The notes beneath the pieces are model-generated. The model saw nothing but the letters and a program-made list of their open reading frames with translations. It searched no databases and was not told where the DNA came from. Below are positions 1 through 64,000 of a stretch of DNA of 64,000 nt, in pieces. The stretch is taken from assembly GCA_020850575.1 (NCBI GenBank), contig JADZEJ010000001.1, positions 62,001 to 126,000 on the forward strand, given 5' to 3'. How positions within the stretch are numbered: position 1 is the stretch's first letter; each line of letters begins with the position of its first letter. Source of the stretch: Candidatus Uhrbacteria bacterium (GTDB lineage: Bacteria > Patescibacteriota > Patescibacteriia > 2-12-FULL-60-25). The position numbers and the translations under genes were made by a program.

Positions 1-440
1 TTTTTCCATTTCTTTGGATCAATCGCTTCTACAAAAATCTTTGGATCCACCCCTTGTAAACCTGTCATTTCTGCCTCTTGTTTTACTGTTTTTCCTTCAG
101 GTATGGTGATTGAAATTTCATCTTTGGTTGGACCGATTGCGAGAATATTTGCAATATTTCGAAAATTCATTCCATTTTTTAGCACGTATGACCCAGGCTT
201 GATATGTGCAGCATTGGCGTCAAACCAAGCATATTTTTTAAATGCCCACGAGGAAACAATGATTCCACGTTGCTGTAATTCCGATGCAATTTGATCAATT
301 GAATCACCTGATTTAATGGTTATGCCCACGCTGGCTGCATCTGACTTGGGATTCGATGTCAAAGCTTGTGGAACGAACCACATTAAAAATATAGCTGAAC
401 AAAAACATAGGAGTGAGAATATGAAGGCTATTTTTTTCAT
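1..440 (-). CDS. mltG: Endolytic murein transglycosylase MltG (YceG-like), 5' part only
   Basis: The N-terminal ~146 residues are present and the gene runs off the left window edge. The protein starts MKKIAFIFSLL, giving one N-terminal membrane anchor (about residues 4-24). An extracytoplasmic LysM-like segment follows, containing SGDSIDQIASEL, the IKPGSYVLK stretch and the ITIPEGKTVKQEA motif characteristic of MltG N-termini. MltG cleaves nascent peptidoglycan strands and so sets glycan length. The catalytic glutamate region lies outside the window. It follows the PAP2 gene by 5 bp on the same strand, so the two are probably co-transcribed; both act on lipid-linked cell-wall metabolism. Confidence 0.85.
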   Translation of the reverse strand, partial: MKKIAFIFSLLCFCSAIFLMWFVPQALTSNPKSDAASVGITIKSGDSIDQIASELQQRGIIVSSWAFKKYAWFDANAAHIKPGSYVLKNGMNFRNIANILAIGPTKDEISITIPEGKTVKQEAEMTGLQGVDPKIFVEAIDPKKWK

Positions 441-445
441 ATCAC

Positions 446-973
446 TTATTGCTTTTTCCAAATTTGCTTATGCATGAATTTAACAAGAAAAAAAACAACT
501 GCCGCAATCATCATGCCACCAAAAATGTCCGATGGATAATGGACTCCAACTGCAATACGTCCTATAGCGATCACGCCAGCGATACCAAAAGCGATTGTTC
601 CCAAGGAACGATCAAAAGATAAGAGAATAGCGGCGATCGCAAAACTTACTGAAGTATGACTGGAAGGAAACGAAGAATTAAACGGTTCCGGAATGAGATT
701 TGAAATACCACTTCCTTCGACTGAAAAAGGACGAAGTCGAGTGACGATCCGTGATATTCCCGCCGTGAGCAACAGAGCTCCTCCTCCAGACCATACTACT
801 TCAGACAGGATATGTTTTCCCTGTTTTCCTCTGTTCCAGAGTACGGGGAAGAAAAACAATAAGCTTAGAATCAGATAACGAGCGGCACCTATTGCGATCC
901 AGGTCGCCACCGAAGATGAAAGTGCCATGGATTGAAGGAGAGAAACCATGGCTTGGTCTCCAGGAATAAACAT
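446..973 (-). CDS. PAP2-family membrane phosphatase (undecaprenyl-diphosphatase-like)
   Basis: A 175-residue multi-spanning protein with the three PAP2 phosphatase signatures in order: a basic/RP motif (SRIVTRLRPF), FPSSHTS, and GRIAVGVHYPSD with the catalytic histidine and aspartate. Family members dephosphorylate lipid pyrophosphates such as undecaprenyl diphosphate, recycling the carrier for peptidoglycan and surface glycans, with the active site facing outside. It is immediately upstream of mltG (5 bp), supporting a cell-wall role. The substrate is inferred from family and neighbour; other lipid phosphates are possible. Confidence 0.85.
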   Translation of the reverse strand: MFIPGDQAMVSLLQSMALSSSVATWIAIGAARYLILSLLFFFPVLWNRGKQGKHILSEVVWSGGGALLLTAGISRIVTRLRPFSVEGSGISNLIPEPFNSSFPSSHTSVSFAIAAILLSFDRSLGTIAFGIAGVIAIGRIAVGVHYPSDIFGGMMIAAVVFFLVKFMHKQIWKKQ

Positions 974-1037
974 TTAGTTGAAATGATATCACGTATAACT
1001 TCCTTTCGGTACAGGACGTATTGTATTCAAATATATG

Positions 1038-1064
1038 AAAAACTTCGGAAATACCGAAGTTTTT
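1038..1064 (-). terminator. Terminator after tRNA-Ile(GAU)
   Basis: Perfect 11-bp stem AAAAACTTCGG / CCGAAGTTTTT with a 5-nt loop, U-rich on either strand. It lies 4 bp beyond the CCA end of the minus-strand tRNA. Confidence 0.8.
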
Positions 1065-1067
1065 ACA

Positions 1068-1144
1068 TGGTGGGCGTGCCAAGAGTCGAACTTGGGACCT
1101 CCACATTATCAGTGTGGCGCTCTAACCAACTGAGCTACACGCCC
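1068..1144 (-). tRNA. tRNA-Ile (anticodon GAU)
   Basis: A 77-nt cloverleaf on the minus strand begins GGGCGTG and ends CACGCCC-A-CCA with the CCA encoded. The D arm is GCTCAGTTGGTTAGAGC. The anticodon stem-loop is CCACACTGATAATGTGG, giving anticodon GAU. The T arm is AGGTC..GTTCGAC. It decodes AUC/AUU. Confidence 0.95.
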
Positions 1145-1227
1145 GTATCTTTATTTGTGCCGGAATCATAGCTAATACCACTCAAATTGGCAAGAGGTTT
1201 CATAATACCTTACTTGCGAAACAAAGC

Positions 1228-1256
1228 TTGCCAGAAGTCTATAGAATCGGTATGAT
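1228..1256 (+). promoter_or_regulatory. Promoter of the MgtC-like gene
   Basis: TTGCCA (1228-1233), 17-bp spacer, TATGAT (1251-1256). The start codon chosen for the gene (1270) is 13 bp beyond the -10 box, predicting a leader of about 7 nt. Confidence 0.7.
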
Positions 1257-1269
1257 CCTTTCCGTTCCT

Positions 1270-1743
1270 ATGGATCTTTCCTTCGTAGAAATTGCCTTCC
1301 GTTTGATCGCTGCTACGATTTTAAGCGGTTTAATTGGGATTGAGCGTGAAATACGTCAAAAACCAGCAGGTGTAAGAACGAATGCTCTTATCGGGTTAGG
1401 TTCTGCGGTTATGACTCTAGCCGGTATCCTGATTTATTCCATGTATCCTCAGTCATCGGATGCATCTCGTATCGCTTCGGTTGTCGTTCAAGGTGTCGGT
1501 TTTCTTGGTGCAGGTGCTATTATACAATCCTCTGGTACTGTTCATGGATTAACCACGGCAGCAACCATGTGGGTTGTGGCCGGTATCGGTATCGCTTGCG
1601 GTTTTGGTCTTTATCCCCTCGCCGGAATTACAGCTTTGATTGTCCTCATGTTACTGGTTATCTTTGGTCCGTTAGACGCACGCATTATGGGTGATGAAGC
1701 AAAACAAGAAGCTCGTGGCGTTGGAAAATTCTTCAAAAAATAA
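1270..1743 (+). CDS. MgtC/SapB-family inner-membrane protein
   Basis: A 157-residue membrane protein. Its conserved core is LSGLIGIEREIRQKPAGVRTNALIGLGSA followed by GVGFLGAGAIIQ and GLTTAATMWVVAGIGIACG, the MgtC/SapB signature. Four or more hydrophobic helices are visible. MgtC proteins are linked to Mg2+ limitation, acid stress and inhibition or modulation of ATP synthase in other bacteria; the role here is unknown. Upstream in-frame starts at 1228 (TTG) and 1252 overlap the -35 and -10 boxes, so ATG 1270 is preferred. No clear Shine-Dalgarno is seen. It ends 8 bp before tRNA-Phe. Confidence 0.85.
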   Translation: MDLSFVEIAFRLIAATILSGLIGIEREIRQKPAGVRTNALIGLGSAVMTLAGILIYSMYPQSSDASRIASVVVQGVGFLGAGAIIQSSGTVHGLTTAATMWVVAGIGIACGFGLYPLAGITALIVLMLLVIFGPLDARIMGDEAKQEARGVGKFFKK

Positions 1744-1751
1744 TCTACCAT

Positions 1752-1826
1752 GCCGAGATAGCTCAGTGGTAGAGCGAAGGACTGAAAATCCTTGCGTCGC
1801 CAGTTCAATCCTGGCTCTCGGCACCA
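1752..1826 (+). tRNA. tRNA-Phe (anticodon GAA)
   Basis: 75 nt including encoded CCA. The acceptor is GCCGAGA/TCTCGGC with discriminator A. The anticodon stem-loop AAGGACTGAAAATCCTT gives GAA, and the T arm is GCCAGTTCAATCCTGGC. Its 3' side borders the accessory island at 1.83-6.1 kb. Confidence 0.95.
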
Positions 1827-1830
1827 TTAC

Positions 1831-1859
1831 GGATGCGTTCTGGGTGACCGGAATGCGTC
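1831..1859 (+). other. 12-bp hairpin with GUGA tetraloop just after tRNA-Phe
   Basis: GATGCGTTCTGG pairs with CCGGAATGCGTC around the loop GTGA, a GNRA-type tetraloop; a few pairs are G-U, so the stem forms best as RNA. It starts a few bases after the tRNA CCA. Its right arm contains the sequence repeated at 5987-6000. Confidence 0.5.
1846..1859 (+). repeat. Left copy of imperfect 14-bp repeat flanking the island
   Basis: GACCGGAATGCGTC here and GACCGGAATGCATC at 5987-6000 match at 13 of 14 positions. The copies bracket the recombinase relic and its cargo, making them candidate attachment-site remnants. The left copy also forms one arm of a hairpin, so convergence by chance or by structure is possible. 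Confidence 0.4.
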
Positions 1860-1872
1860 AGTGCCAAAGAAG

Positions 1873-1901
1873 ACCCGGATCTGCAAAGGCCCGGGTTTTT
1901 G
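1873..1901 (+). terminator. Terminator of tRNA-Phe transcript
   Basis: ACCCGG (1873-1878) pairs with CCGGGT (1891-1896), followed by a run of T. Confidence 0.6.
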
Positions 1902-1914
1902 TTTACCTACGTTT

Positions 1915-3010
1915 TTGCTTCTTTTTTTTGATCACGAGCTTTCTATTTTTGACAATAATTCTATTTCTGAGTTGATCCAAGAGCTTTCATTTTTCTTCCT
2001 TTGTTCCCTCATGCAAGACCTAGCTTGGCGCAGGCATGAACATCAATCTTTTTGATGCTCTGAGTAGCCTTAGGGTCGGGATTTGTCCTTGAGACTAGGG
2101 AAAGGAGTTTTAGAATCTTGGCGATTTCGTTTTCACGATCTCGATCGTGCCTAACTCGTCGATATCGAGGCACTCGACCAGCTTCAGAAGCTGGTTCAAA
2201 AGTTTTTTTATGTAAATACGATTCCTTGCAGCTCCCGAAGTGCTAGGTGTAGTGGTAATAGACGTACCGTTTTATGGTCCCATCTGTCAGTCGCTTCACT
2301 TTTTCAGTAGCCGTGATCCCACCTCCACATTCACCACAGCTGAACAGACGCGTGAATGCGAAGTCTTTAAGAGGGCCGTGAGGGCCTTCTGGGAAGAAGC
2401 TTGGGATTTTCTTGCGCCCGGTCGAATAACTCCTACGAGACTATTGGGTCGTGCTTACCCGCGTACCATTTTCCACTCTTTGCAGGGAATTCGTAACGGT
2501 CGGTGTAGAAAGAGTTGGTGAGAATTTGATAGAGACTACTCAGTGCGACCTTCTTGTCGTTCCGTGTCCGAAGTTCAACCATATTATCCCACCATTTCTT
2601 AAACTATCACCCCATCCAACAATAAAACACAACTTTCTCAAAACATTACTTAATAAGAGGTGCTCGCGCCGGATCGATGCAGATACGTTTCGCGCCCTTC
2701 TCAACATTTTTGTCATGTAGATATCCGAGTGGCGTCATATTCGGTCGAAAGTCTAGCTCGACCTTGGTCTTCATCCCACGTTTCACGTTTACGCTCTTAT
2801 AGTCGTTTTCCAACTTTCCTTGGCTGCATAGCATCATGAGCACGAACTTATCGCTCGGCGAGTTTGTGAATCTCGTACTATGCGTTCGGATTTCTTTGAT
2901 CATATTTTGATACATAAGATCGACGATCGTGCCGAGATCGTTCGCGTTGCAGCTCAGGTTACTTTGGCTCGCTCAGGCGGATATCGCGCAGTCATGGACA
3001 CTGCCGCTTC
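1915..3010 (-). pseudogene. Decayed serine recombinase (resolvase/invertase-type integrase)
   Basis: Read on the minus strand across several frames, this stretch retains recognisable pieces of a large serine recombinase. A catalytic-domain piece contains SNLSCNANDLGTIVDLM, IKEIRTHSTRF and SVNVKRGMKTKV. The adjoining recombinase-domain piece has PLGYLHDKN and CIDPARAPLIK. A zinc-ribbon piece follows with CGECGGGITA and a YVYYHYT stretch, then a C-terminal segment with KIDVHACAK and KMKALGSTQK. Many stops (for example straight after the PLIK segment) and frameshifts break it, and the extreme N-terminus with the catalytic serine is not recognisable. Such enzymes integrate or excise mobile elements. 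It lies between tRNA-Phe and the radical SAM operon, so it probably brought in the island and is now dead. The end points are approximate. Confidence 0.75.
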
Positions 3011-3125
3011 GTCGTTGGGGCGAGATCATGGCTCAGCTCACAATTCTGTTCCCTGATCGCGTTCAGTTCTAGCTCAATCTAACACTCACTAATCGCGTCC
3101 GCCGACCCCACGTTGCCGAGCCCGG

Positions 3126-3156
3126 CAAAAATCCGCGTCTAGGTCGCGGATTTTGT
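3126..3156. terminator. Hairpin terminator upstream of the radical SAM operon
   Basis: AAAATCCGCG pairs with CGCGGATTTT across a 7-nt loop, with T/A runs on both sides so it could work in either direction. It insulates the operon that begins at the promoter at 3170. Confidence 0.65.
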
Positions 3157-3169
3157 GCAGCCTCCCCTG

Positions 3170-3198
3170 TTGATTGAATTCAAAATTTTTGTTATTAA
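3170..3198 (+). promoter_or_regulatory. Promoter of the radical SAM operon
   Basis: TTGATT (3170-3175), 17-bp spacer, TATTAA (3193-3198). It gives a leader of about 25 nt that carries a strong Shine-Dalgarno, AAGGAGG at 3215-3221, 8 nt before the ATG. Confidence 0.7.
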
Positions 3199-3229
3199 AA
3201 ACATGTCCTTTAATAAGGAGGTTCCGTTA

Positions 3230-4189
3230 ATGACAACAGAGATTTCACGGCCAAAGAAGGTATACCTGGAGCTGACGCGCGCTTGCAATCTTGCGTGCAC
3301 GCACTGCCTGAACGATTCAGGATCTCGAATGGAGAGTGAGCTCAACTCTGAAGAAATCCTCGGGCTCGTAGAGAGACTTGTTACCTTCGGTATTCGCGAG
3401 ATTCGATTCACGGGCGGCGAACCGACGATTCATCCCGCGCTCGAAGAAGCCATCACACTCGCAACGAGGCTCGGCGTGAAGACGAGCATCGGCAGCAATG
3501 CCGTCGCCGTTACTAAGGAGTCTGCAGTGCGGCTTTTTCAAGTCGGCCTCCAGAAGGCGATCATTAGCCTGGACGGCGATGAACAGAGACACGATGCCGT
3601 TCGCGGCGCGGGTTCATTCCGACGTTCGTGGCGTGGAGTCCGTGCACTGTATGCCTCTGGCGTCGACGTCCGCGTGAACGCCGTAGCCATGAAAACGACA
3701 ATGGATGGGCTGCGTTCCCTGGCACGGCTGTGCGTCGAGGAGGGTGTTCATCTTTTCATCAGGTGTTACATCCCGAGTGGCCGTGCCGTAGGCAACTTGT
3801 CGGAGTTTCCGACGAATGTTGACTATGCACGCCTCCGTACGGAGCTGCATCCCTTCGTCCAGCAAGGTGCGGTCGATGGTCACTATCTTGCCGCGAATAA
3901 GCACGAAATGTGCAGTGCGGGGAATAGTGGCTTCGTGATTCTGCCTAACGGTGACGTCAAATCCTGCGGGTTTCTTTCCGAACTCGGCGAGAGTTCGTAT
4001 GGAAATATCCGCTCCGAAGAGCTGCCCACGATTTGGGATCGCGTGAGATCATCTCGATTTTTGGCCGAAAGCAAATCCAGCTTGGAGCCTTGGTCGAATC
4101 GTCGTTCGGATCTTCCTCGAACAAATTGCCCTGCTGTCGCCATCGGCGGCGGCGAGGTGCTGGTTCAGCTCAGAAGGAGATCGTCATGA
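3230..4189 (+). CDS. Radical SAM/SPASM-domain enzyme
   Basis: 319 residues. The radical SAM cluster motif is C19-x3-C23-x2-C26 (ACNLACTHC) with the SAM-binding RFTGGEPT near residue 60, as in TIM-barrel radical SAM enzymes that bind a [4Fe-4S] cluster and make a 5'-deoxyadenosyl radical. The C-terminus looks like a reduced SPASM/twitch auxiliary-cluster domain: C228 (CSAGNSGFVILPNGDVKSC), C246, a YGNI..IWDRVR segment and C300. The usual final Cys-rich tail is missing. SPASM enzymes typically modify peptides, proteins or sugars; the substrate is unknown. Start ATG 3230 is fixed by AAGGAGG 8 nt upstream. The stop overlaps the next start (ATGA), implying translational coupling. Counted 60-bp lines run 55-60% G+C, well above the ~40% neighbours, so recent acquisition is likely. 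Confidence 0.85.
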   Translation: MTTEISRPKKVYLELTRACNLACTHCLNDSGSRMESELNSEEILGLVERLVTFGIREIRFTGGEPTIHPALEEAITLATRLGVKTSIGSNAVAVTKESAVRLFQVGLQKAIISLDGDEQRHDAVRGAGSFRRSWRGVRALYASGVDVRVNAVAMKTTMDGLRSLARLCVEEGVHLFIRCYIPSGRAVGNLSEFPTNVDYARLRTELHPFVQQGAVDGHYLAANKHEMCSAGNSGFVILPNGDVKSCGFLSELGESSYGNIRSEELPTIWDRVRSSRFLAESKSSLEPWSNRRSDLPRTNCPAVAIGGGEVLVQLRRRSS

Positions 4190-5937
4190 AGTGCCTCGGT
4201 TTGTGCGGGCTGCACGGTGCGGGCAAGACGCATATTGCCGCTCGCTTGCGTGACCTCGGAGGATGGACGGTCATCGACAAGCGGCTCGAACTGAAGCGTC
4301 TCTACGAGAGCGGATGGTTCAGACGCAACAAGCATGAAGCTTGGGAAGCCTGGTATCGCTACACCTACGAACGCTTTGGCTCCGGTCCCGTGATGTTGAA
4401 GATGCTAGAGACTGTCAGTATTTCCACTGAATCGGTAGTGGTCATCGACGCGATTTATACCCCCGAGGAGTGGAAATCACTGCAAGGATATGCACCAGGG
4501 TCAGTTCTTGCGGGAGTCTGGGCACCCCAGGCAATCCGCGACGTTCGTCGGGATGAGCCAAGCGAGATGGATGCTCGCCGCGCGCATTTCTGGCATCATA
4601 GCGGTGCCTGCCTCATGTCGACGGTTGAATGGGTCTTCCCTGGGTCACTACCGGGAGAGTTGCTCGATTGCTTTGCCAGGAGCTCATCACCTATGTCACC
4701 AATCTTTCTTAAACGCTTATGCCCCCCTTCCACAAGCGAGGATCGTGGGCTTTCAGTTTCCGAAATTGCAAAGTCTGGACTTTTAGTTTTTCGTAGACGT
4801 GGTAACAAAACGGAGTTTTTGCTCCTTCATCGTCAAAAACAAAACGATTGGTCTTTTCCGAAGGGGCATGTCGAAAAAGGAGAAGGATTATTAGAGGCCG
4901 GCCTTCGCGAGGTTTTTGAGGAGGCGAACATGCGGCCTATGGTTGTAGGTCGCTTGATTGATTTGGAATATCTAGATGGAAAGGGTAGGCAGATTCGCTT
5001 AGCGCTTTTTTTGGGGTATACGGAAGAAAAAAATGACATACCTAACGTCAGTTCTGAAGGAGAAGCGGCCGAATGGGTGCCGCTTGCTCGAGTTGAACGC
5101 GCTCTGAGCTATGAGAATCTTCAGACGTATTTTAGAACGTATGTCAAGCCCCTGTTTTCTCAAAAGCAATCCGGTGATCAGATACACACTGATGTTATTT
5201 TTTCCGAAACGGAGCAATATAAAAATGAGGCAAGACTGCTTACGCATGCGTTTTTGGATGGCGGCATTTCAAGCGATCCCGTCGAATTAAATCGACTAAT
5301 TCTTAAAAAAGAGAATAGACCAATCAAGCAGGTTAGTTATTTTTTGACTAACCATCAAAACGTCCCCAATGCTGCGTTTTGGTGCAAGGAATTTGGGAGC
5401 TATGTAATCAATGAATGCTATCTGCGATCTTGGCATTCGAAGTCTCAAGTTCAAAGATTTTTGAAAGAGCACGGAGTTCCTGTTTTTCCATCTGAACCTT
5501 ATCTTTTTTCAAGTAAGAAACACAATGCGACATGGATGATGAAAAGTGAGAGGCATGGAATGAAAAATTTTATTTCCATGGAAGCATCGAAGCGTTCTTC
5601 GTGGGATGCTTATTTCGAACAAAAAGCGGACGAGAAACGATTCACTGAGATAAAGCTCGGTTACATAGCAGGACAGATTTTGACAGACGCTAAAGATCTG
5701 CACTTATCATCCGGTTTGATAAGCGCGTTGCATCGGGTTCAAGAATATTTAGGGCTTGAAATTTTTTCAACAGACATTTTTGTAGATAAAATGGGAACAT
5801 TTTATATTGTTGATGTGAATCCTGCACCTGCATTTTTTCACAATATGAAAGCACGCCGAGCTTTTGCTAGTTATATTGGATTAATTGAGAGATTTTATCT
5901 AAAACAAGTTCCTTTTTCAATTAATGAGGTAGCCTAA
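4186..5937 (+). CDS. Three-domain fusion: P-loop kinase - Nudix hydrolase - ATP-grasp-like ligase
   Basis: 583 residues. Residues 1 to ~165 form a small P-loop kinase-like domain with Walker A GLHGAGKT (8-15) and VVVIDAIY as a probable Walker B. Residues ~185-330 form a Nudix domain: the box starts at G227 and runs through E233 and R241-E242..E245-E246, but the usual glycine after the EE is N248. Residues ~345-583 resemble an ATP-grasp ligase: SKSQVQRFLKEHGVPVFPSE, WMMKSERHG, then FSTDIFV and a final VDVNPAP (D543, N545) as metal/ATP ligands. Start 4186 has AGGAG 7 nt upstream and overlaps the radical SAM stop. G+C falls from about 60% to 40% near 4690-4740, at the kinase-Nudix boundary; an in-frame ATG at 4693 could be a former start. 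The kinase and Nudix calls are firm; ATP-grasp is probable. The pathway is unknown. Confidence 0.8.
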   Translation: MKCLGLCGLHGAGKTHIAARLRDLGGWTVIDKRLELKRLYESGWFRRNKHEAWEAWYRYTYERFGSGPVMLKMLETVSISTESVVVIDAIYTPEEWKSLQGYAPGSVLAGVWAPQAIRDVRRDEPSEMDARRAHFWHHSGACLMSTVEWVFPGSLPGELLDCFARSSSPMSPIFLKRLCPPSTSEDRGLSVSEIAKSGLLVFRRRGNKTEFLLLHRQKQNDWSFPKGHVEKGEGLLEAGLREVFEEANMRPMVVGRLIDLEYLDGKGRQIRLALFLGYTEEKNDIPNVSSEGEAAEWVPLARVERALSYENLQTYFRTYVKPLFSQKQSGDQIHTDVIFSETEQYKNEARLLTHAFLDGGISSDPVELNRLILKKENRPIKQVSYFLTNHQNVPNAAFWCKEFGSYVINECYLRSWHSKSQVQRFLKEHGVPVFPSEPYLFSSKKHNATWMMKSERHGMKNFISMEASKRSSWDAYFEQKADEKRFTEIKLGYIAGQILTDAKDLHLSSGLISALHRVQEYLGLEIFSTDIFVDKMGTFYIVDVNPAPAFFHNMKARRAFASYIGLIERFYLKQVPFSINEVA

Positions 5938-5986
5938 AAACCCGAATTCTGTGTCTCATTATGTCTTACTGCCCAAAGTTCCAGCC

Positions 5987-6000
5987 GACCGGAATGCATC
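5987..6000 (+). repeat. Right copy of imperfect 14-bp repeat flanking the island
   Basis: GACCGGAATGCATC; 13 of 14 bases match the copy at 1846-1859, the first 11 exactly. It lies 50 bp after the fusion gene, giving an element of about 4.14 kb between the two copies. Confidence 0.4.
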
Positions 6001-6095
6001 GGGATTACTACCTAAAAACAACATCAAAACCCCTTTAAAGCCGCTAATCGAGACCGGAGTGGGACACCATCGAACTTAGTTCGATATAGCTAAAC

Positions 6096-6124
6096 AAAAA
6101 TCCGATGTTCTGCATCGGATTTTT
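6096..6124. terminator. Terminator at the right end of the island
   Basis: AAAAATCCGATG / CATCGGATTTTT, a 12-bp perfect stem with a 5-nt loop and T tract. It probably ends the radical SAM operon. Confidence 0.8.
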
Positions 6125-6398
6125 GTTTGTAATACGTACTAAATTCTCAATTAAAGAAAAGGAATATTTATTAACTGTATTATTCTTGATAATAGTTTTT
6201 TAAAAAAAGATATTTATTTTTATTGAAAAATTAAATACTCTTCACTCAAATACAAACTCATCGACAATCTCGAGACGCATTATCATGTAAAATTTATTGA
6301 TTCATTCATTCTTTTTTTTGTGAACAAGCTATCTGTCATCATCTATGGACGAGTTTCGTTATTCACGTATCATTCGTTATATACCTAATATACCTATT

Positions 6399-8450
6399 AT
6401 GAAATCCGCCCTTACACTCATCATTCCGTTTTTTGGGATCGCAGGAATGAGTTTGGTTGTTGGTTCTGTCACTCTGGCAGCTACACAGCCTACGCGTGCG
6501 CTGACTATTGGTACACCCCAGCGTTTCACCTCTTGTTCGGTCTTGAAGAACCGCATCGTCTCGGCGCGACAAGGTTCTGATGGTTTTAACGGCAATGCGC
6601 TTTTCAAACGAGCAATACCCGCCACGACATTGTCTGCACCAAACATGCTTGGTCGTGATCAGGCCGGCAGTGCCGGTCAAGGTATGGCTGAATCTGCCGT
6701 AACTTCCCCGGTTATGCCAGGCGATTTTTCAACAACCAATGTTCAAGTTCAGGGTGTAGACGAAGCAGATATTATTAAGCAGGACGGAGAATTCGTGTAC
6801 CATCTTACACAAAATCGTTTAGCCATTTCGCAAGCTCACCCACCAACCGAAGCCACACTGCGTTCAATTACCTCATTTGATTCAAATTTTTCTGCACAGG
6901 ATTTGTATATCGAAGGAAATCGCTTAACCGTGATTGGAAACTCTTGGGAAAGCGCTCCCACGTCACCTGAACCAATCCCATTACCCGGGCGTCCTGTAAC
7001 AAAAAATAAAATGATGCCGTTTTGGCGCGGTCAAAATACCACCCGTATTGAAATTTACGATATCACTAACCGTGATCAGATTAAGAAACTGCGCACTCTG
7101 GAATTTGATGGGACGATAAGCACATCACGCCTTATCAATGGACGCATCTATGCTGTCATGAACAGTTTTTCCAATTGGGAAAATGGTGAATTGATCAACT
7201 CAACGAACCTGGTTCCGAATTATTCTGATAGTTCTATCGGAAGCGCATCACATGCCATGCTGCCATGCGGGAGCGTGACTTATTTTGATCGTGGGCCAGC
7301 GGATCAATTCTTAGCCATCGCAAGCATTCCGATGAGTGGTACCGGAGAAATTCAACGCTCGGTAATTCTTGGTTCAAGTGAAACCGTCTATGCAAACCAA
7401 GATTCAATCTATGTAGCACGTCAAGATTGGAATCAAGCTCGACCTTGGCTCGTTGACAGCTTGCGTCAAACTCAGACATCTCAAGAAAAAACACAGATCT
7501 ACGCCTTCACTTTATCAAATGGTGCAATTCGTTTTCGTGCGAAAACATCCGTTCCTGGCCATCTCTTGAACCAGTATAGTCTTGATGAAGATAAAAACGT
7601 CCTTCGCGTGGCAACAACCGATGGGCAAGTTTGGAATTCAAATAAACCATCGACAAGCGCCGTATATACCTTACATGCAAACAACCTCAACCAAATAGGA
7701 TCAGTTTCAGGTATCGCCCCCGGTGAACAAATTTACAGTATCCGCTTTGCAGGAGATCGTGCTTATATGGTCACCTTCAAAAAAATTGATCCCTTCTTTG
7801 TGATTGACTTAGCCGATGCCGCAAAGCCGCGTATTCTTGGAAAATTGAAAATCCCCGGATACTCTGACTATCTTCATCCAATGGATGCCAATCATGTCAT
7901 CGGTATCGGTAAGAATGCAATCGATGCGCCCGAAACCAGCTTTGCTTGGTACCAAGGATTAAAGCTTGCCGTATTCGATGTGACTCAGGTTGAACAACCG
8001 AAAGAACTATGGAAAACAGAAATCGGTGACCGCGGTAGTGATTCCCCTGCTTTGCATGATCCGCATGCTTTTTTGTATGATGCGAAGCGTCAATTACTTG
8101 CATTACCGGTCACGGTTACGAAACTTAGCCAGGAACAACGTGCTCAGTTTCAAGGTAGTGAGTATGGCGACGTCGTTTTTCAAGGAGCTTTTGTTTTTCG
8201 GCTCACGCTTGAAAAAGGATTTGAACTTTTGGGACGTGTTTCACATACGGAAGATCAACAAACTTACTTGAAGAGTACTCACTGGTTCTCAGACCCTTTG
8301 CATGCGATTGATCGTATTTTGCTGAATCGCGAAACTCTCATCACCGCTTCGCAAAGTCAATTACAATTTCACCATTTACCAGAATTATCTGGATACAAAG
8401 CGGTTATTTACCCAGAAATAAAACAAAGACCTGATTACATACTTTACTGA
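6399..8450 (+). CDS. Secreted C-terminal beta-propeller protein (PF09826-like)
   Basis: 683 residues from ATG 6399, which gives a clean signal peptide (MKSALTLIIPFFGIAG... to about residue 30). The segment NVQVQGVDEADIIKQDGEFVYHLTQ is the hallmark of the secreted beta-propeller family. The rest has repeated beta-blade patterns such as VRIYDI-like and VFDVTQVEQPKELWK. Function is unknown; family members are extracellular or envelope proteins. A longer reading from 6345 is possible, but the shorter start gives a proper signal peptide and has a -10-like TAATAT just upstream. It stands alone, ending at a shared bidirectional terminator. Confidence 0.8.
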   Translation: MKSALTLIIPFFGIAGMSLVVGSVTLAATQPTRALTIGTPQRFTSCSVLKNRIVSARQGSDGFNGNALFKRAIPATTLSAPNMLGRDQAGSAGQGMAESAVTSPVMPGDFSTTNVQVQGVDEADIIKQDGEFVYHLTQNRLAISQAHPPTEATLRSITSFDSNFSAQDLYIEGNRLTVIGNSWESAPTSPEPIPLPGRPVTKNKMMPFWRGQNTTRIEIYDITNRDQIKKLRTLEFDGTISTSRLINGRIYAVMNSFSNWENGELINSTNLVPNYSDSSIGSASHAMLPCGSVTYFDRGPADQFLAIASIPMSGTGEIQRSVILGSSETVYANQDSIYVARQDWNQARPWLVDSLRQTQTSQEKTQIYAFTLSNGAIRFRAKTSVPGHLLNQYSLDEDKNVLRVATTDGQVWNSNKPSTSAVYTLHANNLNQIGSVSGIAPGEQIYSIRFAGDRAYMVTFKKIDPFFVIDLADAAKPRILGKLKIPGYSDYLHPMDANHVIGIGKNAIDAPETSFAWYQGLKLAVFDVTQVEQPKELWKTEIGDRGSDSPALHDPHAFLYDAKRQLLALPVTVTKLSQEQRAQFQGSEYGDVVFQGAFVFRLTLEKGFELLGRVSHTEDQQTYLKSTHWFSDPLHAIDRILLNRETLITASQSQLQFHHLPELSGYKAVIYPEIKQRPDYILY

Positions 8451-8459
8451 TAGAGTCTT

Positions 8460-8487
8460 AAAAAAACCGACATGCGTCGGTTTTTTT
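8460..8487. terminator. Bidirectional terminator between convergent genes
   Basis: AAAAAAACCGAC / GTCGGTTTTTTT with a 4-nt loop, lying between the convergent beta-propeller and lipoprotein genes and serving both. Confidence 0.85.
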
Positions 8488-8501
8488 ATATTCACCAATT
8501 T

Positions 8502-9113
8502 TTACTGGTTATTATTGTTTTCAACTTCCGCATTGGTTTCGGTATTACCAGGTTTATAAACTAAGGTTACAAGTGAACCTTTAGCCTGTTCATCTACCGG
8601 GAAGGCGAGTAAAGAAATTTGAGCTGTTCCTTTTTTATAATTACGAGCTTCGCTTTTACCCATGGCGGTACTCGAGTCCTCTGACCAACCTGATTTTTTT
8701 AAGGTATCGCTATACCATTCAGCGATTACGCTTGGACCAGCTTCGTCTGCACCGAGAGTTATAGCAACTTCTTTATCGCCTGTGCGGCCGATGCTAACAC
8801 TTTTAATTTTAGCCTTTGTGTACACCGGTACATCTTTTGGAAAATCTTCCGGCAACTTTAAGTCTTCACCTATCGCGACGCTATTTCCAGTTTTATTGTC
8901 TTTATATTGCCAATTATTATTATCTGTATCCATTTTAACCTTACCGCCGGTTAAAGCACCTACGGCGGATTCCGTGACTTTTTCTCCTACCTTTTTTTCA
9001 ACTTGCTCCTGTACGCCAGCTAGTGGATTGCAACCAAAACCCATTAATGAAACCGTTGTCGTGACCGCAAAAAGCGGTAAAAATGTAATCTTGTTTTTGA
9101 AAAATATATGCAT
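8502..9113 (-). CDS. Hypothetical lipoprotein
   Basis: 203 residues. A signal peptide ends in a lipobox-like LMGFGC, with Cys about residue 28 as the predicted lipid-modified residue. A helical segment with VEKKVGEKV and a Gly-rich AVGALTGGKV follows. The C-terminal domain contains LPEDFPKDVPVYTKAKI and VIAEWYSDTLKKSGW, a pattern often seen in small envelope lipoproteins of unknown function. A promoter reads TTGATT (9160-9155), 18 bp, TATACT (9136-9131) on the minus strand and overlaps the end of the reductase gene upstream. No enzymatic motif is visible. Confidence 0.7.
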   Translation of the reverse strand: MHIFFKNKITFLPLFAVTTTVSLMGFGCNPLAGVQEQVEKKVGEKVTESAVGALTGGKVKMDTDNNNWQYKDNKTGNSVAIGEDLKLPEDFPKDVPVYTKAKIKSVSIGRTGDKEVAITLGADEAGPSVIAEWYSDTLKKSGWSEDSSTAMGKSEARNYKKGTAQISLLAFPVDEQAKGSLVTLVYKPGNTETNAEVENNNNQ

Positions 9114-9152
9114 ATTATTTTATTTTTGTGAGTATACATTTATTTAACTGCG

Positions 9153-9884
9153 TTAATCAAACAACTCCTTTCGTAAACGAGTCTTTACATCAACACCCTC
9201 TTGTTCAAGAATGGTTCTTACAGATTCCATAAAACTACGTGAACCGCACATTAAAAATTCCGCTATTTGTAAATCAGGTACGTACTTCAAAAGCATCTCA
9301 CGATCTAACCTACGATATTCGAAATTTCGATCAGATCTTGTTTCTTGAGTCAAAATAAAAATTGGTTTGAAACGTAACTGTTTTTTGGAGAGCTCTCGAA
9401 ACTCATGCTCATATGCAATTTCCACCTGAGTGCGATTTGAATAGAAAAATTTTATTTCACGCGGGTCATTACTTGCAATTATGGATTGAATCATGCTACG
9501 AAATGGCGTGTATCCCACTCCACCGGCAAAAATAACCAATGGAGATGTCCCTGGTTTCAAAGTAAAAACGCCGTAGGGTCCTTGTGCTGTTATTACATCA
9601 CCAACAACAAGTCTTTCTAAGCGTTTGGTAAAATCTCCATCTATTTTTATCGCGATCTCAAACTGTTCTTTTGCCGTATGCGGTGCATTTGAAATTGAAT
9701 ACGCACTTTTCCAGATCTTTCCACCGTGTGGATCGGGTAATTCAATCATGACCCATTGACCGGGAATAAAATTGAACATCGGTTTATCATCTATGGGTGA
9801 AAAAGAAAGTTCAAACTGTCCCGCTGCTATTTGTTTATTTGAAACCACACGAAAATTTCGTTTTTGAGGAGGTTGAAAAACCAT
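9153..9884 (-). CDS. Ferredoxin reductase-type FAD/NAD(P)-binding oxidoreductase
   Basis: 243 residues from MVFQPPQK, one base after the ferredoxin stop. The FAD domain carries FIPGQWVMIELP and a KSAYSISNAP flavin-binding segment (the usual RxYS variant). The nucleotide-binding domain has IFAGGVGYTPFRSM and ends with the MCGS..FMESVR motif of ferredoxin-NADP reductases. It transfers electrons between NAD(P)H and an iron-sulfur or flavin partner. The adjacent ferredoxin is the natural partner, so this is probably a two-gene electron-transfer chain. A longer reading into the ferredoxin gene is rejected because of overlap. Confidence 0.85.
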   Translation of the reverse strand: MVFQPPQKRNFRVVSNKQIAAGQFELSFSPIDDKPMFNFIPGQWVMIELPDPHGGKIWKSAYSISNAPHTAKEQFEIAIKIDGDFTKRLERLVVGDVITAQGPYGVFTLKPGTSPLVIFAGGVGYTPFRSMIQSIIASNDPREIKFFYSNRTQVEIAYEHEFRELSKKQLRFKPIFILTQETRSDRNFEYRRLDREMLLKYVPDLQIAEFLMCGSRSFMESVRTILEQEGVDVKTRLRKELFD

Positions 9885-9885
9885 A

Positions 9886-10155
9886 TCACAAGATAATTTC
9901 TTCTCCTGAATCTTCGAACACACGAATTGCTTGCACAGGACAAGACCGTGCACCTTCAAGTAAAGTCTCGCGAATATCCATCATGTCGGTTGAAACTGAC
10001 TCAATGCACTCCCCGGATTCATTTCGTATTGCCTTCTCAAGGTTTTCATTTAGAATAAAAACTTTTCCCTCTTGGTTCAGCCCAAAAGTTTGAGCTGCGA
10101 TCGCAACACAGGAAGCGGCTCCGATACATGTTTCTTGGTCTACAATTATTCTCAT
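9886..10155 (-). CDS. Ferredoxin with reduced cysteine set ([3Fe-4S]-type)
   Basis: 89 residues. The cluster motif is C10-x5-C16 (CIGAASC) with a distal C72-P (SCPVQAI). The second Cys of a normal [4Fe-4S] ferredoxin (CxxCxxC) is replaced by Ala, as in the single-cluster ferredoxins that serve cytochromes P450. C50 lies in a long insert between them and might act as a ligand. It lies one base upstream of the reductase gene and 14 bp after the protease-like gene. Small electron carrier; its acceptor is not evident in this window. Confidence 0.8.
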   Translation of the reverse strand: MRIIVDQETCIGAASCVAIAAQTFGLNQEGKVFILNENLEKAIRNESGECIESVSTDMMDIRETLLEGARSCPVQAIRVFEDSGEEIIL

Positions 10156-10169
10156 ATTGAAACACTACA

Positions 10170-10568
10170 TTATGTAAAATAGGCTTTCAATAGGGGGTCC
10201 TCAGAAAGGAGTGCAACGTTCTTTTTGTATTGTTCCCAGAACATCGGATGATGAATTTCGCGCACATAACGAAACCACACACGTTTCAGTCGAGGAGGTG
10301 CTTGGTGGTGCGCTAATTCATGACAAATAACACGTAAAATCGCATCAATTTGTCGATGTTTCATCGTTCTCGGCGTATACATGTCGACAGTGATTCGTTT
10401 TTCGCCCAGCTTGGTATATCCCAAAGCAAGTGAACGTAACTTCCCTTTTCCACGCACTCGACGACGTAACGGTCGTAATTCAAAGCCTTCCATTCCTAAA
10501 ACTTTACAGGAATGCTGAAATATTTTTTGTACATGTTCTTCGTGTTGATGATCAACGATATCTGGCAT
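10170..10568 (-). CDS. SprT/YgjP-like zinc metalloprotease
   Basis: 132 residues. The zinc-binding HELAHH motif in ILRVICHELAHHQAPP is followed by the third-ligand-type HHPMFWEQY, as in SprT and YgjP-like (M48-related) proteins. The N-terminus contains basic RRRVRGKGKLRSLALGYTKLG, corresponding to the beta-sheet preceding the active helix. It probably acts in the cytoplasm as a peptidase or hydrolase; no substrate is known. It is the first gene of a probable operon with the ferredoxin and its reductase, although a functional link is unclear. Confidence 0.75.
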   Translation of the reverse strand: MPDIVDHQHEEHVQKIFQHSCKVLGMEGFELRPLRRRVRGKGKLRSLALGYTKLGEKRITVDMYTPRTMKHRQIDAILRVICHELAHHQAPPRLKRVWFRYVREIHHPMFWEQYKKNVALLSEDPLLKAYFT

Positions 10569-10618
10569 GAGATTTGGTAAATATCAATATTACATTTCTT
10601 ACCATGTTGGAAAAATCA

Positions 10619-11464
10619 CTAGTCTCGTTGTTTTACAACTGCCGCGTATTTTTCCATAGCATCACGCAGTGCGATATTGATCGGACGCATATTGATGCCA
10701 ATTTCAGCCAAACGTGTATTCTGCATCAGATTATTCGAGCGTGCTTTACGCGCAAGGCCTTGAGAGACCAGATCTTGTTCATTGATCCATTCATTTACGT
10801 GATTCGGATCAACTAATTCTTCATATAACGCTATTATATCTCGATGACGTACACTCCCGGGATTTACAGCATGAAATACCCCAGTCGCTTTTTGCGCGAT
10901 AACCGCACGAACGACTTCCATCAAATCATCAATGATTGTAACGGAGTTTTCAACATCGATAATTTTTGGATAATTTGCCAGCTTTGTAATTAAATTACGT
11001 GTACTTGGTTTTGAATCAATCGGCATGCGCAAACGAATGACAGCCGTATTCTCTAGCTGAGCAATCACTAATTCTGCAGCGTATTTGGTGCATGAGTAGA
11101 ACGATACCGGATTTGCAAAATCAGATTCAAGCCAACCACGCGGATCTGGCGCTGTTCCGTAAAAAATACACCCAGAAGAGATATGTATCAGATGCAAGCC
11201 CAGATCTTGGCAGACTCCCGCCAAAATTAATGCACCTGTTACATTTGAACGAAAGGTTATTGATTTGTTTTCTTCACACCAGTCGACATTTGGTTTTCCC
11301 GTTTTACCGGCAAAATTTACCACGACATCCGGACGAACGTCTTCTATCGCCTCACGTACCTCGGTCTCATTTGCAATGTCTGCGGTTGATAAAATAGCAC
11401 CCGGTGTAGACTCGGCAAACATCGTGCCAAGAAAGCCCGGACCAAAAACAAGAACAGTTTGCAT
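10619..11464 (-). CDS. NAD-dependent sugar epimerase/dehydratase, RmlD-like SDR
   Basis: 281 residues from ATG 11464. The Rossmann motif is VLVFGPGFLGTMF (GxxGxxG variant). Downstream are DVVVNFAGKTG, the SSGCIFYG strand and YSCTKYAAE with the catalytic YxxxK. The fold matches extended short-chain dehydrogenases, closest in layout to dTDP-4-dehydrorhamnose reductase. It would act on a nucleotide sugar for surface glycans. The minus-strand promoter has -10 TAAGAT (11477-11472) only 7 bp before ATG, predicting a leaderless mRNA; the upstream in-frame start is therefore rejected. Confidence 0.8.
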   Translation of the reverse strand: MQTVLVFGPGFLGTMFAESTPGAILSTADIANETEVREAIEDVRPDVVVNFAGKTGKPNVDWCEENKSITFRSNVTGALILAGVCQDLGLHLIHISSGCIFYGTAPDPRGWLESDFANPVSFYSCTKYAAELVIAQLENTAVIRLRMPIDSKPSTRNLITKLANYPKIIDVENSVTIIDDLMEVVRAVIAQKATGVFHAVNPGSVRHRDIIALYEELVDPNHVNEWINEQDLVSQGLARKARSNNLMQNTRLAEIGINMRPINIALRDAMEKYAAVVKQRD

Positions 11465-11489
11465 ACCAGCTATCTTACACAAACACCAC

Positions 11490-11520
11490 GAAAAAACAAA
11501 AACGGGAAGTGATCCCGTTT
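11490..11520 (-). terminator. Terminator of the DUF1059-like gene
   Basis: On the minus strand AACGGGA pairs with TCCCGTT across a 5-nt loop, followed by TTTTG and T6. The stem overlaps the gene's stop codon. The -35 region of the SDR gene begins inside its T tract. Confidence 0.7.
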
Positions 11521-11740
11521 AGCCATTCTTTGGCGGTGCTTCCCAGTCTTTTATTTTAGCGCCGATTTCAGCTCGTTTTTCTGGAGTTTGTAAATCTCGA
11601 ACACTGTTTCCATGCATGCTTACAAAATGTTTTACAACGGCGTCAATCGCTTCATCGGGATTTCGTCCTTTCATGACAGCATTACAGTCATAACCAAAAT
11701 CGCGACAATAGATCGCTTTTAATTGCTTGATTTCTGCCAT
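11519..11740 (-). CDS. DUF1059-like small protein
   Basis: 73 residues starting MAEIKQLKAIYCRDFGYDC. The YCRDFGYDC motif (two cysteines), VMKGRNPDEAIDAVVKHF and SMHG match the small DUF1059 family of unknown function. The -10-like TATATA lies about 6 bp before the ATG. It is divergent from rnhB, with about 50 bp between the two start codons. Longer upstream readings run antisense into rnhB and are rejected. Confidence 0.75.
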   Translation of the reverse strand: MAEIKQLKAIYCRDFGYDCNAVMKGRNPDEAIDAVVKHFVSMHGNSVRDLQTPEKRAEIGAKIKDWEAPPKNG

Positions 11741-11789
11741 ATCATTTATATAGCGTGCCAGAATTTTAATATTTTGGCAAGATATACAC

Positions 11790-12446
11790 ATGTTTTTACC
11801 TCCTCTTCGGATTGGTCTTGATGAAGCCGGACGTGGTTGCGTGATTGGCCCACTTGTTGTTGGTTGCGTTGCTGCCACTGACACTGATCGCATCTGGTTT
11901 TCACGTAATCATGTGCGTGATTCAAAATTAGTCCCTCCCGATGAACGTGCATGGCTTTCAAAAAAAATTCGCGCTCGTTGTTGGTTTCAAACAAGTCACG
12001 CTTCACCGAACCAAATCGATGAGGCCGTACGTGATAGATCTCGAACATTAAATGGTCTTGAACGAGAACGTATGAGTCTCCTACTTCAATCGGTACTTCA
12101 AGAACATCCAAATAATTCATTACATGTAATGATTGATGCACCCAGTATCAATCCAACCGCTTTTATTAGAGACCTTAAAACACATTTTTCGTGGCCAGAA
12201 CATTTTATGCTACAAGCTGAACACCGAGCAGATGTTCGTTATCTGGTTGTTGCTGCAGCCTCTATTATTGCCAAACAAGAAAGAGAAGACGCTATTGAAA
12301 AACTAAAGAAAGATCTTGGTGAAGACTTTGGATGTGGCTATCCGCATGATCAAAAAACAAAACTCCATCTTATACATTCTCCAAAAAATGCAAATCATAT
12401 TAGATGGACATGGAGCACCGTGAAGGATAAACTCGATCTTAGCTGA
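11790..12446 (+). CDS. rnhB: Ribonuclease HII, archaeal-type sequence
   Basis: 218 residues. GLDEAGRGCVIGPLVVG carries the first catalytic Asp-Glu; VRDSKLV, MIDAPS and the EHRADVRYLVVAAASIIAKQERE block complete the active site. It degrades RNA in RNA-DNA hybrids and removes misincorporated ribonucleotides. Several features resemble archaeal rather than bacterial enzymes: the GCVIGPLVVG run, FGCGYPHDQKT instead of GYPT..H, and the ending HIRWTWSTVK instead of the bacterial HR-SF motif. Start ATG 11790 follows an AT-rich GATATACAC with no Shine-Dalgarno. Confidence 0.9.
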   Translation: MFLPPLRIGLDEAGRGCVIGPLVVGCVAATDTDRIWFSRNHVRDSKLVPPDERAWLSKKIRARCWFQTSHASPNQIDEAVRDRSRTLNGLERERMSLLLQSVLQEHPNNSLHVMIDAPSINPTAFIRDLKTHFSWPEHFMLQAEHRADVRYLVVAAASIIAKQEREDAIEKLKKDLGEDFGCGYPHDQKTKLHLIHSPKNANHIRWTWSTVKDKLDLS

Positions 12447-12498
12447 AACGATTGTTGTACATTCTCAAACCAAAATAAGGTGCAAAGGTGACCAAACC

Positions 12499-13212
12499 AT
12501 GAGTAATTTTTGTTCGACAGTGTCGGCAAATGTTCAGGTTAGGCAACAACTATTTCTTACTGAATGCCTTCATGCTTGTTTCGAGCTTAACATCTCAAAC
12601 CGTGAAGCATTGGCACGATTCTTTCCTGAATTTGTTATCCAAGAAATGTGCATACATACCGATTTCTTGATTGCGGGTTTTAATTCAGCCACACCGCTCA
12701 CGGTCACATCAACTTCCTTTGCATTGCATCAAGATTACTATCTCCTCGTCTTTGAGATCGCACTCGAAACCAAGCGATTGGAATATCGGGATTTGATTCG
12801 AAAAATTCCAATTCCAACACTTGTTCGTCATGCGAAAAAAGAACGTCTCTGGTCGTTTATCGTTCAAACCCGTTTTTGGGAAAACAGTTTGCGGGAGCAA
12901 GAGAATTACGATACCGCTGCGGCATTTATGTCTTCGATCATACAAGCCGGATTGAGTTCAGGTATTCTTACCCACAAAGATTTGATCAGACGACTCAACG
13001 ACTACAGGTTTACTCAACAAATGCATTGGGCACCAACCACTAATCGGCTCGCTTCCTATTGCGCTACGCTTGTCGATCTGATTCCACTCGACATCCTCTA
13101 TTTTTTGGTTCTCGTTCCACTCGCAAACAGCTATCGTTGGAATACGACTAATTTTCCGCAAGATGAAATTCCTACAACGCCTGCACTCCACGCTTCAAAC
13201 AACATCAAATAG
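12499..13212 (+). CDS. Hypothetical protein
   Basis: 237 residues, no family recognised. Mostly helical, with paired FF/LL residues, basic segments (VRHAKKERLW) and a C-terminal hydrophobic stretch IPLDILYFLVLVPLA. An AAAGGTGA Shine-Dalgarno precedes the ATG by about 8 nt, and a strong terminator follows 3 bp after the stop. It therefore behaves as a self-contained gene unit between rnhB and the next lipoprotein. No signal peptide is seen. Confidence 0.6.
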   Translation: MSNFCSTVSANVQVRQQLFLTECLHACFELNISNREALARFFPEFVIQEMCIHTDFLIAGFNSATPLTVTSTSFALHQDYYLLVFEIALETKRLEYRDLIRKIPIPTLVRHAKKERLWSFIVQTRFWENSLREQENYDTAAAFMSSIIQAGLSSGILTHKDLIRRLNDYRFTQQMHWAPTTNRLASYCATLVDLIPLDILYFLVLVPLANSYRWNTTNFPQDEIPTTPALHASNNIK

Positions 13213-13215
13213 CTC

Positions 13216-13245
13216 GTCCCCGTTCACTCAGTTCGGGGACTTTTC
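13216..13245 (+). terminator. Terminator
   Basis: GTCCCCG (13216-13222) pairs with CGGGGAC (13234-13240) followed by TTTT. Confidence 0.75.
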
Positions 13246-13315
13246 GTACTACTTGACGAAGTTGTATTCATACGGCAGCTATATATAAGGTGCTCACCCA
13301 CACATGGAGGTTTCC

Positions 13316-14185
13316 ATGAACCAGTATATTTGTTTTTTTTCATTCTGTTTCTTTTTTCTTTTCACTGCTTGCGGAGACTGTGCATTGAATGAACAAGAGA
13401 CTCCCATAACTCAACGCACACTCAGTCAAAAAACTAACTTTCCGTACGATTCTATTCTGATAACCTCAAAACAATCATCGTTGCATGTTCCAAAGTCTCA
13501 GATACCGACATCAAAAACAGTGACGTTGGACTCCGTCACTGAATGGACAACGGACATTCATGTTTCAACTGGTTGTGAAAGTTCTCCATCTCATTTTACT
13601 GTCACGAATAACCCTCATTCCCCTTCCGAGTGTGAAACTCTCACGGCATTTGCTGCCATGGATATTGACGGTGACTATTTTGATAGCGGCGGATGGCTCA
13701 CATGGACATCGAGTAAACCAGATATTGTAAAAATCAACTGCCCCCAAAACTCACACGGTCGAACATGTTGGCTCAGCGGATATAAAGATTTGTTCGATAT
13801 GTCTGACGGGATAGAGCCTCGATCAACCATCACCGTTTGTTCAGATAATATTTGTCCCTTTCAAGCAACAATTCCGGTCTGTAAAAAACAAGTTTGTATG
13901 GAATTTGAAGCGATCTCAATCTTGTCTATTAGCGGTTCTTGGACGGTTGCGCATGACTTCGACAAAGAAGATTTGCATTTTCAATTTGTTCAAAATGGAA
14001 GAGATTTTACAGATGAATTTCTTCACCTTCGGAATGGCTCTCTGAATGGAGTTACAATCCGCTTCGAGGTTGATGATACGCTCTATCAAGGCACCGTTCT
14101 TGCTGATCGGAAAACGATATACGGTTCAACCTGGGGCATTACGGGTAAGAACTTTATCGGTCACTGGGTAGCTCGCCGTGAATAG
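13316..14185 (+). CDS. Lipoprotein with Ig-like domain, function unknown
   Basis: 289 residues from ATG 13316, chosen because GGAGG lies 5 nt upstream; the in-frame ATG 13304 overlaps that Shine-Dalgarno. The signal peptide ends in LFTAC, a lipobox. The mature part has many cysteines (including CESS, CETL, NCPQN, TCWLSG, CSDNICPF, VCKKQVCMEF) likely to form disulfides. A WTSSKPDIVKI segment is typical of Big2-like Ig folds. The C-terminal ~90 residues (SGSWTVAHDF to the end) form a beta-rich domain. Probably surface-exposed. It has its own promoter-like TTGACG and a terminator. Confidence 0.65.
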   Translation: MNQYICFFSFCFFFLFTACGDCALNEQETPITQRTLSQKTNFPYDSILITSKQSSLHVPKSQIPTSKTVTLDSVTEWTTDIHVSTGCESSPSHFTVTNNPHSPSECETLTAFAAMDIDGDYFDSGGWLTWTSSKPDIVKINCPQNSHGRTCWLSGYKDLFDMSDGIEPRSTITVCSDNICPFQATIPVCKKQVCMEFEAISILSISGSWTVAHDFDKEDLHFQFVQNGRDFTDEFLHLRNGSLNGVTIRFEVDDTLYQGTVLADRKTIYGSTWGITGKNFIGHWVARRE

Positions 14186-14218
14186 TTTTTCACTCATTTC
14201 CTACGCTCTACTGTAGGT

Positions 14219-14253
14219 AATACCCCACACATCGTCTGATGAGGGGTATTTTT
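14219..14253 (+). terminator. Terminator
   Basis: AATACCCC pairs with GGGGTATT, followed by TTTTG. Confidence 0.75.
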
Positions 14254-14304
14254 GTTTCACTTGCCTTGCAGCCAAAACCTGTTTACACTCGGTCATATCA
14301 CTTT

Positions 14305-14379
14305 GCGCGTGTAGCTCAGTGGCAGAGCAGGTGTCTTATACACACCTGGCCCTTGGTTCGATCCCAAGCACGCGCACCA
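14305..14379 (+). tRNA. tRNA-Ile (anticodon UAU)
   Basis: 75 nt with encoded CCA. The acceptor is GCGCGTG/CACGCGC with discriminator A. The D arm is GCTCAGTGGCAGAGC, the anticodon stem GGTGT/ACACC with loop CTTATAC (U33, anticodon UAU, A37), and the T arm CTTGG TTCGATC CCAAG. It reads AUA directly. Most bacteria instead use tRNA-Ile(CAU) modified to lysidine by TilS. Confidence 0.9.
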
Positions 14380-14413
14380 TCAAAAAACCCACTATTATGT
14401 GGGTTTTTTGATG
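14378..14413. terminator. Strong terminator after tRNA-Ile(UAU)
   Basis: A perfect 15-bp stem, CATCAAAAAACCCAC / GTGGGTTTTTTGATG, with a 6-nt loop. It begins within the tRNA CCA tail. Confidence 0.85.
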
Positions 14414-14507
14414 GAACGATATCAACATTTTTATCCAGATTAACTAACTCAATGGGAAGGAAATTATGAATAACACCCTTTTTTCGTTTTTGAGAGAAAA
14501 AAGTTCC

Positions 14508-15977
14508 TTATTCTTTTTCAATGAGTTTTTCAAGATCAATAGTTTCGTCTATACGGATTTCGTCGACAAATTCTTGAATGTGACTTACCAGCAACATTGC
14601 TCCTTTGTATTCGTTCAAAGCTTTTGCGATTACAGGAATGTGGCGGAAATTAATATGATTCGTTGGTTCGTCGAGAATCAGTAAACCAGGCTTCAAGAGG
14701 AAAAATTGCGCATAGCACAATAATCCTTTTTGACCTTCAGATAAGCTTCCGACCGGGTGATGAAGCAAACGTGAAGGGAGGAGGAAACGAGCGGCTGTTT
14801 CATAGACTTCTTCTTCGTCCGGATGACCGTCACCGGTTTCCGTCAAAATTTGGAACGCTGTTTTGGAAAAATCTAAACCAGAAAAATCTTGACGATAATA
14901 CCCAACACGGACTCCGTCCGCGAGAGAAACGCCATTCGCAGCAGCACCAGCAATGGCTTGCAATAAAGTACTTTTACCAATCCCATTCGGTCCGGTCATA
15001 AGTACATGTGTATTTTTTCGTACTTTTAAATCGAGAGCACGCGTGATTGGTGTATTCTGTTTTAAGAGATCAACAGACGTAAATGTCAAAATTGGCTGAG
15101 GAAAGTCTTGAGCTTCAATAGAAAATTGACCAAGCGTCCGATCTTCTTGACGCACGTCCACTATATTCTCTTCCGCTTCTTCTATATCTTCACGCAGTTT
15201 ACTCGCAAGTTTACGCATTTTTCCACCTTTATTTGCAAAGAAATTTACTTTATCTTTCTTATCTTGAATTTCTTTTAAGAGACGCGCATTCTTCATGCGA
15301 TCACGTTCTACCTGGGCTGCAATTTCATTTACCACATCGAGATAGTCCCCAACAAATTGATCAACCTTGTGTCGACGAGCATCGAGATATAGCACTCCGT
15401 CGGTAAAAGAATTCAAAAAATTCGCATCATGCGAAATCACAATACAGGTTTTTTGATATGCCATGAGGAAAGCCGTTAGATGCCAAATACCCTCAACATC
15501 AAGATTATTTGTAGGTTCATCAAGAAGCAAAACGTCCGGTTCTTGAATTAAGGCATAAGCCAAAAGTAAGCGCGCTTGTTGACCTCCCGAACATTTGTCC
15601 AACTTACGAGCAAGATCAATCTCCAGATTCACTATTTCAAGAACATCTTTAATACGCTTATCAATATCGTATACGGTTTGATCAGGAAAGGCCGTTTCAA
15701 AATATTCACGGATCGTCAGTGGTAAAAATTCTTTTGCCATGACTTGTTTTTGCTGGGCAATACTTGCTCCATGTGAAATGCTGATTGTTCCTTTCATTGG
15801 CTTTAATTCACCGGTAATCATTTTGAAAATGGTAGATTTTCCCGCACCATTTTGTCCCATGATTGTGATTTTGGCGCCTTCACGAACCGAAAAACTCGCT
15901 TCTTCCATGAGAAGATGCTTTTCATCATAACCGAACGTAACGTCGCTAAAGCGAACAATAACTGATCCATGTTCCAT
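14508..15977 (-). CDS. ABC-F family ATPase (ribosome-associated type)
   Basis: 489 residues from MEHGSVIV. Two ABC domains without membrane segments: Walker A GQNGAGKST and GPNGIGKST, signatures CSGGQQ and LSEGQ, Walker B LLLDEPTNNLD and ILDEPTNHIN. A charged linker (about residues 230-300) with AQVERDRMKNARLLKEIQDKK lies between them. ABC-F proteins bind the ribosomal E site and relieve stalling or confer antibiotic protection. A promoter with near-ideal spacing ends 10 bp before the ATG. It sits just downstream of hflX, another ribosome-related ATP/GTPase. Confidence 0.85.
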   Translation of the reverse strand: MEHGSVIVRFSDVTFGYDEKHLLMEEASFSVREGAKITIMGQNGAGKSTIFKMITGELKPMKGTISISHGASIAQQKQVMAKEFLPLTIREYFETAFPDQTVYDIDKRIKDVLEIVNLEIDLARKLDKCSGGQQARLLLAYALIQEPDVLLLDEPTNNLDVEGIWHLTAFLMAYQKTCIVISHDANFLNSFTDGVLYLDARRHKVDQFVGDYLDVVNEIAAQVERDRMKNARLLKEIQDKKDKVNFFANKGGKMRKLASKLREDIEEAEENIVDVRQEDRTLGQFSIEAQDFPQPILTFTSVDLLKQNTPITRALDLKVRKNTHVLMTGPNGIGKSTLLQAIAGAAANGVSLADGVRVGYYRQDFSGLDFSKTAFQILTETGDGHPDEEEVYETAARFLLPSRLLHHPVGSLSEGQKGLLCYAQFFLLKPGLLILDEPTNHINFRHIPVIAKALNEYKGAMLLVSHIQEFVDEIRIDETIDLEKLIEKE

Positions 15978-15987
15978 ATGTGCGCGG

Positions 15988-16016
15988 AGGATAGCCGAAA
16001 ATAACAAAACGATCAA
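15988..16016 (-). promoter_or_regulatory. Promoter of the ABC-F gene
   Basis: Minus strand TTGATC (16016-16011), 17 bp, TATCCT (15993-15988), then 10 bp to the ATG. The -35 box overlaps the end of hflX. Confidence 0.7.
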
Positions 16017-17128
16017 GACGTGTTCATCATTCTGTCGCCAATCTGCTTTTTTAGTTCTTCCAAGCCTTCTCCACTATGTGCCGAAACGAAGACAGGAGTA
16101 TATTTTTTATACTTCTTACGCAGAGTTGCACGCGGAATTTTCTTACTCTTGTCGATTTTATTGAAAACGAAAATCGTTGGACGATCAAGAACATCAAGAC
16201 TTTTCAGAATATCTTCAACTTCTGCGATCTTTTCATGCATAAATGGATCTCCGACATCTATCACATGAAGTAGAACATCAGCATCAACTGTTTCATCAAG
16301 CGTAGAACGGAATGCTTGGATCAATTGTGGGGGTAAATCTTGAATAAATCCGATCGTATCAGACAATAAAATCTCCTGTTTATTTTCCGGCATCCAAAGC
16401 TTTGAGACACGTGTATCGAGAGTTGCGAATAATGCGTCGGCAACATACGCAACTTTTTGCGTGAGCGCATTTAGCAAGGATGATTTACCTGCGTTAGTAT
16501 ATCCGACAATTGAAGCCGTTTTGAAACCAATGCGACGGCGACGTTCGCGATGGACACGACGTGATTGTGCCGCTTGTTCGAGATGTTTCACCACGGTTTT
16601 TTCTTGTTCAAATAAATGACGCTTCATCATTTCGGTATTTGATTCACCTTGTCCGCCACGACCTCCAATACCGCCTGCCTGCTGCATCATTTCCATACCC
16701 ATTCCAAAAATGCGTGGACCCATATGTCGTAATGCAGCTAATTTTATTTGGAGTTTTGCTTCAGATGTTTTGGCGTGTTTGTCGAATATTTTTAAAATAA
16801 GATCTACTCGATCCCAGACTCTGAGTTTTTCTTTACGCAAACGATCACCTATCGCAAACATTTGTTTTGGCTTGAGTAAATTATTGATTATCAGTAATTC
16901 TGCTTTTTTTTCTTTCGCAATCACGATCGCTTGTTCCAATTTTCCTGAACCAATATAGGTATTATAATCTGGAATGCTTCGTTTTTGGATCACTTCAACA
17001 ACAACTAGACCTCCATAGGTTTTAACAAGCGATTCTAATTCTGTGATACGACGTGTCGCAACCTCTTTTGATAGATCCGTTGGAATTACATCGATTAAGA
17101 CAACATGTGGTTTTTTTGAGACTTTCAT
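16013..17128 (-). CDS. hflX: GTPase HflX
   Basis: 371 residues from MKVSKKPH. The N-terminal HflX domain contains DYNTYIGSGKLEQ, then a helical stretch and the Gly-rich GGIGGRGGQGESNTE linker. The G domain has GYTNAGKSSLLN (P-loop), LSDTIGFIQDLP (G3) and NKID (G4). HflX splits or rescues stalled 70S ribosomes, notably after heat stress. The chosen ATG is only 2 bp beyond a predicted terminator T tract. A longer TTG reading would start inside the hairpin loop and is disfavoured. Confidence 0.9.
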   Translation of the reverse strand: MKVSKKPHVVLIDVIPTDLSKEVATRRITELESLVKTYGGLVVVEVIQKRSIPDYNTYIGSGKLEQAIVIAKEKKAELLIINNLLKPKQMFAIGDRLRKEKLRVWDRVDLILKIFDKHAKTSEAKLQIKLAALRHMGPRIFGMGMEMMQQAGGIGGRGGQGESNTEMMKRHLFEQEKTVVKHLEQAAQSRRVHRERRRRIGFKTASIVGYTNAGKSSLLNALTQKVAYVADALFATLDTRVSKLWMPENKQEILLSDTIGFIQDLPPQLIQAFRSTLDETVDADVLLHVIDVGDPFMHEKIAEVEDILKSLDVLDRPTIFVFNKIDKSKKIPRATLRKKYKKYTPVFVSAHSGEGLEELKKQIGDRMMNTS

Positions 17129-17130
17129 AA

Positions 17131-17161
17131 CAAAAACCCGTCCCAACTCGTGGAACGGGTT
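17131..17161 (-). terminator. Terminator or attenuator directly upstream of hflX
   Basis: Minus strand AACCCGT pairs with ACGGGTT followed by TTTG. The T tract ends 4 bp before the hflX ATG, so the hairpin may terminate the upstream transcript or regulate read-through into hflX. Confidence 0.65.
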
Positions 17162-17181
17162 GTGGATTCAAAATAAAATTT

Positions 17182-17577
17182 TTAACGAGTTGCACCCTCG
17201 GTTGTACCGCCAGTCACACCAGTAGCCGGCTTATCTGGGACATTTGAATTGTCACTGTTATTCATTCTACGATCATCGGCTTGCAACATCGTTTTACTTG
17301 TCACCAACATACGAATTTCTTCTATAGCGCGATCAATCTTGCCTAGACGTTGCATCACGCGTTCGACATCAGACTTGGTTGCGGCTTGATTCCCACCGGT
17401 TGGAACAGTTGACTTAGCCGGTGCGGCTTCGACATTGTTAAATGCGATCATTGCACTCAAAATGATGGCGAAAGCAGAAGCACCGACAGCTGCCCAAATA
17501 TGTTTTTCCATCATTGATTGGTGATTAGATGACTTTGCGACTGATTTAGCCGTTGAAGGAGCATTTTTTGTTTTCAT
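17182..17577 (-). CDS. Small membrane-anchored hypothetical protein
   Basis: 131 residues. A basic, Ser/Ala-rich cytoplasmic N-terminus is followed by one hydrophobic helix (WAAVGASAFAIILSAMIAF, about residues 28-46), then a polar extracytoplasmic part. The latter includes a short coiled-coil-prone SDVERVMQRLGKIDRAIEEIRML and a Gly/Thr-rich tail. No enzymatic motif. A similar layout (one helix plus coiled coil) is seen in the 100-residue protein at 39120-39422. Confidence 0.6.
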   Translation of the reverse strand: MKTKNAPSTAKSVAKSSNHQSMMEKHIWAAVGASAFAIILSAMIAFNNVEAAPAKSTVPTGGNQAATKSDVERVMQRLGKIDRAIEEIRMLVTSKTMLQADDRRMNNSDNSNVPDKPATGVTGGTTEGATR

Positions 17578-17634
17578 GGTTGTGGTGAATTACCTTTGAT
17601 AGTGATTATGTTGGTAAAAGTATAACACACTATA

Positions 17635-18921
17635 TTATTTCGTTGCGAGTGCCATCTGCACATGTCGCATCAATGCCGGACGAACTAGACGCAGTTTAAC
17701 AACGTATTGCATTGTTTCTTTTTTCAAACGTGAGCGTGATAAAACATGTAAACGCTCAGCCGAATCTAAGTTTTCTTCCCAAACAACCATTGCTTTTTTT
17801 ACCCGTGCAGGACCGCCGTTGTAGGCAGCGGCAATAATTTCTTGTGTAAAACTTGGGAAAAGATGTGCTTTATTGCGTGTTTCTTGCGGGAATTGTGCTA
17901 ATAAATAATCCAAATATACGACTTGCGCAGTTAATGAATTCACCGGATCACGCATGGCTTTTTCAAAATCCGGCTCAAGTTGTAAGTCGGGATAGAGACG
18001 AACCATGCTTGCATAGGTGCTGGGAATAAATTGCACTAAACCTAATGCGCCAGCGGATGAACGTGAATAATCATACGCATCATCTTTATTAAGTGCCATT
18101 GTGACCAAGAAGCGTTCTACCTGACGCAAAGCATCAGTACGAACACTCGTATTATCAACGTGCTCGATCATTAAAATTAATTTTGCGAGTTCAAGATCCG
18201 TTGCTTCGGCTAAAGTCTTTTCCGGAAACGCTCTCGAGTGTGTTTTACTTTGTTTTAGCCGATCGAAGACTTGTGCATATACCTGATCAATGTAACTTGA
18301 ACCAGCAAGTACCGTTTCAGGTTGATGAATTGCTGCTGAGTATGGAGTGTAAATAACATCGGTATTTTTATATTGTGGTCTTTTCTTGGTACCAATTGAA
18401 GTCGTAATCGGATATCTTACGGCAAGCACAACTTCTCCTTTATCAGAAGCAAAAGCCGAGTTAACACCATTCGCAAATGTCACACGAAGACCGGAAATGT
18501 CCCCTTCAACAGCCTTTATCTTGGCGCCGTTTTTTAGAATAGTGACGCTACGCATCGCATCGGTTGTTTTATTCCAAAGGATCAGTTCCACTTGCTTCCA
18601 ATCACTATCTTCGGTTGTAGTCGTTTCGGTACGTTTTGACTGAAGCATAGCTCGCGCACGTTCAATCGTGAGTTCAAGCGCGCTCAAAACTGGTGCTGAC
18701 ACCGTTTTACTATCTGGCTCCGGAGCTGGTGTCATTGGGAGTGGACCGACGACTTGCAAGAGTTCTTCCAATGTTGGTTTGATGGTATTTGTCGCAGGAT
18801 GAAAATAGCTCCCGTCCTTCATTTGAAAGACGCCTGCCGGTAATTCAGCCGCAAAGACACTCGTAGTTGGTAAACAAAGAGCACTAAATAGACTCAAAAC
18901 AATAAGGCTTCGTGTATACAT
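17635..18921 (-). CDS. Secreted lytic transglycosylase (SLT-fold)
   Basis: 428 residues. A signal peptide ends near VFAAELP. The N-terminal half is uncharacterised. The C-terminal SLT-like domain has SAGALGLVQFIPSTYASMVR and the AAAYNGGPARVKKAM motif of family 1 transglycosylases. The usual catalytic Glu of an ES-x-G motif is not clearly visible: SSAGALGLVQF follows YDYSR. It would cleave peptidoglycan with 1,6-anhydro product formation. It is 24 bp downstream of the ABC transporter gene on the same strand. Confidence 0.8.
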   Translation of the reverse strand: MYTRSLIVLSLFSALCLPTTSVFAAELPAGVFQMKDGSYFHPATNTIKPTLEELLQVVGPLPMTPAPEPDSKTVSAPVLSALELTIERARAMLQSKRTETTTTEDSDWKQVELILWNKTTDAMRSVTILKNGAKIKAVEGDISGLRVTFANGVNSAFASDKGEVVLAVRYPITTSIGTKKRPQYKNTDVIYTPYSAAIHQPETVLAGSSYIDQVYAQVFDRLKQSKTHSRAFPEKTLAEATDLELAKLILMIEHVDNTSVRTDALRQVERFLVTMALNKDDAYDYSRSSAGALGLVQFIPSTYASMVRLYPDLQLEPDFEKAMRDPVNSLTAQVVYLDYLLAQFPQETRNKAHLFPSFTQEIIAAAYNGGPARVKKAMVVWEENLDSAERLHVLSRSRLKKETMQYVVKLRLVRPALMRHVQMALATK

Positions 18922-18945
18922 ACCATATAGCGTAGCAGACGAGCT

Positions 18946-20733
18946 CTATTCTTTAAATCCACCGGCTTGAATATTCCATAAATCATTATACTTTCCTACT
19001 TTTTGTATTAACTCCTCATGTGTTCCTTGATCGGTGATGCGACCATCTTCCATGACGATAATGCGATCCATATCCATAATGGTAGATAAACGGTGGGCAA
19101 TCACGATAACCGTCTTATTTCGCATTAAGGTATGAAGCGCATCTTGAATTAAATGCTCGGACTCTGAATCAAGCGCAGATGTCGCCTCGTCCAAAATAAG
19201 GACAGGTGCATCTTTTAAAATCGCGCGAGCGATCGCAACACGCTGACGTTCACCGCCAGATAGTTTTACCCCACGCTCACCAACTAAGGTTTCGTAGCCA
19301 TCCGGAAGTTTTGAAATGAATTCGTGACAATGCGCTTTTTTTGCTGCCATCATAATTTCATCCAGTGACGCACCCTGTTTGCCATAGGCTATATTTTCTT
19401 TTAGAGAACGATGAAAGAGAGCCGGATCTTGCGGGACTAAAGCAATCTGTTCACGCAAACTCGCCTGGGTCACTTTTGCAATTTCTTGTCCATCGATTAA
19501 GAGCTTTCCTTTGTTGATATCGTAATAACGTAGGATCAATTTAACGATCGTACTTTTACCGGCGCCTGATGGACCAATAAAAGCGACTTTTTCACCTGAA
19601 GCGATATGCAAATTAAAATCCGAAATAACCATTCTGTTATTGTAAGAAAAAGAAACATGAGAAAAATCTATTTCACCATGCGGAACCTTCAGATCTTTCG
19701 CATGATTTGCATCTTTGACCAGAATGTCGGATTTTAGAATACCAATAATTTCCGATGCCTTAGTTAAAGACTCGATGAAACTTCGAAATGAAAAACCGAT
19801 AAAAAATAATTGTTCCATTAAAACCATGATCAATCCTTGCAATAGGACAAAGTCACCAACCGTCATCTGACCTTTTGACCAAAACATGAGAGCCATGAAT
19901 AACACGCCTGCGTTCAAAGATGCAGACAAGACATCGGTAAGACTTAAACCATGTTCAGATTTTTCCCAGGATACTTTTTCTGCCAATGTTCGCTCTTGCA
20001 AAGCTGCTTTAAATGTATCAAGCTCTTGGCGTTCCGCTGAAAATGATTTGACAGTTACCGCATTGGTTACGATATCTGCCAGGACCCCCGAAGCTACGCT
20101 TTGCACTCGGCTCCTTTCTTCATCGGTCGGAAGTTTCCAACGCGTGATGATGATATTGATTACGATAAACACGATAATCCACAATGCAATAGCAATTGAA
20201 GCTATCGGCTTCATAAAAAGAAGACCAATGATAACTGTGAGAGCTGTAGCTACACCCGGAAGAATGCTCCAAAAAAAAGCGTTGTGAAGATCGCTGTATG
20301 TGTCCCCTAGTTTTGAGATGCGACGCACAATACTTCCCATGTGCTCATCGGCGAAAAATCCATAGGATTTCTTGAGTACTCCGCGTAAACCAATTTCTTC
20401 AAGTTCAGATATGATTTGTGGAACCATGCGGGATGAGGCGTATCCGGTTGAACGCATCGTTAAACCGCTTGCAAGACGGAGCAAACCAATCATGAGAATA
20501 ATGCCTACCAAACTCGAAACATTTGACGCAGTTGGTTCAAACTGTGTAATCCCGTCAATAAACTTCTTCATGATCACTGGACCGAGCAGATTTAGTATTT
20601 GTGACAAAATGACAAAAAAGAACATCCACGTAAAAAACAACCAATGCTTCTTTACTTGCTGAAAAATAAATACCACAACTTCGCGCGGTGTAGCGCTATA
20701 AATAATTCCTGTTTTCTTCGTTTTTTCTGACAT
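18946..20733 (-). CDS. ABC transporter, fused permease and ATPase (MsbA/exporter type)
   Basis: 595 residues. An N-terminal six-helix exporter domain (about residues 20-330) is followed by an ABC ATPase with Walker A GPSGAGKST, the signature LSGGERQRVAIARA, Walker B PVLILDEATSALD and the H-loop VIAHRLSTI. It is a half-transporter expected to dimerise and export a lipid, peptide or drug; the substrate cannot be told from the sequence. The transglycosylase gene follows in the same direction. Confidence 0.9.
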   Translation of the reverse strand: MSEKTKKTGIIYSATPREVVVFIFQQVKKHWLFFTWMFFFVILSQILNLLGPVIMKKFIDGITQFEPTASNVSSLVGIILMIGLLRLASGLTMRSTGYASSRMVPQIISELEEIGLRGVLKKSYGFFADEHMGSIVRRISKLGDTYSDLHNAFFWSILPGVATALTVIIGLLFMKPIASIAIALWIIVFIVINIIITRWKLPTDEERSRVQSVASGVLADIVTNAVTVKSFSAERQELDTFKAALQERTLAEKVSWEKSEHGLSLTDVLSASLNAGVLFMALMFWSKGQMTVGDFVLLQGLIMVLMEQLFFIGFSFRSFIESLTKASEIIGILKSDILVKDANHAKDLKVPHGEIDFSHVSFSYNNRMVISDFNLHIASGEKVAFIGPSGAGKSTIVKLILRYYDINKGKLLIDGQEIAKVTQASLREQIALVPQDPALFHRSLKENIAYGKQGASLDEIMMAAKKAHCHEFISKLPDGYETLVGERGVKLSGGERQRVAIARAILKDAPVLILDEATSALDSESEHLIQDALHTLMRNKTVIVIAHRLSTIMDMDRIIVMEDGRITDQGTHEELIQKVGKYNDLWNIQAGGFKE

Positions 20734-20778
20734 ACGAAGTAAATTACAGTGTTTATTACTTTATGAGAAGTTTGCTGA

Positions 20779-20807
20779 TTGACGCTTTTTTCTTTCTTTG
20801 ATATGTC
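20779..20807 (+). promoter_or_regulatory. Promoter of the methyltransferase gene
   Basis: TTGACG (20779-20784), 17-bp spacer, TATGTC (20802-20807). It predicts a ~50 nt leader that includes the CCGGAGG Shine-Dalgarno before ATG 20863. Confidence 0.7.
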
Positions 20808-20862
20808 TAACCTGTTGTCTCAGCTGTTCTTTTAAGATTTAAACCTGTATCCGGAGGCTAGC

Positions 20863-21573
20863 ATGCGAACCACTGTTCACCCTGTCACTATTTGTCCTCT
20901 AGGTGAAAATGCCAAGCGAGTTGCGGATATTTATACTGATGCAAAAAACTATCATATTGCCGCAAGCCCTGGTGGTCGAATTTGTTATCAACTGCCTGAA
21001 CGCACTCTTGGAATCCTTGGACCCCATCTCTACCAAAGCGATAGAGTGCTTGATCTCGGATGCGGGAGTGGCTTGGTCGGTAGGGCACTTTTTGCCAGTG
21101 GTTATGCTATCGCTCTTTCCGGTATTGATTGTTCACTACATATGCTCGAATTGGCATACGCAGCCAAATATAGCACTTTGTTTCTGGGCGATATTTCTCA
21201 AATCTTCCAAAATTCGTTCGGAGAGAGAGGAACATACGAATGGGCTGTGGCAATCGGTTCATCAAATTACCTTACAACTGATGAACTCACATGTTTGCTC
21301 AATTTCTTGATGAGAATTTGTCGCAAAGGTATCTGTCTCAGCATCGAGCGCTTTACTCCAGAGTTTATTCGGGCTGTTGATACCAAATATCAAGGTAATG
21401 GACCAAAAATCTACGACCATTCCACGTTCTTCGATTCCTTTCGACCTGAAAATGGATGGGGATTGTTTGTCGAAGACTTGGAGAAACCAGCATGGATTTC
21501 TCCGTCAACCGGAATTCAGGTCATGGCAAAACTTGCCCTACTAAAAAAGACAACACGCTCACGCTCATTCTGA
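20863..21573 (+). CDS. Class I SAM-dependent methyltransferase
   Basis: 236 residues. Motif I is RVLDLGCGSGLVGRAL (about residues 62-77), followed by the acidic SGIDCSLHMLELA. A later strand, YEWAVAIGSSNYLT, fits the post-motif II region. The substrate is unknown; the layout is typical of small-molecule methyltransferases. GGAGG lies 7 nt before the ATG. It has its own promoter and a short hairpin with T7 at its end, the cassette style shared by several accessory genes here. Confidence 0.75.
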   Translation: MRTTVHPVTICPLGENAKRVADIYTDAKNYHIAASPGGRICYQLPERTLGILGPHLYQSDRVLDLGCGSGLVGRALFASGYAIALSGIDCSLHMLELAYAAKYSTLFLGDISQIFQNSFGERGTYEWAVAIGSSNYLTTDELTCLLNFLMRICRKGICLSIERFTPEFIRAVDTKYQGNGPKIYDHSTFFDSFRPENGWGLFVEDLEKPAWISPSTGIQVMAKLALLKKTTRSRSF

Positions 21574-21587
21574 GGTGAGTTTTTTTG
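21558..21587 (+). terminator. Weak terminator after the methyltransferase gene
   Basis: CTCAC (21558-21562) can pair with GTGAG (21575-21579), followed by T7. The stem is short. Confidence 0.4.
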
Positions 21588-22859
21588 TTACTTTAAAATA
21601 GGACCGGTCTCAACCGCTTCAAACGCGCTTCCCGGAATAGTTTTTAATTGATTCAGTTCCTCATCTTTCCAGCGTGGGTCCGTGGCACCTTGGAAAAACC
21701 ATGATGAGCCGTTGTCAGCCAAAATGAGACCATAGGTTTTCATGGCTTCTGCTATAACTTTCGCTTGACCGGATAATTTTGAGATATCGAAATTTGATTT
21801 GAGACGGACACGTAAACCCATTGGTGGTAGGTTTGCATTTGAAATTCCAGCGAAATGCGTCGCAGGATGAATATAGCCTTTTTGGGTGCGGGAAGATGTA
21901 AATCGAATCGCATGATTTATTTTTCCAGCTGCAACTTCTTCAAACTTGATTAAGCCCGGATAGATTGGAAGACCAGCCGCATCAGCCGATGTCCAGCCAG
22001 AAGGTCGAAGTGCGTTAGAATTGAGATTAAAGATAGCTCCTGATGCCGCTGACCAGCCACTCCCCTCTTTTTGCGCATTATAAAGTTCATATAGCATGCA
22101 GCGCTGAGGATGAAGAGTAATAACATGTGCATCATTTCCTTTTTCAATTTTTGCATTTGTTGGAATTGGATATGGACCGGAATCACTTTCATCTCCATAT
22201 TCCGTAAATCGAATTGGAACATCTTTTGTGTCGGCTGGAGCAATAGTAACCGGGATGCCGTATGCTTGATTCTCTCCAAAATCCGGATGCAGAAATTGAG
22301 TCAGACCTATCGAAGCAATATACGCATCCGAATTCCAGTGCCTGAGTGCCTTTGAAATGTCTTGATTCCATGGATTGTCTTGCGGAAAAATACGACAACC
22401 ATCGACAACTGGCGCATTTTTTGTGACTAATGGCATTGGTAATTTTATTGCTTTCTGTTCAGGTACAGTCGGTTTTGTTTTTCCGATCTTAAAAGCAAGT
22501 GGCAGACGAGCCGTTAAACCCGATTGCGTAATGCTCAAGTTTATTTGCGCATCTTGAACTTTTATCGTTTTAGAAACCGTGAGACGAAAGGAGATATCAT
22601 TTGATTTTGTCCAGGTTGGAAGTTTCTGAATCGTAACTCCCGGGGTTGGTGCAACTCGAATACGAACCCAAGGAGAACGCAGAAATTTTCGATCGATATG
22701 AATTTGGATTTCGGCACTCTTTCCCGGCTCTATAAATTCAGGCAGGTTGCGTGGAGCTGCGTAAATTGCTTTTGTCTGAACTGCGGCAAAACTTTCTTTC
22801 GGCGTACACACCAAAGTAAGACCCAGTCCAATCGCAACGAAAGCGTTATTTCTGGTCAT
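21588..22859 (-). CDS. Secreted protein of the NPWN / GPYPIP family, function unknown
   Basis: 423 residues. Signal peptide to about ESFAAV, then an N-terminal beta-rich domain. A large conserved domain carries CRIFPQDNPWNQDIS, DSGPYPIPTNAKIEKG, SADAAGLPIYPGLI, INHAIRFTS and PPMGLRVRLK, ending with YGLILADNGSSWFFQG and PGSAFEAV. I recall these motifs from a widespread secreted family without a known activity. The conserved Asp, His and Trp residues could form a hydrolase-like site, but this is a guess. The start overlaps the DedA stop by 4 bp (translational coupling). Confidence 0.65.
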   Translation of the reverse strand: MTRNNAFVAIGLGLTLVCTPKESFAAVQTKAIYAAPRNLPEFIEPGKSAEIQIHIDRKFLRSPWVRIRVAPTPGVTIQKLPTWTKSNDISFRLTVSKTIKVQDAQINLSITQSGLTARLPLAFKIGKTKPTVPEQKAIKLPMPLVTKNAPVVDGCRIFPQDNPWNQDISKALRHWNSDAYIASIGLTQFLHPDFGENQAYGIPVTIAPADTKDVPIRFTEYGDESDSGPYPIPTNAKIEKGNDAHVITLHPQRCMLYELYNAQKEGSGWSAASGAIFNLNSNALRPSGWTSADAAGLPIYPGLIKFEEVAAGKINHAIRFTSSRTQKGYIHPATHFAGISNANLPPMGLRVRLKSNFDISKLSGQAKVIAEAMKTYGLILADNGSSWFFQGATDPRWKDEELNQLKTIPGSAFEAVETGPILK

Positions 22860-23521
22860 ACTCTTGTATTTGTTTTTTTTCGAAAATGAAGTCTCGTAAA
22901 TTCAATCACAATAGGCAAGAGCGAGACTCCAATCATTCCAATCACAACATATCCAAAATTTTGTTTCACGATGGGAATGTTTCCAAAAAAATATCCCCCA
23001 AATGTAAACAAATTTACCCACACCAAGCCACCTATGATATTTGCTACTAAAAAAGAACGATACGGCATCGCACCAACACCAGCCACAAATGGAACAAGGG
23101 TGCGCAAGATCGGTAAGAAGCGTGAAAAAGCGATCGCCTTATTGCCATATTTTGCATAAAAAGCGCGCGCTTCGTCCATGTGCTTTCGTTTTACCGGAAT
23201 ACCGAACAAGTGCTCTGTTTGATACACGCTTTTTCCAAGGCGCATGCCTAAAGAATAGTTTACTGAATCACCTAAAATCGCAGCCACACTTAACATCAGT
23301 GCAAGTGTAAAAATATTCAAACTTCCCGTTGCTGCGATAGCACCAGCGGTAAATAATAATGAATCACCCGGTAAAAAAGGAGTAACGACTAAACCAGTTT
23401 CACAAAAAATAATTAGAAAAAGAATAAAATACGACCCAAAACCAAATGACTCAATCAGACGATTTAAATGTTTATCCAGATGAAGCACGAACTCGAATGT
23501 ACTCAATAATAGATGTTGCAT
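22856..23521 (-). CDS. DedA-family membrane protein (VTT domain)
   Basis: 221 residues. The conserved core is ETGLVVTPFLPGDSLLFTAG, then a helix pair, and FSRFLPILRTLVPFVAGVGAM, typical of DedA/SNARE-associated proteins now viewed as lipid carrier transporters (for example undecaprenyl phosphate flippases). About five hydrophobic segments. It is the first gene of a two-gene operon with the secreted NPWN-family protein. The gene to its right is divergent. Confidence 0.85.
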   Translation of the reverse strand: MQHLLLSTFEFVLHLDKHLNRLIESFGFGSYFILFLIIFCETGLVVTPFLPGDSLLFTAGAIAATGSLNIFTLALMLSVAAILGDSVNYSLGMRLGKSVYQTEHLFGIPVKRKHMDEARAFYAKYGNKAIAFSRFLPILRTLVPFVAGVGAMPYRSFLVANIIGGLVWVNLFTFGGYFFGNIPIVKQNFGYVVIGMIGVSLLPIVIEFTRLHFRKKTNTRV

Positions 23522-23568
23522 ACGGAGAAGAATGCCATGACAAACAAAACCATGCTACTATTTTATAT

Positions 23569-24051
23569 ATGCCAAACATACAAAATCGTCCTATTGAACT
23601 CAATACCTTCGGTACGGTTTTGAACCCGACAGAACTAGGTCGACAATCTATACGCGAAACCGAGAGCGCAAAGATCAGTAAAAAACGTCCAAAAACTCCG
23701 AGTGGTATTGTTGAAAAAGGTGAAGCTGAATTAATCGGCGCGCGTTTAGTTCGTCTTTTTTTGGCAGACTACAACATGAAAAGTCCTGAAACAACCGAAA
23801 CGCTGCAACGGCTTGTTGATCAAGTCAAAGAAGACTATTTACGCCATAATACACATGCGGAATTAGACATCATTACAAGTTCTGCTTTTTTAGAGAAAAC
23901 GACCGCATTTATTCGTAAAAATATCCAAACACTTATCGGTTTGCGTAATCATACTTTTTCTCCAATACACATTTATCTTAATTTTCAAAAGGCATTTGAT
24001 TATTCTGTTCAACGTGCCATTCTTGAGAGAGACGAGAGTGAGCATACCTAA
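23569..24051 (+). CDS. Hypothetical protein
   Basis: 160 residues from ATG 23569 (MPNIQNRPIELN). A longer reading from 23446 would overlap the divergent dedA gene. Mostly helical and hydrophilic, with basic KKRPKTPSGIVEKGEAELIGARLVRLFLADY; no signal peptide, membrane helix or known motif. A TATTTTATAT run sits directly before the ATG and no Shine-Dalgarno is seen, suggesting a near-leaderless mRNA. Confidence 0.6.
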   Translation: MPNIQNRPIELNTFGTVLNPTELGRQSIRETESAKISKKRPKTPSGIVEKGEAELIGARLVRLFLADYNMKSPETTETLQRLVDQVKEDYLRHNTHAELDIITSSAFLEKTTAFIRKNIQTLIGLRNHTFSPIHIYLNFQKAFDYSVQRAILERDESEHT

Positions 24052-24071
24052 TGTCTTATTTTGAAATAAAC

Positions 24072-24102
24072 AAAAAACCCCATCGAGTCCAATGGGGGTC
24101 TT
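24072..24102. terminator. Terminator shared by convergent genes
   Basis: AAAACCCCAT pairs with AATGGGGGTC-type sequence (CCCCAT/ATGGGG core), with a T tract on the minus strand. It lies between the genes ending at 24051 and 24106. Confidence 0.7.
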
Positions 24103-24105
24103 ATT

Positions 24106-24603
24106 TTAGCTGGGTGAGATTACGTTTGACTTATGACTTTCTAGCACCGGATAACGCAGTGTCATGTGACTTGGCGTTTGGATGATATCCTCAGAGAACC
24201 TGTTCGCCTGCCACACGAGTGCCAAGAAACCGAAACCAATACAGACTTCGATCATGCACCGGTTGCCCAACTTTTCCGTGAGTTCAGTAGGCGGACATGT
24301 CTCGCCTGTCTCACGGTAAAATCTGTAGGCTGAAACTCTGAACAGAACGTCGTGACGCCAATCATCTTGGTTGATGTTCGTGTATCCTTCAAACAGTTTT
24401 TTTAGTTTGAGTTGGATTGTTTTGTCATACTTCAGGCATGCCGCATGCCGCATGATGAATGATGACAAAAACGGCGTTACAAACTGACGATATCTTACAT
24501 CCATATGTCCGAGTGCGTGATTGAGCAGAACCAGCTGCTCTGAATCAAGACTATTTTTGTCTGCACGTTGGACTACCATCTTTTCAGTATTTTTCTTTTT
24601 CAT
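24106..24603 (-). CDS. Hypothetical protein
   Basis: 165 residues from MKKKNTEK. Helix-rich and basic, with WRHDVLFRVSAYRFYRETGETCPP and a hydrophobic IEVCIGFGFLALVWQ segment. Four Cys residues are scattered. No family is recognised. The preceding minus-strand promoter (TTGACA, 17 bp, TATCTC) gives a leader of about 20 nt, so the in-frame ATG further upstream (within the -10 box) is rejected. It is divergent from the gene at 24746. Confidence 0.5.
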   Translation of the reverse strand: MKKKNTEKMVVQRADKNSLDSEQLVLLNHALGHMDVRYRQFVTPFLSSFIMRHAACLKYDKTIQLKLKKLFEGYTNINQDDWRHDVLFRVSAYRFYRETGETCPPTELTEKLGNRCMIEVCIGFGFLALVWQANRFSEDIIQTPSHMTLRYPVLESHKSNVISPS

Positions 24604-24626
24604 TTGACCTAGCCTCGAACATGCGA

Positions 24627-24691
24627 GAGATACCATTAACTAGTACCTTTGTCAATCCTTCCTTGACATTTTTGCTTTTTTCATATATCTT
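24627..24691. promoter_or_regulatory. Back-to-back divergent promoters
   Basis: Minus strand: TTGACA (24655-24650), 17 bp, TATCTC (24632-24627). Plus strand: TTGACA (24663-24668), 17 bp, TATCTT (24686-24691). The two -35 boxes form an inverted repeat TGTCAA-N7-TTGACA, so binding at one promoter may affect the other. Confidence 0.75.
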
Positions 24692-24745
24692 TTGCAATTA
24701 CGAACTTTTTTCCCTTACACCCCCATCTCTTTATAGGAGCAACTC

Positions 24746-25279
24746 ATGCGTCATGCACGGAATATCGGGAACCGACTTGAAAAAAATGACAATGACTCCA
24801 TTAGGAGCAGTCACATGTCTCTTGAAGGATTTCATTCTGAGGAATGGGCTGTTTGGTGTCATTTGGCGCCAAAACTCATCGAAGCACTCAATCCGGTTTT
24901 CCAGAGTGGTTCATCTATCCTCAGTAAACGAGTTCATCGAAATGCTATTTTCGCGCTGTATAATTCACGACGCGAGCGTTTTATCAAAGATGCCCTCGTT
25001 GTACCCGACATTGAGAATGCTGATGACGTGTTCATTTACTGGACGACCTGTGAAACGTGCTATAAAAAGAACGCCAAACGGAATCTCCAGTATCAAAATC
25101 TCAAAGGGCAAACAATCCCAGTTTGGCCTATCATCTGGCGTTCGATGTGTATCGTCGGTCAATTTCCCCAAAATACAGCAGCTTACCGTATTGATTGGGA
25201 AAAGGTTGATCAGCATCCGATTCAAGGTTCTTATGCAAGAGCTCTGGCAAAACTCATTGCGATTGCCATGCACCAATGA
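24746..25279 (+). CDS. Hypothetical protein
   Basis: 177 residues. TAGGAG lies about 7 nt before the ATG, in a ~50 nt leader from the plus-strand promoter at 24663. Helical, with WAVWCHLAPKLIEAL, basic RNAIFALYNSRRERFIKD and a C-x2-C pair (CETCYKK). The tail QGSYARALAKLIAIAMHQ is amphipathic. No known family. A strong terminator follows 17 bp after the stop, so it is a complete self-contained unit. A long reading in another frame (24621-25349) overlaps it and has no start signals. Confidence 0.6.
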   Translation: MRHARNIGNRLEKNDNDSIRSSHMSLEGFHSEEWAVWCHLAPKLIEALNPVFQSGSSILSKRVHRNAIFALYNSRRERFIKDALVVPDIENADDVFIYWTTCETCYKKNAKRNLQYQNLKGQTIPVWPIIWRSMCIVGQFPQNTAAYRIDWEKVDQHPIQGSYARALAKLIAIAMHQ

Positions 25280-25296
25280 AACCCTATCTACTAAAC

Positions 25297-25336
25297 CCCT
25301 CCGAACAATTCAAACGTTCGGAGGGTGTTTTGTTTT
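25297..25336 (+). terminator. Strong terminator
   Basis: CCCTCCGAAC pairs perfectly with GTTCGGAGGG (10 bp, 9-nt loop), followed by TGTTTTG and T6. The T tract also supplies the -35 of the next promoter. Confidence 0.85.
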
Positions 25337-25357
25337 TTCTAGGTTGTAAGCTAAGAT
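25330..25357 (+). promoter_or_regulatory. Promoter of the rluD-like gene
   Basis: TTGTTT (25330-25335), 16-bp spacer, TAAGAT (25352-25357), then 6 bp to ATG 25364. The mRNA should be leaderless or nearly so. Confidence 0.65.
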
Positions 25358-25363
25358 GCAATT

Positions 25364-26341
25364 ATGAAACAAATTTCTGTGCCAGCACATGCAAAAGGTG
25401 AACGCCTTGATGTTTTTTTAACGTCTGAGTGGCCTGAAACAAATCGAACACAGATCGCAAAACGAATTAAGTCAGGAGAAATTTCAGTTAATGGGAAAAC
25501 CGCTTCGGTTCATCAATTCTTGAAAGAAGGAGATGAAATTTCAATTTTAAAAGAAGAGCTGCGCAAACCGAGTAAAGCGGCACCAAAATCAAAACTCGGT
25601 TCGTTGCATACACAACATGCTTCCTTGCCACGCCTAGATATTATCAAGGAAACTGAAGACTGGATTGTCGTGAATAAACCTGTTGGAGTTGTGGTTCATC
25701 CTGATACACGCCATCTTACCGGTACATTGGTTGACGCTGTTTTGAAACATGCACCCCAAATGGCTAAAGTCGGTGAAGATCCTTCACGTCCTGGCATCAT
25801 GCATCGTCTAGACAAAGAAGTGTCCGGTTTAATGGTTTTTGCGAAAACTCAGGCTGCTTTTGATAGCCTAAAGCATCAATTCGCGACTCATACGGTCGAT
25901 AAGCGCTATCTCGCTTTGGTACACGGTGAAATTACACAAGAAGAGGGTGATTTGAAATTTCGGATTGCGCGTTCAACTTCAAAAAATCGTATGGCAGCCA
26001 AACCCCAGACTGCTGAAGACGGTAAAGCCGCGTGGACGCATTACAAAAATATTCGACGTTTTCATCATGCAACCCTATTAGAATTAACCATTCTTTCGGG
26101 ACGTACTCATCAAATTCGTGCGCACTTATTAGCTTTTAACCATCCTGTCATTGGTGATCCTCTTTATACACGTGCTGGATTAAGTCGCAGTATCAAAGCG
26201 CCACACACGCTATTACAAAACATTCATCTCGCTTTTACAGACCCAACAACGGGCGAACGCCAAATCTTTGATCTTACACCAAGCCAATCTATGCTTCACA
26301 TGATGTCTCAACTTTCACCTCCACATCTGAAGAAAGTATGA
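25364..26341 (+). CDS. rluD: RluA/RluD-family pseudouridine synthase
   Basis: 325 residues. The N-terminal S4 RNA-binding domain (RLDVFLTSEWPETNR..IKSGEISVNGK) precedes a catalytic domain with IMHRLDKEVSGLMVFAKT, containing the catalytic Asp, and SGRTHQIRAHL. RluD makes pseudouridines in helix 69 of 23S rRNA; RluC or other family members cannot be excluded. gmk overlaps its stop by 4 bp. No Shine-Dalgarno, consistent with the leaderless promoter. Confidence 0.85.
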   Translation: MKQISVPAHAKGERLDVFLTSEWPETNRTQIAKRIKSGEISVNGKTASVHQFLKEGDEISILKEELRKPSKAAPKSKLGSLHTQHASLPRLDIIKETEDWIVVNKPVGVVVHPDTRHLTGTLVDAVLKHAPQMAKVGEDPSRPGIMHRLDKEVSGLMVFAKTQAAFDSLKHQFATHTVDKRYLALVHGEITQEEGDLKFRIARSTSKNRMAAKPQTAEDGKAAWTHYKNIRRFHHATLLELTILSGRTHQIRAHLLAFNHPVIGDPLYTRAGLSRSIKAPHTLLQNIHLAFTDPTTGERQIFDLTPSQSMLHMMSQLSPPHLKKV

Positions 26342-26889
26342 GTCGACTATTTGTCTTAACCGGTCCATCGGGTGCTGGAAAATCAAGTATTGCGCATGCT
26401 TTATTTGCGCAGCCAGAACTGCGTATTGAAAAGTTTATTACCTGCACTACACGAAAACCGCGACTTGGCGAAAAACATGGAAAAGATTACTGGTTTATCA
26501 ATGAAGCTGATTTCAAAAAACAGATTGCGGAAAATGGATTTTTTGAATGGGCACATGTTTATGGTCATTACTATGGTTCATCAGTGCAAGAAATGAAACG
26601 TGTTCTTCAAGGTTCAAATACGGTTCTTATCATCTTGGATGTCCAGGGTGCGAAAACGATAAAACTTCTCTACCCGGAAACGACAATCATTTTTTTAGAT
26701 GCATCCAAAGATAGTTTAATTCATCGGTTGGAAGCACGAGGAGATTCTGCTGAAGATATAGATCGTCGGATGGAACGTTTCGAGGAAGAGAAGAGGTTTC
26801 GTTCTCTGTCAGATTTCACAATTGTGAATGCCGACGGTGACCTGGCAGCCGCTATCGAATCAGTTAAACTCATCATTTTGGCTCAATAA
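26338..26889 (+). CDS. gmk: Guanylate kinase
   Basis: 183 residues. P-loop GPSGAGKSSI at residues 8-17, then CTTRKPRLGEKHGKDYWF binding GMP, FFEWAHVYGHYYG and LDVQGAKTIK. It phosphorylates GMP to GDP for nucleotide pools. The ATG overlaps the rluD stop (ATGA), so translation is coupled. The C-terminal region is a little shorter than in E. coli. Confidence 0.92.
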   Translation: MSRLFVLTGPSGAGKSSIAHALFAQPELRIEKFITCTTRKPRLGEKHGKDYWFINEADFKKQIAENGFFEWAHVYGHYYGSSVQEMKRVLQGSNTVLIILDVQGAKTIKLLYPETTIIFLDASKDSLIHRLEARGDSAEDIDRRMERFEEEKRFRSLSDFTIVNADGDLAAAIESVKLIILAQ

Positions 26890-26915
26890 AGCTTATTCTA
26901 TCGTTCTCTTAGCTC

Positions 26916-26944
26916 TTGACGGTTTGTTTAGTTTTCGCTATGCT
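26916..26944 (+). promoter_or_regulatory. Promoter of rplS
   Basis: TTGACG (26916-26921), 17-bp spacer, TATGCT (26939-26944); the ATG at 26957 is 12 bp on, giving a leader of about 5-6 nt. Confidence 0.8.
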
Positions 26945-26956
26945 AGGCGCATTCTT

Positions 26957-27301
26957 ATGGCAGAACAAACTAAATTAGCTGTACTTCAGCCGACTGATGT
27001 CACAACCGGTCAACAAATCCGAGTTCATCAAAAGATCAAGGAATTGAATACAAAAGGAGAAGAAAAGGGACGTATTCAAGTCTTTGAAGGCTTGGTTTTA
27101 ACCGTCCAAGGTTCTGGCATTTCTCGTACGATGACCGTACGTAAAATTGCAGAAGGTGTGGGTGTTGAACGTATTTACCCGATCAACTCCCCTATTATCG
27201 ATAAGATTGAACTTGTTCGTAAGATGAAAACGAGTCGCAAGCATATTGGCTACGTCCGTACATCAAAGAAACGCTTAAAAGAAATCAAATCGACCAAATA
27301 A
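26957..27301 (+). CDS. rplS: 50S ribosomal protein L19
   Basis: 114 residues. Conserved L19 features: QQIRVHQKIKE, RIQVFEGLVLTVQGSGI, MTVRKIAEGVGVERIYPINSPIIDKIELVR and a basic tail. It lies at the 30S-50S interface. The start is fixed by the promoter; a longer reading from 26828 would overlap gmk. It is followed at once by a terminator. Confidence 0.95.
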   Translation: MAEQTKLAVLQPTDVTTGQQIRVHQKIKELNTKGEEKGRIQVFEGLVLTVQGSGISRTMTVRKIAEGVGVERIYPINSPIIDKIELVRKMKTSRKHIGYVRTSKKRLKEIKSTK

Positions 27302-27331
27302 AAAAATCTCCGAATAATCGGAGATTTTTTT
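27301..27331. terminator. Terminator of rplS
   Basis: AAAAAATCTCCGA / TCGGAGATTTTTT with loop ATAA. It lies between convergent genes and can act on both strands. Confidence 0.85.
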
Positions 27332-27335
27332 ATTT

Positions 27336-28214
27336 TTATAATCCTTTGTCGGTTGAAATATCAGGAGAACCCTGACTTATAATGTCGAGTGGGGCATCAA
27401 AAGCACTTTCGATCGGATCACCAAATTTATAATTCACATAGAATGCTTCAGTTATATCATCGACATTAGTATTCCATTGTGCGCCAAAAAGTCCTCTTGC
27501 CGCTTCTTCGGTTTTAACCCAGCGAAGCGTTCCTCCTTTTGTCGGTAAATATGTTTTTGTATCTGTTTGGAATTTTACTAATTTACTTGCCGATTTATAG
27601 GTCACATTTGATCCGATAGGAATCAAGGACATTTGATCCAAAGGAATTACTTTAACCTTGCCAAAGTCTTTATACCACGTGAAATAGACTTTTTCATTTG
27701 GGAAGACAAACCGGCGACCATTTTTACCATAGTAATAGACGGCGGTGTCGTTCAGCGTTTTTGCATCTCCATCATCCGGAATTTTAATGAGATCCCCAAC
27801 ATTTACCGCTACTCTTAACCCTCCGCCAAATGCAACATTTACCGTTCGACTCAGTGCCTTATTATCGATCCAAATCGTAAATGTTGATTCACCATTTTTT
27901 AAAGAACGAATTAAAAATGATGCTTTCCCAAATGTATCTGTAATATCTTTTTCAACGCTTATTTCATCAATGCCATCGCGCGATGACGCAAGGTACACTT
28001 TTTTTCCCGACACAGCTTGCGAAGCGCCGTCTTTTAAGGTGACAGTGATGCGCACCTGGTCGATTCCATCAGCCTGAACACTTGTTTTATCCACTGAAAC
28101 ACGGGAATTATCATAATTCACAACCGATGCTGCTTTACTAGGTGAGACTGCTATCTGAAAAATACCGGAAAAAGCCACTATGAATATCAAAACAAAAGAC
28201 GAAAGTTTTTTCAT
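27336..28214 (-). CDS. Secreted protein: Ig-like domain plus CPR-type FPNEK..FTWY domain
   Basis: 292 residues. Signal peptide to about SPSKAAS. Residues ~38-130 form an invasin/Big1-like domain (DNSRVSVDKTSVQADGIDQVRITVTLKDGAS). The second half carries AVYYYGKNGRRFVFPNEKVYFTWYKDFG, SLIPIGSNVTYKSASKLVKFQTD and a TLRWVKTEEAARGLFGAQWN stretch, a module I recognise as common in secreted proteins of this radiation, without assigned function. Probably surface-bound. A minus-strand -10 TATACT lies 6 bp before the ATG, so the mRNA is probably leaderless. Confidence 0.75.
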   Translation of the reverse strand: MKKLSSFVLIFIVAFSGIFQIAVSPSKAASVVNYDNSRVSVDKTSVQADGIDQVRITVTLKDGASQAVSGKKVYLASSRDGIDEISVEKDITDTFGKASFLIRSLKNGESTFTIWIDNKALSRTVNVAFGGGLRVAVNVGDLIKIPDDGDAKTLNDTAVYYYGKNGRRFVFPNEKVYFTWYKDFGKVKVIPLDQMSLIPIGSNVTYKSASKLVKFQTDTKTYLPTKGGTLRWVKTEEAARGLFGAQWNTNVDDITEAFYVNYKFGDPIESAFDAPLDIISQGSPDISTDKGL

Positions 28215-28562
28215 ACGAACAGTATACTCTTCATTTATGAAACTGTATTATTTTCTTTCAAGAATGCGTTTCTAAGGATCTTACAAGGACGCATGTCGTG
28301 TTATGTGGAATTATGTGGAATATAGTTTCTACTTTACCTTGCCAATTCTCATTCAGTCTAGTTACGCAACTGCACCTCCAGAAACGCATCATGCTTTATT
28401 TAAATACGTGATTTCATGGAATATGTAGTTGTTTTTGTGGACGGGAAAAGTACGAAAATTTTCCTCGTTCATATCTTACTTTATTTTTATTGAGAAAGTA
28501 GACGATGAGATATTCTCGAACGCGAGTTGATAAGACGCGATTATCCCGCTCTCGCCGTATTT
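28215..28562. other. Intergenic region upstream of the Ig-like secreted protein
   Basis: No credible gene. Its left end holds the minus-strand promoter of the secreted protein. A short tandem TTATGTGGAA occurs at about 28299-28320. No clear terminator for uvrA is seen; only a weak GCGAG/CTCGC pairing near 28520-28556. Confidence 0.5.
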
Positions 28563-31448
28563 TTACAATAATTCTTGCAAATATTTTCCAGTAAGCGATT
28601 TTTTGTTTTTCTTTAAATCTTCCGGTGTCCCTTCGGCGACAATTTCTCCACCACGGAGACCGCCTTCCGGTCCCATATCAACTGCCCAGTCAGCACATTT
28701 AATAATATCAAGATTATGTTCGATGACGAGAACAGTATTTCCTTTGTCCACCAAGGCTTGCAAGACTTGCAAGAGACGTTGAATGTCATCGAAATGCAAA
28801 CCAGTGGTTGGTTCATCTAAAATATAGAGCGTTTTGCCTGTTGCACGACGTGCAAGTTCGGTTGCGAGTTTAACGCGTTGTGCTTCTCCTCCTGAAAGCG
28901 TGGTTGCCGGTTGACCGAGACGGACATAGCCGAGACCCACTTCATGTAAAACTGATAACTTTTCGTAAATAAGTGGCTGATCCACAAAAAAACGACGCGC
29001 TTCTTCGACTGTCATGTCGAGTATATCGGCAATGGTTTTACCGCGATAGTGGATTTCGAGCGCTTCTTTGTTATACCGCTTACCACGACATTCGGTACAT
29101 TCTACATACACGTCCGGCAAGAATTGCATTTCGATTTGCACGTAGCCTTCGCCGGCACAGGTTTCACAACGTCCTCCTCCTTTAACATTGAAAGAGAATT
29201 TACCCGCATCGTAATTACGCATCTTCGCTTCCGGAATTTCTGTAAAAAGATCGCGAATCGTAGTGAAGACGCCAGTATACGTGGCCGGATTTGAACGTGG
29301 TGTACGTCCAATCGGCGATTGATCCACGGAGACAACTTTGTCGAGATGCTCCATGCCTTCAATTTTTTTATGTGCTCCGGGAACATCCTTTGCTCCATAG
29401 AAATGCTGCGACAATGAACGACCTAAAATATCTAGAATCAATGTCGATTTACCAGAACCAGAAACACCGGTTACACACACAAATTTTCCAAGCGGTAATT
29501 TAAAGTCCACATTTTTCAAATTAAATTCCGTCGCACCTTTAATGGAAATATTTTTTCCATTTCCTTTGCGTCTTATTTTTGGCGGAATGATTTGTTTTTT
29601 ACCGTTCAAATATTGACCAGTTAATGACTCCTTGTTCTTTTTTATCTCAGCCAAGGTTCCGCGTGCAACCACTTCACCACCATATTCACCCGCACCGGGA
29701 CCAATATCAATGACATAGTCTGCGGCTTCCATTACCGCCTGATCGTGTTCAACGACAATGACGCTATTTCCGATATCACGTAAACGCTTCATGGTATCAA
29801 TTAACCTGTCGTTATCACGCTGATGTAACCCTATAGACGGTTCATCTAGAATATAAATTACGCCAGATAATTCTGATCCAAGTTGAGCCGCTAAACGAAC
29901 ACGCTGCGCCTCTCCTCCCGAAAGTGACATTGCGCTACGGTCTAAAGTTAAATAACTCAAACCAACATCAAGCAAGTTACCTAAGCGGCGTTTTACTTCA
30001 TTTGTTACTTGATCAACGACCAAACGCTCACGCTCGGTAAAACCTTGTGGATCACGAGCGGTTTCTGATTTTACCTTCATGATTTTTGATGGCTTTGCTT
30101 TTTGTTGCCCTTTACCAAGACTACTAAAAAATGCATTGCATTCATCTAAAGGAAGATTGACGATATCCGCAATTCCTTTGCCGGCTACAGTAACTAATAA
30201 TGCTTCTTTACGTAAACGCTTTCCATTGCAATCTGGGCAAGTCAAAACACGCATATACGTCTCTATTTCTTTCTGGACGTACTCAGAGTCTGTCTGACGG
30301 TACTTCTCTTCGAGCATCGCTAAAATGCCACCAAAAACTTGTAGTTTTCCATCTATTTCAACCAACTCAGTGCCACTTCCATCGAGGATTACTTTGATTG
30401 TTTGTTTTGATATTTTTGCGACCTCATCATGTATGCTAAACCCGTATTTTTTACCCACATTTTCTAAAACTTTCAAGTGCGATGTTTGATTACCTGCAAT
30501 ACGTGTCCAAGGTTTGATTGCACCTTGGGCAATTGTCAAACGCTTATTTGGAATTACCAAATCCGCATCTAATACGAGCTTGGTTCCGAGACCGGTACAA
30601 CCCGGACAGGCGCCGTGAGGTGAATTGAAAGAAAAGAGACGAGGTTCAAGTGTAGGTAAGGAAAGATTACAATGGATACAGTACAAAGATTCAGAGTAGA
30701 GCGTTTCGTCACCGGTATCCTCATTTAACACTAATATTACACCATTCGCTAAATCCAAGGCGTGCTTAAGCGGTTCAAGCAACGCTTCAAGTACCATGCT
30801 GGTACTTTTTTCTATTTTCATGATAACGACCTCTATAGAATGTGATTTTGTTTTATCAATGCGCGAATGTAGGAGCTCATCGATATCAACCAACATTCCG
30901 TCAAAACGAACTTCGCGATAGCCTGCGTTCAATGCCCCTTGTAAAATAACTTTATGTTCTCCTTTTTGTTCTCGTACCATCGGTGCGAGTAAAATAACAT
31001 CATGAGTTAAAGCATTATGTAAAATTTTTGTTCCGATTTCTCTTGGAGTCTGCTCTACTACGGAGCGATTACACGATGGACAATGCGCTCGACCGGCGCG
31101 TGAATAAAGTAAGCGAAGAAAATCGTAAATCTCCGTTACAGTTCCAACGGTTGAACGCGGATTATGCGATGATGATTTTTGATCAATCGCTATGGTTGGC
31201 GACAGACCCGTGATTTCATCAACATCTGGTTTGTCTTGGAGCTCCAAAAACTGTCGTGCATATGACGACATGCTTTCCATGTATCGTCGCTGGCCCTCGG
31301 CATGAATCGTATCAAATGCGAGTGAAGACTTACCTGAACCTGAGAGTCCAGTCATGACGATCATTTTTCCTTTCGGTAAATCGATCGAAATATTCTTCAA
31401 ATTATGGGCTCGTGCCCCTTTGATGGAAATGACATTGGAAGACGACAT
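28563..31448 (-). CDS. uvrA: Excinuclease ABC subunit A
   Basis: 961 residues from MSSSNVISIKGARAHNLKN. Two ABC ATPase halves: Walker A GLSGSGKSSLAF and GVSGSGKSTLIL, signatures LSGGEAQRVRLA and LSGGEAQRVKLA, and zinc fingers with HCNLSLPTLEPRLFSFN..CPGC and CETCAGEG..CTECRGKR. It finds bulky DNA lesions with UvrB. uvrB is not in the window. The promoter ends 7 bp before this ATG; an extended reading to 31484 would use the TTG of the -35 box and is rejected. Confidence 0.97.
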   Translation of the reverse strand: MSSSNVISIKGARAHNLKNISIDLPKGKMIVMTGLSGSGKSSLAFDTIHAEGQRRYMESMSSYARQFLELQDKPDVDEITGLSPTIAIDQKSSSHNPRSTVGTVTEIYDFLRLLYSRAGRAHCPSCNRSVVEQTPREIGTKILHNALTHDVILLAPMVREQKGEHKVILQGALNAGYREVRFDGMLVDIDELLHSRIDKTKSHSIEVVIMKIEKSTSMVLEALLEPLKHALDLANGVILVLNEDTGDETLYSESLYCIHCNLSLPTLEPRLFSFNSPHGACPGCTGLGTKLVLDADLVIPNKRLTIAQGAIKPWTRIAGNQTSHLKVLENVGKKYGFSIHDEVAKISKQTIKVILDGSGTELVEIDGKLQVFGGILAMLEEKYRQTDSEYVQKEIETYMRVLTCPDCNGKRLRKEALLVTVAGKGIADIVNLPLDECNAFFSSLGKGQQKAKPSKIMKVKSETARDPQGFTERERLVVDQVTNEVKRRLGNLLDVGLSYLTLDRSAMSLSGGEAQRVRLAAQLGSELSGVIYILDEPSIGLHQRDNDRLIDTMKRLRDIGNSVIVVEHDQAVMEAADYVIDIGPGAGEYGGEVVARGTLAEIKKNKESLTGQYLNGKKQIIPPKIRRKGNGKNISIKGATEFNLKNVDFKLPLGKFVCVTGVSGSGKSTLILDILGRSLSQHFYGAKDVPGAHKKIEGMEHLDKVVSVDQSPIGRTPRSNPATYTGVFTTIRDLFTEIPEAKMRNYDAGKFSFNVKGGGRCETCAGEGYVQIEMQFLPDVYVECTECRGKRYNKEALEIHYRGKTIADILDMTVEEARRFFVDQPLIYEKLSVLHEVGLGYVRLGQPATTLSGGEAQRVKLATELARRATGKTLYILDEPTTGLHFDDIQRLLQVLQALVDKGNTVLVIEHNLDIIKCADWAVDMGPEGGLRGGEIVAEGTPEDLKKNKKSLTGKYLQELL

Positions 31449-31455
31449 GGCGGCG

Positions 31456-31484
31456 ACAATATCAAAGATTGACCGTACTGGCAA
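31456..31484 (-). promoter_or_regulatory. Promoter of uvrA
   Basis: Minus strand TTGCCA (31484-31479), 17 bp, TATTGT (31461-31456), then CGCCGCC and ATG. This predicts a leaderless mRNA. Confidence 0.8.
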
Positions 31485-31503
31485 GGCTTAAAGCTCGTAC
31501 AAC

Positions 31504-33384
31504 TTATTGACAACCTTTATAATATCTTTCTTCAGGATCCGGTCCGGCATTTTCAGCATTAAATCCAAAATCACAAAGGATCGGGTCTGTTTTTCCTTCG
31601 GCTGCATTTTTAATATCTTCCATTGACCAATACGGATTCAAGTTTGGATCAGAATTATAATCGAACACATGCGTATCACGTGAGGTTGGTTGAGATCTTT
31701 TATCTACTCCGGGCAAGTTTCTCCAACCACAAAATAACGCTTTACTCATGTCCGTGTTTAAACTTGAGGTATTCTCACCATTGGCATAGCCTGAAAAATA
31801 TCGTGATCCGCCATTTGCACAATCTTGCTTACTGACTATTAATACATCGTTCGGATTGGTAGCACAGCTTGCTTCTCCAGCAATTGTTCCTGCCACAAAA
31901 CCCGGTACTTGAAATAACATTGCACCCCGTACCTGTAAGGCTCTTTTTTTCATTTTCGCAACACCAGAATCGCAAGAATCCAAATATTGAACGCCCATCA
32001 CAAAACCTCTGAATTTTCCGTCACAGGCTTCTTGAGCTTTTTTATACTCTTCTAAATCGGAGGTAAACATAAAACCAGCTGATCCTTTTAATTCCTTTGT
32101 TTGGTTTACAAGAACTCCTTTAACAACAGCGGGAGTATTTTCTTTTACATTGTCTAATGAAACAGGTGGTTGAGCACCGCCGCAAACAGCCAATAAACGT
32201 ACATCCGTTGGTGCAGAAAAATCCGTCCAACTTATGACACCAGCCATTGCCGCTTTGATACACGCTTGTCCTAAGCGATTTCCATTACAATCCGGGAAAT
32301 TGCCTTTGCAAGAAACGCAAGCAAAGCCACTTTTTTCACATTTTCTTCCTTGGCAAAAAGTTCCACCATATTGTTCGGGATAATACGTCGTTCCACATTT
32401 GGTTTCTTTCACTTTTACTTCAAATTTTGCATTCGTATATTTAATGGTCCCAGCCGGATCACCAGCTTCGGCATATTTGATTTCTTTTTGACCGGACGGT
32501 GACTTAAATTCAGAACACCACTCACCTCGCATGAATCGTTGTTTATTAATCATGTATACTTTTACTCTTTGAAAGACGGTAAGCGAAGGATTTGTGGCAT
32601 TCAAAATTGTCACCGCTCCAAAAAGTATTAAAAGACCGACACTGGCATTGATCATGGTTTCTTTCGCATTTCCCACCGAAACAAAAGAAGAAGCTACGAT
32701 ATATTGAAAACCGGCGTACACGAACATAATAACCGCAGCCATCATGCCCGCTACCATTAAGAAACTCATGGCGATTGAAATATAATCACGAATACCCGAT
32801 GCAGTTGCCCTACCCATGACTGATGAAGAAAGACGAATCGTTGGCTCAGGAGCTATACATTTGCCCTGATCTGAACCACAGTCCGCTGATTGTTCAAAAT
32901 TCCCACCAACTTCAGAACATTCTGATGACAAAAAACATAATCCGTTTACAAATGCTTTGCGTGCATTTTCTTTTGCAGTCGCATTTTTACTCGCATCTTG
33001 ATTAAACGCTTGACCTTGAGCATCAATCGTTATTTTTCCTTCAGGAACGCAACATTTTTTACCGATACTGCATCCACCAGTTCCGGGTAAACCAGGTGCA
33101 GACTCAAAACCTGAAGCACAGAGCACCCCCGGTACACACTCAGCACCTTTTATCGACAAACAAGAAACATTGGGCACGCAACACTTTTGAGTTAGGGCAC
33201 AACCACTCAAAGGCTGTGCTGCCCATTTATACCCGGCAGGACATTTCGATGTGAGTCCATCCTCGCAGAACCCGCTCGAATCCACACATCCAATACTCTC
33301 TTCCGCCATTACCGGTAGCGGTAAAATGCCAATCGCAACAAATTGTATTGCAAGAAAGAAGTATGTAAACGCATTTTTCCACAT
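31504..33384 (-). CDS. Large Cys-rich membrane protein with type IV secretion pilin-like helices
   Basis: 626 residues. Signal peptide to about MAEES. The Cys-rich N-terminal region (about 30-190) has two similar repeats ending in QKCCVP and KKCCVP. A pair of membrane helices, about residues 207-270, resembles T4SS pilin (VirB2/TrbC-like) segments: ISIAMSFLMVAGMMAAVIMFVYAGFQYI and INASVGLLILFGAVTIL. The C-terminal ~350 residues are extracytoplasmic and rich in cysteine (CGTTYYPEQYGGTFCQGRKC, CVSCKGNFPDC). It likely needs disulfide formation. The DsbA-like gene is 2 bp upstream on the same strand, an obvious folding partner. Function unknown; pilus or surface structure likely. Confidence 0.7.
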   Translation of the reverse strand: MWKNAFTYFFLAIQFVAIGILPLPVMAEESIGCVDSSGFCEDGLTSKCPAGYKWAAQPLSGCALTQKCCVPNVSCLSIKGAECVPGVLCASGFESAPGLPGTGGCSIGKKCCVPEGKITIDAQGQAFNQDASKNATAKENARKAFVNGLCFLSSECSEVGGNFEQSADCGSDQGKCIAPEPTIRLSSSVMGRATASGIRDYISIAMSFLMVAGMMAAVIMFVYAGFQYIVASSFVSVGNAKETMINASVGLLILFGAVTILNATNPSLTVFQRVKVYMINKQRFMRGEWCSEFKSPSGQKEIKYAEAGDPAGTIKYTNAKFEVKVKETKCGTTYYPEQYGGTFCQGRKCEKSGFACVSCKGNFPDCNGNRLGQACIKAAMAGVISWTDFSAPTDVRLLAVCGGAQPPVSLDNVKENTPAVVKGVLVNQTKELKGSAGFMFTSDLEEYKKAQEACDGKFRGFVMGVQYLDSCDSGVAKMKKRALQVRGAMLFQVPGFVAGTIAGEASCATNPNDVLIVSKQDCANGGSRYFSGYANGENTSSLNTDMSKALFCGWRNLPGVDKRSQPTSRDTHVFDYNSDPNLNPYWSMEDIKNAAEGKTDPILCDFGFNAENAGPDPEERYYKGCQ

Positions 33385-33386
33385 AC

Positions 33387-34133
33387 TTATTTCTTCACTC
33401 GTTGTTTTGCTTGAGCAAATGCCTCTTCCATCTCCGGTAATGTCATTACACCTTCAAATTTAACCCCATTAAAGAAAAACGTTGGCGTACCGCGCACTCC
33501 GGAAGCAATCCCATCATCCAATGAAGCCTGTAATGCCGCTTGTGGTATGCGACGCAAAATACAATCATCGTATTTAGAAATATCAATTCCTGTTTGTCCC
33601 GCATAAATTCGCAAACTATCGACATCGTGCGTCCCCTGTGTCCCGAATAATCGATCTTGAAAAGTCCAGTAACTTTTTGGTTTATTTTGCAAAAAAACAC
33701 AACGCGCAGCCGCAGCCGCATCTTCAGCCTCTGGATGCAATTCGGCTATTGGGAATTCGCGAACAATAAAACGAACTTCGGAAGCATGAATACGCAAAAA
33801 TTCTTTAATGATGGCTTCAGATTCTCTACAAAAAGGACAATCATAATCCAAAAATTCGACTACCACTACGCTCGCTGTGGCAGAACCGAGCTCCGGTTGT
33901 TTTTGTTGGGGTAAAATACGAGATTGGTCGGTATTTTCAGAGACATCAAATTTATACGCTATGCTGGCGCGCATTTGTTCATTTTGAAAAGGTGTTTTTT
34001 CACCTGATTTAAACAATGAATAATAATGCCAAATTTGATAGGTAAAAAAACCAATTCCTATCACAAAAACAGCTAATACCGATATAGCAATCCTTACACC
34101 TGTTCTGCGGTACCACGGTAGATCGGCTCTCAT
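33387..34133 (-). CDS. DsbA-like thiol-disulfide oxidoreductase
   Basis: 248 residues. One N-terminal membrane helix (RIAISVLAVFVIGIGFFTYQI) and an extracytoplasmic thioredoxin domain with the active site DYDCPFCRESE (CPFC). A cis-Pro loop in GVRGTPTFFFNG follows. It oxidises or isomerises disulfides outside the membrane. It is the first gene of a tight pair with the Cys-rich protein (2 bp gap), which is probably a main substrate. Confidence 0.85.
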   Translation of the reverse strand: MRADLPWYRRTGVRIAISVLAVFVIGIGFFTYQIWHYYSLFKSGEKTPFQNEQMRASIAYKFDVSENTDQSRILPQQKQPELGSATASVVVVEFLDYDCPFCRESEAIIKEFLRIHASEVRFIVREFPIAELHPEAEDAAAAARCVFLQNKPKSYWTFQDRLFGTQGTHDVDSLRIYAGQTGIDISKYDDCILRRIPQAALQASLDDGIASGVRGTPTFFFNGVKFEGVMTLPEMEEAFAQAKQRVKK

Positions 34134-34166
34134 GGTCTTAGTGTAGCATAAATTCCAGCCTTAATC

Positions 34167-34195
34167 TTGACTCTCCGAGCAAAAAACGCTACTCT
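34167..34195 (+). promoter_or_regulatory. Promoter of secG
   Basis: TTGACT (34167-34172), 17-bp spacer, TACTCT (34190-34195); ATG 34210 is 14 bp on, giving a leader of about 7 nt. Confidence 0.75.
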
Positions 34196-34209
34196 GACTT
34201 TTATCATAT

Positions 34210-34431
34210 ATGCGGAATTTATTGCTCCCACTTATCCAAATCTTGATTTCAATCATGCTCGTGACCGCAATCTTATTACAACAACGCGGTACAGGTTTAG
34301 GCTCTTCCTTTGGTGGAGCAAGCGATGTCTTTCGTACTAAACGTGGAATTGAAAAAGGGTTGTTTTATGTCACAATCGCATTGTCAGTTTTGTTTTTCCT
34401 AACTGCAATATTAAACGTTGCTTTGTCGTAA
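34210..34431 (+). CDS. secG: Protein translocase subunit SecG
   Basis: 73 residues. Two membrane helices with the SecG core between them: LLQQRGTGLGSSFGGASDVFRTKRG. It supports SecYEG-dependent export. The tail is short, without the long Ser/Asn-rich extension of proteobacterial SecG. It has its own promoter and its mRNA is near-leaderless. Confidence 0.9.
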   Translation: MRNLLLPLIQILISIMLVTAILLQQRGTGLGSSFGGASDVFRTKRGIEKGLFYVTIALSVLFFLTAILNVALS

Positions 34432-34463
34432 TTTCTATTACGACAAACTGCCTACGATTTTCG

Positions 34464-34492
34464 TTGACTTGGCTTTATCGCCTTATTAACAA
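34464..34492 (+). promoter_or_regulatory. Promoter of the peptide-binding protein gene
   Basis: TTGACT (34464-34469), 17-bp spacer, TAACAA (34487-34492), then 6 bp to ATG 34499. A leaderless mRNA is predicted. Confidence 0.75.
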
Positions 34493-34498
34493 ATCTTT

Positions 34499-36415
34499 AT
34501 GAAAACATCCGCTTTTGAACGCCTTCGTCTTGCGCTTCGACGGGTGTTTTTTTGGCTTCCGTTTTCTGTGAATGAGGAAATCGCTCCTGACCATGTTCAT
34601 GACCACGCCTTGGTCGCTAAATTCGTTACAAGCAACCGTCCATCGCGTCGCAGCCAGTTGCGTCACGCTTCGCGTACGTTTACTTTTCAAGAACGTCGAT
34701 TAGTCACATTTGCCGCCGTTATCGCATTGGTTAGTTTTACCGGGGCGATCAGTGCTTTGATTTGGCAGCATACCGTTTGGGCACCAGCAGTTGGCGGTAC
34801 ATATACAGAGGCTCTTATCGGTCAACCAAAATATATCAATCCGATCGATGCGATCGCTAATGATGTTGATCGTGATTTGGTGCGACTGGTATATTCCGGA
34901 TTATTCCGGATGGACAAGCTCGCAGCGATTCCTGATTTGGCTGACTCATATCGATTTTCCGAAGATGGAAAAGAACTAACTATTCATATCAGACAAGATG
35001 CACGTTTTCAGGATAATGAACCTGTAACATCGGCAGATATTCAATTTACCTTTGATTCAATCTTGGATCCGGCACGTAAAAGTCCTTTAGCTCCTAATTA
35101 TCGTGGCATTACTCTTACGACACTCGATGATGCGACGGTTGTCTTTCATTTAGAAAAAGCGGATCCAAATTTTTTGACGAAATTAACTATCGGCATACTT
35201 CCTTCTCATTTATGGCGTGAGGTAAACCCTAACAATGCCCGGTTATCCGAATTAAACATTAAACCTATAGGTTCCGGACCTTATCGCGTTAAATCTTTTT
35301 TACGTGATGCTACCGGCTTTGTTCATTCTTATACCTTGGAAAGAGCCGAAACTTACTCAGGTATTAAACCTTTTATAAAGACAATCGTGTTTCAATTTTT
35401 TCCTGATCGAACCCAAGCGTTGGACGCATTTCGTTCCGAATTAATTGATGGCTTAGCTTTTGTCGGATCTTCAGAGGCGGGCAAATTACTCTCTTCATCA
35501 CGAAAACAAGGGACACGACTTGAATTACCGGAAGAGACCGTCGCTTTTTTTAATGTGAAAGACACACTCTTATCACAAAGTTCTATTAGACAAGCATTAA
35601 CTCTTGCTGTTCAACGTGAAGAATTAATTGATGCCGTCAACGGTTTTGGTCAAGTTGTTACGAGCCCTTTCCCGTATTTTGTCACGACGAGTACACAGGC
35701 CAGCTTGGAACAAGCACGACGCATTTTGGATGACGCAGGTTGGATTGTTCCACCAGGTGGTAACGTGCGAGTTTTTGTTCCAAAAACAAAAAATATCGTT
35801 TCTACAACAAAACCTTCATCAAAAATAGCAACTAAGGACAAAACATCGGTTGTAACCAGTACGCAAGATGCATTACCTTTAGACAATGCCAGCAGTACAG
35901 AATTACACGTGACTGTTTCAACGCCAGAAACGCCGGACATGCTCGTCATTGCTGAAACGCTTAAACGTCAATGGTCATTGTTGGGCGTGAAAGTCGATAT
36001 TCAATCTCTTCCAACCGAAGAACTTATGAAAAAAGCGACTCGTGAACGTACAAGTCAAATCGTCTTGTTCAATATCCTTCTAACACCAAGCTTAGATTTA
36101 TTTCCTTTTTGGTGGAGCGGACAATCGATTACTCGAGGAGCTAATTTTTCTAACTTAGCAGACCGGAAAGTAGATGATAGTTTAGAAAAAACACGTAACG
36201 CAACAAACACAACCGATCTCGAAACGGCAAGACTTGAATTATCTCAAGCCATTCTGGATACATACGCCGCAATTTTTTTAATGAGACCGCAACACGCCTA
36301 TCTTCTCTCCCCTTCTTTGCGAGGAACCGAATTAACGCAACAAATTGCAACACCTGCAGAGCGTTTTCAGTATATAGAACGTTGGTTTATCAAACGTGGA
36401 TGGCATTGGAAGTAA
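34499..36415 (+). CDS. Membrane-anchored peptide/nickel-type substrate-binding protein (SBP family 5)
   Basis: 638 residues. A cytoplasmic basic N-terminus of ~70 residues precedes one membrane helix (LVTFAAVIALVSFTGAISALIW). The DppA/OppA-like domain follows: YTEALIGQPKYINPIDA, DRDLVRLVYSGLFR, LTIHIRQDARFQDNEPVTSADIQFTFDSI and the later NVKD..SIRQALTLAVQREELI. A Ser/Thr/Lys-rich insert lies near residues 430-470. It would capture peptides at the cell surface, but no matching permease genes are next to it. The unusual N-terminal extension replaces a lipoprotein signal. Confidence 0.85.
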   Translation: MKTSAFERLRLALRRVFFWLPFSVNEEIAPDHVHDHALVAKFVTSNRPSRRSQLRHASRTFTFQERRLVTFAAVIALVSFTGAISALIWQHTVWAPAVGGTYTEALIGQPKYINPIDAIANDVDRDLVRLVYSGLFRMDKLAAIPDLADSYRFSEDGKELTIHIRQDARFQDNEPVTSADIQFTFDSILDPARKSPLAPNYRGITLTTLDDATVVFHLEKADPNFLTKLTIGILPSHLWREVNPNNARLSELNIKPIGSGPYRVKSFLRDATGFVHSYTLERAETYSGIKPFIKTIVFQFFPDRTQALDAFRSELIDGLAFVGSSEAGKLLSSSRKQGTRLELPEETVAFFNVKDTLLSQSSIRQALTLAVQREELIDAVNGFGQVVTSPFPYFVTTSTQASLEQARRILDDAGWIVPPGGNVRVFVPKTKNIVSTTKPSSKIATKDKTSVVTSTQDALPLDNASSTELHVTVSTPETPDMLVIAETLKRQWSLLGVKVDIQSLPTEELMKKATRERTSQIVLFNILLTPSLDLFPFWWSGQSITRGANFSNLADRKVDDSLEKTRNATNTTDLETARLELSQAILDTYAAIFLMRPQHAYLLSPSLRGTELTQQIATPAERFQYIERWFIKRGWHWK

Positions 36416-36418
36416 AAG

Positions 36419-36443
36419 AAAAAAATCCCTTTGGGATTTTTTT
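36419..36443. terminator. Terminator of the peptide-binding protein gene
   Basis: AAAAAAATCCC / GGGATTTTTTT with a 3-nt loop. It also follows the minus-strand tRNA-Leu. Confidence 0.8.
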
Positions 36444-36445
36444 GA

Positions 36446-36532
36446 TGGTGGGCGGGGAGAGACTCGAACTCTCATGAGATTACTCTCGCTGGTACCTGAA
36501 ACCAGTGCGTCTACCAATTCCGCCACTCGCCC
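36446..36532 (-). tRNA. tRNA-Leu (anticodon CAG)
   Basis: 87 nt on the minus strand with encoded CCA and the long variable arm of class II tRNAs. The acceptor is GGGCGAG. The anticodon stem-loop CTGGTTTCAGGTACCAG gives CAG. It reads CUG. Confidence 0.95.
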
Positions 36533-36926
36533 AGAAGTGGTTGGATTTTGCCTGCGATTAGATGTAAAGTCAATCTTCTCAAAAAAGTGAAATTTCTGAT
36601 ATTGCCTTTGACGCATTTTACATTTTCTGCTATCCTATTACTATTATTTCACTATCTTCGCTGAGTTGAGCTAAAAAATTGGACGCTTTCGATGGTTGTG
36701 AAATGTGAACGGACGCACCCGATCTCATTTTTCATCAAGAAATAAACATACGCTGTCATCTTGGGCTAAGTGATGAATTTTGTATTCTCCCCTTTGTTCA
36801 AGATGGCATTCGTTATCTCATATCGGTTTATACCATACAAATTATTACAAATTATTTATTTTTTTCTTTAGCTAGCTGAAAACACTTGTTATTTCAGATG
36901 CAAATACTGATACCTATTCTCCCATT
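36533..36926 (+). other. Long non-coding leader upstream of the RNase J gene
   Basis: No gene seen. A promoter TTGACG, 17 bp, TATCCT lies at about 36607-36635. Transcription from it would give a ~285 nt leader before rnj. A second weak promoter (TTGTTA..TGATAC) lies close to the rnj start. Alternatively the stretch could hold a small RNA. Confidence 0.5.
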
Positions 36927-39032
36927 ATGGACGTACAATCAAACAACAATCCGACGCATCCACAAGGACGTCGACCATTTCGTCGAAACTTTACAAAAAA
37001 CATTAAAGCTTCTCGTACATCGATTTCTTCTGATGTTCCACACACTTCGATTATCGAAAAAGCCGTCGCACGAAATGCAAAACACCCAATCTCCCCCCGT
37101 CAGCCGATGTCTTTTAAAGAGGCCGGTGAAGTAAAAAAACTTTCTTTAAAGCAAGGTTTTGCGAAAGAAGAAAAGACTGTAAAAGGTACACATTTTTCTA
37201 AGGATCGTAGTGATCGTGGCAATCAAAAGCGTGGACCTGGCGGAAAGCGTGGAAAATTTGGCGGTGCCGGTGGCGGTGCTTTTCAACGTGCGGCTCGAAT
37301 GAGTACTTACAAAAATAATCCGTATCTTAAAACCGGTACAGATAAAGACGCACTAAAAGCCGATCCAAGCCAGCGTCTTAAAATTACTGTTTTAGGTGGA
37401 AATGAAGAAGTTGGTCGCAATATGTCGATGCTTGAATATGGTGATGATATCTTGCTTATCGATATGGGTCTCATGTTTCCGGATGAAGACATGCCCGGCG
37501 TAGATTACATTATTCCAAATATCTCTTGTTTAAAAGGTAAAGAAAAACACGTTCGTGGGGTTATTATTACTCATGCACACTATGACCATATCGGTGGTAT
37601 CCCACACTTGATGCAGATGTTAGGAAATCCCCCGTTATTTTCAACTGATTTAACTTGCGCCATCATCGCCAAACGTCAAGAAGATCACCGCGATAAAGCT
37701 CCTCTCGACATGCATATTGTCAAAACAAGTGACGTGTTACGACTTGGTGCTTTTAGCGTTGAATTCTTTGGTGTCGCCCACTCGATGATGAATTCAATGG
37801 GTGTGATTGTTGATACACCATGCGGAATCGTGGTGCATACCGGTGACTTTAAATTGGAAAGCGGTCCGGCAGCACAATCCATACAAGAAACTGAAAAAAT
37901 CTTAAAGCTTGGTGAACGCAATGTTCTTGCGCTCATGGCAGACTCAACCAATGCGACAAAGCCAGGGAAACAAATGGGTGAATTTGAAATTCAACATAAC
38001 ATTGATGAAATCATTAAGAATGCCAAAGGTAAAATAATCATCGGCACCTTTGCTTCAATGATCTCTCGCATTCAACAAATTATTTTCGCTTGTGAACGTA
38101 ATGGTCGCAAAGTAGCTGTTGAAGGCTTTTCCATGAAATCAAATATCGCCATTGCACAAGAGCTTGGATACATGAAGATCCAAAAAGGTACACTGATTGA
38201 TTCTAAAGAAGCGCGCAATTATCCACGTGATCGAGTCGCTATCATCTGTACCGGCGCACAAGGTGAAGAACGAGCAGTTTTGATGCGTATTGCAAATCGT
38301 GAGCACCCATTTGTCGAAATTGAACCGGGTGACACTGTTGTCTTTTCTTCTTCCGTCATTCCGGGCAATGAACGTTCGGTACAACGTGTAAAAGATACTC
38401 TTTATCGTGAAGGAGCTCGTGTTGTTCATTATCAAATGATGGACGTTCACGCCGGTGGTCACGCCCAACAAGACGACTTAATCGAAATGCACCAAATGGT
38501 TAAACCGCGCTATCTCATTCCAATTGAAGGAAATTATTCATTCTTATGCGAACATGCAAATGCGGCGGTACGCGGTGGTTTTAGTCGAGATAAAATTTTT
38601 ATCGCAGACAACGGACAAGTCATGGAATTTGATTCTCAAGGTAACGGTCAATTAACCAATAAAAAGGTTGATACGACATATGTTTTCGTTGATGGCTTGG
38701 GTGTTGGTGATACAAATCACGTGGTGCTGCGTGATCGTCAAGAATTAGCTGCTGATGGAGTCATTCTCGTAATCGCTGTCGTAAGCCAAAGAACCGGGAA
38801 ACTCTTACAACTACCAGACATCGTTTCTCGAGGATTTATTTATGTCAAAAATAATGAGGAATTAATCAGCCTAGCACGTAAAAAAGCTAGTTATATTTTG
38901 ACAGATGATGATCCTCGCTCAAGCGCGAATAGTGCGTATCTCAAAGACAAGGTACGCGATGAATTAGGTCAGTTCTTGTTCATAAAAACTCAACGACGTC
39001 CTATGATTCTTCCGGTCATTGTCGAAGTCTAA
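36927..39032 (+). CDS. rnj: Ribonuclease J with basic N-terminal extension
   Basis: 701 residues. The first ~145 residues are basic and Arg/Gly/Lys-rich, including GNQKRGPGGKRGKFGGAGGG, an RNA-binding-like tail absent from Bacillus RNase J. The metallo-beta-lactamase core has GGNEEVGRNMSMLEYGDDILLIDMG and the zinc motif HAHYDHIGG near residue 215. The beta-CASP region with TDSTNATKPG-like (ADSTNATKPG) and SSSVIPGNE follows, then the C-terminal dimerisation domain. It is the 5'-3' exo/endo-RNase of mRNA decay and rRNA maturation. A terminator follows directly. Confidence 0.92.
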   Translation: MDVQSNNNPTHPQGRRPFRRNFTKNIKASRTSISSDVPHTSIIEKAVARNAKHPISPRQPMSFKEAGEVKKLSLKQGFAKEEKTVKGTHFSKDRSDRGNQKRGPGGKRGKFGGAGGGAFQRAARMSTYKNNPYLKTGTDKDALKADPSQRLKITVLGGNEEVGRNMSMLEYGDDILLIDMGLMFPDEDMPGVDYIIPNISCLKGKEKHVRGVIITHAHYDHIGGIPHLMQMLGNPPLFSTDLTCAIIAKRQEDHRDKAPLDMHIVKTSDVLRLGAFSVEFFGVAHSMMNSMGVIVDTPCGIVVHTGDFKLESGPAAQSIQETEKILKLGERNVLALMADSTNATKPGKQMGEFEIQHNIDEIIKNAKGKIIIGTFASMISRIQQIIFACERNGRKVAVEGFSMKSNIAIAQELGYMKIQKGTLIDSKEARNYPRDRVAIICTGAQGEERAVLMRIANREHPFVEIEPGDTVVFSSSVIPGNERSVQRVKDTLYREGARVVHYQMMDVHAGGHAQQDDLIEMHQMVKPRYLIPIEGNYSFLCEHANAAVRGGFSRDKIFIADNGQVMEFDSQGNGQLTNKKVDTTYVFVDGLGVGDTNHVVLRDRQELAADGVILVIAVVSQRTGKLLQLPDIVSRGFIYVKNNEELISLARKKASYILTDDDPRSSANSAYLKDKVRDELGQFLFIKTQRRPMILPVIVEV

Positions 39033-39038
39033 AGAGTC

Positions 39039-39069
39039 AAAAAACCTCCGAAATCCTCGGAGGTTTTTT
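39039..39069 (+). terminator. Terminator of rnj
   Basis: AAAAAACCTCCGA / TCGGAGGTTTTTT with a 5-nt loop. Confidence 0.85.
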
Positions 39070-39119
39070 ATTTTTGAAGACTTAAACTATTCAAACAGAA
39101 TCACATAATGAAATTTTAT

Positions 39120-39422
39120 CTATTCCGACTGTACTTTTGTGTCGGATGAATTTGTTACCGCTGGATCAGTTTTAAGCACTTTTTCATCCATCATATCCGA
39201 CTTTTGTAATAACATCATTTTCTTTTCAATCGTGATTAAACGTCGTTCGACGTGTTCAACTTGTTGACTGACATTCGCAACATAGCTCGCATCTAATGAA
39301 CTATCGAGGTCTATTTTGAAATATAAAACTAAAAATCCGACGGCACACAGAATGATCAAGGCTATATGAAATGATTCGCTCGGACGATGAGTATTTTTCT
39401 TAGATACTGGAAGAGTTGGCAT
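39120..39422 (-). CDS. Small membrane protein with coiled coil
   Basis: 100 residues. One membrane helix near the N-terminus (FHIALIILCAVGFLVLYF, about residues 18-35), then an extracytoplasmic heptad-like segment SQQVEHVERRLITIEKKMMLLQ and a polar tail. No known family. The layout resembles the protein at 17182-17577, suggesting a class of small anchored coiled-coil proteins. Confidence 0.55.
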   Translation of the reverse strand: MPTLPVSKKNTHRPSESFHIALIILCAVGFLVLYFKIDLDSSLDASYVANVSQQVEHVERRLITIEKKMMLLQKSDMMDEKVLKTDPAVTNSSDTKVQSE

Positions 39423-39624
39423 AAAATGTACGATTAATTGTATGATCGTATCATATCATATTCCGCGTTTTTTACGTTAGCATAGAACAATATTCGTCTT
39501 GCTTTCGTTTTCAGTATTACTCGGATCTTCGTCTACTTACTGCGCTTTCATAAACTCTCATAAACAGAACCATCGAAGCGGTATAATTGTAAAAATTCTT
39601 TATTCCTGGCAACCTATACGAATT

Positions 39625-40617
39625 ATGCAAGATCTTGTCCTGAGCGGGATTCAACCAACAAATATTGTTCATATCGGTAATTATATCGGGGCATTAAAAC
39701 AATGGGTTGAAATACAACATCGTCATCGTTGTTTGTTTTGTGTTGTTGATTTGCATGCGATTACGGTTCCACAAGATCCGAAAATGCTGCGAGAAAATAG
39801 CTTACGCATGGCAGCAACCTATCTAGCCGTTGGCATAGATCCAAAACGTTCACATATTTTTATCCAAAGTGAAGTTCCACAACATACGGAACTCAGTTGG
39901 ATTCTTGAAACAATTGCCAAAATATCTGAATTGGAACGCATGACGCAATATAAAGATAAAGCTAAGAAGCGTGGCGAAAATGTTGGCGTTGGTTTATTCA
40001 CTTACCCCGTTCTCATGGCGGCTGATATTTTACTTTATGATACGACCGCTGTACCCGTCGGTGAAGACCAAATGCAACATTTGGAATTTACCCGAGTGCT
40101 TGCACGTCGTTTTAATGAAACATTCGGTGAAACGTTTATAGTTCCTCAACCACTTATTCAAAAAGTGGGAGCACGAATCATGGGTTTGGATGATCCACAT
40201 ATTAAGATGTCCAAGAGCGCGTCTTCAGTTTTAAATTATATTGCGCTGACTGACGATGCAGACCTTATTATAAAGAAGCTTTCAAAAGCCGTGACGGACT
40301 CTGACGGGAAAATAGTCTACGACGTCAAAAATAAACCGGCTATTTCTAACCTACTCACAATTTACCATCACGCCACAGGAAAAACTCTTCCTGAAATTGA
40401 AGCTGAATTTTCTGGGAAGCGCTACGGGGATTTTAAAAAAAGCGTCGCAGAAGCGTTAATCTTCATGCTTTCGCCTATTCAGGAAAAAATAACTCTCTAT
40501 CAACAAGATCCAGGACAACTACAGAAAATCTTGGATGCCGGACGAACTTTTGCATTGGACGCTGCCGAAAAGAAAATGAACATCGTGCGAGAGCGTGTTG
40601 GGTTGGGTAGATCCTGA
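39625..40617 (+). CDS. trpS: Tryptophan--tRNA ligase
   Basis: 330 residues from ATG 39625. The class I signatures are SGIQPTNIVHIGNYIGAL (HIGH-like) and IKMSKSASS (KMSKS) near residue 194; AADILLYDTTAVPVGEDQMQHLE is conserved in TrpRS. It charges tRNA-Trp. The reading upstream of 39625 has no homology. A TATAAT about 40 bp upstream may be the -10 box. Confidence 0.95.
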   Translation: MQDLVLSGIQPTNIVHIGNYIGALKQWVEIQHRHRCLFCVVDLHAITVPQDPKMLRENSLRMAATYLAVGIDPKRSHIFIQSEVPQHTELSWILETIAKISELERMTQYKDKAKKRGENVGVGLFTYPVLMAADILLYDTTAVPVGEDQMQHLEFTRVLARRFNETFGETFIVPQPLIQKVGARIMGLDDPHIKMSKSASSVLNYIALTDDADLIIKKLSKAVTDSDGKIVYDVKNKPAISNLLTIYHHATGKTLPEIEAEFSGKRYGDFKKSVAEALIFMLSPIQEKITLYQQDPGQLQKILDAGRTFALDAAEKKMNIVRERVGLGRS

Positions 40618-40626
40618 TCTTTACAG

Positions 40627-42624
40627 CTATTTTTTTGTAAATACCCATGTTCCATCCCAATTCATTGCCGGTGGAGCGTTTAAAAAAATCTTCGCTCTTT
40701 CAAGTAGATTATTTGTCGGTCCGTCGTTTGGATATTTTTTTAAGATCACTTGGCACGATTCTATACACTGCTCAAATTGACGAGAGAAATACAAATCAAG
40801 TGCAGATTCAAAATCGTGAGCAAGGTCAATGCGTTGTTGAGTCGCATTTTCTTTGAGTTCCATCGCTTCATAAATGACGACCGGTTCTTTTTTACCTTTT
40901 ACCGTTACCTTGTCCAAACGACGGGTAATAACGGCATCACGCAATTCTCCTTTGGTTGATTCAGCGATTATAAAAGCAACGCCATATTCTTTCGTTAACC
41001 CTTCGAGGCGTGAACCGAGGTTCACATTATCTCCAATTACCGTGTAATCAAAACGGGTATTACCGCCTACATTCCCAACCACCATTTCACCCGTGTTTAT
41101 ACCGATACCAATATGCATTTCTAAATCACCAAATGCTTTGCTTGCATTTAATTCTTCCAGAGCATCGCGCATTTCAAGTCCGGTGGAAACGGCGCGCAAA
41201 GCATGATCCGATTGATCGAGGGGCGCATTCCAAAAAGCCATAACCGCATCACCAATGTATTTATCGAGTACACCGGCATGCTTAAAAACAATGTCGGTCA
41301 TGCGATTTAAATAAATATTTAAGATATTTACCAAGACATCCGGCGTCATTCCTTCAGAAATTGTTGTGAATCCCCTAATATCAGAAAATAAGACGCTCAT
41401 GCGACGTCTTTCGCCACCCAGACGAAGCTTGTCTGGATTTTGCATAATAGAATCAACGACTGAACTGGAGACATAGCGCGAAAAAGCTGTGCGTAATTGT
41501 CTACGCTCACGATCTGCATGAACTCGACGCTCCAACGTAACGGCCGCATACACAAAAACAAAGGTTATGGTTGGCCAAAGCAAGTCAACCTGTATTCCAC
41601 GTTCGAACAACAAAAAGCTACCAATCAAAAAACCAATCCAGAGTAAGAAAACGAGCGGTAGATTAATACGAAGGCGTAGCATGGTTATAGCCAGGCCTAT
41701 GACAAGACCAATACCCAGTAGAAATAACGTACTTAAGACTTTGGGGACAGGTTTTACCCATTTTTGCGAAGCGATGGTTTCGAATGCGGAAGCGTGAATT
41801 TCGACACCTGCCATAGGCACACCTTCTGAAGTTGGCGCTAATAGCTCATCATGCAAATTTGCTGCTGTTGACCCGACAAAAACAATACGTCCTTTCAAGG
41901 AGGTTGTGCTTACCGTCCCTCGAATAACGTCTATCGCGCGAAATGTTGGGAAATTTTTTCCAGGAGCTCCAAGATAATTCACCGTCATGCGATCTAATGT
42001 ATCCACCGGAGCAGCCGACGTGTGCGAAGCGAGTCCAGCCAATCGTGCCACTTCAACCGTAAATGCTGGAATTGAAGATCCCCCATTTTCAGGACTATCA
42101 ACAAACAATGGAATTCGACGCATTACACCATCCGCATCGGGTGGCGTATTGGTATGACCAGTTGATTTTGCAACGGCAGCCAAACGTGAAATTGGAGACA
42201 AGGTTTTTTCGGGTGTGAAAACCAATTCTTTTCTCCCTTTTTGTTGTATTTCAAGTTCAATCGGTAAAACCACATTATTTGCGGTTCGAATCGCATCTTC
42301 CAAAGCCTTGTCATCAGTTTCGGTTGAAGCTTCAGGAAAATTTACATCGTAGCCAATCACACGAACACCTGCTTCGGTTAGTTTATTTATGAGCTGCGCA
42401 TGAACACTGCGCGACCACGGCCAACGACCAAGTTGAGCGATCGAAGCGTCATCGATGGAGACAATGGCGATGTCAGATGTTGCATTTCGTGAAATAAACA
42501 AGCGGTCGCCCATACGAGCGCTCCAATATGTAAAAACACCAACCACATTAAAGCATGCTAAAACGGTTGCAGTTATGAGTGCTACACCTATTGGAGTCCA
42601 ACTGAATTTACGTATGTTGAGCAT
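40627..42624 (-). CDS. Class III adenylate cyclase with CHASE2 sensor
   Basis: 665 residues. One N-terminal helix, then an extracytoplasmic CHASE2 domain (about 40-300; DIAIVSIDDASIAQLGRWPWSR, GVRVIGYDVNFPEAS, GRIVFVGSTAANLHD). Three membrane helices follow (about 305-375), then a cytoplasmic cyclase domain. Metal-binding FSDIRGFT, the purine-specifying Lys in LDKYIGDAVMAFWN and Asp in YTVIGDNVNLGSRLEG, and the transition-state Asn/Arg in the last motif are all present, so it should make cAMP. A TPR-like tail ends the protein. It follows the FecR gene by 26 bp. Confidence 0.88.
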   Translation of the reverse strand: MLNIRKFSWTPIGVALITATVLACFNVVGVFTYWSARMGDRLFISRNATSDIAIVSIDDASIAQLGRWPWSRSVHAQLINKLTEAGVRVIGYDVNFPEASTETDDKALEDAIRTANNVVLPIELEIQQKGRKELVFTPEKTLSPISRLAAVAKSTGHTNTPPDADGVMRRIPLFVDSPENGGSSIPAFTVEVARLAGLASHTSAAPVDTLDRMTVNYLGAPGKNFPTFRAIDVIRGTVSTTSLKGRIVFVGSTAANLHDELLAPTSEGVPMAGVEIHASAFETIASQKWVKPVPKVLSTLFLLGIGLVIGLAITMLRLRINLPLVFLLWIGFLIGSFLLFERGIQVDLLWPTITFVFVYAAVTLERRVHADRERRQLRTAFSRYVSSSVVDSIMQNPDKLRLGGERRRMSVLFSDIRGFTTISEGMTPDVLVNILNIYLNRMTDIVFKHAGVLDKYIGDAVMAFWNAPLDQSDHALRAVSTGLEMRDALEELNASKAFGDLEMHIGIGINTGEMVVGNVGGNTRFDYTVIGDNVNLGSRLEGLTKEYGVAFIIAESTKGELRDAVITRRLDKVTVKGKKEPVVIYEAMELKENATQQRIDLAHDFESALDLYFSRQFEQCIESCQVILKKYPNDGPTNNLLERAKIFLNAPPAMNWDGTWVFTKK

Positions 42625-42650
42625 ATATATTTATCACAGGGTTAATGAAA

Positions 42651-44339
42651 CTATGGTTGAATCATTATACTGGTTTGTGCACGTATTGTTTTATTTGATT
42701 CCGTATAAAATGCAACGATATCGACCTGTCCATCAACATTTGGATTAGCCGTAAACGTGTTTCGCAAAAAATATCCTAAGCGTAGATTTGACGCTGATAA
42801 CAATGATGCATCGGTTACATCCTTCTTTGTTCCATCAGCGTACGTTGCCACCACATGAAACGTAATTGCTTTATTTCCTTTCAATATAGAATTCCCTGGA
42901 TTGATTTGTAGAGAATGTATTAACGGAATTGGTATCTCCGTTGGTAATACTTTTTCTGGCAAAGTGGTGGTTGGAGCAGTCATCGTTGTTGACGTTGTTT
43001 GTATCATACTCGTTGTAGAAATCTCCGACACGGGAGGTGCAATCGCCGTCGCTAAACGAATACGTAACGTTCCTTCGCGCATACGTAAGACTTGTAATTT
43101 GTCTCGTACATGATTTACCGCTTCTTCAGTTTGTTTTACCTGTTCCATGTCTCTCGAGATATTTTCTATTCCTTGGTGTGCTGCATCCAGAGCCGTTCCG
43201 GCATCATCCAAGGAAGATGTAGTGATCAAATCTGAGGCTTCAAAAAGACGCGATTGAACGGCTCCCAAACGCACATACGCTTCAGCAAATGGATCTCCCT
43301 CAGCTAAACGGAGAAGAGTATCTTCGATTTTTTGCTTCAGTCGATAGGCTGAAGAAGAAGGCATACTATCTGCCAAAATATCTAAAACTTGTCCTATTTC
43401 CTGTTGAAAAGATGCTGTACTATTTGGGTATTCGTGTACATTTTTTAAAATTTCTTCTTCTAACATTCCATATTCTTGTAGGGCCATTCCTTCATTTCCT
43501 CGCTTTGCTAATTCACTTATTTTATATAAACGACGACCTGCGTAGAATGGGTACATCGTTTGCTTTTGACTCGGTTGTAACAAACCATGCGTTTTTTCAG
43601 ATAAACGCATGAAGGCGTCATTTATGGATTGTGGATCCGCACCATGGCGTTTCTCATATTGCTCAATAAGCATCTGAACATACTGTTTATCAAATTCCTT
43701 GTCGCTAGTCAGATTTTTTTGAAACCATTCCGTTTGCCTTACTTCATCAGTACTAATTTCATCTTTTCCGAATGTACCATCAGATTTTACTTGAATCGAA
43801 TATCCTTCAAATAAAACATGTCTTGTATTTTTCGACTCAATTGAGACTGCGGAATCAGAAACTTGTATTTGAGTAGAGGTTGCGAATCCTTGCATATCAA
43901 AAGCTGTTCCATGAACACTGCTATTGATGCCATTTCGTTCAACTTGATACTGATCTGCCAAATTATTAAATCGTTTCAGTTTTGTCCAAAGCTTTCCGAA
44001 ACCGAGCTGAAGACGAATCATTACCTTCTGCTCTCTACTCGCATCAATAACCGTGATTTCCGTTTTGTTCCCAAGACGAGCCTCGCCGTGTCCATATACA
44101 TCAATAATTGCATTTCCTTCACCGTCCGTGTGAATCTGATCACCGGCAAATAATTGATCACCCGACTTTGCCACTTGCCATACATCTTGATCTTTCCGGC
44201 GTATTTCCACACCAGGATGAACGATATTAATGGTAAACTCCTGTTTTTTTGGTAATTCTATTGAACCCAAACACCAGAATTTCCATATCCCAAATCCTAG
44301 AAGGGAAAAAAATATCCCTAGATATAGCCATTTTTTCAT
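42651..44339 (-). CDS. FecR-domain membrane protein with Ig-like C-terminus
   Basis: 562 residues. One N-terminal helix (LYLGIFFSLLGFGIWKF), then a FecR domain (about 35-180: SGDQLFAGDQIHTDGEGNAIIDVYGHGEARLGNKTEITV, VRNGINSSVHGTAF-like). A long helical segment (about 200-440), a Thr-rich linker (TTSTTMTAPTTTLPEK) and a C-terminal Big2-like domain (INPGNSILKGNKAITFHVVATYADGTKKDVT) follow. FecR domains sense envelope signals. It is operonic with the CHASE2 cyclase, so it is probably its sensory partner. A minus-strand -10 TATCAT lies 13 bp before the ATG. Confidence 0.8.
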   Translation of the reverse strand: MKKWLYLGIFFSLLGFGIWKFWCLGSIELPKKQEFTINIVHPGVEIRRKDQDVWQVAKSGDQLFAGDQIHTDGEGNAIIDVYGHGEARLGNKTEITVIDASREQKVMIRLQLGFGKLWTKLKRFNNLADQYQVERNGINSSVHGTAFDMQGFATSTQIQVSDSAVSIESKNTRHVLFEGYSIQVKSDGTFGKDEISTDEVRQTEWFQKNLTSDKEFDKQYVQMLIEQYEKRHGADPQSINDAFMRLSEKTHGLLQPSQKQTMYPFYAGRRLYKISELAKRGNEGMALQEYGMLEEEILKNVHEYPNSTASFQQEIGQVLDILADSMPSSSAYRLKQKIEDTLLRLAEGDPFAEAYVRLGAVQSRLFEASDLITTSSLDDAGTALDAAHQGIENISRDMEQVKQTEEAVNHVRDKLQVLRMREGTLRIRLATAIAPPVSEISTTSMIQTTSTTMTAPTTTLPEKVLPTEIPIPLIHSLQINPGNSILKGNKAITFHVVATYADGTKKDVTDASLLSASNLRLGYFLRNTFTANPNVDGQVDIVAFYTESNKTIRAQTSIMIQP

Positions 44340-44372
44340 GTGTCTTTTTGGAATGATAACACAGCTTATCGA

Positions 44373-44401
44373 TTGACAAAACTATTTTTTTTAGGCATTC
44401 T
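44373..44401 (+). promoter_or_regulatory. Promoter of rnpB
   Basis: TTGACA (44373-44378), 17-bp spacer, CATTCT (44396-44401). Divergent from the FecR promoter. Confidence 0.6.
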
Positions 44402-44404
44402 TAG

Positions 44405-44830
44405 CCAGCTCGGATGGACAGGTGACTGCCATACGTATGTATGGAGGAAAGTCCGAACACCTCAAATGAAGCAATTCATGTGAACAAGGAGAGCCGTTAA
44501 CGGCGGCCAGGTATACAGGAGAAATCCCCAAGCCTAGGGAAAGTGCCACAGAGACCATACAAGCTCATTCTAATGAGCCAAACGTGAAAAGTATTTTGAT
44601 GTCTCTCTCGAGGCTTCGAAATTCCATGCATGGTGACATGCATGCGCGGTAAACCCTCTCCGGTGCAAGAGCAAGCTCCGATTCGATTTGGCATCCGTCA
44701 AGTCATATCTGGGTGGTCGCTCGCCAGAGGCGATGAGCAATCATCGTCCCAGACAGATGGTCACCCGATCATTTTCAGGCTTGCTTGAACATGATCGACA
44801 AAATTCGGCTTATCGTCCAATCCGGACATA
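44405..44830 (+). ncRNA. rnpB: RNase P RNA (class A type)
   Basis: It contains the conserved GAGGAAAGTCCGAACAC, AGGGAAAGTGCCACAGAGA, GGTAAACCC and the 3' block ATTCGGCTTATCG. The ends pair as P1: CGGATGGAC with GTCCAATCCG (one bulge). It is the catalytic RNA that trims tRNA 5' ends. Short open readings inside it are meaningless. The end points are estimated from P1. Confidence 0.93.
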
Positions 44831-44832
44831 TC

Positions 44833-44865
44833 AAAAACCCTTGGAAGATTCTCAGGGGTTTTTGT
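44833..44865 (+). terminator. Terminator of rnpB
   Basis: AAAAACCC pairs with GGGGTTTTT across an ~14-nt loop, followed by T. Confidence 0.7.
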
Positions 44866-44929
44866 TTACCGAAAATGGTATTATGGTACACAGTTCTCCG
44901 CACCAACCTATCCAGTTTCAATTCTCTTC

Positions 44930-46363
44930 ATGAACTTTCGTCGTCTTGATTTGACATTTACGGCTCTCTTATTGCCGATTGATGCACTGGCATTATTATT
45001 CGCCGGTGTTTCTGCTTATGTTTTGCGATTTTCTCGTTTTGTGACTGAAGTCAGACCGATTTTGCAAGATATTTCTTTTCCGCATTATTTACAAACTGTC
45101 TTTTTATTCGTCATCATTTGGATTGTCATATTTGCTTTTTCAGGTTTGTATCATACTCGTCCGCGTAAAGCATGGAGCGAACTTGGTCGTATTATTATCG
45201 CTTGCGGAGCAGGCACGATGATTACGATCGCAACTGTTTTCTTTCGTCGTGAATTAACGACATCTCGATTTATCGTGCTCGCCGTATTTGGTTTTTCGGT
45301 CATGTACGTTTTGCTTGGTCGTTTGTTTTTACGAGCTTTCCGCCACGCTCTTCTCCGATCTGGTTATGGTCATCGTCGTTTTGCCGTGATCGGAATGAAT
45401 TCAGCCGCTACCAACATCGTTCAAAACTATCGCAACAATCCAATTCTAGGGATTACGATTGTAAAACAATTTCGCGGCTGGAACGATGAAACTCGTCGTG
45501 CACTTAAAAAATTAAAGGAATCCGGAAAACTTGATGGCGTACTGTTAGGTGAGACTGACATGGAGAAGGTAAAATCACTTGAACTTATCGCTTTTGCAGA
45601 AGAAGATCATTTAACCTTCATGTACCTCGCAGATTTATTTGCAGCTTCGTTCACTAATATCGAGGTATCTTATGAAACTGGTGTTCCAATCATTGAAGTA
45701 AAACGTACACGCCTTGATGGCTGGGGTCGGATTACCAAACGTGCCTTTGATGTATTTTTTGCGCTCCTCTTATTAGCAATAACCAGCCCTATTCTCATTA
45801 TCGCCACTCTTGCACTAGCCATTGAGGATGGTTTCCCGACTTTTTTCTTGAATGAACGTGTGGGTGAAAAAGGAGAACTATTTCATTTGATCAAACTACG
45901 TAGCATGTGGCGTAAGATGTCGATTGGACCGCAGTTCAGTAAAAATGAAAAACAAAATTTAGCACTCGAAAAGAAATTAATCCAAGAAAAAAGTATTAAG
46001 CAAGGACCGGTCTATAAAATTTCTGGGGATCCTCGCATAACTCCAATTGGGCAGTTTTTACGCCGCTGGAGTATCGATGAATTACCTCAATTTTTCAATG
46101 TCCTAAAGGGTGATATGAGCTTGGTCGGTCCACGCCCACATCAACCACGTGAAGTTGACGCCTATAAACCACACCATCGTAGGGTGCTAGCGATTAGACC
46201 AGGTATTACAGGGCTTGCGCAAATTTCAGGTCGAAGTGACTTGTCCTTTGAAGATGAGGTACGACTTGACACTTGGTATATTGAAAACTGGTCACCGGCG
46301 TTGGATTTGTATATTTTATTAAAAACACCTTTTGCTGTGCTCTATCGTAAGGGAGCATATTGA
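44930..46363 (+). CDS. Polyprenyl-phosphate sugar-1-phosphate transferase (bacterial sugar transferase)
   Basis: 477 residues. Four or five N-terminal membrane helices and a CoA-binding-like domain (RRFAVIGMNSAATNIVQNY) are followed by the catalytic bacterial sugar transferase domain: RITKRAFDVFFALLLLAITSP, RVGEKGELFHLIKLRSM, DPRITPIGQFLRRWSIDELPQFFNVLKGDMSLVGPRPHQPREV. It transfers a sugar phosphate to undecaprenyl phosphate, starting surface glycan synthesis. Two glycosyltransferase genes follow within about 50 bp and by overlap, forming a glycan assembly operon. Confidence 0.9.
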   Translation: MNFRRLDLTFTALLLPIDALALLFAGVSAYVLRFSRFVTEVRPILQDISFPHYLQTVFLFVIIWIVIFAFSGLYHTRPRKAWSELGRIIIACGAGTMITIATVFFRRELTTSRFIVLAVFGFSVMYVLLGRLFLRAFRHALLRSGYGHRRFAVIGMNSAATNIVQNYRNNPILGITIVKQFRGWNDETRRALKKLKESGKLDGVLLGETDMEKVKSLELIAFAEEDHLTFMYLADLFAASFTNIEVSYETGVPIIEVKRTRLDGWGRITKRAFDVFFALLLLAITSPILIIATLALAIEDGFPTFFLNERVGEKGELFHLIKLRSMWRKMSIGPQFSKNEKQNLALEKKLIQEKSIKQGPVYKISGDPRITPIGQFLRRWSIDELPQFFNVLKGDMSLVGPRPHQPREVDAYKPHHRRVLAIRPGITGLAQISGRSDLSFEDEVRLDTWYIENWSPALDLYILLKTPFAVLYRKGAY

Positions 46364-46405
46364 CGAAATGCCGACTTTTTGCCGCTCGGTGATTACAATA
46401 TCGAG

Positions 46406-47503
46406 ATGCCACGGTTACGCATTGCTCTCGTACATGATTACCTCGTCCAAGATGGTGGAGCTGAACGTGTCCTTGTCGCCTTGCAAGATTTTTTTCCGGA
46501 AGCGCCTACTTATGTTTTATTACACGATCCGGAACGAGCGCATCCACAATTTCGTGGTCGTAAAATCATTTCGTCTTTTTTGAATCGATGGCCCGGATCG
46601 CGCCGTCACTATCAATGGACTATGCCATTCATGCCAATGGCGATTGAACATTTTGATTTTACCGGTTTTGATGTGGTGATTTCTTCTTCCAGTTCTTTTG
46701 CAAAAGGTGTTATCGTTCCGCCCGGGACAAAGCATATTTGCTACTGCCATACACCGACACGCTTTTTATGGCAGGAACGTATTGGTTATGTAAATGACTT
46801 GCCGCAACCAGCAATCTTAAGAACTCTTCTTCCACCGTTGCTGCATCGTCTGCGAACCTGGGATCGTTTGGCGGCTGATAGACCTGATATTCTTGTCACA
46901 AATTCACAAACCAGCCGTGAACGCATTAAACGCTATTACCAACGTGATGCGGAAGTCATTTATCCACCGGTAGATGTAGAACGTATTACACTTTCAAAAA
47001 ATCATGGATCATATTGGCTCGCGGGTGGACGACTCGTCGCTTACAAACGCTTTGATCTGATCGTGAGAGCATTTAAGAAACTTAATCTTCCACTCAAGAT
47101 TTTTGGTATTGGTCCAGAAATGCAAAAACTTCGCGCACTTTCAGGCGTCCAAACAGAATTTATCGGGCGTGTTTCTGATGACGTTAAATATAAACTTTAC
47201 AACGATGCGATCGCTTTTTTACATCCACAAGTTGAAGATTTTGGAATTACCGCTGTAGAGGCGATGGCCGCAGGCAAGCCTGTGATTACTTATGGTAAAG
47301 GCGGTGGTGCAGAGACAGTGATTCCGGGTATTACCGGCGAATATCTTGAAACGCAGTCCTGGGAAAGTATCGGCGACGCCGTGATTCGATTTCAACCAGA
47401 GAAATATCAAGCAGAAAGGATACGCTCTCATGCGCAGACTTTTTCTAACCAAAACTTTCAAGCGCGGCTTACACACTATTTAGCCGAGCACATGATTGCA
47501 TGA
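46406..47503 (+). CDS. Glycosyltransferase (GT4 family)
   Basis: 365 residues from ATG 46406, preceded by TACAAT 6 bp upstream. RIALVHDYLVQDGGAERVL is the N-terminal Rossmann strand of GT-B enzymes; VISSSSSFAKGV and CYCHTPTRFLWQERIGYV follow. The nucleotide-sugar site contains FGITAVEAMAAGKPVITYGKGGGAETVIPG. It adds a sugar to the lipid-linked glycan. It overlaps the next gene by 4 bp. Confidence 0.88.
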   Translation: MPRLRIALVHDYLVQDGGAERVLVALQDFFPEAPTYVLLHDPERAHPQFRGRKIISSFLNRWPGSRRHYQWTMPFMPMAIEHFDFTGFDVVISSSSSFAKGVIVPPGTKHICYCHTPTRFLWQERIGYVNDLPQPAILRTLLPPLLHRLRTWDRLAADRPDILVTNSQTSRERIKRYYQRDAEVIYPPVDVERITLSKNHGSYWLAGGRLVAYKRFDLIVRAFKKLNLPLKIFGIGPEMQKLRALSGVQTEFIGRVSDDVKYKLYNDAIAFLHPQVEDFGITAVEAMAAGKPVITYGKGGGAETVIPGITGEYLETQSWESIGDAVIRFQPEKYQAERIRSHAQTFSNQNFQARLTHYLAEHMIA

Positions 47504-48453
47504 AAATTCTATTCGATGCACGCCCGATTGTTGATGCACCGCAAGGTGGCGTTGGTCGTGTTGCTTTTATGCAAGCAAAAAAAATTGTTGAAAAGGCGGA
47601 AAATGATGTTATTTTTTTCACGACGGGTTCACATAAGCCGCAGTTACCGACGGAGTTATTGAACTCACATACTTTCCACAAACATATACACATCCCGAAT
47701 AAAATATGGAGTCTTTTATGCATTTTTGGATTTCGTCCTTTGTCTTGGTTTATAAGAGAAAAGCCTGATTCGGTCATGCTACCAAATATTGGATTCATCG
47801 GTGCTCCTACATCATGGAAGATGCAACTGATTGTGCATGATTTATCATTTTTGATTGAGCCGAAGTGGTTTCGTTTTAAGCAAATGGTATGGCATCGTTT
47901 TGTTCAACCGAAAAAACTGTTTCAAGAAGCACATGAGCTTTTATGTGTTTCGGAACGGACAAAAAAGGATTTGATTCAACTTGTTCAGATTCATGAGAAT
48001 AAATGTCACGTGATCCACATGGAAAAATCTTTGCTCATCGAACCGGAAGCAAATGAGATTTTGGAAAAATATGCAGGAAAACGAATCGTCCTTGCCTTTG
48101 GTGCACACGATAAGCGTAAGAATTTTTTGACGGCAGAAATCGCGGTGAAGGAATTACAAAAAGAAAATGCCTTTACTGATATTGCGCTGTTAACGATTGG
48201 AAGAGATGTATTCCCAACAGATGAACAACTAGCTGCACTTTATTCGCAAGCTTCAGCACTTCTCTACCCTTCTTGGTATGAGGGATTTGGTCTGCCTCTC
48301 CATGAAGCTAGCCGATACGGATGTCGCGTCGTTGCATCGACCGCAGGGGCTTTGCCAGAGACGGCTCCTGAAGGAACTGTTTTTGCAAATCCAGCTAAGC
48401 CACAACAGTGGGTTGAAGCATTGCGAATTGTTCTTACTCAACATCATTGTTAG
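47500..48453 (+). CDS. Glycosyltransferase (GT4 family)
   Basis: 317 residues. MKILFDARPIVDAPQGGVGRVAF, LCVSERTKKDLIQL and ALLYPSWYEGFGLPLHEASRYGCRVVASTAGALPETAP are characteristic of GT4 enzymes. Its ATG overlaps the previous stop (ATGA), so the two are translationally coupled. It is probably the second extending enzyme for the same surface glycan. Confidence 0.88.
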   Translation: MKILFDARPIVDAPQGGVGRVAFMQAKKIVEKAENDVIFFTTGSHKPQLPTELLNSHTFHKHIHIPNKIWSLLCIFGFRPLSWFIREKPDSVMLPNIGFIGAPTSWKMQLIVHDLSFLIEPKWFRFKQMVWHRFVQPKKLFQEAHELLCVSERTKKDLIQLVQIHENKCHVIHMEKSLLIEPEANEILEKYAGKRIVLAFGAHDKRKNFLTAEIAVKELQKENAFTDIALLTIGRDVFPTDEQLAALYSQASALLYPSWYEGFGLPLHEASRYGCRVVASTAGALPETAPEGTVFANPAKPQQWVEALRIVLTQHHC

Positions 48454-48622
48454 TGAAAGTACTCATGAGGTATTTAGCTTGGTAGAGGCTGCAAGATTAT
48501 CATTCTTGCTTTTATCCCTCGTTATAACAGAAGAAAACAACGTTGTATTTTATGTTTTACCTACTAGGATCTATTAGGGCTTTGCTTTATGCTTTTTCAT
48601 TGAATTTTTCTGTATAAAGTCC

Positions 48623-48651
48623 TTGACAAAATGTTCAATTTATGGTATTAA
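48623..48651 (+). promoter_or_regulatory. Promoter of the tandem surface-protein genes
   Basis: TTGACA (48623-48628), 17-bp spacer, TATTAA (48646-48651): a near-consensus promoter with a ~40 nt leader lacking an evident Shine-Dalgarno. Confidence 0.85.
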
Positions 48652-48696
48652 GAGCACAAATAATTCAACAAATATTTACCTCAACCTAGCCAAAAT

Positions 48697-51504
48697 ATGA
48701 AATCACATGTTTCAAAATTCACTGGTTTATTGCTTATGACTTTGGCATTGTCCGGGTCATTTGTTGCACCAGCACAAGCTGAAAATACAGGTGCGTATCA
48801 ATGGACTGACATCTCGAATCAGCTTTCTGAGCGTCAAAATCGTCCTGTTTGGGCTATCGCATATGCTGCGCCTTATTGGTACTCAACCGATGGTCAGGAA
48901 CTCTATAACGGTGGTCATGTTTGGCGTACCGATGGTACCTACATAACTGATATTACGAACGAAGTTCGTAATGCAGGACTGAGCCGTGTTGATGATATTG
49001 TAAGCGATGGCAAAACCGTGATTTATTTGAAAAATATCACTCGTCGCGATCGCAATTTTGAAATGCTCGCCTATGCATCTGGCTCCGGTTATTCCTATCC
49101 TGGCTATCAAATCATACAGAAACTTGATTCCGATGAAGGCATCGTGGCTTTGAATGGGAAGGATGGTATTTGGAGCATTGTGACGACCAAGGGTCGTGCG
49201 ATGTTGTGGAATATCGCAACTAATACTGAATTGACTCGTTACTCAGTTTCGAATCAATACACCTCACAGCTTACGTATAGCGTGAAGAAAGTTTCGCCTG
49301 CTACATCGTATTTCATGCCACTCACGGTTCTTCCAACGTCGAATGGTTGGTTGATGATCGTTCGTGAATCAAGCAGCACAACTCGTTTTTATCGCTGGAC
49401 CACGGATGGTAATCGCGTTGATATCAGCAATCAATTCCCTGGTGCTGCCGTCGTTCACTTTGCTGCATCTAATGGCAAATCCGTTTTGATCGCATCCGCT
49501 TCGAGCGATCAATTGATGACCGATAAAATAACTTCATTTGACGGTTACTCTGCTACAAGCATTTCTGTTGGTGCAACTGAATACAACTCGAATAATTTCG
49601 GCGCTATCTGGTATGGCATGACGGCAACGTATCTGCAGAATCATTGGTTTGCCGTTGCCAATAAAATAGTTTATGACATTGATCTTGTGAATCGCACTGC
49701 AACGAAGTTATCTGAACCAAAGGATTTGTTTATCACCATGGCTAGTGACAATGATGTTACGGCTTTGCTTGGTGGTACTGAATCAACCATGGGTAGCCAA
49801 CAATCCAATAACCCACTCACAGCTAAGCTCGTGAAGATTCAATACGGATATTACAACAACACCGGTTCTACAAGTTCATTTGGCGGTAACCGTACATACA
49901 CTTCTTCGAGAGGTCCAACCGTAACGACAACTGGAAATCCATCCAACTTTATCGTTGGAAATGGTAAGAACTTTGTCTACCGTGTAACGGCTACGGATCC
50001 ACAAGGGATTGACCGCATTGACTTGTATGTGAATGGTGCACGTATCAAGACTTGTTATTCGGATGTATGTGAGTTTGGCAATACCTATTACACCAATGGC
50101 GCTTCAAGCCGCAGTGTGGCCTTTATGACTCGCGTGACTGACCGCTTTGGTTGGTCTACGGAAAGCTCAAATGACTATTTAACGATTGATCAAAGCTCAA
50201 ACAGTGCTTCTTCTGGCTCTACTGGTTCCGGTTCTGTGACAAATGGCACAACAAATCTTTGGGATTGGGTAACACCAAGCGTGACTTCAATCAAGCGTTC
50301 TGAAACCGTTACCTATGGGGCAGGTGCTTGGAATTCAAATGGCTTGAATCGCGTTGAATTGTGGGTGAACGGTACTATCCGCCGCACCTGCACATCGAGC
50401 TCAGACATGAACAACTGTACGACATCCATCTATGGATCTGATTACGGTGTTGGCGGCACGATCTCATTTAATGCGAAGGCTGTGGCTTCGAATGGTCAGG
50501 AAACGTGGACCTCACTTCGTAGCCTATACGTGAACTCGGATTCTTCAACGAATACGGGAAACAATAACTCGAATGGATATATCAACACCTGGTCAAATCC
50601 AGATGTGACGACACTTTCAAATGGTGCAAGCGCTGTGTTTACGACGAATGCTACGGATAATGATGGGGTGAATCGTGTTGAAATTTTGAAGGACGGTTCC
50701 ATTGTCAAAACTTGCTACGTAAATAGCAATAGCAATACGACCATTACTTGTGAATACACGGTCGCCTCTTCTTCAAATGGTTCCACGTCAATTTCCGCTC
50801 GTTTGTTTGATGTGTATAACAATCAAGTAACCTCAAACTCACGTACTTATACCTTCACCAATTCGAATGGTTCAAACAATGGTGGTACGACCAATGGTAA
50901 AACCTCTATTTGGGACTGGGTTGATCCAAATATGACCAGTATGAATCGCAATCAATCTTTGACCTATCACGTTGGCGCTTGGAATTCGAATGGGTTAAAC
51001 CGTGTTGAATTGTGGGTAAATGGAACGATTCGTAAGACCTGTTCTGGTAATTCTCAGGATTGTGCCTTTACGATCAATGGCTCTGACTATTCTGCTAATG
51101 CAACTGTGGCTTTCAATGCCCGTGCAATTGACGGAAATGGCACCGAAACCTGGACGAGTTTACGTAACTTGTATGTGAGCGACACCGTTACCGGTGGAAG
51201 CACGACTAATTCAAATCCATCGATCGATTCAACTGGAACGATTACCATTTCGAGTGATCGAGACACTGGTTACTACGATAATTCTTTCATTACGATTGCA
51301 GCCAATGGATCGGATGCAGATGGCGTTGCGAAGATTGAAATATTAGTGAATGGGTCATTGAAGAAGACATGTACTGATCTCACCACCTGTTCAACGACGG
51401 TTGGTCCGTTTGGCAGCTTGAAGACCGTGTCTTATATGGCTCGTATGACCGACAAAAAAGGCAATGTTTTGAAGACGGCGTATACCATCATAAATCATCG
51501 CTAA
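48697..51504 (+). CDS. Large secreted surface protein with Ig-like repeats
   Basis: 935 residues. Signal peptide ending APAQAEN. The N-terminal half (about 30-400) is beta-rich, beginning QWTDISNQLSERQNRPVWAIAYAAPYW. The second half is at least four Ig-like modules. Two of them (about residues 521-620 and 735-835) are near-identical: WDWV.PS.TS..R...TY..GAWNSNGLNRVELWVNGTIR.TC. Most modules have a Cys pair (for example KTC..C). Ser/Gly/Asn/Thr-rich linkers separate them. It is likely an adhesin or cell-surface layer component. A paralogue follows 15 bp downstream. Confidence 0.75.
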   Translation: MKSHVSKFTGLLLMTLALSGSFVAPAQAENTGAYQWTDISNQLSERQNRPVWAIAYAAPYWYSTDGQELYNGGHVWRTDGTYITDITNEVRNAGLSRVDDIVSDGKTVIYLKNITRRDRNFEMLAYASGSGYSYPGYQIIQKLDSDEGIVALNGKDGIWSIVTTKGRAMLWNIATNTELTRYSVSNQYTSQLTYSVKKVSPATSYFMPLTVLPTSNGWLMIVRESSSTTRFYRWTTDGNRVDISNQFPGAAVVHFAASNGKSVLIASASSDQLMTDKITSFDGYSATSISVGATEYNSNNFGAIWYGMTATYLQNHWFAVANKIVYDIDLVNRTATKLSEPKDLFITMASDNDVTALLGGTESTMGSQQSNNPLTAKLVKIQYGYYNNTGSTSSFGGNRTYTSSRGPTVTTTGNPSNFIVGNGKNFVYRVTATDPQGIDRIDLYVNGARIKTCYSDVCEFGNTYYTNGASSRSVAFMTRVTDRFGWSTESSNDYLTIDQSSNSASSGSTGSGSVTNGTTNLWDWVTPSVTSIKRSETVTYGAGAWNSNGLNRVELWVNGTIRRTCTSSSDMNNCTTSIYGSDYGVGGTISFNAKAVASNGQETWTSLRSLYVNSDSSTNTGNNNSNGYINTWSNPDVTTLSNGASAVFTTNATDNDGVNRVEILKDGSIVKTCYVNSNSNTTITCEYTVASSSNGSTSISARLFDVYNNQVTSNSRTYTFTNSNGSNNGGTTNGKTSIWDWVDPNMTSMNRNQSLTYHVGAWNSNGLNRVELWVNGTIRKTCSGNSQDCAFTINGSDYSANATVAFNARAIDGNGTETWTSLRNLYVSDTVTGGSTTNSNPSIDSTGTITISSDRDTGYYDNSFITIAANGSDADGVAKIEILVNGSLKKTCTDLTTCSTTVGPFGSLKTVSYMARMTDKKGNVLKTAYTIINHR

Positions 51505-51519
51505 AATATCACGTGTTCT

Positions 51520-53835
51520 ATGAAACGATTTCTTCTCTCTCTCATATTGAGTGTTGGCGTTTTTGCGATTGCTCCAATGACACAGGCTGCAAGCCTTGAA
51601 TGGCAGGATATTTCATCCGTCATTCCAGCTCGCAAAAACCGTCCGGTTTGGGATGTGGCTTATGCTGCGCCTTATGTGTATTTCACAGATGGCCTCGACT
51701 TCTCCAAGAGCGGCTATATCGCTCGTACCGATGGTAAGTGGTCAAAGAATTTGACCGCGGATAGTAAATCTTCGATTGGTCGTGCAGATATTTTTGTAAC
51801 CAATATTCCAAATCAGATTACGGCTGTTGAATCCGGTCACGCCTTGAAAGCTGATAGGACGTTTGTGATTACTAGTGACTGGCCACAGACTTTGTCGAAG
51901 CCTCATTTGACTAAACGTTTTTCCGCTCAAGGTGCTTGTTTACTTCAAAATAGTTTATGGACAACGCCGGTTCAGGCTCCAAGTGAAGCTTTTTGTCGTT
52001 ATGGCCAAATTTTTCTTTCAGCATGGAACGGCTTATCTTGGTATATCTTGATAGAACATAAGGTTTTGTATCGTCTTGATCCGACGGAGGTCGTAAAGAT
52101 CGGTCGAGTGCGTGATTACTTCACCAGCATGACGAGTGACGGTCGTGGTCATATCTATTTCGGTGGAACAATTTCAACTTTGGAAAAAAATGATCCGACT
52201 CTTCCGATTACGGCTAAGCTTGTGAAGATGACGGATCCGGTAGCAGTTGCGGCAATGGAAGCACAACCGATTCCGAACATCGATCCAAGTTCAACCAAAA
52301 CGGCTACTTGGACCTGGTCTGCTCCGACGATTTCTTCGATCGCTCAGGATGGTTGGACGACATACAATGTCGGTTCTTGGAATGCAAAAAACATTACAAA
52401 GATTGAATTGTTTCAAAATAATATTTTATTGAAGACTTGTGTTAGCGCGACTCAAACTGCGCAATGTGAGAGTGATGTTTCCGCAAGAAATATGAATGTC
52501 GGTTCAAGCATTGTTTTAAAAGGTAAGGTGACGGATGGAAGCGGAGCGACGACATTTACGGAAGAAAAAACGCTTACGGTTACTTCAGCAACCGGCGTTG
52601 TGACGCTAAATCCAGAAGTTGATATCGCTATTTCAAACGAATTCATTCCGATTGTCGATCGTATTGGACGTAATGGAAGCATTGTTCTCCGCGCTACCGC
52701 TCGTGCAAAGGTAGGTTTGAAACGTATCGTGTTCCACGTGAATGGGACGCCGCGCTCAGCTTGCGTGTTCTCAAATATCATTGGAACTCAAACATGTGAT
52801 TTTCAAGTCAATGGTTGGGAGTATCCATATAATCAATCCAGTACATTCACCGCTCAAGCCATCGATGCACAAGACCATGATTCCTGGGCGGGTGTAAAAA
52901 CTCTTCGTGTGTCAGATGATGCGAATGCTATAATCTCAGCGAATACAATTAGCTGGAGCTCGATTAATGGCAATGCTTTTATCGTCGGTGCCTCTGATCC
53001 AGACGGAATTTCACGTATTGATGTATATGTGAACGATGTGATTCGTCAAACCTGCACATTTCCTTCAAGTTATGGCTCACGTGAATGTTCTGCCGCATTT
53101 CAAACCGTAGACTTTACGAATGGTTCGGCTATGGTCAAAGGAAAAATTACTGACTCATACGGTCATGAAGCTTGGAGCGAAAGCAAAACCATTAAAGCCG
53201 GAAGCGTCAACGCAAGCATGATTCTGCAAACGCAAAATGTTGCCGATATGGTGACTTTTTCCAACACGGCTGATGATGGTTTTTTGCCTAACGGAAACAT
53301 TACATTAACAGCTATTGCGAACCGCGTGCTCGGTGTTGATGTTATTGAAATTCGCATGAACAATGTCGTCGTTAAAACTTGTAGTGTCTTGAATAAAAAT
53401 GGTGCTTTGGAAGATGTGCCTGTGCAGGGTACTGTTCGTCTCTCCAGTAATTTACACGATGCTATTAACTTTCCTGCCGGGACAACTCTTACAACTTCAG
53501 ATGGTCGTAACTACATCACGTTGGAAGATGCTATCGTGAAATCCGATCAATCCCCTTTTATCCATGTGGTATCTGGGGGTAATGGACAAGGTTACAATTT
53601 GGCAGTAGGTACGATATTTCACATTTCAAGTATCGATTCAGTGACGTCTTTGGGTCTGACGACGCAAGCGGTTGATGGTTTTACCGGAGGTCGTGATCAG
53701 ATTTCTGCCAATAACGCACAATGCAGCACGCAATTACGTGCGCCACTAAGCTCATCATTCACCTATGGCACAACCATGATGAATGCGAACAAGAAAGTCG
53801 TCTGGATTCAAAATAAAATAAATTCAAGTAACTAA
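51520..53835 (+). CDS. Secreted surface protein, paralogue of the preceding gene
   Basis: 771 residues. Signal peptide ending MTQAAS. LEWQDISSVIPARKNRPVWDVAYAAPYVYFTDG matches the start of the upstream paralogue, but the N-terminal domain is shorter. Ig-like modules follow (WTWSAPTISSIAQDGWTTYNVGSWNAKNITKIELFQNN, then RIDVYVNDVIRQTC). The C-terminal ~150 residues differ: an Ig module seems to be interrupted after VVKTCSVLNKNG by a region with GRNYITLEDAIVKSDQSPFIHVV and ends NKKVVWIQNKINSSN. Translated from the same mRNA as the first gene. Surface role likely. Confidence 0.7.
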   Translation: MKRFLLSLILSVGVFAIAPMTQAASLEWQDISSVIPARKNRPVWDVAYAAPYVYFTDGLDFSKSGYIARTDGKWSKNLTADSKSSIGRADIFVTNIPNQITAVESGHALKADRTFVITSDWPQTLSKPHLTKRFSAQGACLLQNSLWTTPVQAPSEAFCRYGQIFLSAWNGLSWYILIEHKVLYRLDPTEVVKIGRVRDYFTSMTSDGRGHIYFGGTISTLEKNDPTLPITAKLVKMTDPVAVAAMEAQPIPNIDPSSTKTATWTWSAPTISSIAQDGWTTYNVGSWNAKNITKIELFQNNILLKTCVSATQTAQCESDVSARNMNVGSSIVLKGKVTDGSGATTFTEEKTLTVTSATGVVTLNPEVDIAISNEFIPIVDRIGRNGSIVLRATARAKVGLKRIVFHVNGTPRSACVFSNIIGTQTCDFQVNGWEYPYNQSSTFTAQAIDAQDHDSWAGVKTLRVSDDANAIISANTISWSSINGNAFIVGASDPDGISRIDVYVNDVIRQTCTFPSSYGSRECSAAFQTVDFTNGSAMVKGKITDSYGHEAWSESKTIKAGSVNASMILQTQNVADMVTFSNTADDGFLPNGNITLTAIANRVLGVDVIEIRMNNVVVKTCSVLNKNGALEDVPVQGTVRLSSNLHDAINFPAGTTLTTSDGRNYITLEDAIVKSDQSPFIHVVSGGNGQGYNLAVGTIFHISSIDSVTSLGLTTQAVDGFTGGRDQISANNAQCSTQLRAPLSSSFTYGTTMMNANKKVVWIQNKINSSN

Positions 53836-53846
53836 AAACAAGCAAT

Positions 53847-53878
53847 AAAAAACAGCCTCCTGATGGAGGTTGTTTTTT
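53847..53878. terminator. Terminator of the surface-protein operon
   Basis: AAAAAACAGCCTCC / GGAGGTTGTTTTTT with loop TGAT and one mismatch. It also overlaps the end of the convergent gene. Confidence 0.85.
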
Positions 53879-54563
53879 ATACTGCGTCTTCAAAAGGAGT
53901 GATTTCTTTCTGATCAGTATAATATCGAATTTCATCATCGAGCATTTCCATACTCAAGGTTTCGAATTGAAAAAAAACTCGATCCTCATAATGTTCAATC
54001 TTGGAAATAATCTCTGAAGAAAATGATGGCGGGAGTTCAGACGCCAAATCACGCAACATATCGAATCTTCGGATATATCCTCGTAGCTCAATTTGAGCTT
54101 CTTCTATATAAATACGCAAATGCTCGTGTTGTTTTTTCCATGTATCTAAAAATAGCTGCTCGCGAACTTGTTGAATCTCTTCCCGATCTTCAAGTTTCAA
54201 GGCTATATCGCTTTCTGGGTGCGCCAATAGTTCGTCCACGTGTTTTACTTCAAGCAATTTACGTAAACGTGAAACAATATGAGATGTTGAAGGACGAAGT
54301 GCTGCTATTAGTTGATCCCATTCATGTTCAGAAGCCTCTTGTTTTATCCATCTTTGTAAAGCTTGTCGAGCCGGCCAAATCGCTTTACCTAGCTTACGCG
54401 CAGCATCTACTAACGTTGAAGTAGAAAGCTTACCTCCATCTTCATACACCTGAACGAGCTTAGCAGCCGCTTCGCCTTCCGGACCTTCGGCGTACGGAAC
54501 ACCCTCCTGTAAAAAATCAATTACTCGTGGGTGATTTCGAAAATCAAGATAGACATCAGACAT
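53877..54563 (-). CDS. Hypothetical helical protein
   Basis: 228 residues, acidic and almost entirely helical, with long charged stretches such as LEDREEIQQVREQLFLDTWKKQHEHLRIYIEEAQIELRGYIRRFDML. No signal peptide, membrane helix or known motif. Upstream in-frame starts begin inside the divergent S1 gene region. Function cannot be assigned. Confidence 0.6.
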   Translation of the reverse strand: MSDVYLDFRNHPRVIDFLQEGVPYAEGPEGEAAAKLVQVYEDGGKLSTSTLVDAARKLGKAIWPARQALQRWIKQEASEHEWDQLIAALRPSTSHIVSRLRKLLEVKHVDELLAHPESDIALKLEDREEIQQVREQLFLDTWKKQHEHLRIYIEEAQIELRGYIRRFDMLRDLASELPPSFSSEIISKIEHYEDRVFFQFETLSMEMLDDEIRYYTDQKEITPFEDAV

Positions 54564-54749
54564 GAGACAAGTATACCAAAAGAAGCATTACGAGCGCAGC
54601 CCTCCGTACTTGCAAAAGAGCTGTATGCAGAGGTTGCAAAAAATGGAGACATTGTGTAGGATGGCGCTACTGAATCAGAAAGCTTCCCTAACCGCTTTTT
54701 TTCTCTAAACCATGCGGAGTAAGCTGCGAAATTCGTTTCAGACATATCT

Positions 54750-55841
54750 ATGACAGACACTGTAGCCCAAGCTCCTAAAACGGAGATTGGCAAGCTGATG
54801 CAAGATGAGTCATTAGCTCATTTATTGCATTATCCAAAAGTTGGTGATGTGGTTAATGGTACCGTTATCGCAGTCGGTCGTAATGAAATCCGCATCGATA
54901 TCGGTGGTTTAGCGGTTGGGTTAGTACGTGGTCCTGAACTTGATCCAAGCATGCATCTCACTGTAGGTGATGATGTTGAAGCGACGGTAATTGAGCTTGA
55001 TAATGAATTTGGCGAGCTCGAGCTTAGCTTAAAGGGCGCTGACCGTAAGAAGTCCTGGGACAAATTACGTGAACTTATGGGGATTAATGATCCCGTGTCA
55101 GTTAAAGTTCTCGAAGCCAACAAAGGCGGACTCATTATCCGTATTGAGGGCGTTGGTGGTTTTTTGCCGGTTTCTCAACTCTCCCCTGAGAATTATCCTC
55201 GGGTAAACGGTGGTGAAAAAGGTAAAATTCTTGAGAAGCTTAAAAGTCTCGTTGGTACTAATATTGACGTTAAAATCATTGACGTGAATGAGGAAAACGA
55301 TAAATTAATCGTTTCAGAAAAAGCTGTTTGGGAAACCAAACAAGTTACGGTGCTTTCAAAATATAAGCCAGGAGATAAAGTTGAAGGTGATGTTACGGCT
55401 GTGACTGATTTTGGCGCTTTTGTCCGTTTTGACGAAAATCTTGAAGGTCTTGTTCATATTTCAGAGATTGCTTGGCAACGGATTGATCATCCTCGTGATG
55501 TACTCAAAATCGGTGACCATGTGGCAGCAGAAATTATCAATATCGATGGTTCAAAAATATTTCTTTCCATGAAGAAACTGGTTGATGATCCTTGGAGATC
55601 GGTCAGTGATCGCTTTAAGGTAAATCAGATGGTGAAAGGGCGCGTACTCAAGATTAATCCATTTGGTTTATTTGTAGAGTTAGATCCAGACATTCATGGT
55701 TTGGCTCATATTTCAGAATTATCCGCCAAGCCCGTTAAAGATGTAAATGAAATTGCGCGTGTCGGTGATGAATTTGATTTTCGGGTGGTATCGATCGATC
55801 CGGAAAATCATCGTCTCGGACTCTCACTGAAAAAGCAGTAA
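54750..55841 (+). CDS. rpsA: 30S ribosomal protein S1-like (four S1 domains)
   Basis: 363 residues with four S1 RNA-binding folds at about residues 29-98, 115-190, 208-275 and 292-361. Examples are VGDVVNGTVIAVGRNEIRIDIGG, KVEGDVTAVTDFGAFVRFDENLEGLVHISEI and VKGRVLKINPFGLFVELDPDIHGLAHISEL. Shorter than the six-domain E. coli S1, as usual outside Proteobacteria. It assists mRNA binding. In a genome with many leaderless messages its role may differ. A weak terminator follows. Confidence 0.85.
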   Translation: MTDTVAQAPKTEIGKLMQDESLAHLLHYPKVGDVVNGTVIAVGRNEIRIDIGGLAVGLVRGPELDPSMHLTVGDDVEATVIELDNEFGELELSLKGADRKKSWDKLRELMGINDPVSVKVLEANKGGLIIRIEGVGGFLPVSQLSPENYPRVNGGEKGKILEKLKSLVGTNIDVKIIDVNEENDKLIVSEKAVWETKQVTVLSKYKPGDKVEGDVTAVTDFGAFVRFDENLEGLVHISEIAWQRIDHPRDVLKIGDHVAAEIINIDGSKIFLSMKKLVDDPWRSVSDRFKVNQMVKGRVLKINPFGLFVELDPDIHGLAHISELSAKPVKDVNEIARVGDEFDFRVVSIDPENHRLGLSLKKQ

Positions 55842-55854
55842 AATATCAACAATT

Positions 55855-55877
55855 ATCTCCCAATTTGGGGGATTTTT
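55855..55877 (+). terminator. Weak terminator between rpsA-like and ftsH
   Basis: ATCTCCC pairs with GGGGGAT (one G-T), followed by TTTTG. Confidence 0.5.
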
Positions 55878-55936
55878 GTATCAACGGTACCTGTAGACAG
55901 GTTATTTCTTTTCCGTTAAATTGGCTTAACTATCGT

Positions 55937-57778
55937 ATGAATCAAACTTTCCGAAATATTCTTATTTTTGTAGGATGCTTGGCGCTCATTGGCGTTACGC
56001 TATCCTTCGTGAACTTAGACAATAAAAGTCAAAGAGTTGATTTAACTCGCATCGCTCGAGATGTTCAGGATGGCAATATCGCATCGATCACGATTCGCGG
56101 CAGCGAAGTTGAGGCAACACTGAAAGATAAAACAGTTCTTCGCTCTACAAAAGAATCTACCGATTCGCTGTCCACGGTTTTGAAAAACTATGGAGTTTCT
56201 TCAGATAAGGTTTTAGCTGTACCGGTTGATGTGAAAGATGGCAGCGGTGCGAGTTATTGGCTTGGTTTATTTTTGCAAAATATCTTACCGGTAGCGATTG
56301 TAATCGCATTCATGTTCTTCTTAATGCGTAGCGCTCAAGGACAAAATAACCGCGCAATGATGTTTGGCTCCACCAATGTTCGTGACATGAATAAAGATGG
56401 TGAACAAAAAATTACCTTTAAGGACGTCGCCGGAGTTAAAGAAGCGAAAGAAGAACTTTCTGAAATTGTTGAGTTCTTAAAACAACCTGATAAATTTACA
56501 CAATTGGGTGCAAAGATTCCTAAAGGGGTATTACTCATGGGTAGCCCTGGTACGGGTAAAACCTTACTAGCACGCGCAGTTGCCGGTGAAGCAGGCGTTC
56601 CTTTCTTTCAGATTTCAGGCTCAGAATTTGTTGAAATGTTTGTCGGTGTCGGTGCTTCACGCGTTCGTGATTTATTCGCCAAGGCAAAGAAGGAAGCTCC
56701 GTGTATTATTTTTATTGATGAAATCGACGCCGTCGGTCGTCAACGCGGATCCGGTGTTGGCGGTTCACACGATGAACGTGAACAGACATTGAATCAAATT
56801 CTGGTTGAAATGGATGGCTTTGAGGCTAATAATGGTGTCATTGTTATCGCTGCGACCAACCGTCCAGATGTACTCGACTCTGCCCTTCTTCGCCCAGGTC
56901 GTTTTGACCGTCGAGTGACACTTGATCCGCCAGACATAAACGATCGTGAAGAAATTTTGAAGGTACATGCTCGCAATAAACCAATGGCGTCCGTGGTCGA
57001 TCTGAGAATCCTTGCACAACGTACACCCGGTTTTACAGGTGCGGATCTTATGAATCTCTTGAATGAAGCAGCTATCTTAGGAGCTCGTAAAGGTCTAACG
57101 GAAATTCCGATGCAAATGTTGCTTGATTCGATTGAAAAAGTTTTGTTAGGACCAGAGCGCAAGAGCCATGTTATGAATGACGAAGAAAGACGAGTGACGG
57201 CTTACCATGAAGCGGGTCATGCCCTCGTTGCACATCTTCTCCCACATGCTGATCCGGTGCATAAAGTGTCGATCATTTCACGTGGTCGTGCTGCTGGGTA
57301 CACGCTCAAAATGCCTACAGAAGATCGCAGTATGCGCCGTCGTGAAGAATATAAAGAAGATATCGCAGTCATGCTTGGTGGATATGCGGCGGAATTTCTT
57401 ATTTTTAACGATATTACAACAGGCGCTTCCAGCGATATGAAAAGTGCAACACGTCTCGCCCGTAATATGGTGACTCAGTGGGGCATGAGTACTGAATTAG
57501 GACCTCGTGTGTACGGCGAGCGTGAAGACATGATTTCACTTGGACGTGAAATTCATGAATCCCGTGATTATTCAGAATCAAAAGCACAAATTATAGATTC
57601 AGAAATCGATCGCTTAATCAGTGAAGGTCTCATAAAAGCAAAAGAACTTATCTCGAATAATCTTCAAGCTATGGATCGGATCGTTAAGGCACTGGTTGTT
57701 GCGGAGACCTTGGAGCGATCTGCCTTTAATGAGGCTATCGGTTTACCTCCCGCTAACATAAAAAATTCCTCTACTTAA
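55937..57778 (+). CDS. ftsH: ATP-dependent zinc metalloprotease FtsH
   Basis: 613 residues from [11 protein letters not shown]. Two membrane helices flank a short periplasmic domain. The AAA+ domain has Walker A GSPGTGKT near residue 200, Walker [13 protein letters not shown], the second region of homology [20 protein letters not shown], and the protease zinc site [10 protein letters not shown]. It degrades membrane and regulatory proteins. A possible promoter (TAGACA, 17 bp, TAAATT) ends ~14 bp before the ATG. Confidence 0.96.
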
Positions 57779-57802
57779 ATTACATTTCTAAAAATTACAG
57801 TT

Positions 57803-57837
57803 AAAAAAACGACAAGATATACCTTGTCGTTTTTTTA
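57803..57837 (+). terminator. Terminator of ftsH
   Basis: AAAAAAACGACAAG / CTTGTCGTTTTTTT with a 6-nt loop. Confidence 0.85.
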
Positions 57838-57915
57838 TATGAACGAATTACACGAAACCTCTTAAATACTTAATGAACGATGAAAATATGTTATGATACA
57901 ACTAATCATACTTAT

Positions 57916-58944
57916 ATGCTTCGTACGAACATTCAAAAAAAAGACACTCCAATTTACCGTGAAGTGGTGAAACAAGCTTTTCATGCCGCTTGGCATGATC
58001 GTCATTTGTGGCCACTCGCCTTTGTTACTTCATTTATTTTCAGTGCGGGTATTTATGATATTTTATGGAAAGGTTTTAATACGATCTCAACCCAAGATTC
58101 TTCGCTATTGGTAGAAAAAGGACAAATCATTACTTCCATCGGATCCGGGTTCGTACTTGCAATGCAACGTACCGGTGGTTTTCTCAATATTATTTTTGGA
58201 TTACAGCTTGTTTTAATTCTTGCTATTTTATTTGTAGCTGCCTTAGCATTTGCCTGTATTTGCCAAGGAGGTCTAGTTTTTGCTCTTGGCGCGCGTCGTC
58301 GAGGTGAACCTTCCGGACTCGCTCTCTCGTTGCGAATCGGAGGTAAAGCTTTCTGGTCAGTCGCGGCACTAAATGCGATTTCTTTATCTTGTTTATGGAT
58401 ACTTCGCTTTCTCATTTTGATCCCGATGACGATTAATTTGTCATCCGGTGAGAATGCCCACTGGGTACTTTATTTATTATCATTTATTCTTTTTTCCGGA
58501 TTACAAATTATTATTACAATTGTTCAGATTTTTGCTTTAAACGCTTTAATACTTCAAGGTGCAACGGCAGCACAAGCCCTAGCTCGTGGATATGAATTAT
58601 TCAAGCGCCATTGGATTATCGCAATCGAAACCGCTTTTCTACAGGCACTCATCGCCGGAATATCTATTATCGCTTTTGCTGGCTTTGTTTTCGTGACTAT
58701 TATTCCGATTGTTATGGCTATCATCACTTCCATTGGTTTGAATTCAGCAGGTTTGTACTATTCAGCTACTAGTATTGGTTTCTTCTTTATGTTCCTCTCA
58801 TTCTGTACAGGAATCGCTTTCTTAACTCACTTTCAATACGCTACTTGGACATATCTCTATCGCCGTATCGGTGAAGGTGGCGCCGTCGCAAAGTTACATC
58901 GCATTTATCGACAATTAACAGGACGCTATTCATTTGAGAAATAA
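57916..58944 (+). CDS. Multi-spanning membrane protein
   Basis: 342 residues from ATG 57916 (MLRTNIQKKDTPIYREVVKQ). A TATGAT box lies ~19 bp upstream, so the longer reading from 57880 is disfavoured. About six hydrophobic helices; a cytoplasmic loop holds GARRRGEPSGLALSLRIGGKAFW. The pattern of an amphipathic helix (ALARGYELFKRHWIIA) before each helix group is seen in bacterial membrane proteins of unknown role. It sits 5 bp upstream of pilB, so the two may be co-expressed. Confidence 0.65.
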   Translation: MLRTNIQKKDTPIYREVVKQAFHAAWHDRHLWPLAFVTSFIFSAGIYDILWKGFNTISTQDSSLLVEKGQIITSIGSGFVLAMQRTGGFLNIIFGLQLVLILAILFVAALAFACICQGGLVFALGARRRGEPSGLALSLRIGGKAFWSVAALNAISLSCLWILRFLILIPMTINLSSGENAHWVLYLLSFILFSGLQIIITIVQIFALNALILQGATAAQALARGYELFKRHWIIAIETAFLQALIAGISIIAFAGFVFVTIIPIVMAIITSIGLNSAGLYYSATSIGFFFMFLSFCTGIAFLTHFQYATWTYLYRRIGEGGAVAKLHRIYRQLTGRYSFEK

Positions 58945-58949
58945 GCGTT

Positions 58950-60776
58950 ATGCCCCCACAGCCTCCAAAACCGATACGTTCTCAATCTATTGAGGATCTT
59001 TTTAAGAAGACAGAGGCTCCGGCGCCTGCACCGAGCCCGCTCATGCAGGCTCCAAAAATTAAAGAAAAACCAAAAGCTGCCGGTAAAGCCATTCCTTCAA
59101 CACCGGCTGGTAAGTTAGAAGAGCGCATGACCGATATTCGCTTACGCGAAACTGAGGAACAAGCTCAAGAATTAGCTGCCACTTACGGACTTCCTTACAT
59201 CAGTCTGAAGGGCTTTCCTATCGCTCCTGAAGCATTGGCATTAATTTCTCGTCCGGAAGCGGAAAGTATGAGATTAGTAGCTTTTTTGAAGTTGAATGAT
59301 GAGCTTCGAATTGCGACCGCAAAACCTGGAAAAGAAGTTGAAGACTTTGCGGCGAAATTAGCTAAGGATCAAGCGGCAAATGTTCAAATATACATTATTT
59401 CAGAAGAGAGTTTCAAAATGGCAATGAAGCTCTATGATGCGCTTCCTGAAATTAGAGAGGTTATTTACGGAGTTCGTATTGAAGAGGCTACGTTAAAAAA
59501 ATACGCTGAAGAAACAACTGATTTAAAAAAATTACAGGAAACGATTCAAAAAGTGAACACCACGGATGCCGTGGCTCTCATTTTGGGAGGAGCGATCAAT
59601 TTGGATGCATCTGACGTACATATCGAAGCTGAAGAAAAAGATGTACGTATTCGATACCGCATGGATGGTGATTTGCATGATGCGGCTCGCATGCCACGAG
59701 ATGCTTGGAAACAGTTAATTGGTCGTTTTAAATTACTCGCTGGCGTTAAAATAAATATCGGTGAAGTTCCACAAGATGGTCGTATCACGATTTATTTATC
59801 AAATGAAAAAATTGATATTCGTGTATCTTTTTTACCTACGGCTTTTGGAGAATCCGTTGTCATGCGTCTGCTTCGACCAAAATCCATTGCCTTAGAATTT
59901 GAGCAGTTGGGAGTTCGTGGTCGTGCCTGGGAAGCCCTCAAGGCTGAAATTGAAAAACCAAATGGCATGATTGTGACGACAGGTCCAACGGGGTCCGGAA
60001 AAACAACAACCTTATACGCAATTTTGAAACGATTGAATACTGAGGATGTTAAGATTATTACCTTGGAAGATCCGGTTGAATACAAATTACAAGGAGTGAA
60101 TCAGAGCCAAATTGATCATGCTAAAGGTTATACTTTTGCCGGTGGTTTACGTTCAATCTTGCGCCAAGATCCAGACGTGGTGATGGTTGGTGAAATTCGT
60201 GACCTTGAAACTGCTGAAATTTCAATTCAGGCTGCTTTGACCGGTCATTTAGTCGTATCAACAATTCATACAAATAGTGCCGCCGGTGCCGTTCCCCGTT
60301 TTTTGTCTATGGGTGTGAAACCGTTTTTACTAGCACCAGCGATTAACTGCATTATTGGTCAGCGTCTCGTTAAACGTTTACACCCAGATCATAAAGTTCC
60401 GGCAGTCATTTCAGAAAGTTTACTGGCTCAGGTGAAGGCTGAACTTGGTCGTTTGAAACCGGAAATTTTAAAAGAATATAACGTTGATTTAAATAATCTA
60501 CAATTTTTTGCACCAAAAGAAGGGGTAAAAAATGGATATAAAGGACGTTTGGGTATTTATGAGATTTTCCCGATGACAAAAGATATTGAGAGGTTAATTT
60601 TGTCGGGAAAGGTATCAGAATATGACATGATAGACATTGCTCTTAAAAATGGCATGATTACCATGGCACAAGATGGTATTTTGAAAGCACTCGACGGTTT
60701 AACCAGTATTGAAGAAGTGCTGCGGGTGGCTGAATTTGTTTCGGTTCAGGAAGACACTCCCGAAGAAACAATTTGA
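58950..60776 (+). CDS. pilB: Type IV pilus assembly ATPase PilB/GspE-like
   Basis: 608 residues. The N-terminal MshEN-like segment (about 55-160) carries EQAQELAATYGLPYISLKGFPI. The ATPase core has Walker A GPTGSGKTTTLY near residue 347, an Asp box LEDPVEYKLQGVNQSQIDH, Walker B DPDVVMVGEIRD and the His box TGHLVVSTIHTNSAAGA. The tetracysteine zinc motif of canonical PilB is missing (KRLHPDHKVPAVISES in its place). It powers pilus extension or natural transformation. No pilin or pilC genes adjoin it in this window. Confidence 0.9.
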   Translation: MPPQPPKPIRSQSIEDLFKKTEAPAPAPSPLMQAPKIKEKPKAAGKAIPSTPAGKLEERMTDIRLRETEEQAQELAATYGLPYISLKGFPIAPEALALISRPEAESMRLVAFLKLNDELRIATAKPGKEVEDFAAKLAKDQAANVQIYIISEESFKMAMKLYDALPEIREVIYGVRIEEATLKKYAEETTDLKKLQETIQKVNTTDAVALILGGAINLDASDVHIEAEEKDVRIRYRMDGDLHDAARMPRDAWKQLIGRFKLLAGVKINIGEVPQDGRITIYLSNEKIDIRVSFLPTAFGESVVMRLLRPKSIALEFEQLGVRGRAWEALKAEIEKPNGMIVTTGPTGSGKTTTLYAILKRLNTEDVKIITLEDPVEYKLQGVNQSQIDHAKGYTFAGGLRSILRQDPDVVMVGEIRDLETAEISIQAALTGHLVVSTIHTNSAAGAVPRFLSMGVKPFLLAPAINCIIGQRLVKRLHPDHKVPAVISESLLAQVKAELGRLKPEILKEYNVDLNNLQFFAPKEGVKNGYKGRLGIYEIFPMTKDIERLILSGKVSEYDMIDIALKNGMITMAQDGILKALDGLTSIEEVLRVAEFVSVQEDTPEETI

Positions 60777-60834
60777 CAAATTTGTCTGTTTTCCTGAAAA
60801 TTTCATGTAGGTCTTTTGAGAATCCGAGGTGAAC

Positions 60835-61179
60835 ATGAAAACTCAAGAAACTACGCAAAATCGTCTCTGGATTAACGACGTCCAAAATCGATACAGGATA
60901 CTTCACCAAAAGTATCTCCATTGCACGGATCGATCGGAAGCAAGTTATCTTGCAGCAGAAATGCGACTGCTCGAGGCTGCTATTTTGGGGATTGAACAAG
61001 GTGCAACATATGGCATCTGTATCAGTTGTACTGATACCATTCCAGCTGAACGGCTTGCGATTCTCTCTTGGACGCTTTGGTGCACGAGCTGTGCCGCTGA
61101 ACAATCCACGAAGACACGTTCACTTCAAGAACTACTTTTTCCTCTCAAATTAGCGTACATTTTAGTTTTTGTGATTTAA
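60835..61179 (+). CDS. DksA/TraR-type zinc-finger protein
   Basis: 114 residues from ATG 60835, with GAGG 5 nt upstream. A coiled-coil-like N-terminal helix pair leads into the DksA/TraR C4 finger: AILGIEQGATYGICISCTDTIPAERL..WCTSC, with cysteines at 62, 65, 83 and 86. Unlike DksA it ends with a hydrophobic tail (LKLAYILVFVI). DksA-type proteins bind RNA polymerase through the secondary channel. Function here is a guess; the acidic loop tip of DksA is not obvious. Confidence 0.75.
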   Translation: MKTQETTQNRLWINDVQNRYRILHQKYLHCTDRSEASYLAAEMRLLEAAILGIEQGATYGICISCTDTIPAERLAILSWTLWCTSCAAEQSTKTRSLQELLFPLKLAYILVFVI

Positions 61180-61263
61180 ACAGTTTCGTTCTTTTCCTTG
61201 ACAAAAACAAGAATATATACTAGGTTGCATGAGTACCTTTTGTACCCTTGAGGAACATTTTGT

Positions 61264-61464
61264 ATGCCATCAACCGATCACCGATCACAACACGATGGAA
61301 AAGAAGCATTGCGACAGGCTCGCATTAGAAGGGTAAAAAAAATTCTTTCCAAAAAACTCGTTGACCAGGACATTCAATTTTCTCGTAATGGTGATGAATT
61401 GATCATTACAGATGAAACTGGTCACGTGATCGCAACTCTTCCTTTGAGTCATTTTGACTCCTAA
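61264..61464 (+). CDS. Small hypothetical protein
   Basis: 66 residues, with GAGGAAC about 7 nt before the ATG. Basic N-terminal half (RQARIRRVKKILSKKL), then a beta hairpin-like IQFSRNGDELIITDETGHVIATLPL. No family is recognised. TTGACA lies about 65 bp upstream and a strong terminator follows 4 bp after the stop: another self-contained cassette. Confidence 0.6.
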   Translation: MPSTDHRSQHDGKEALRQARIRRVKKILSKKLVDQDIQFSRNGDELIITDETGHVIATLPLSHFDS

Positions 61465-61468
61465 TCAG

Positions 61469-61506
61469 CCGCACGTACTTACAAAATAAGTACATGCGGT
61501 TTTTTT
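61469..61506 (+). terminator. Strong terminator
   Basis: CCGCACGTACTTA pairs with TAAGTACATGCGG (one C-A mismatch), 5-nt loop, then T8. Confidence 0.85.
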
Positions 61507-61509
61507 GTG

Positions 61510-62883
61510 TCATTCAAACGTCGAAAGATAGCGAGAAATCATTGCCTGCTCAGGAAGCGTTACCATTTTTGACTGTTCTGTTAAGACTTTTTTAACTGTT
61601 GAAGATTGTATCGTGCCTTTTTGTAAAGCATGATTTAATAAACCAATAAATGCTTGTGTTTTTGGTGTAGGCGCTTGTGAGAATAAAAGAAAATAATTAA
61701 CTTCTTTTTTTGGATCATCTAATGACAATAACCATTGTTTTTTTGCAGGATTTCCTTTTATTTTTTCGAAAAGTTTTACAATTTCGGTTTGTTCTTTTTT
61801 AAATTCTTGTATACGCCTTTCAGCATCGGTTTGCATGAAGTTATTCCGAATATCGTCTGGAACCATAAAGTCTTCGACGGACTTTAATTCAACATCATCG
61901 CCTATGTTTTCAACAAATAATTGCCCACCGTATTCACCTTCAAAGGTTTTAGCTCCTCCAAAGTCAATAATGTACACCTGAGGCGGTTGTTTTGCATCAA
62001 AACCAGCTTCTCCTTCTATCATGAAATTGCGATGATGTGCATCGCGATGGATAAAACCATTCTTATGCATTTGATTGAGTGCGTTTCGCATCTGAAGTTC
62101 AATCTGCGGATGGAGTTTGAAGCCTGTTCTTCGTAACACGGCGTATACTTTTTTTCTATTTTCAGAATCAATTTTTGCTTGTTCCAATCGACGTTCATTT
62201 TCCGTTTTTCCTTTTCCACCAGCTTTTGTAAAGCCCAACGCTTGACTTACTTCATACGCTAATTCGTTAAATGAAAGATGCGCAACATGATCCCGTAAAT
62301 GGACTGTTCTTGGATGGTGAGCGACGACGTGTCGATACATAATCGTTGCCAAATCTACACCTTCAACCAAGTCCATCATCATGACATCTATTTTATTACC
62401 TGAACATTTTATTCCTTCTGCCATCAGTTTTTTTCTAAATTCTTCATCAACTGGAAGTGTACGACATGCGATAGGACGTGGAATTTTTGCCATGGGCTTA
62501 CTCGTATCATCTGCGTCCTGCAAACATTGATAAAACTGTTCTTGCATTTTAAATTCACGTAGAGCGTCGTCCGTTTGTCCAAATTTTAGGATTTTTACTG
62601 CCTGTTGTTCTCCAAAAAAATACCCGTTTTTTTCCAGTCTCTTTCTTACCAAATCACTTACCTCTCTCAGATCTAATTTAAAAATAACACCATTGTTTCC
62701 TTCATTTATTTTACGCGCATTACGCTCGATAAACTCCTGCAAAAGAGCATCGAATAATGCTTCCGTTGCATTCGTTAATTGCTCTGCCTCTTTAGGCGTT
62801 AGCTTTTTCTTCTCAACCGGTTGAAATGGATTTTGTGGAAGATGGTCTTTCATTATTCGTCCTTCGTAAGAAGTGTGTTTCAT
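61510..62883 (-). CDS. Eukaryotic-like protein kinase fold protein
   Basis: 457 residues. A Gly-loop-like INEGNNGVIFKL (about 59-70), Lys97 in QQAVKILKF, HRD catalytic loop FIHRDAHHRNFM (H279-R280-D281, N286) and DFG loop YIIDFGGAK (D307-F308-G309) are all present, so an active kinase is expected. The substrate is unknown; small-molecule kinases share this layout. A charged helical N-terminus (1-60) and C-terminal ~150 residues flank it. The ATG overlaps the tsaE stop (GTATGA), so it is translationally coupled to tsaE. Confidence 0.75.
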   Translation of the reverse strand: MKHTSYEGRIMKDHLPQNPFQPVEKKKLTPKEAEQLTNATEALFDALLQEFIERNARKINEGNNGVIFKLDLREVSDLVRKRLEKNGYFFGEQQAVKILKFGQTDDALREFKMQEQFYQCLQDADDTSKPMAKIPRPIACRTLPVDEEFRKKLMAEGIKCSGNKIDVMMMDLVEGVDLATIMYRHVVAHHPRTVHLRDHVAHLSFNELAYEVSQALGFTKAGGKGKTENERRLEQAKIDSENRKKVYAVLRRTGFKLHPQIELQMRNALNQMHKNGFIHRDAHHRNFMIEGEAGFDAKQPPQVYIIDFGGAKTFEGEYGGQLFVENIGDDVELKSVEDFMVPDDIRNNFMQTDAERRIQEFKKEQTEIVKLFEKIKGNPAKKQWLLSLDDPKKEVNYFLLFSQAPTPKTQAFIGLLNHALQKGTIQSSTVKKVLTEQSKMVTLPEQAMISRYLSTFE

Positions 62884-63326
62884 ACAGCAATATAGATGGA
62901 AATACAGCGTGTCTGGTTTTTTTGTATCCAGGATTGGACATTCTCAGGCCATTCTAACACACAGATGCTTTTTCCATCAGCTAATTCTTCATCCAAATCC
63001 AGAACCCGTAATTCCTCATCGTGTTCGATGCGATATGCGTCAACATGAATAAGTCTTGTGATTTCATGTTTTTTATCAGAAACTGGAATGACTCGCATTA
63101 ATGCAAATGTAGGACTTTGTACACGTTTTTTTGCACCCAATGTTTTTGCAAGATGCTGTACACAGGTGGTTTTTCCAGCGCCCAATGGACCTGAAAGTGT
63201 CACAATAGACCCTGGTTTTATTTCTGGATATATCAAATCAATAATCGCATTCCATGCCTCGACTTGTGGAACTTTTTGATTTTTCTTTTTTCCATTTGGA
63301 AAAATAATCGTAACTAATCGACTCAT
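62880..63326 (-). CDS. tsaE: tRNA t6A biosynthesis ATPase TsaE
   Basis: 148 residues from MSRLVTII. P-loop SGPLGAGKTTCVQ, then VQSPTFALMRV, HVDAYRI and VLEWPENV, the TsaE signature set. TsaE binds TsaB-TsaD and drives turnover in making N6-threonylcarbamoyladenosine at tRNA A37. Its ATG overlaps the stop of a truncated tsaD fragment upstream, so the ancestral order was tsaD-tsaE-kinase. Alternative start ATG 63335 adds three residues. Confidence 0.9.
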   Translation of the reverse strand: MSRLVTIIFPNGKKKNQKVPQVEAWNAIIDLIYPEIKPGSIVTLSGPLGAGKTTCVQHLAKTLGAKKRVQSPTFALMRVIPVSDKKHEITRLIHVDAYRIEHDEELRVLDLDEELADGKSICVLEWPENVQSWIQKNQTRCISIYIAV

Positions 63327-63499
63327 AGATTCCATTCCGGTTTAGCGTCGATCGTTTGCCATCGATCAAATGTATTTTGGGAAAAACGCCAAGAGCCGGC
63401 CGCGGCAATCATTGCGGCATTATCGGTGTGCAATCCAATAGCTGGAATTCGATGTATGCCTAAAATGGTTTGAACTTGGGCAAATTTTAATAATTCCAT
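63323..63499 (-). pseudogene. tsaD: C-terminal fragment of TsaD
   Basis: Only about 58 residues remain: MELLKFAQVQ..GLHTDNAAMIAAAGSW..IDAKPEWNL. HTDNAAMIAAAG is the conserved C-terminal motif of TsaD (OSGEP/Kae1), a ~330-residue ASKHA protein that makes t6A. All N-terminal parts, including the metal-binding HxEGH region, are absent; an unrelated gene (63535-63855) and its terminator occupy that place. A TATAAT overlaps the residual ATG. This may be a relic after replacement, or a local assembly error. A full tsaD would have to exist elsewhere. Confidence 0.75.
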
Positions 63500-63520
63500 T
63501 ATAAAACAAACTCTGAAAAA

Positions 63521-63545
63521 CAAAAATCTCCATTCTAAGCGGAGA
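63521..63545 (-). terminator. Terminator of the DUF6176-like gene
   Basis: Minus strand TCTCC pairs with GGAGA, followed by TTTTTGTTTTT. It overlaps the gene's stop codon. Confidence 0.6.
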
Positions 63546-63855
63546 CATCGTATCCTGGGACACAAGGTTTCACCTTCTCCAAGCACTCATGAAACTTGCG
63601 AAAATGTTCTTGATTCAATTCACGTGTTGGATTGAAAGGCTTTTTCACCTTGCCTTCAACGGGGGTATGCAAATAGAGCACATAACTATCGTCACCTTCT
63701 CCAAATATAAAATTACGCTCACGCACCAAATCCTCTTCCACGAGGGTTTCCGAGGCTTCCGTATAGTGTTTCTCCATCATCTCTTTGCACCAATCAAGCC
63801 AGACCTGGCGTTTGCCAGGCTTGATCTTGCAGAGCATGTAGGTGGTTTTTTCCAT
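63535..63855 (-). CDS. DUF6176-like protein
   Basis: 106 residues: CKIKPGKRQVWLDWCKEMMEKHYTEASETLVEEDLVRERNFIFGEGDDSYVLYL, a layout I recognise from a small uncharacterised family (DUF6176-type) with an EAxETLxxE core. Cytoplasmic by appearance. It lies where the 5' part of tsaD should be, between two terminators, so it is probably an insertion. The ATG is 7 bp after the upstream T tract. Confidence 0.6.
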   Translation of the reverse strand: MEKTTYMLCKIKPGKRQVWLDWCKEMMEKHYTEASETLVEEDLVRERNFIFGEGDDSYVLYLHTPVEGKVKKPFNPTRELNQEHFRKFHECLEKVKPCVPGYDVSA

Positions 63856-63862
63856 AGGAATA

Positions 63863-63890
63863 GAAAAGGGGGAGCTGGGTAGCTCACCCC
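63863..63890 (-). terminator. Terminator of the gene at the right window edge
   Basis: Minus strand GGGG-T-GAGCT / AGCTC-CCCC with loop ACCC, followed by TTTTC. Confidence 0.6.
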
Positions 63891-63902
63891 TTCAGGGCAC
63901 CT

Positions 63903-64000
63903 TCAATTGAAGGCGTTGTCCTGCGAGTTCTTGATCTCCTCCATTCCGCCTTCACAAATGTGAGAGGCGTGGTTGAGCATCTTGCCGAAGTAGGTGTTGC
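63903..64000 (-). CDS. C-terminus of a gene extending beyond the right edge
   Basis: The last ~32 residues end ..FGKMLNHASHICEGGMEEIKNSQDNAFN-stop. Too short to identify. The stop is TGA at 63905-63903 and a terminator follows. Confidence 0.5.
   Translation of the reverse strand, partial: NTYFGKMLNHASHICEGGMEEIKNSQDNAFN

Follow-up and report, generated by a model that had tools for sequence, protein, structure and literature searches.

The analyzed window, i.e., the whole stretch of DNA under study, comprised 64,000 nt of Candidatus Uhrbacteria bacterium (GCA_020850575.1, contig JADZEJ010000001.1, positions 62,001–126,000, forward strand). A radical SAM (rSAM) enzyme of 319 aa was encoded on the plus strand (3230–4189) downstream of a ribosome-binding site, AAGGAGG, on the same strand (3216–3223), and was followed by a plus-strand open frame of 583 codons, ORF2 (4186–5937), in which P-loop kinase, Nudix, and ATP-grasp domains were combined. 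The two frames shared an ATGA overlap (ATG at 4186, TGA at 4187–4189); both the coordinates and the translational coupling given in the original prediction were seen in the sequence. The four enzymes are referred to below as the cassette. A large Beta_propel protein (PF09826) was encoded directly 3' of it (6345–8450).

The first protein belongs to the radical SAM superfamily, as seen from its CX3CX2C motif (C19, C23, and C26) and its match to PF04055 (Radical_SAM, E=7.8e-21); the FTGGEP motif was also present. SPASM was reported by Pfam as well (E=4.4e-6). However, the complete SPASM pattern, with two auxiliary clusters and seven cysteines (CX9-15GX4C ... CX2CX5CX3C ... C), was not found: the CX2CX5CX3C block was absent. 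The only auxiliary cysteines conserved with the counterpart from genome G638, a member of another family of the same class, were C228, C246, and C300. These residues form the twitch pattern (C228-X12-G241-X4-C246 plus C300), all of which is kept in G638. The window enzyme is, judging by its residues, twitch-like, with one predicted auxiliary cluster, rather than full SPASM; of the proposed radical SAM/SPASM assignment, the rSAM part and the auxiliary cysteines were retained, and the SPASM part was abandoned. The two enzymes had 39% identity with all key cysteines kept, and formed a clade with 100/100 support apart from other homologs of the class. The G638 protein starts with an RxExFG domain, common to several rSAM relatives and missing from the window enzyme; no match for this domain, including any recognition element, was found in Pfam or PDB. 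The best NCBIfam model for the window enzyme was mycofactocin maturase, with 119 bits against a curated cut-off of 265 bits, and the peptide maturase SkfB also scored. The PADLOC model 'viperins associated with kinases' matched residues 14–157 only (E=1.9e-17, 62 bits); the match is confined to the generic rSAM core, and the protein was not assigned to the prokaryotic viperins.

The kinase gene (4186–4712, plus strand) encodes an AdkA/UPF0200-like P-loop protein with the Walker A motif GLHGAGKT (4207–4230). Its presumed ancestral end, TAA at 4710–4712, comes into frame only after the shift at ~4667. Pfam recognized the P-loop kinase weakly (AAA_33, E=0.003), and a profile search linked it to adenylate-kinase-related proteins (E=2.2e-6), the closest being AMP-binding 3lw7; the structure model was poor and of low confidence (pLDDT 57). 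The family had three members among the genomes searched (window, G638, and G022, the latter from the window's own family), the remaining matches being weak and to generic P-loop kinases; a scan of genome contigs returned the G022 record JAHIUG010000070.1 as the sole match. Weaker relatives in the Patescibacteria G107 and G036 adjoin dUTPase genes; they appear to be ordinary relatives and were rejected as cassette members.

The Nudix domain (4693–5160, plus strand; Pfam NUDIX, E=3.4e-15) probably has its own ATG at 4693, preceded by AGGAG and aligned with the presumed Nudix start of G022. Its Nudix box, GX5EX7REVFEE (4864–4923; G227–E246 of the ORF2 protein), agrees with GX5EX7REUXEEXGU except that its last G is N, a substitution also present in a Caenorhabditis elegans Ap4A hydrolase, and Ap4A hydrolases were its closest relatives. 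A single clade of the cassette Nudix proteins lacked support (p-AU 0.09); Nudix may therefore be an exchangeable partner, or adjacent by chance. Genes for rSAM enzymes of other subfamilies adjoin Nudix genes at four further loci, L042 (G130), L092 (G604), L095 (G003), and L097 (G569), and the pairing seems recurrent in the Patescibacteria phylum. Those of G604, G003, and G569 were rejected as cassette members, since they fall outside the window/G638 rSAM clade and their Nudix types differ; the G130 neighbors were also kept apart from the cassette count.

For the last 240 residues of ORF2 no significant Pfam family was found. An AlphaFold model of this domain (5164–5937, plus strand), built from the window and four other rows (G079, G638, and two contig ends of G646), had a pLDDT of 70 and a pTM of 0.70 and was weak at residues 110–155. 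Foldseek against PDB gave 225 matches at E<=0.001, headed by ArgX (E=3.8e-10); the best 50 were all ATP-grasp ligases, including ArgX, PsnB (~1e-8), D-Ala ligases, MdnB/MdnC, and ITPK. A five-row profile gave weak matches (best 0.005), among which ATP-grasp enzymes made up all 24 of the 24 PDB matches listed, with tubulin-tyrosine ligase, ITPK, Ddl, and cyanophycin synthase among them. The predicted structure confirmed the ATP-grasp fold in the C-terminal region, the absence of which had been named as grounds against the original prediction. By sequence alignment, the putative metal-binding acidic-x-N motif DVNPAP (5812–5829) and the K of KSxRH (KTxxH in G079), a candidate ATP lysine, were conserved. 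Among 334 genomes of the class, the family was present in the window genome, G079, G638, and G646, as a separate gene in the latter three; a RimK-like distant relative in G087, without partner genes, was rejected. The Nudix–ATP-grasp join is in frame without any shift and was found only in the window; a second frameshift, considered in view of a GTGA overlap in other frames, was discarded because frame 1 is open without change.

The kinase–Nudix junction probably has a different origin. DNA alignment to G022 over this region contained one internal single-base gap at ~4667, the site of a probable one-base deletion (4667–4668, plus strand) putting the kinase in frame with Nudix. The restored frame of the window reads LCQELITYVTNLS and a stop, and that of G022 reads LCQEFIAYVNS and a stop; the old kinase end, CQELITYVTNLS with its stop, is still legible in the other window frame and matches the G022 kinase end CQEFIAYVNS. 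The G638 kinase has a comparable C-terminal segment, and its kinase and Nudix are encoded separately. Given the gap, the readable kinase end, and the Nudix start aligned with the presumed one of G022, the best explanation of the join is a single lost base that merged two overlapping genes, be the cause a mutation or an error in sequencing. The 583-residue three-domain protein was therefore given up as an evolved enzyme, and of the proposed two-gene operon only the two overlapping frames of the window stand, the ancestral set being four genes. It is quite possible, if short of probable, that the long ORF mainly reflects an error of sequencing or assembly and that the true genome has separate kinase and Nudix–ATP-grasp genes: the base is missing relative to G022, and the ancestral kinase stop and Nudix start both persist. 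Against this, the other ORFs of the window are long, tightly packed, and intact, so errors are not common, which is a mild argument for a real mutation. The question bears on the fusion only and not on the cassette. It also serves as a caution that one lost base can yield a striking 'multidomain' protein. A strong terminator-like hairpin was found 3' of the kinase in G022 and G638 (z -4.4 and -6.0) and not in the window (z -0.9); lying between kinase and Nudix, it argues against a single transcript in those two genomes. On the G022 contig (L037, C3), a strong terminator-like hairpin (4244–4299, minus strand) comes after the kinase remnant and falls inside the opening codons of the Nudix ORF, which makes the Nudix start there a tentative one.

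All four genes together were found in two genomes, those of the window and G638. The G638 genome is 78% complete and carries them on a 5.7-kb contig in the order rSAM (239–1441), kinase (1458–1982), Nudix (2037–2552), and, convergently on the opposite strand, ATP-grasp (2617–3450). In G079, Nudix and ATP-grasp likewise form a convergent pair. G022 retains the C-terminal half of the kinase with a Nudix gene after it, and no rSAM was found there at E<=1e-8. The survey covered ~700 genomes of Patescibacteria; beyond this phylum, it extended to collections of plasmids, phages, and viruses and to a single narrow scan of genomes; homologs of the kinase and ATP-grasp were absent from phages, plasmids, and viral contigs. 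The genes carry four domains with their motifs, they are linked in a second bacterial family, and kinase and Nudix are probably merged by one lost base here. The proposed undescribed system of rSAM, kinase, Nudix, and ATP-grasp was supported by the four neighbors in G638 and the pairs in G079 and G022; the concern that unrelated genes are joined only here applied to the fusion, whereas the genes themselves are neighbors elsewhere. We consider it highly probable that they form a real co-functional cassette.

Several observations concern neighboring or comparable loci. Beside the G638 cassette (L074, 4098–4889), a 263-aa protein without Pfam, PHROG, or PADLOC matches was encoded; after it comes a second Nudix, whose N-terminus resembles a zinc ribbon. 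Plasmid NZ_CP149876.1 of Rhizobium sp. T1473 (L098, 152149–165192) has a tandem pair of rSAM/SPASM genes whose products start with the RxExFG N-terminus, and also encodes a MazG-like pyrophosphatase, a thymidylate kinase, and a further two proteins without names, of which one looked HhH-like on visual inspection; this is a parallel theme of rSAM, nucleotide kinase, and pyrophosphohydrolase. Plasmid pAT1 of Aureibacter tunicatorum (L099, 420956–433801) encodes in a row a RimK ATP-grasp, three DUF1843 small proteins, an rSAM, and a methyltransferase, which looks like a peptide-modification cluster.

The third-codon-position GC was 0.61–0.64 in the rSAM and kinase genes, 0.41 in Nudix, and 0.33 in ATP-grasp, with a window GC of 0.42. 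Upstream of the cassette, tRNA-Phe (1752–1826) adjoins a probable large serine recombinase, decayed into several frames (1830–2915, minus strand; weak PF13408 match, E=0.013, below the cut-off), which is a candidate entry route. The GC-rich rSAM and kinase genes, the adjacent tRNA and probable recombinase, and the patchy distribution together suggest a probable lateral origin for the cassette.

The open-access papers searched contained no account of a pathway that combines these enzymes. We tentatively favor, as the best explanation, a biosynthetic cassette of four enzymes, rare and of lateral origin, with a nucleotide-like small-molecule route. A biosynthetic role is likely; the nucleotide type of the route is put forward with somewhat greater reserve. 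Among solved structures, the kinase is nearest to AMP-binding adenylate-kinase-related proteins, and Nudix is nearest to Ap4A hydrolases, which points to a nucleotide-type substrate, and the dUTPase genes beside the kinase relatives are a hint in the same direction. The kinase would phosphorylate a small substrate, for which a nucleoside or a nucleotide is plausible; the rSAM enzyme might modify the (phosphorylated) substrate by radical chemistry; ATP-grasp could couple a carboxylate with either an amine or a hydroxyl via an acyl phosphate; and Nudix may remove a nucleoside-phosphate or diphosphate group, as deprotection or self-protection. Both the order of the steps and the substrate are our inference. 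The most specific version, a dedicated four-enzyme route to a nucleotide- or sugar-phosphate-derived amide through phosphorylation, radical modification, ATP-grasp ligation, and Nudix release, is rather doubtful. If true, it would be a minimal new natural-product or cofactor pathway in an epibiont, ultra-small Patescibacterium. Against the cassette view stand the count of two complete sets, the unsupported Nudix clade, the hairpin between kinase and Nudix in G638 and G022, and the low confidence of the kinase model; nor were genes for transport or resistance noted next to the cassette. Genomes of Patescibacteria are very small, and few secondary pathways are known from them; a laterally spread cassette would therefore be a compact model for an epibiont–host product or signal.

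The main rival is a RiPP/graspetide-like route, in which ATP-grasp and rSAM modify a ribosomal precursor peptide and the kinase and Nudix are accessory; we regard it as unlikely. The peptide ligases PsnB and MdnB/MdnC are among the best fold matches of the ATP-grasp domain, the rSAM enzyme scores with peptide maturases (mycofactocin, SkfB), the RxExFG domain of its G638 counterpart is common to other rSAM proteins, and graspetides are reported in CPR bacteria (PMC8939145). However, the window enzyme has no such domain, which itself resembles no recognition element in Pfam or PDB, and Nudix is not mentioned in the graspetide survey (PMC8939145). A conserved small precursor peptide, named in the original prediction as something to look for near homologous loci, was not found either: in an all-against-all comparison of ORFs of at least 20 aa from the window, G638, G022, and G079 loci, the matches were confined to known genes, the antisense shadows of these, and some weak pairs ascribed to chance, and no small ORF was common to the loci. 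A precursor adjoining the ATP-grasp gene, which defines a graspetide cluster, was thus not seen among the four loci; a lineage-specific one may exist.

Less probable still is a decaying acquired island with no present function in this genome. The frameshift at ~4667, the missing N-terminal domain of the rSAM enzyme, the probable decayed recombinase alongside, the half kinase of G022, and the rarity of the cassette are consistent with decay; yet the catalytic motifs are intact in all four enzymes, the merged frame is open over 583 codons, and the translational coupling and ribosome-binding sites are preserved. A defence cassette, also suggested originally, found no specific support. Viperin-like antiviral nucleotide-analogue production, with a nucleotide kinase taking part and Nudix in a house-cleaning role, would accord with the PADLOC match (E=1.9e-17), but this covers the generic rSAM core only, at 62 bits versus 119 for mycofactocin maturase; the C-terminus is twitch-like rather than viperin-like, no defence neighbors were noted on the G638 contig, and close phage or viral homologs were absent, so we hold it to be very improbable. 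The biosynthetic cassette remains our preferred reading.

Prokaryotic viperins with kinases resemble the cassette in having an rSAM gene adjoining a nucleotide-kinase-like one; the window enzyme differs in its C-terminal auxiliary-cluster domain, the similarity being limited to the generic rSAM core. Its core is also similar to the mycofactocin maturase MftC and other rSAM-SPASM maturases, but its score is far under the curated cut-off, it has three auxiliary cysteines only, and no mycofactocin partner genes were seen. Graspetide systems (plesiocin PsnB, microviridin MdnB/MdnC) have the ATP-grasp fold in common with the cassette; unlike in the cassette, kinase and Nudix are not standard parts, and the cassette has no precursor found. 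The amino-group-carrier ligases ArgX/LysX (3vpb, 1uc9) were the top structural matches of the ATP-grasp domain, at ~12% identity, with no LysW carrier protein noted. The polyoxin/nikkomycin and albomycin pathways combine an rSAM step with a cryptic kinase step, and in polyoxin/nikkomycin an ATP-grasp ligase joins nucleoside and amino acid; these are long clusters with other rSAM subfamilies and are not known to have Nudix as a central partner. Albomycin is also treated in the accessible text of PMC12691670, which describes the 4'-thiothymidine cluster of Photorhabdus with rSAM thmA, nucleoside kinase thmB, and nucleoside triphosphatase thmC, a cryptic phosphorylation logic, and self-resistance conferred by thmC. 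The same portion of that paper reports no ATP-grasp enzyme, unlike the cassette (PMC12691670). By enzyme types rather than by sequence, the 4'-thiothymidine cluster as described there is, like the cassette, a compact set of rSAM, kinase, and nucleoside-phosphate hydrolase (PMC12691670).
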